Below, in pieces: positions 1 through 15,756 of a DNA stretch of 15,756 nucleotides. This stretch comes from a bacterium. Lineage in GTDB: Bacteria > UBP15 > UBA6099 > JAJRTR01. The stretch is taken from positions 1-15,756 of the forward strand of contig JAJRTR010000132.1 of NCBI GenBank assembly GCA_024278215.1, written 5' to 3'. How positions within the stretch are numbered: position 1 is the stretch's first letter; each line of letters opens with the position of its first letter. The position numbers and the translations under genes are program-made. Under the pieces are notes generated by a model. The model saw only the letters and a list, made by a program, of their open reading frames with translations, was not told the DNA's origin and ran no database searches.

Positions 1-44
1 AAATCGTCCTCGACGTACTCTACAAGTACGCCTGCGAGGATTTT
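1..44. repeat. Nested stem-loop at window edge
   Basis: CCTCG (8-12) pairs with CGAGG (35-39). Inside it, CGTACT (14-19) pairs perfectly with AGTACG (25-30) around loop CTACA. The 5' side may continue beyond the window. It lies about 50 bp from the 17-nt repeat at 94-110 and may belong to the same modular repeat, but one copy cannot show this. Confidence 0.5.
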
Positions 45-93
45 ACACCTCCGCCTTGCTCTGAACAATTTCGCTCGACCTCGCTACGAACAT

Positions 94-110
94 AATTTTG
101 CAATTGGCTC
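94..110 (+). repeat. 17-nt end of dispersed repeat, copy a
   Basis: AATTTTGCAATTGGCTC is identical to the last 17 nt of the 45-bp repeat at 1988-2032, and inverted to 15682-15698. The sequence upstream of it here is unrelated to the other copies. All copies lose similarity within one base after GGCTC, so GGCTC looks like a true element boundary. Confidence 0.7.
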
Positions 111-227
111 TTGGGATGGTACTATTCAGGACACCGGATAAGATTTGATTGATAAGCAGCAACAGGGTGCCTAATATCAAGCATAAATCGGAGTGTTTGT
201 TCAGTACAGCGGAGAATTCGTTTTTGG

Positions 228-250
228 CCCGCATTGGTGAAATATGCGGG
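228..250. repeat. Hairpin repeat with TGGTGAAAT loop, copy 1
   Basis: CCCGCAT (228-234) and ATGCGGG (244-250) form a perfect 7-bp stem around loop TGGTGAAAT. Nineteen bases, 232-250, recur exactly but inverted at 12293-12311, where the stem has one mismatch and the loop is unchanged. Just downstream, 254-272 resembles the arm of the structured repeat at 1667-1686 (TCATCGTTTCCA and following bases), so this may be a decayed copy of that element. Confidence 0.6.
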
Positions 251-411
251 TTGTCATCGTTTCCAGAGTCAACCCCGCGAATGAGAAAACGCCGGAGGCT
301 CAAAAGAAACGTTGAATTTTTTCAGGAACCGGCTCATCTCCGCCATAATGGGGAAAATACTATTGGACAAAAAGAATATCCCAGTTATAATGTGAATTCG
401 TAAAGATGTTG

Positions 412-427
412 TTTCAGAAAACTGAAA
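412..427. repeat. Perfect 6-bp hairpin upstream of first gene
   Basis: TTTCAG (412-417) and CTGAAA (422-427) are perfect inverted repeats around AAAA. It lies about 70 bp before the TTG start at 499 and could be an operator or a weak stem-loop. Nothing ties it to a known regulator. Confidence 0.35.
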
Positions 428-498
428 AAGGGTAAATAATAAAAGATAATTGGCTCTATGGTCGGTGTTGCTGGATAGAAAGTATTGGAGGCCTCATT

Positions 499-1365
499 TT
501 GGCGGCGACGAGAGAAGAAAAACTAAAAATGCTGACGGAAGAACTGTCGGTGGAGTTCAGGGAAACCCTTGTAGATGTCCTGAAAGAGAAAGAGATAATA
601 TCGAAAAGTGAATTCGCGCGAATGACGGGACTGCTTGTCGATGCGTTCGATGAGTTGCTGGCCGAAGTGCCAAACCAGAAACGCATGTTGCGAAAGTTGC
701 GTGAATATGGGATGGGGATTTCAAATATCGACTACACTTCCGACATCGAAGACGAGATGCTGAAGCAGGCGACGAAGGTGATCCGTGAGAAAATAGTGCG
801 AAAGGGCGAACGTGAAAAACTGGCCCGGCTTGCGGCAAAAGAGATCATCGAAAACTGGCTTACTCTCGACGAGGATATGGTCGAGCGCATTGCCGGGTTC
901 GACGGGCTCCTCGAGAGTATACAGGAAAAAACGGAAGATAAGTTCGAGTATGACGACAGCGATTTCATCGAAATAATGTTGGAACTCGGCGCGATCCTGA
1001 GCGCAAAATATATGGAACGCCTGAGCGACGAGCAATTGGACGATCTGCTCGAGAGAGCAGTGAAAGTCGCGAAGATGATCGAGGAGGGTGAGGACCTTGG
1101 AGAAGAACTACTGCATCTCGCGCAGGCCGCACTCCAGAATCTCGGCATAGTAGCGATGATGCGCCGTGCGTTTGCCGGTCTCCTGCTGAGCGATCTTATT
1201 ATCCGCCAGATAGGCAAGAGCCTCGGCATTAAAGAAAAAATATCCGTCACCGATTTTATTATTTATGTCGGTGTCAAAATCCTCGAAAAAGAAGAACTCC
1301 CGAATGCGGACAAAGCACAAGTCGCAAGGGTGAGAAAAATATTAGAGAAGGTTGTTGCGTTGTAG
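499..1365 (+). CDS. Hypothetical helical protein, 288 aa
   Basis: I do not recognise this family. The start is TTG at 499, with GGAGG at 487-491 and a 7-base spacer. The protein looks almost wholly alpha-helical and highly charged over residues 1-195, rich in Glu, Lys, Arg and Leu, with Asp/Glu runs near 139-155. A more hydrophobic helical part follows at about 207-263. There is no signal peptide, and no segment is long and apolar enough to be a confident membrane helix. No catalytic motif is visible. It stands alone: the nearest gene, at 2054, is 688 bp away across repeats. A cytoplasmic helical or coiled-coil role is plausible, but no function is inferred. The clean Shine-Dalgarno site and length make it a likely real gene. 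Confidence 0.8.
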   Translation: MAATREEKLKMLTEELSVEFRETLVDVLKEKEIISKSEFARMTGLLVDAFDELLAEVPNQKRMLRKLREYGMGISNIDYTSDIEDEMLKQATKVIREKIVRKGEREKLARLAAKEIIENWLTLDEDMVERIAGFDGLLESIQEKTEDKFEYDDSDFIEIMLELGAILSAKYMERLSDEQLDDLLERAVKVAKMIEEGEDLGEELLHLAQAALQNLGIVAMMRRAFAGLLLSDLIIRQIGKSLGIKEKISVTDFIIYVGVKILEKEELPNADKAQVARVRKILEKVVAL

Positions 1366-1423
1366 TGTCGTGACAACATAGAAAAGACGTAAGATGAGTT
1401 AGCGTAAAAAACGATAAGAGTGC

Positions 1424-1514
1424 AGGGCGCGGTCGCCGTGCTGCGCCTGAGCATATATTACGCATAACTGTTTGTACGACCAAAAGTTGAGGCGCGCTGC
1501 GGTGACCCCGCCCT
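1424..1514 (+). repeat. Long imperfect stem-loop downstream of first gene
   Basis: Positions 1424-1450 pair with 1488-1514 over 27 positions with three mismatches. Four of the pairs are G-T. Read as RNA from the plus strand these are wobble pairs; from the minus strand they would be A-C mismatches, so a plus-strand transcript is favoured. The 37-nt loop is 1451-1487. It begins 58 bp after the stop at 1365, so it could be a 3' UTR structure or a separate repeat or small RNA. No T-run follows, so it is not a standard intrinsic terminator. Confidence 0.5.
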
Positions 1515-1544
1515 TGTCTACACTCAAAACGTCGATACAAAGTT

Positions 1545-1560
1545 GACATGACACCATGTC
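1545..1560. repeat. Perfect 6-bp hairpin
   Basis: GACATG (1545-1550) and CATGTC (1555-1560) flank loop ACAC. It lies between the long stem-loop and the structured repeat. No function is evident. Confidence 0.4.
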
Positions 1561-1587
1561 GTTTCACGAATTCACATACGCAATTCC

Positions 1588-1695
1588 TAACCCGGCATAG
1601 CCGGAACCAAAAAGGCTGTATTTTCGTGCCCAAACAAATGCGGTTTGAGCACGGCACACAGCGTTTCATCGTTTCCAAGGTCTACCTCGGAAACG
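1588..1695 (-). repeat. Structured dispersed repeat, copy 1 (RNA-like)
   Basis: The 74-nt core at 1588-1661 matches the reverse complement of 12210-12283 at 68 of 74 positions with no gaps. Read on the minus strand it forms three hairpins. An 11-bp stem is made by 1670-1680 and 1685-1695. A 10-bp stem is made by GTGCTCAAAC and GTTTGGGCAC (1643-1652 and 1626-1635). The third is CCGGC-TAT-GCCGG (1592-1604). The G-T pairs in the first two stems become A-C mismatches on the plus strand, which points to minus-strand RNA as the functional form. It may be an interspersed structured repeat or a small RNA. I know no family name for it. Confidence 0.6.
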
Positions 1696-1700
1696 CCTGT

Positions 1701-1720
1701 AACTGGAAGCTCCAGTTTTT
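1701..1720 (+). terminator. Terminator-like hairpin
   Basis: AACTGGA (1701-1707) and TCCAGTT (1711-1717) form a perfect 7-bp stem around AGC, followed by TTT. The stem is only moderately GC-rich and the T-run is short. It directly abuts the structured repeat and may be part of it rather than a terminator for a gene. Confidence 0.35.
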
Positions 1721-1869
1721 ACCGATCTCTTTTCAGCATTTCTTTACCATCCTGCGTAACATTTCCCTTAAGGGCCTGTTGATAACCGCTATAATAGTCA
1801 CCGGTAAGTCAAACCCGTAACGTATATCGCCGGGTGTTACAACAGAATCGCGGAACCGCTTATGGCCTT

Positions 1870-1890
1870 TATCCGGGCAAACACCGGATA
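1870..1890. repeat. 7-bp hairpin with alternative pairing partner
   Basis: TATCCGG (1870-1876) and CCGGATA (1884-1890) form a perfect stem around GCAAACA. The 3' half, AACACCGG, could instead pair with CCGGGTGTT at 1830-1838 with one bulged G, so two exclusive folds are possible. It lies about 165 bp upstream of the gene at 2054. Confidence 0.35.
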
Positions 1891-1987
1891 TGAAACAACA
1901 TCGGACATGAACACGTTTCGCGATGTGTGATATATAATGTCGGGTGTATGTAATCCGCGGCTTGCCGAAAGGCGTGGAGATAAAACA

Positions 1988-2032
1988 CAATAGCAGCCGA
2001 CCGCAGCAGAATCAGAATTTTGCAATTGGCTC
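1988..2032 (+). repeat. 45-bp dispersed repeat, copy b
   Basis: These 45 bases match the reverse complement of 15682-15726 at 43 positions without gaps. The two mismatches are at the fifth base and at the base after CCGCAGC. Weaker similarity extends about 20-30 bp further upstream, around the GCCGAAAGGCG segment. The inner end, GGCTC, lies only 21 bp before the ATG at 2054, so this repeat may carry or replace the 5' region of that gene. Confidence 0.8.
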
Positions 2033-2053
2033 AATAGAAATATCAGCCGACAA

Positions 2054-3478
2054 ATGACGCAATCGCCTGAAAACATAAACACCGGACAGGACACGGCCCC
2101 GGGCACGGCCTCCGAAGTCGGGAAACCAATTGTAGAAGTTATCTGCGGGGGGCTGGCGGCGGGTTTTATATTCGGCATGCACTGGCCGGGCGCTTTTCTG
2201 TCAGCGTTTATTCTCGGCGCATTTTTCAGCCACAGGGTTTCGCGCTCGAGAGTGCCGACGTCGCTTTTCTGGTCCGCCTATATCCTATCCTGCATACTGT
2301 TCCATTATTTTGCGGCGACATACTCATACGCATTCATTTATTCCGTCAATCCGAGATACCTCATTTCGGCCGGGGCGGTTTCGGCCATTGCTTTTTTTGC
2401 CTGCGTATCGGGCAGACCGGCGATGGGGCTCTTGATCGGTTTCATTTTTATTTCAGTGGAGATATCAATCGCTAAATATAACCAGCCGATGTTCTTTTTC
2501 GGGTTTGTTGTGTTGCTTATCGCAGACAGGTATTCAGGCCGGTTAAAAACTGTTCCGGCTTCACTGATCGCACTCGCGGTGTTCAACAGCATACTCGCCG
2601 TAGGAGTGCTTTCCATTGGCGGGAGTCACGAATTCCCGATATATCACAAGGTACTTATCGAGAACGACGGACCTCAAACACAGGCAGATGCCGCTATGTT
2701 GAAACGATTCTTTAAGATAGATAAAACTGTTGTGGAGGCGATAGGAAAACAGCGCGAAGCAATCGGGCGCGGTCGACTGGCGGAAGTCGTGGCAGGACCC
2801 GGCGGCGACGAAATAACTGTGCTCATGAAACGGCGTGTTAAGTCTTACATCGCAATTCTCGACAGGGAAACACTTGCATATAAAAGGAAGAGTTTTCAAG
2901 GCGCTGTGGGAGACACGCTTGCGATAAGCGGCGACGGCCGTTTCCTCGCGTCGGTCACAGGTGGTACGCTCGCCCTGCTCGATGAAGAAATACTCGGGTG
3001 GCGAGCAACGCTTGAACTGGGTATAAAGGGCCCTGTGGGTGTCGAGTTCGGCCCGCCGGGCATGCTGTATGTGAGTTCGGCAGTGAGCGGAATGCTGTAT
3101 CTCATAGAATATGACGGGCAGGGCCGAAAAATGAAAGTCGCCAAAACGAGACACGCCGGGCCGGGCATTCTCGGACTCGAATACATCAGCGACAGGGGGA
3201 TCGTCGCGGCAGGTAATTACATCGACGGAATGTTTTATTTTTTCAATGGGAAAACTCTTGACATGGAAGCATCGGTTTTTATCGGTCCTTATGTCAGAAT
3301 GGACAGATTTATTGAAAATGACGGCAAGATATTTTTCGTGCTTAACCGGGGCAGATACGGGACAGGGTTTGTTTATCTCGATGAAATATCGAGAAGGGGC
3401 ATCGAAGCGCAGCAGCCGGTATCTCACATGTTGTCGTTTTTTGTGCTGTCCGCGAAGTTGCTCCGGTCTACGCTGTAG
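2054..3478 (+). CDS. Membrane protein with beta-propeller-like C-terminal half, 474 aa
   Basis: Residues 1-25 are polar. Residues about 26-195 hold roughly six or seven apolar membrane helices. The rest, about 225-460, is a soluble beta-rich region with recurring pieces such as LAISGDGRFLASV, LYVSSAVSGMLYLIEYD and GIVAAGNYIDGMFYFF. These resemble blades of a YncE/SMP-30-type propeller, so membrane anchoring of an extracytoplasmic or cytoplasmic propeller is inferred. No enzyme motif is seen and I do not recognise the family. The ATG at 2054 has no clear Shine-Dalgarno site. The frame is open upstream through the 45-bp repeat, so the true start is uncertain. The C-terminus (SAKLLRSTL) looks atypical. 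The other forward frame there reads through to a stop at 3496-3498 with a more natural strand-like sequence, so a late frameshift is possible. Confidence 0.75.
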   Translation: MTQSPENINTGQDTAPGTASEVGKPIVEVICGGLAAGFIFGMHWPGAFLSAFILGAFFSHRVSRSRVPTSLFWSAYILSCILFHYFAATYSYAFIYSVNPRYLISAGAVSAIAFFACVSGRPAMGLLIGFIFISVEISIAKYNQPMFFFGFVVLLIADRYSGRLKTVPASLIALAVFNSILAVGVLSIGGSHEFPIYHKVLIENDGPQTQADAAMLKRFFKIDKTVVEAIGKQREAIGRGRLAEVVAGPGGDEITVLMKRRVKSYIAILDRETLAYKRKSFQGAVGDTLAISGDGRFLASVTGGTLALLDEEILGWRATLELGIKGPVGVEFGPPGMLYVSSAVSGMLYLIEYDGQGRKMKVAKTRHAGPGILGLEYISDRGIVAAGNYIDGMFYFFNGKTLDMEASVFIGPYVRMDRFIENDGKIFFVLNRGRYGTGFVYLDEISRRGIEAQQPVSHMLSFFVLSAKLLRSTL

Positions 3479-3604
3479 GCGGAGCGGAAGGCAACTAGTG
3501 TGAAAAACAAAATCCGCGGCAATACTTCAGCCGCCTCACATTCTACAGAGCCTGAACCGGAATTCTTTGTGAGAAATCCGGGTTAAAGGCAATATCAGAA
3601 AAAA

Positions 3605-3682
3605 CCTGGAATGCAAAAACGTCAGTTTTTGCGAAATGCTACTTCTTCACAGTTGCAACGACACAGGTCGTTGCATTCCAGG
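3605..3682. repeat. Nested inverted repeats, three-way-junction fold
   Basis: CCTGGAATGC (3605-3614) pairs perfectly with GCATTCCAGG (3673-3682). Inside lie two perfect hairpins. GCAAAAAC (3613-3620) pairs with GTTTTTGC (3625-3632) around GTCA. TGCAACGAC (3654-3662) pairs with GTCGTTGCA (3667-3675) around ACAG. The outer stem and the arms overlap by two or three bases, so they compete slightly at the junction. It sits between two convergent genes, 22 bp after the stop of the minus-strand gene, so it may end transcripts or protect their 3' ends from both sides. Confidence 0.7.
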
Positions 3683-3704
3683 AATTTCAGATGTACTGTT
3701 GCGA

Positions 3705-5507
3705 TCAGTTGCCTGCGCAACGGATAACCGTGGATAAGGCTGTTTTGAGAACGCTCTCGACCGCGCCGGGCGTTACCGGTTTTGTCAGATAATCCGATGC
3801 ACCGGCTGCGATACATTTCATAACGCTTTCCTTGTTCTTCAGAGCTGAGATCATGATAACCTTAACGTCGGGATCGGCTGCTTTCATCGCCCTCAGCGTG
3901 TCGATTCCGTTCATGTTGACCATATTTATATCACACGTTACAAACGCGGGCCGATGCTTCTTGAACAGCTCGACCCCTGTTTCACCGTCCTGTGCTTCTC
4001 CGACCACAGTGAACCCCATTCTTTTAATGACCAGACTGAGAAATCTCCTTATGTCTTTACAATCGTCGACGATAAGAACGCTCTTGTTTCGATCAGATAT
4101 ATTCTTTATCGGTTTCCCGTCGATGTCGAAATACAGAGGGATGGTTCTTCCGGTCTTCGGGCAGATGCTGATATCGGCGCCGTAGTAGAAGCGGTCTATC
4201 GGAATCATGTCGTCGCCCAGTGATATGAAAGCGCCGGGATAGATGCCGTTGCTGGCTTTGACTTTTGCGAGCGAATTGCAGGATGATTCCCGTTTTGCCT
4301 TTTGCAGTTCAATCTGTTTCGACTTGATACTGTGGATCAGTGCGGCGATTCTCTCAAGTATCGCTTTCCCTTTATTCTCCGCGCTGTCGGAATATGAGTA
4401 TCTTCTGAATTGAACCTGCGCGTCTGCAAGCTCCTTTCGCAATGCCTTGATTTCGCCGATTTCCCTAGTGAACCTGAGCCGGACATCGGGTGGATACCCG
4501 GCCTGTATGATAGTGTTCAGTCTGTTGCTGTTTCCGATGCGGTCGGCTGAAACCCCGCCGCCAGCCACGATGAATCCGCCCTCGATACAGCCGCCGCCGG
4601 TCGTGACTTCCACTTTCCCGTCGGTCGATACTCTGCTGTGCAATATTCTTTCTTCCGCCACGACTCCTTTACCGGCTTTGATAATTGACGCTTCAATGCT
4701 TCTCGAAAAAACATAACCACCGGCTTTCAACATGCCATAGCCGCTGTTGTTGATTTTCTTTTTTACGATAATGTCGCCGCCTGCCGCGATGTCGGCACCT
4801 TCGACCGAACCTTCGACAATTACATCACCGGCGGCTGCGATGTGCGGATTTCCCAGTACGTTGCCTTTTATCACTATTGTTCCGGCGAACTTTGTGTTTC
4901 CCGCCGATCCGTCATAGTCGCCTTCGACGATATAAGCCGGGTCCACGACCAGCACGTTGTCACGAACGGAAGGTATGCCGTCTATCTGTGCCGTGAAGCA
5001 GCCTTCTGCTGTTTCGGCGACATACGCGCCAGCCCTGAGACTGGTCTCTATTCCCCACTCGCCTTTAAATGTTTCGCCGAAAACCGTATATCCGTCCGCC
5101 CCTCTGCCGGCCGGTATTTTCTCGGCGACGACAGAGCCCTTTTTGACAAATGAATAGCATCCGATTTTTGAGAAGTCACGGCGGCAGTCGAATAATTCGT
5201 CGCCGGCGGCATCCGATAGCGGGACATTCTCGAAATGGTATACTATTCCGGCATCGGGGCCTTTCGCGAACGGCCTGCCTGCGGCAACGATGAAACAGTA
5301 ATCGAACAATTCCGGATTATCGAGAAAGTCACGCAGTCTTTCCGGTGATTTTATTCCATGAGTAATTCCCGCCGACTCGAGTTCCCTGATGATTTCTTCA
5401 TATTCTATCTTTGCTCCGGGATGTATCATTAGAAATGCTTTCATCCTGTCCCGGCTGACCCTGACTTCCAGTGTCTTCGTTTCCGGCAATTCCATCTGGC
5501 TGTTCAT
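3705..5507 (-). CDS. DUF342/FapA-family protein fused to a C-terminal receiver domain
   Basis: The start used here is ATG at 5507, giving 600 aa. GAGG sits 9 bases before it; an upstream in-frame ATG at 5522 is only one base from that site. Residues about 10-180 are the DUF342 N-terminal region. About 185-345 are beta-helix-like repeats of the type AAGDVIVEGSVEGADIAAGG. A helical hairpin or coiled coil follows at about 350-410, then a short beta region to 470. A full CheY-like receiver ends the protein (about 475-595), with acidic pair D481/D482, phosphoacceptor D526, S554 and K576. Family members such as Vibrio FapA are linked to polar flagellar assembly. The receiver suggests control by phosphorylation, probably from the kinases nearby (inference). 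No signal peptide or membrane segment is seen. It is divergent from the paralogue starting at 5968. Confidence 0.9.
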   Translation of the reverse strand: MNSQMELPETKTLEVRVSRDRMKAFLMIHPGAKIEYEEIIRELESAGITHGIKSPERLRDFLDNPELFDYCFIVAAGRPFAKGPDAGIVYHFENVPLSDAAGDELFDCRRDFSKIGCYSFVKKGSVVAEKIPAGRGADGYTVFGETFKGEWGIETSLRAGAYVAETAEGCFTAQIDGIPSVRDNVLVVDPAYIVEGDYDGSAGNTKFAGTIVIKGNVLGNPHIAAAGDVIVEGSVEGADIAAGGDIIVKKKINNSGYGMLKAGGYVFSRSIEASIIKAGKGVVAEERILHSRVSTDGKVEVTTGGGCIEGGFIVAGGGVSADRIGNSNRLNTIIQAGYPPDVRLRFTREIGEIKALRKELADAQVQFRRYSYSDSAENKGKAILERIAALIHSIKSKQIELQKAKRESSCNSLAKVKASNGIYPGAFISLGDDMIPIDRFYYGADISICPKTGRTIPLYFDIDGKPIKNISDRNKSVLIVDDCKDIRRFLSLVIKRMGFTVVGEAQDGETGVELFKKHRPAFVTCDINMVNMNGIDTLRAMKAADPDVKVIMISALKNKESVMKCIAAGASDYLTKPVTPGAVESVLKTALSTVIRCAGN

Positions 5508-5967
5508 ATTCGCATACCTCACTGAATGTATTTACCATGACCGGTTATAGATGGATGTTCTCACTACTATGACGACCGGCATTCGCTGAATATGACACTC
5601 TGTTCAACAAGATGTATACCAGGTCTTTGGAAAACTGCGTCTTGCACACAAACAAACATTGTTCGTATTTCAAAAACGCCATATTTCCGCCCGTAAATCT
5701 TAATAACATAAGCAAAAAGAAATTTATCGGGGACGATGCTTACGGCTCGAGGTCCGGGGAAAGTGAAGCCGGAAATTAACAATGTAATCAACATTTTACA
5801 TATCCGGCAGGCGGAAAATGCGCCGTAAAATAAATATCGCTTTAAGAAAAGGTTTTTTTGTTTGCGAAACTTATCTGGCACGATTGTTGATTACCAGTTG
5901 TCCGGTAGAAACCAACTGACTGTGAAAAAGAAATCGGAATCGAGCGAATCAGGAAAGAGGTAGGACC
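5508..5967. other. 460-bp divergent spacer between two DUF342 genes
   Basis: The spacer is AT-rich and should hold the promoters of both genes. The one recognisable site is a sigma-54-type element at 5876-5891 facing the plus-strand operon. Small GC hairpins such as TCCGG/CCGGA occur around 5751-5780. An open minus-strand frame at 5567-5881 starts with GTG, has no ribosome binding site and resembles nothing I know. I found no clear promoter for the minus-strand gene. Confidence 0.6.
5876..5891 (+). promoter_or_regulatory. Sigma-54-like -24/-12 promoter (imperfect)
   Basis: TGGCACG, four bases, then TTGAT fits the sigma-54 consensus TGGCACG-N4-TTGCW with A in place of the -12 C. GG at 5877-5878 and GA at 5889-5890 have the required 10-base spacing. 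It is in the intergenic spacer, correctly oriented, 76 bp before the ATG at 5968. The missing C is a real weakness, since the -12 GC is well conserved. Confidence 0.45.
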
Positions 5968-7476
5968 ATGGCAGCTAATGCAAAAGAAATAGAGAAAGGC
6001 AGTCGGCATACGTTTATAGATCGTAAGATCAGGGAACTCACACTTGCATTCAATGCCGATAATGTGACCGGGAGATACGACATCAGGATATCCGACGACG
6101 GGATGGAGGCATGGCTGATAACGGAACCGCCGCGTAGCGGCAGGATGGAGTTCGATCAGGATATCGTTAACGCATTAATAAAGGAGAACGGTATTGAATA
6201 CGGACTGATGGAAAACATCGAGGAGATAGTGCCGCGCAATATGAAAGCCGAAACACTACTCGCCAGGGGGAGGTTGCCAGTCGCGGGTGAAGACGCGAAA
6301 CTACGGCTGCTGTACCAGGAATCGGACGATGACGAACACGGGACACCCGATGATCGCGACAGAGTCGATCACAGGGAGGTCAGGAAATTTTCGATAGTGA
6401 GGGCGGGTGAGCCTATAGTAATGAAAATCCCGCCGGTGGAGCCGGTTACGGGAATAACCGTCACAGGCAAAAGGATTCCCGCGCGGAAGGGGAAAGACAT
6501 TTCTCTGATAGCAGGCCGTAATGTCGAGTTATCGGAAAATGGTAACTACCTTATATCCACAGCGGAAGGAATGGTAGTGCGCAATAACAACATGTTCGAT
6601 GTAGTGAGCGTGTACGTGGTGGATGGAGATGTTGATTATTCAGTAGGCAATATAAGTTTTGGGGGCTGCGTGAGGATCAAAGGGAATGTGTTGCCGGGCT
6701 TCAGGATTTCAGCGACGGAGAGCATAGAAGTCGAAGGAACAGTCGAGAGAGCCATCCTCGAGGCGGGCAAAGACATCAGGCTGCACAAGAGTTGCTATGG
6801 TGACGATAATTGCAGCATAAACGCCGGTGAAGACATCTATGCCAGATCGTTCGAGAACGCGCGGGTGCGGGCCGGGGGTAAAGTGTGCGCGGCTCAATAT
6901 ATAGTAAACAGCGACATAACCGCCGGAGGAGATGTCGAAGTTCTGCATCCGTCTAAAGGCAGGATTTCCGGCGGACATATCCGGGCCGGCGGCGATGTGG
7001 TCGCCGGGAATCTCGGCTCGGCCTCTTATGCAAACACGCTTGTCGAGATCGGCCTGCCCGATTTCACCAGACAGGACCGCAACGACAAGTTCAACATGAT
7101 CAATTTCTATCTTAAGAATCTCAAGTCGATAAATGCTCAAATAAGGAAATATACGCACGTGAAAAAAATACGTGGGCTCGACCCCGCGCGGGAGAATAAG
7201 CTCGCGACACTCAGGGAGAAAGCGGCACGGCACAAGAATTCACTGGATGAACTTGTCAGCCGTTACGGTATGCCCGAAATACTGGTGAAGACCCCGACAT
7301 TTTCCAACGAAGTCAGAGTCCGCGGCACTGTGTACTCCGGCGTTCGTATCCGGTCGAACGAATCGATTCTGATCTTCAGCGAAGACTACGAAGAGGTAGT
7401 TGTGAAAAAGCTGGAGGAAGAACTCGTTATGACGTCGTTTGACGAAGAAGAAAAAGTCATACCGATTGCCGTGTAA
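5968..7476 (+). CDS. DUF342/FapA-family protein, 502 aa
   Basis: ATG at 5968 follows GAGG (5957-5960) by 7 bases. Residues about 15-115 form the N-terminal domain, broken by an acidic, Asp-rich linker at about 117-136 that the neighbouring paralogue lacks. A conserved middle region follows, with EPVTGITVTGKRIPARKGKD near 160-180. Beta-helix-like repeats run at about 215-365 (VRIKGNVLPGFRI, VEGTVERAILEAGKDI, IRAGGDVVAGNL). A helical pair rich in Lys and Arg lies at about 370-430, and a final beta segment ends near 480. There is no receiver, unlike the divergent paralogue. It is the first gene of a four-gene operon and lies 38 bp before the hybrid kinase. A scaffold or localisation role in the envelope or at the pole is inferred from the family, not shown. 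Confidence 0.9.
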   Translation: MAANAKEIEKGSRHTFIDRKIRELTLAFNADNVTGRYDIRISDDGMEAWLITEPPRSGRMEFDQDIVNALIKENGIEYGLMENIEEIVPRNMKAETLLARGRLPVAGEDAKLRLLYQESDDDEHGTPDDRDRVDHREVRKFSIVRAGEPIVMKIPPVEPVTGITVTGKRIPARKGKDISLIAGRNVELSENGNYLISTAEGMVVRNNNMFDVVSVYVVDGDVDYSVGNISFGGCVRIKGNVLPGFRISATESIEVEGTVERAILEAGKDIRLHKSCYGDDNCSINAGEDIYARSFENARVRAGGKVCAAQYIVNSDITAGGDVEVLHPSKGRISGGHIRAGGDVVAGNLGSASYANTLVEIGLPDFTRQDRNDKFNMINFYLKNLKSINAQIRKYTHVKKIRGLDPARENKLATLREKAARHKNSLDELVSRYGMPEILVKTPTFSNEVRVRGTVYSGVRIRSNESILIFSEDYEEVVVKKLEEELVMTSFDEEEKVIPIAV

Positions 7477-7514
7477 AGCGTGAATGCAAAAAAGGATATT
7501 GGAGACGACTTGAA

Positions 7515-10500
7515 ATGGGAACGGTGAAAAGAGCGATAAAGTATATATTGCCGATTGTCGTATTGTGGACATTACCGGTATTGTTTTTTTGTTTTCAGTT
7601 TTCGCAGCAATTCAATGCTCATGTTCACCGAAACCTTTTTGCGCATGCGCTGGTGTGGCTTCTGGGCGTAGCCGCGATATTTACGATAGGAATGTGCATC
7701 AGTTCGGCGATGGAAAAACGGGAATACGCCGAAAAAGCATTGAAAGATAATCATGACAAACTCGCGGAAATGGTTAAGGATAGAACGCTTGAACTTAAAC
7801 ATAAAAATGAGGAACTTACGAGAGAAAACGAGTTGCAGGAGCAGATAAGACAGGAACTCGAATCGATCAACCGCAGATACAGCACCCTTGTGAACAATCT
7901 CAATACGGGCGTATTCCGCAACACGCCGGGGCTGCACGGCAGATTCCTGATGGCGAATAACGCGCTCGCGAAAATGCACGGTTTCGATTCGCCCGAAGAA
8001 GTAATCGGCAAAGAAGTTTCAATGCTTTACGCCAACCCTCTGCATCGTGAAACAGTGTCGAATGAACTTCTTGCCAACGGTTGTATCAAGGACAAGGAGG
8101 TGCTGCTCGTTCGGCGTGACGGGTCGATATTCTGGGCGTCTGTGACGGCAAGCGCCGTACATGATGAGGATGGTAATGTGCGCTATTTCGACGGCATGAT
8201 AGAGGATATTTCAGAGAAAAAGAAAGCCGCCGAGCAGATTACGATATACGAGAAATTCCTGGAAGCTTCAGGGCAGGGGCTGGGCATGGCGTCGCTGGAA
8301 GGGATAAGACTCTATGCGAATCCGAAGCTCTGTGAACTTACCGGATTCGCGAAAGAGGAGCTCGAGGGGCAGGTCTTCCTTGATAAATATCCCGAAGTAA
8401 TGCGCGAAAAGATGGAGAACGAAGTGCTGCCGAATGTGATGGCAGCCGGTCAGTGGTCGGGTGAGATGCAGATCAAAAACAGGAACGGGACACGGATACC
8501 GACGATAGAGAACTATTTCCTTATAAAAGACGAGAACGGCAGGCCGCTGTGTATTGCGAATGTTGTTACAGACATCACGGAACGCAAAAGGATCGAACGG
8601 GAACTTGCAGAGTCGTCGGAGAGGTTCAGATCCATAACCGAATCCGCCAACGACGGTATTATCGTCATGGACTCAGACGGCGGCGTATCTTTCTGGAATC
8701 CGGCGGCGGAGAAGATATTCGGATATACACAGGATGAGGTGATGCGACAGGAACTCCACAAACTCATCGCCCCGGAGAGATACAGGGAAGCATACCGGAA
8801 AGGCCTGCGCATGTTTAGGAAGACCGGGGAAGGCACGGCGGTCGGTAAAACTCTCGAGCTTGCCGGAAGAAGAAAAAACGGCGAAGAATTTCCCATGGAA
8901 CTGTCTCTTTCCGTTTTACATGTAGATGGTCGCTATGGCGCTGTCGGCATAATCCGGGACATAACAGATCGCAAGCAGATGGAAGAGACCAACAGCCATC
9001 TCGCCTCGATTGTCGAGAACTCCCAGGATGCGATCATTGGAAAAGACCTGTATTGCAATGTTGTAAGCTGGAACAAGGCCGCGGAGAGAATGTTCGGATA
9101 TACGGCGGAAGAGTCGATCGGTCGCCACATTTCATTTCTGACACAAGAAGAATTCCATCAGCAATGCGAAGATTTGATCAACAGGGTGAAAAGCGGCGAT
9201 GATGTGGAAAATTTCGAGATTGAGTTTATTAAAAAAGATGGTTCATACATCGACGTCGCGATAAAACTTTCACCGATCAAAGATGGAAATGGAGAGATCA
9301 AAGGCATCTCGATGATTGCCCGCGACATATCGGAACGCAAGAAGATTGAAAGAATGAAGAATGATTTTATCTCGACAGTGTCTCACGAACTGAGGACACC
9401 GCTGACATCGCTCCGCGGCTCGCTCGGGCTGCTTGCAGGTGGTGTCATGGGCGACTTGCCCGGCGAGGCGTCGGAAATGATCGAGATCGCCGGTAATAAT
9501 ACCGAAAGGCTTGTCAGGCTGATAAACGATATCCTCGATCTACAGAAAATGGAAAACGGCAGGATCGAGATAAAGATCGAAGATATTTCTCTTCTTGAAA
9601 TAGTGGAACGCAGTATCGGAGAGATGGCTTCCCTTGCTGTCGAGAAAGGCGTGTCCATCGTTCATAATGTGGCGGATTGTAAGATCAGGGGCGATTTCGA
9701 CAGGTTGCTTCAGGTCACGGATAATCTGCTCTCCAACGCGGTCAAGTTCTCCGGCGAGGGTTCCGAAGTAAAAGTAAGCGCGTCGAGGGACAAAGGCATG
9801 GTGACGGTCTCCGTAACAGATCATGGACCGGGCATTCCGGAATCGTTCCGGAATCGGATATTCCAGAAGTTCCAGCAGGCCGACGCCTCCAGCCGCAAGG
9901 AGAAAGGCGGCACCGGGCTCGGACTGGCAATCTGCAAAACGATTGTAGAAAACCTGGGCGGACAAATATGGTTCGAGTCGGAAGCCGGCAAAGGCACCAC
10001 TTTCAGTTTTACCGTAAAATGTGCGGATGACGCGCCGGCAGAACCGGTAATGTACGCCGGTATCGAAGAAGTCGGCGGCATCCTTGCCGGAAATGGATTC
10101 CGGGATACGTCGCGTGGAAAAGTAATTCTTGTGATCGACGATGATGAAGGTGTCCAGAGATTACTGAAGAAAATCTTCGAGGACGAAGGCTATCAGATTG
10201 TTTTTGCTATGGACAGCATCAACGGCATAGCGGCGGCGAACTCTAAAAAACCCGATGTCATAATACTGGATGTATGTCTTCCGGATGCGTCCGGTTTCGA
10301 TGTCCTCAAGACCCTGAAAGACGAAAGGGCGACGCGGGATATACCTGTAATAATGTTGAGCGGCGTAGGCCCGGACTACTATTCGAAGGTATCGTCGCCG
10401 CCCGTTTTCGACTGGCTGACAAAACCGGTGGATATAAACCGTCTTATGGACTGCATCAAGTCGGTCACCCGCCGCCCCGGCCCTTCAAGGGTGCTTGTTG

Positions 10501-10874
10501 TGGACGACGACCCGGGCCTGTTGAAGCTGATGAAGGTCTCGCTGGAGTGCAGGGGCGTGGATGTGGAAACGGCTGAAAACGGTGCCGAAGGATTCAGGAA
10601 AACGCGCGAATTCGAACCCGACCTGATTATCCTCGATGTATTGATGCCGGGAACAGACGGCTTTTTCCTCACCGAGCAGATGCGCAGAAACCACGCCTAT
10701 TTCAGGATTCCTGTTGTTGTCTACACCGCAAAGGACCTCACACCCGCTGAAAAGAAAAGGCTAAGCGGTTATATGACGGAATTCTTCACGAAACTCGATA
10801 TAGATGAAGCTGAGTTCTCAGGGAAGATACTGAAAATGATGGACGGCCTGCTGGAACCGACAGCCGTAATATGA
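7515..10874 (+). CDS. Membrane PAS4 hybrid histidine kinase with two receivers, 1119 aa
   Basis: ATG at 7515 follows GGAG (7501-7504). Two membrane helices (about 8-29 and 41-63) enclose a loop of only about a dozen residues, so sensing is probably by the cytosolic part. A coiled coil (67-122) leads into four PAS domains ending near 234, 357, 486 and 608, each closed by a DIS/DIT-[ED]-[RK]-K motif. HisKA has the phospho-accepting H624 in SHELRTP. HATPase_c (about 727-840) shows an N-box (LLSNAVKF), G1 (DHGPGIP) and G2 (GGTGLGLAIC). Two receivers follow: about 868-985 with D919, and about 991-1110 with D1041. No LOV cysteine or heme motif is evident, so the PAS ligand is unknown. The second receiver's YTAKDLTPAEKKRL segment is of a type common in large hybrid kinases. 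An HPt partner is encoded two genes downstream. Confidence 0.95.
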   Translation: MGTVKRAIKYILPIVVLWTLPVLFFCFQFSQQFNAHVHRNLFAHALVWLLGVAAIFTIGMCISSAMEKREYAEKALKDNHDKLAEMVKDRTLELKHKNEELTRENELQEQIRQELESINRRYSTLVNNLNTGVFRNTPGLHGRFLMANNALAKMHGFDSPEEVIGKEVSMLYANPLHRETVSNELLANGCIKDKEVLLVRRDGSIFWASVTASAVHDEDGNVRYFDGMIEDISEKKKAAEQITIYEKFLEASGQGLGMASLEGIRLYANPKLCELTGFAKEELEGQVFLDKYPEVMREKMENEVLPNVMAAGQWSGEMQIKNRNGTRIPTIENYFLIKDENGRPLCIANVVTDITERKRIERELAESSERFRSITESANDGIIVMDSDGGVSFWNPAAEKIFGYTQDEVMRQELHKLIAPERYREAYRKGLRMFRKTGEGTAVGKTLELAGRRKNGEEFPMELSLSVLHVDGRYGAVGIIRDITDRKQMEETNSHLASIVENSQDAIIGKDLYCNVVSWNKAAERMFGYTAEESIGRHISFLTQEEFHQQCEDLINRVKSGDDVENFEIEFIKKDGSYIDVAIKLSPIKDGNGEIKGISMIARDISERKKIERMKNDFISTVSHELRTPLTSLRGSLGLLAGGVMGDLPGEASEMIEIAGNNTERLVRLINDILDLQKMENGRIEIKIEDISLLEIVERSIGEMASLAVEKGVSIVHNVADCKIRGDFDRLLQVTDNLLSNAVKFSGEGSEVKVSASRDKGMVTVSVTDHGPGIPESFRNRIFQKFQQADASSRKEKGGTGLGLAICKTIVENLGGQIWFESEAGKGTTFSFTVKCADDAPAEPVMYAGIEEVGGILAGNGFRDTSRGKVILVIDDDEGVQRLLKKIFEDEGYQIVFAMDSINGIAAANSKKPDVIILDVCLPDASGFDVLKTLKDERATRDIPVIMLSGVGPDYYSKVSSPPVFDWLTKPVDINRLMDCIKSVTRRPGPSRVLVVDDDPGLLKLMKVSLECRGVDVETAENGAEGFRKTREFEPDLIILDVLMPGTDGFFLTEQMRRNHAYFRIPVVVYTAKDLTPAEKKRLSGYMTEFFTKLDIDEAEFSGKILKMMDGLLEPTAVI

Positions 10875-10891
10875 AAAGGAGATAAGCGGAT

Positions 10892-11269
10892 ATGGAAAAC
10901 TTGAACATTTTATTGATTGACGACGAAAAGGACATCAGGCGTGTCGCCGACCTGAGCCTGAGCAGGCTGGGCGGGCACCGGGTCACTGCTGTCTCTTCCG
11001 GTGAGGAAGGAATCAGAACGGCGGTCGATATAAAACCGGATATTATCCTGCTGGATGTGATGATGCCGGTGATGGACGGGGTGCAGGTGTTCAGAGTGCT
11101 GAAAAACAGTAACACTACAAAAGATATTCCCATCGTATTTATGACGGCAAAGGTGCAGCAGGCGGAAAAAGCCGAATATATCGACATGGGGGCAATCGGC
11201 GTAATAGATAAGCCGTTCAACCCGATGGAACTCCACAGGCAGGTCGCGGATTTGCTGAAAGCTGCATAA
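10892..11269 (+). CDS. Single-domain CheY-like response regulator, 125 aa
   Basis: ATG at 10892 follows AGGAG (10878-10882), 17 bp after the kinase stop. The protein is one receiver and nothing more. D10 and D11 form the acidic pocket, D55 is the phosphoacceptor, T85 is the switch residue and K107 (DKPF) completes the active site. Proteins of this form act as phosphate shuttles or by binding a partner, as CheY and Spo0F do. Its place between a hybrid kinase and a receiver-HPt protein suggests a step or a sink in the same relay (inference). No DNA-binding or enzymatic domain is present. Confidence 0.95.
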   Translation: MENLNILLIDDEKDIRRVADLSLSRLGGHRVTAVSSGEEGIRTAVDIKPDIILLDVMMPVMDGVQVFRVLKNSNTTKDIPIVFMTAKVQQAEKAEYIDMGAIGVIDKPFNPMELHRQVADLLKAA

Positions 11270-11297
11270 ATTACTTCGAGAAAGTGAGGGCACGATA

Positions 11298-12074
11298 ATG
11301 AAAAACTGCGAATATAAAGTACTTGTTATAGATGACGATCCGGATATGCACAGGCTGTTGAGAGCGCCCCTGGAAGGAAAGGGTTTTAAATATCTGTTCG
11401 CGCTGGATGCGGAAGAAGGAAAAACTCTCGCCGTGAACTACCGGCCGGACCTGTTCATCATCGACGGCATCCTGCCGGATATGACCGGGGTCGATCTCTG
11501 TTCGTTCTTCAGGGCAAACAGCATCCACAAAAATAAGCCGATAATCTTCCTGTCCGCAGTTTTCAGGGAAGTCGTATATTTCAGGAATCTGATAGTCGAT
11601 CTGAAAGTCGACATGGTGCTGCACAAACCGCAGAACCCCAGTCTTATCGCAAAATATGCCGCCGAACTCATCGGCCTTGAAAAACGCGACCTCTATGAAG
11701 ACAAATGCTCGTTCGACTACGCGCTCGGTGAAATACGCGAGCTGTATATCGAATCGTTTCTGGAGCAGATGGCGACCATTGAAAAAATATTGAAGCTGAT
11801 TAAGAGCGGAAGCTGCAATCCAAAATCACTCGGTGATTTATACCATATAGTCCACAGGATTCACGGTGCCGCAGGCAGCTACGGTTTCACCAAAGTGAGT
11901 TTCATCGCCGGGATGTGGGAGCAGTCTATCAAAGACATTCTTGAATTGCGTAAGATACTGACAAGTGATGAAATCGCATCCATGGAAGAAAACTACGAAG
12001 CGCTGAAACTTGGTTTCCAGATGCCGGATCGTACCGGCGAATCGGAGACCTGTTTCGATCCCGAATGCCTGTAA
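11298..12074 (+). CDS. Receiver-HPt phosphotransfer protein, 258 aa
   Basis: ATG at 11298 follows GAGGG (11286-11290). Residues about 5-125 are a receiver with acidic residues D12-D14, phosphoacceptor D56, the FLSA switch Ser, and Lys in LHKP. After a short linker, about 145-235 forms a helical HPt domain. Its motif is HRIHGAAGSYGF, with H186 in the phosphoacceptor position and H189 where most HPt domains have Lys. HPt proteins pass phosphate between receivers and have no kinase activity. Covalent linkage to a receiver is less common than HPt fused to a kinase. It ends the four-gene operon. The likely path is from the kinase receivers through H186 to D55 of the upstream gene or to other receivers nearby. 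Confidence 0.9.
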   Translation: MKNCEYKVLVIDDDPDMHRLLRAPLEGKGFKYLFALDAEEGKTLAVNYRPDLFIIDGILPDMTGVDLCSFFRANSIHKNKPIIFLSAVFREVVYFRNLIVDLKVDMVLHKPQNPSLIAKYAAELIGLEKRDLYEDKCSFDYALGEIRELYIESFLEQMATIEKILKLIKSGSCNPKSLGDLYHIVHRIHGAAGSYGFTKVSFIAGMWEQSIKDILELRKILTSDEIASMEENYEALKLGFQMPDRTGESETCFDPECL

Positions 12075-12170
12075 ATGAATGTCTTACGGCTGCGATTCAA
12101 GTGCCGTGTCGACTTTGTGCTGATACATGAGGGGTAGTACTCCGTACAACTTGAAGTTACACATATATGG

Positions 12171-12283
12171 TTATCGTGTCCCAGGGTCCAACCTTAGGAA
12201 CGATAAACTCTGTGTGCCGTGCTCGAACCGCTTTTGTTTGGGCACGAAAATGCGACCTTTTTGGTTCCGGCTATGTCGGGTTA
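12171..12283 (+). repeat. Structured dispersed repeat, copy 2 (RNA-like)
   Basis: The core 12210-12283 is 68/74 identical to the reverse complement of 1588-1661. It forms GTGCTCGAAC/GTTTGGGCAC (12219-12228 and 12236-12245) and CCGGC-TAT-GTCGG (12267-12279). Two of its differences from copy 1 lie in stems and turn Watson-Crick pairs into G-T pairs, which only keeps the fold if the plus strand is the RNA. Upstream, TTATCGT (12171-12177) pairs with ACGATAA (12200-12206). That arm differs in sequence from copy 1 but still pairs, which looks like selection on structure. Confidence 0.6.
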
Positions 12284-12292
12284 ATCCCATAC

Positions 12293-12311
12293 CCCGCATA
12301 TTTCACCAATG
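12293..12311. repeat. Hairpin repeat with ATTTCACCA loop, copy 2
   Basis: These 19 bases are the exact reverse complement of 232-250. The stem CCGCAT/ATGAGG (12294-12299 and 12309-12314) has one mismatch, while the 9-nt loop is unchanged. It directly follows the structured repeat, as the copy at 228-250 may do in decayed form. Confidence 0.6.
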
Positions 12312-12382
12312 AGGTTACGTCTTTTCATCATCGACACGGCAACAGGTTCAACATGGTATTTCAATCAATAATGCTATTCGCT

Positions 12383-13033
12383 TCAGAAGTTATCTATGAG
12401 ACTGTACCTGATGGCGAATTTTACGAGGTCTGCAATGTTGTCGAGGCCCAACTTTTTAAAGATGTTTTTCCTGTGATATTTTATTGTACTCACACTGAGG
12501 CAAAGTTGTTCTGCGATCTCTCTGGAATTCCTGCCCTGTGCCAGCTTCTTCAGTACCGATATTTCCCTGTCGGTGAGTTTGCCGAGAGGGTTGCCACCTG
12601 CTTCCCATTTCTTTCCGGCGATTATCTTCTGCTGAATTGAAGGGGTCACATAGATTCCGCCTTTATGCACCTGGTTGATAGCATCCGGGAGGTCTGCCGG
12701 GCTGATACCTTTATATATGTAGCCTTTTACCCCCGACTGCAAAGCCCGCACCGCGAATTCCTCGTTGTCGTACATAGTGAGCATAATGATCTTGATTGCC
12801 GGGAAGGCTTTTATAATCTGTCCGCTGAGGTCCATCCCGTCGATGTCCGGCAGGTCGATGTCGAGCAGGACAATGTCGGGCTGCGCCTCGCGGCACATTT
12901 TCATGACATCGCGGCCTTTGCCGGTATTGCCGGCGATTTCTATCCCGGGATCGGTTTCGAGCAGCCTGCATAATCCGCCCCTGAACAGGTCGTGATCGTC
13001 GACTATAATAATCTTTACAGGCATATCAACCAT
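12383..13033 (-). CDS. NarL/FixJ-family response regulator, 216 aa
   Basis: The start is ATG at 13033, abutting the upstream gene's stop codon (TGA then ATG), which suggests translational coupling. ATG at 13024 (Met4) is a possible alternative, and neither has a strong Shine-Dalgarno site. Residues about 5-122 are a receiver with D12/D13, phosphoacceptor D58, T86 and K108. Residues about 150-212 form a LuxR-type helix-turn-helix (LTDREISVLKKLAQG, then REIAEQLCLSVSTIKYHRKNI). The length is normal for the family. Its cognate kinase is almost certainly the HisKA_3 protein encoded just upstream. It is the only DNA-binding response regulator in the window. Its targets are unknown. Confidence 0.95.
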   Translation of the reverse strand: MVDMPVKIIIVDDHDLFRGGLCRLLETDPGIEIAGNTGKGRDVMKMCREAQPDIVLLDIDLPDIDGMDLSGQIIKAFPAIKIIMLTMYDNEEFAVRALQSGVKGYIYKGISPADLPDAINQVHKGGIYVTPSIQQKIIAGKKWEAGGNPLGKLTDREISVLKKLAQGRNSREIAEQLCLSVSTIKYHRKNIFKKLGLDNIADLVKFAIRYSLIDNF

Positions 13034-14224
13034 TCATTTCGGGATGTTCATTCCGATTTTTGTTCCCTTGCCGATCATGGTATCAATATTTAATGTCCCG
13101 CCGCATATAGTGGCCCGCTGCGCCATACCGGGCAGTCCGACACCCGGCCCGGACTCTGCCTCCATGCAGCTGAATCCTTTACCATCGTCGGCAACAAGCA
13201 GCTCTATGCAATCTTCGCTGGTTTTTAAGGTGATACTCAGTCTTTTCGCTTTCGAATGCCGCGCCGCGTTTGTCATTGCCTCCTGAAGCACCCTGTATAT
13301 GTTGAGAGAAACCTCCGGTTCGATATCCGTTTTTCCGATTTCATCAATGTCCAGGTCAATGTGCAGCGGTTCGCGGTTCCTGAACTCTTCCACGTATGTT
13401 CGTATTGCTGAAGACAGGCCGAGCTTATGCAGAAGCGCGGGATGCAGCCCCCTGTATATCCTGGACACTCCCCCGGACACATTTTCAACTATTCGCACCA
13501 GATCATCAATCGTTCCGGCAGCTTCCGGCGTTATCTTTCGCAGACGCTCAAGTTCTACAAGGATGTATGACATTTGTTGCCCGAATTCGTCGTGTAGCTC
13601 ACGCGCAATCGCCGATCTTTCCTTTTCCTGCAATTTTATGAGACTGTTGGTAAGTTTATTAAGCTGTCTCTCGTTCCTTTTCAATTGCAACTCGTATCGC
13701 TTACGCTCGAGGTTCTCTTTTTTCAGCAGTTCATTCGCTTTCGACAGTTCACTGGTTCTGAACTCGACCATTTCCTCCAGATGCTCACGGTATATTCGCA
13801 GTTCTATCCCCGCTTGTTTTCGCGCCAGCACTTCGTTTACTGTATTCAAAATCGAGTTCAGAGCAAGCGGTTTGACTTCATAAGCCACCACCTGCGGCTG
13901 CTTCACCGCATCTATTGCCGACTCCAGTGACGCATATCCTGTGAATATTATGCATTCCAGGTCAGGATTGATCTCCAGCAGTTCCGCAAAAAGCGCGTCT
14001 CCTTTTATATCGGGAAGCATTATGTCGATAAACGCAAGATCAAAGTGCCGATCTTTGCATAGTTTCAAGGCCCGTTTGCCGTCCTGCGCCGATTCGACAT
14101 CAAACCCTTCAGCCATAAAAAACCGTTCAAGAAGGTTACAGATTCCCGCTTCATCATCAACAACAAGCAGGCGATACGGAGATTTGCAGTTTTCCGGAAT
14201 CCGTCCGACTTCAATATTCGACAT
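13034..14224 (-). CDS. Cytosolic receiver-HisKA_3 histidine kinase, 396 aa
   Basis: The start used is ATG at 14224; a TTG at 14269 in the same frame would add 15 residues and is closer to the promoter. Neither has a strong ribosome binding site. Residues about 17-130 are a receiver with D23/D24, phosphoacceptor D67, a Thr switch (FTGY) and Lys in EVKPL. A long coiled coil (about 137-205) leads to a HisKA_3 domain with H211 in ARELHDEFGQ. A HATPase_c domain follows, with N-box LQEAMTNAARHS, G1 ADDGKGF and G2 GVGLPGM. There is no membrane segment, so the input is probably phosphorylation of its own receiver. This differs from NarX-type kinases that sense through a periplasmic domain. It is cotranscribed with its NarL-type regulator. 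Receiving phosphate from the nearby HPt protein is a plausible inference. Confidence 0.9.
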   Translation of the reverse strand: MSNIEVGRIPENCKSPYRLLVVDDEAGICNLLERFFMAEGFDVESAQDGKRALKLCKDRHFDLAFIDIMLPDIKGDALFAELLEINPDLECIIFTGYASLESAIDAVKQPQVVAYEVKPLALNSILNTVNEVLARKQAGIELRIYREHLEEMVEFRTSELSKANELLKKENLERKRYELQLKRNERQLNKLTNSLIKLQEKERSAIARELHDEFGQQMSYILVELERLRKITPEAAGTIDDLVRIVENVSGGVSRIYRGLHPALLHKLGLSSAIRTYVEEFRNREPLHIDLDIDEIGKTDIEPEVSLNIYRVLQEAMTNAARHSKAKRLSITLKTSEDCIELLVADDGKGFSCMEAESGPGVGLPGMAQRATICGGTLNIDTMIGKGTKIGMNIPK

Positions 14225-14297
14225 ATCAAGGTATCCAGTTTGTGTCAATATCTGCGAAGTTGTTATCAAAGTGTTTTCGGCTCTTTTATCAACTTAT

Positions 14298-14326
14298 ATT
14301 ATAGCATTGTACCGAAACAGCATCAA
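14298..14326 (-). promoter_or_regulatory. Sigma-70-type promoter for kinase-regulator operon
   Basis: On the minus strand TTGATG (14326-14321) and TATAAT (14303-14298) are separated by exactly 17 bases. The -10 is perfect and the -35 matches TTGACA at four of six. Transcription would begin near 14291, about 20 nt before the TTG candidate start and 65 nt before the ATG used here. Confidence 0.6.
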
Positions 14327-14532
14327 ATATATCGAGCCCCCGACCCGGCAGGGTGTTGTTGCTTACGGTGAACCAAGAGCCCAATGTGTCAAATCGCTTT
14401 TACAGTCGATTGTAATCCACATTTTACTAAATCAGCCGGACATTCCGCCGGTAAAATATTTGTGACAATAACGTATTTAATAATTCCCTTAAACAAAGAC
14501 TTTTTCATGCACCGACTTCTTTTCAACACAAC

Positions 14533-14547
14533 TGGCACAATACTTGC
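14533..14547 (+). promoter_or_regulatory. Sigma-54 -24/-12 promoter
   Basis: TGGCAC (14533-14538), five bases, then TTGC (14544-14547) matches the sigma-54 consensus core closely, with GG at 14534-14535 and GC at 14546-14547 ten bases apart. Transcription should start near 14559, about 25 nt before the ATG at 14584, with GGAG at 14574-14577 in the leader. Activation would need an AAA+ enhancer-binding protein, and none is encoded in this window. Confidence 0.75.
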
Positions 14548-14583
14548 CCTTTCTATCGGCAACTACAGCAAATGGAGTCCAGA

Positions 14584-15159
14584 ATGCAGAAGACAATGAG
14601 CGCGACAATACACAAAAGCGGAACTGTCGGCAATAGAACATGCAGCTATGCGAATCTCCTGCGAAGGATTCTTTTCGCGTCGGTCGCCGCGCTGATGATT
14701 TTCGCAACAAGTGCTGTTGCTTCGGACACGGAAAATGTCGATGTCAGCATTGAGATACCGACGATATTCGTACTTGGATGGTCGGTACCCGGCACATCGA
14801 TTGACCTGACCGGAGCCAATGCCGTGACAGCCGCCGAATTCACCGCCGGATACAAAGACGGTATTTCGGGAGGCACATTGTCATTAACGGCAAATGATGT
14901 CTTCGACCTGACTGTGAAAGCAGTCTCCGATACCTTTCTCGGCGGCAGCGGAACAAAACCTGTATCTGAAATGATGGTCCGCATCGGCGGAGGCAGCTAT
15001 ATCCCCTTGAGCGGGACTTCCGAGGTCACCCTGATAAACGGCAATCCGCCCACATCCGGCGACAACAGAGACCTGGCCTATCGAATCGACCTTCTCGCGG
15101 ATGATACGCCGGGCGTCTACCAGACCACGCTCATATATACGATAAAGGCGCATATCTGA
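14584..15159 (+). CDS. Secreted beta-rich protein of unknown function, 191 aa
   Basis: I chose ATG at 14584 because GGAG (14574-14577) lies 6 bases before it; an in-frame ATG at 14572 has no such site. Residues 1-46 look like a Sec signal peptide with a long basic n-region, an apolar core at 29-42 and a likely cut after AVA (44-46). The mature part, about 145 residues, is Gly-, Thr- and Ser-rich and predicted beta. It ends with TPGVYQTTLIYTIKAHI, like the last strand of immunoglobulin-like surface or pilus-type subunits such as the spore coat U type. This resemblance is weak and not an assignment. The only Cys (residue 20) is in the signal region. It sits behind a sigma-54 promoter and 78 bp before a STAS gene. 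Confidence 0.85.
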   Translation: MQKTMSATIHKSGTVGNRTCSYANLLRRILFASVAALMIFATSAVASDTENVDVSIEIPTIFVLGWSVPGTSIDLTGANAVTAAEFTAGYKDGISGGTLSLTANDVFDLTVKAVSDTFLGGSGTKPVSEMMVRIGGGSYIPLSGTSEVTLINGNPPTSGDNRDLAYRIDLLADDTPGVYQTTLIYTIKAHI

Positions 15160-15237
15160 CACGCCGGGTACATTCCGCCCGCGCGGCGACCGGCTCATGA
15201 AAACCATAAATCAAAGAAAACGGAGGCAGACAAACAG

Positions 15238-15615
15238 ATGGAAACTTACAAGATGTCATCGGAGAGCGACTTCATAATAGTAAAACCGGAAGGTGAAATA
15301 ACGTCGCGAAGTTATCCCGAATTCGAACAGAAACTGGGCAGGTTGCTGTGTGAAGATGCAAAACTTCTGTTTGACATGAGTGCCGTAACGTTCATAAACA
15401 GTGTCGGGATAGTGTTCCTCCTGAGGATAGCCGGGATGGCTGAAAACAGTTGCGCTTATTTCACAATGTACAACCTGGCGGGCAATATCGAAAGAATCAT
15501 GCGCAGGCTGCAACTTCAGTCCGTTTTGAATGTAGCCGCGGATGCCGAAGCAGCTTTTATAAACATCGGTAATGCGATGGAAAGAGAACTGGCGGGCTGC
15601 TCGATTGCCGCATGA
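15238..15615 (+). CDS. STAS-domain protein, anti-sigma factor antagonist type, 125 aa
   Basis: ATG at 15238 follows GGAGG (15222-15226) with an 11-base spacer. The whole protein is one STAS domain: an N-terminal strand (FIIVKPEGEIT), then FDMSAVTFINSVGIVFLLR, and a C-terminal helical part (NIERIMRRLQLQSVLNV). In SpoIIAA and RsbV the phosphorylated Ser lies in a DSxG motif. Here it is N54-S55-V56-G57, so the Ser is kept and the preceding Asp is Asn. Such proteins bind anti-sigma kinases or act in partner-switching. No RsbW-type kinase or phosphatase is encoded in the window, so the partner is unknown. It probably shares the sigma-54 transcript of the secreted protein upstream. Confidence 0.9.
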   Translation: METYKMSSESDFIIVKPEGEITSRSYPEFEQKLGRLLCEDAKLLFDMSAVTFINSVGIVFLLRIAGMAENSCAYFTMYNLAGNIERIMRRLQLQSVLNVAADAEAAFINIGNAMERELAGCSIAA

Positions 15616-15681
15616 TTCGCTGGCCCCGCGCCGGCGCAATACGCGGGTTAACAGCCGGCCCCGGCATGAGTTTCATCAGAA

Positions 15682-15726
15682 GAGCCAATTGCAAAATTCT
15701 GATTCGGCTGCGGTCGGCTGCAATTG
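15682..15726 (-). repeat. 45-bp dispersed repeat, copy c
   Basis: This is the inverted partner of 1988-2032 (43 of 45 bases). Its GGCTC end also stops abruptly, here on the side facing the STAS gene. Together the two copies flank 2033-15681 as inverted repeats with the same end pointing inward. I see no target-site duplication outside them. Confidence 0.8.
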
Positions 15727-15756
15727 TCCATAGCCGCGTTGTCGGCACAAAATCAT

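Follow-up and report, generated by a model that had tools for sequence, protein, structure and literature searches.

In most response regulators, the terminal domain binds DNA or is an enzyme. A different candidate output is discussed here, i.e., FapA (flagellar assembly protein A), whose domains, formerly known as DUF342, are now found in Pfam under the names FapA and FapA_N. FapA is widespread, often linked to the flagellum and poorly understood. In many bacteria it is co-encoded with FlhF/FlhG and sigma28 modules (PMC11607428). The Vibrio FapA, which has the same two domains (PF03961/PF20250) as the proteins described below, interacts with EIIA-Glc solely when EIIA-Glc is unphosphorylated (PMC6877527), and, according to the titles of two works cited in that paper, glucose delocalizes Vibrio FapA from the pole that bears the flagellum, and FapA is recruited by HubP. 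Control of FapA by a phosphorylation state thus has a precedent. Polar localization, a requirement for flagella and the binding of EIIA-Glc are properties known for Vibrio FapA from experiments.

The locus analyzed here is found in a 15.8-kb contig, considered at its full length and referred to as the window, of a 4.55-Mb genome from the little-known candidate phylum UBP15. Like hybrid kinases of the ArcB/BarA/TorS type and multistep phosphorelays in which the HPt is a protein of its own, it combines a kinase-receiver protein with an HPt and displays complete His-Asp-His-Asp residues. In contrast to those relays, the kinase has two receivers (REC), the HPt carries a receiver of its own and one candidate terminal receiver resides on a FapA protein, referred to as FapA-REC. 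Compared to the Vibrio FapA, the phospho-sensor of this protein is a receiver fused to FapA, the genomes of its phylum each harbor many FapA paralogs, and the gene is located outside flagellar operons. The FapA-REC receiver is of the CheY type, and one class of FapA-REC is encoded between CheB and CheX of chemotaxis operons; unlike CheY, this receiver is tethered to a scaffold and does not diffuse to FliM, and the copy in the window has no che genes nearby. The FapA solenoid also weakly resembles the C-terminal domain of MinC, with faint but recurrent sequence matches and a structural alignment, but FapA is longer and has an additional N-terminal domain as well as a helical hairpin. Literature searches limited to open-licence papers identified no paper on FapA-receiver fusions, i.e., FapA as a response-regulator output is a combination without a published description in the literature searched.

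Genes of the window

The FapA-REC gene (3705..5522, minus strand) encodes FapA_N, the FapA beta-solenoid and a CheY-type receiver, an assignment based on Pfam (92 and 138 bits for FapA_N and FapA), a tree, an active-site alignment and an AlphaFold model. The divergently oriented relay operon on the plus strand begins with a FapA without a receiver (5968..7476; 128 and 195 bits; Pfam, tree and model), followed by a hybrid histidine kinase (7515..10874; Pfam) composed of four PAS domains, HisKA (H624), HATPase, REC1 (D919) and REC2 (D1041), which is probably membrane-anchored, judging from its hydrophobic N-terminus. The next genes encode a single-domain receiver (10892..11269; D55; Pfam) and a REC-HPt protein (11298..12074; H186 within HRIHGAAG; Pfam). 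On the minus strand, a NarL/GacA-type response regulator, REC-GerE (12383..13033), is found together with its partner, a REC-HisKA_3-HATPase kinase (13034..14224), both identified with Pfam and NCBIfam. Two further genes on the plus strand encode a small protein with a signal peptide and no Pfam match over the cut-off (14572..15159) and a STAS-domain protein of the anti-sigma-factor-antagonist type (15238..15615; Pfam), the latter conserved in the relay locus. Sigma54-like elements, each with 1 mismatch, are located on the plus strand 77 bp 5' of the operon (-24/-12 element TGGCACGATTGTTGAT, 5876..5891) and 24 bp 5' of position 14572 (TGGCACAATACTTGCC, 14533..14548). By eye, the product of the gene at 14572..15159 resembles that of L113:1843-2280, which is found beside a STAS gene in one of the related loci discussed below; BLAST gave no match between the two.

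The preliminary description had proposed that this cluster is a phosphorelay with a DUF342 pair as its output. The domain architectures on which it was based are all borne out by Pfam, including a DUF342 protein (FapA_N-FapA) as the first gene of the main operon, and direct inspection of the residues confirmed H624, D919, D1041, D55 and H186. The Asp of the FapA-REC receiver is also present, but the number given for it, D526, is valid only from the ATG at codon 6; in the 605-residue reading frame with a GTG start it is D531. The cluster does encode seven receivers, all of which retain the acidic pair, the Asp and the Lys, and every part of a His-Asp-His-Asp relay, i.e., His kinase, receiver, HPt and terminal receiver, is found with intact residues. 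With 7 of the 95 receivers of the genome (Pfam, over the cut-off) packed into 10.5 kb, the density is far above chance; two-component genes commonly cluster anyway. The genome harbors 11 FapA-family genes, two of which are inside the window. The window contig has no NtrC-type regulator, no che gene and no stand-alone HPt, and the HPt nearest to FapA-REC is that of the relay (H186).

The exact cluster is known from a single contig of one MAG, and the junction between the FapA genes and the relay is absent from relatives, a pattern that mis-assembly could also produce. However, the operon-head FapA gene and the kinase gene are found on the same strand only 38 bp apart and the G+C content is even along the whole window, which makes a joining of the FapA genes to the relay by mis-assembly scarcely credible.

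FapA proteins with receivers in UBP15 and elsewhere

The host (G000) is alone in its family within the genome collection, and conservation of the exact cluster was judged at the level of the order, using the six genomes returned for that order: USMO_maxbin.112 (G001, about 97% complete), DeMMO6_30 (G002), ADurb.Bin236, UBA6099, RA.bin91 and USCA_metabat.19_sub. A FapA with a C-terminal receiver was found in all seven UBP15 genomes, i.e., the host and these six relatives. A maximum-likelihood tree built from 50 FapA cores groups the full-length FapA-REC proteins, 14 in total, into one clade (100/99) composed of two classes. Class A is encoded in a chemotaxis operon, CheA/R/D/Y/B-[FapA-REC]-CheX, with CheX directly downstream (host copy at G000:C175), and a PilT-type ATPase gene is found near it in UBA6099, USMO_maxbin.112 and USCA_metabat.19_sub. 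In class B, the FapA-REC gene is followed 3-20 bp on by a stand-alone HPt (G000:C185, RA.bin91, DeMMO6_30 and ADurb.Bin236) and, wherever the contig extends far enough, by a third gene encoding a GAF-HD_5 protein (HD-GYP-type). USMO_maxbin.112 harbors two FapA-REC genes, one of each class. The window FapA-REC is the sister of class B, the HPt-linked one (98/91), and its branch is long (1.51). It is best explained as the third, divergent member of a FapA-REC family specific to UBP15; the branch may reflect a shift in partner or function. A flagellar gene context (FlhA/FlhF/MinD-like/sigma28), which typifies flagellar FapA but not the family as a whole, is found for the host paralog at G000:C79, its ordinary flagellar FapA, and for neither FapA copy in the window. 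A 909-residue paralog (L097) has an N-terminal receiver-like stretch that falls below the Pfam cut-off and was left out of the counts.

A tree of the receivers mirrors that of FapA: both classes reappear, within a group that includes the E. coli CheY and CheB receivers. The receiver of the window protein is CheY-like and does not group with the receivers of the relay. In the active-site alignment, every member, the fast-evolving window copy among them, has an intact acidic pair, Asp, Thr/Ser and Lys. Receivers that act without phosphate exist, and with such precedents the receiver of FapA could be thought of as a docking or dimerization module that is not phosphorylated, but the preserved active site in every member makes this very doubtful. 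Control of FapA by a receiver is well supported. Because the genes for relatives of the window protein either adjoin an HPt gene or belong to chemotaxis operons, the view of FapA as an output of phosphotransfer is well founded, and to this extent the proposal of DUF342 as a phosphorelay output holds for the FapA-REC family.

The C-terminal fusion was found only in UBP15: there was none in genomes of other families within a 386-genome sample, and none in the 56 loci of other lineages among 70 loci obtained from a scan of a contig collection, in which the FapA-REC alignment as query gave matches and the window FapA alone gave none. Receivers are nevertheless found beside FapA in other lineages. 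In one FapA subfamily of a Firmicutes order, a receiver gene is located within 1.5 kb in 9 of 9 loci; in eight it follows FapA on the same strand, about 8-724 bp downstream. The nine loci are related rather than nine independent events; FlhA is present in all nine genomes. At other FapA loci in the same survey, a receiver gene was found within this distance in 0 of 25 cases. In a genome of another family (G511), a receiver gene begins 12 bp after FapA. Two proteins encoded separately in one lineage and fused in another are usually functional partners. The neighboring genes in Firmicutes and in G511, together with the fusion in UBP15, thus point to such a partnership between FapA and receivers.

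The relay locus and possible transcriptional outputs

Orthologs of the kinase (about 38% identity), REC (about 57%, range 56-58%), REC-HPt (about 40%) and STAS protein (about 43%, range 41-46%) form one locus in three sister-family genomes, ADurb.Bin236, UBA6099 and USCA_metabat.19_sub. Here, kinase, REC and REC-HPt are conserved as a unit, and the HPt His is conserved in the REC-HPt orthologs. A synteny comparison showed that FapA is absent from these loci (L112-L114), which are headed by a non-FapA gene, of 515 residues where this gene is complete, and have another hybrid kinase and an NtrC-type regulator at the end. Conversely, no REC-HPt ortholog was found in the about 97% complete genome of USMO_maxbin.112, though FapA-REC is retained there. 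With no FapA in the conserved unit, a FapA-dedicated relay was rejected as a general rule, and the earlier claim that the relay is dedicated to DUF342 finds no support outside this genome. A lack of conserved synteny, which had been named as grounds for refuting the proposal, is observed for the link of FapA to this relay but not for FapA-REC as a signaling output. The relay is best explained as an older, FapA-independent locus, possibly associated with sigma54, that in this genome appears to have gained a FapA gene at the operon head and a divergent FapA-REC gene. The nearest relative of the operon-head FapA is found in DeMMO6_30 (L116:9535-10974; 41% identity; 100/99 in the tree), beside an NtrC-type regulator.

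Sigma54-like elements with at most 1 mismatch are found in the window and in L113, L114 and L116, where most of them closely precede a gene that belongs to the relay locus or to the FapA locus of DeMMO6_30; in the sister family they precede the STAS orthologs and the operon. No such site was found, at the same threshold, in five FapA-REC loci scanned (L095, L096, L100, L101 and L106) or in the flagellar FapA locus L092. Matches of this quality also arise by chance and the site counts at 2 mismatches are not above shuffle expectation, i.e., with total counts not exceeding chance, the sigma54 association of the relay locus is a lead only.

These data bear on an alternative in which the relay's output is transcription, dependent either on sigma54 and an NtrC-type regulator or on the NarL-type regulator of the window; the FapA, STAS and secreted-protein genes would then be targets or bystanders, and FapA-REC would be served otherwise. 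The orthologous loci with an NtrC-type regulator and no FapA, the sites preceding the FapA operon, the secreted-protein gene and sister-family genes together with their absence from the FapA-REC and flagellar FapA loci scanned, and the REC-GerE protein of the window itself would all be in line with this alternative. However, it has to contend with the chance-level site counts and with a window contig lacking an NtrC-type regulator, and it leaves the divergent FapA-REC gene beside an HPt-ending relay unexplained; we consider it possible, though rather unlikely. Candidate DNA-binding outputs are thus also encoded at the locus (REC-GerE in the window, NtrC-type regulators in relatives), which counts against a relay dedicated to FapA.

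Proposed phosphoryl transfer to FapA and its weak likeness to MinC

In the reading that we favor, for which the odds appear about even, the output of the response regulator FapA-REC is a FapA scaffold, and in this organism the regulator is fed most plausibly by the neighboring relay. A CheY-type receiver would have been fused to FapA within UBP15, with the FapA beta-solenoid taking the place of a DNA-binding or enzymatic domain. We infer that phosphoryl groups may be passed from H624 to D919/D1041 (perhaps D55), further to H186 and finally to D531. Phosphorylation of D531 would most likely alter the assembly of FapA or its choice of partner, which in turn could determine whether a polar or envelope machine (a type IV pilus or flagellum) is assembled or put to use, or where this happens. 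The host encodes FlhA, the flagellar cluster at C79 and several type IV pilus/secretion ATPases. That the relay may feed FapA-REC in this species is weighed down by the three sister genomes in which the relay core is kept without FapA, by USMO_maxbin.112, with FapA-REC genes and no REC-HPt ortholog, and by the window protein itself, whose receiver is CheY-like and apart from those of the relay, whose branch is long and whose cluster is found in one MAG contig.

Several of these observations would also fit phosphorylation of FapA-REC by CheA, or by the HPt of a paralogous FapA-REC operon elsewhere in the genome, its place beside the relay being incidental: the receiver is of the CheY type, the paralogs have CheA and CheX, or an HPt of their own, as neighbors, and USMO_maxbin.112 retains FapA-REC without this relay. 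Yet the window contig harbors neither a che gene nor a stand-alone HPt, the relay's HPt is the nearest, and the long branch of the window protein fits a change of partner, such that a donor elsewhere seems unlikely.

The AlphaFold model of FapA-REC (mean pLDDT 84) displays FapA_N, the beta-solenoid, a long helical hairpin, a small beta region and the receiver, which is closest to T. maritima CheY (Z 23.3 to 4qyw). A search by sequence found no solved FapA structure. The C-terminal domain of MinC gave weak sequence matches in 23 of 43 proteins scanned (best 3.9e-6; below the Pfam cut-off where a score was displayed), and a profile search returned three MinC structures (E 0.006-0.1). Alignment of the FapA model with the MinC C-terminal domain gave Z 9.0-9.1 over 101-109 residues at 19-20% identity, while Foldseek with the FapA model gave no match at E <= 0.001; the fold likeness is thus based on the structural alignment and the weak sequence matches. 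No paper containing both FapA and MinC was found in searches limited to open-licence papers.

MinC acts through MinD. The MinC-like solenoid, together with the MinD-like gene that adjoins the flagellar FapA in the host (C79), suggests by analogy a MinD-like partner (FlhG) for FapA. A more speculative extension, to which we assign a low probability, is that FapA-REC is a phospho-switched, MinC-like spatial regulator in which the receiver, phosphorylated by CheA or an HPt, would gate binding of the solenoid to a MinD-family ATPase of the FlhG type. If true, chemosensory and phosphorelay signals would directly govern where flagella or pili are placed or how many are made.

A FapA-output clade that recurs in two operon types, and whose receivers have counterparts in gene neighbors of Firmicutes FapA, offers a handle on how FapA works. 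The switch is built in, and phospho-mimic mutants could reveal the role of FapA, while the distant likeness to MinC points to a possible partner, FlhG, the MinD-like protein whose gene is found near flagellar FapA. The gene arrangements described here suggest that UBP15 cells use signaling to control a structural or positional protein directly, beyond the switching of genes.

Putative promoter elements and neighbouring genes

Elements resembling the -24/-12 promoters of sigma54 are found upstream of relay-locus genes in two families, i.e., in the window (5876-5891 and 14533-14548) and in the sister-family loci L113 (2566-2581 and 15525-15540) and L114 (3772-3787 and 16708-16723). In a third family, such an element (L116, 7688-7703) lies upstream of an NtrC-type gene that adjoins a FapA relative. 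None with at most one mismatch was found in six scanned loci encoding FapA-REC (L095, L096, L100, L101 and L106) or flagellar FapA (L092); total site counts did not exceed chance, and the elements are a lead only.

A small signal-peptide protein without known family (14572-15159) and a STAS protein (15238-15615) are encoded in the window. L113 encodes a STAS protein (2652-3065) and a small protein (1843-2280) that resembles the window's by eye but gave no BLAST match; the STAS gene is conserved next to the relay in the sister family. Left of the cluster are genes for two sizeable proteins (499-1365 and 2054-3478), neither of which matched a Pfam family over the cut-off.

Variation in FapA architecture

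The FapA solenoid weakly resembles the MinC C-terminal domain in sequence and structure (models m93bf739e5d8c and m5ee5c4af399b); a literature search of open-licence papers found none that names both FapA and MinC. In one UBP15 FapA clade the FapA_N domain is duplicated (L105, L121, L048, L054, L098 and L128), and proteins of other lineages carry two solenoids (L206, L250, L262, L265 and L269). A 909-residue paralog (L097, 7216-9945) contains a degenerate receiver-like stretch, below the Pfam cut-off, in its N-terminal part.

Receivers, HPt proteins and chemotaxis operons

In some Firmicutes and in G511, a genome of another family, FapA is adjoined by a separate receiver gene (L185, L186, L189, L195, L200, L208-L217 and L252); the L200 receiver runs on into a pyridine-nucleotide-disulphide oxidoreductase/NIR_SIR protein (992 residues).

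Fused FapA-REC is followed by a stand-alone HPt gene, or by an uncalled small gene in its place, at L096, L055, L106, L100, L042, L049 and L123, and then, where the contig extends far enough, by a GAF-HD_5 gene. This gene order ties FapA to phosphotransfer and probably also to c-di-GMP.

Chemotaxis operons contain or adjoin FapA-REC at L095, L101, L043, L044, L050, L059, L060 and L107, where CheX is usually encoded immediately downstream of it. One could argue that the finding takes its more striking form at these chemotaxis loci.
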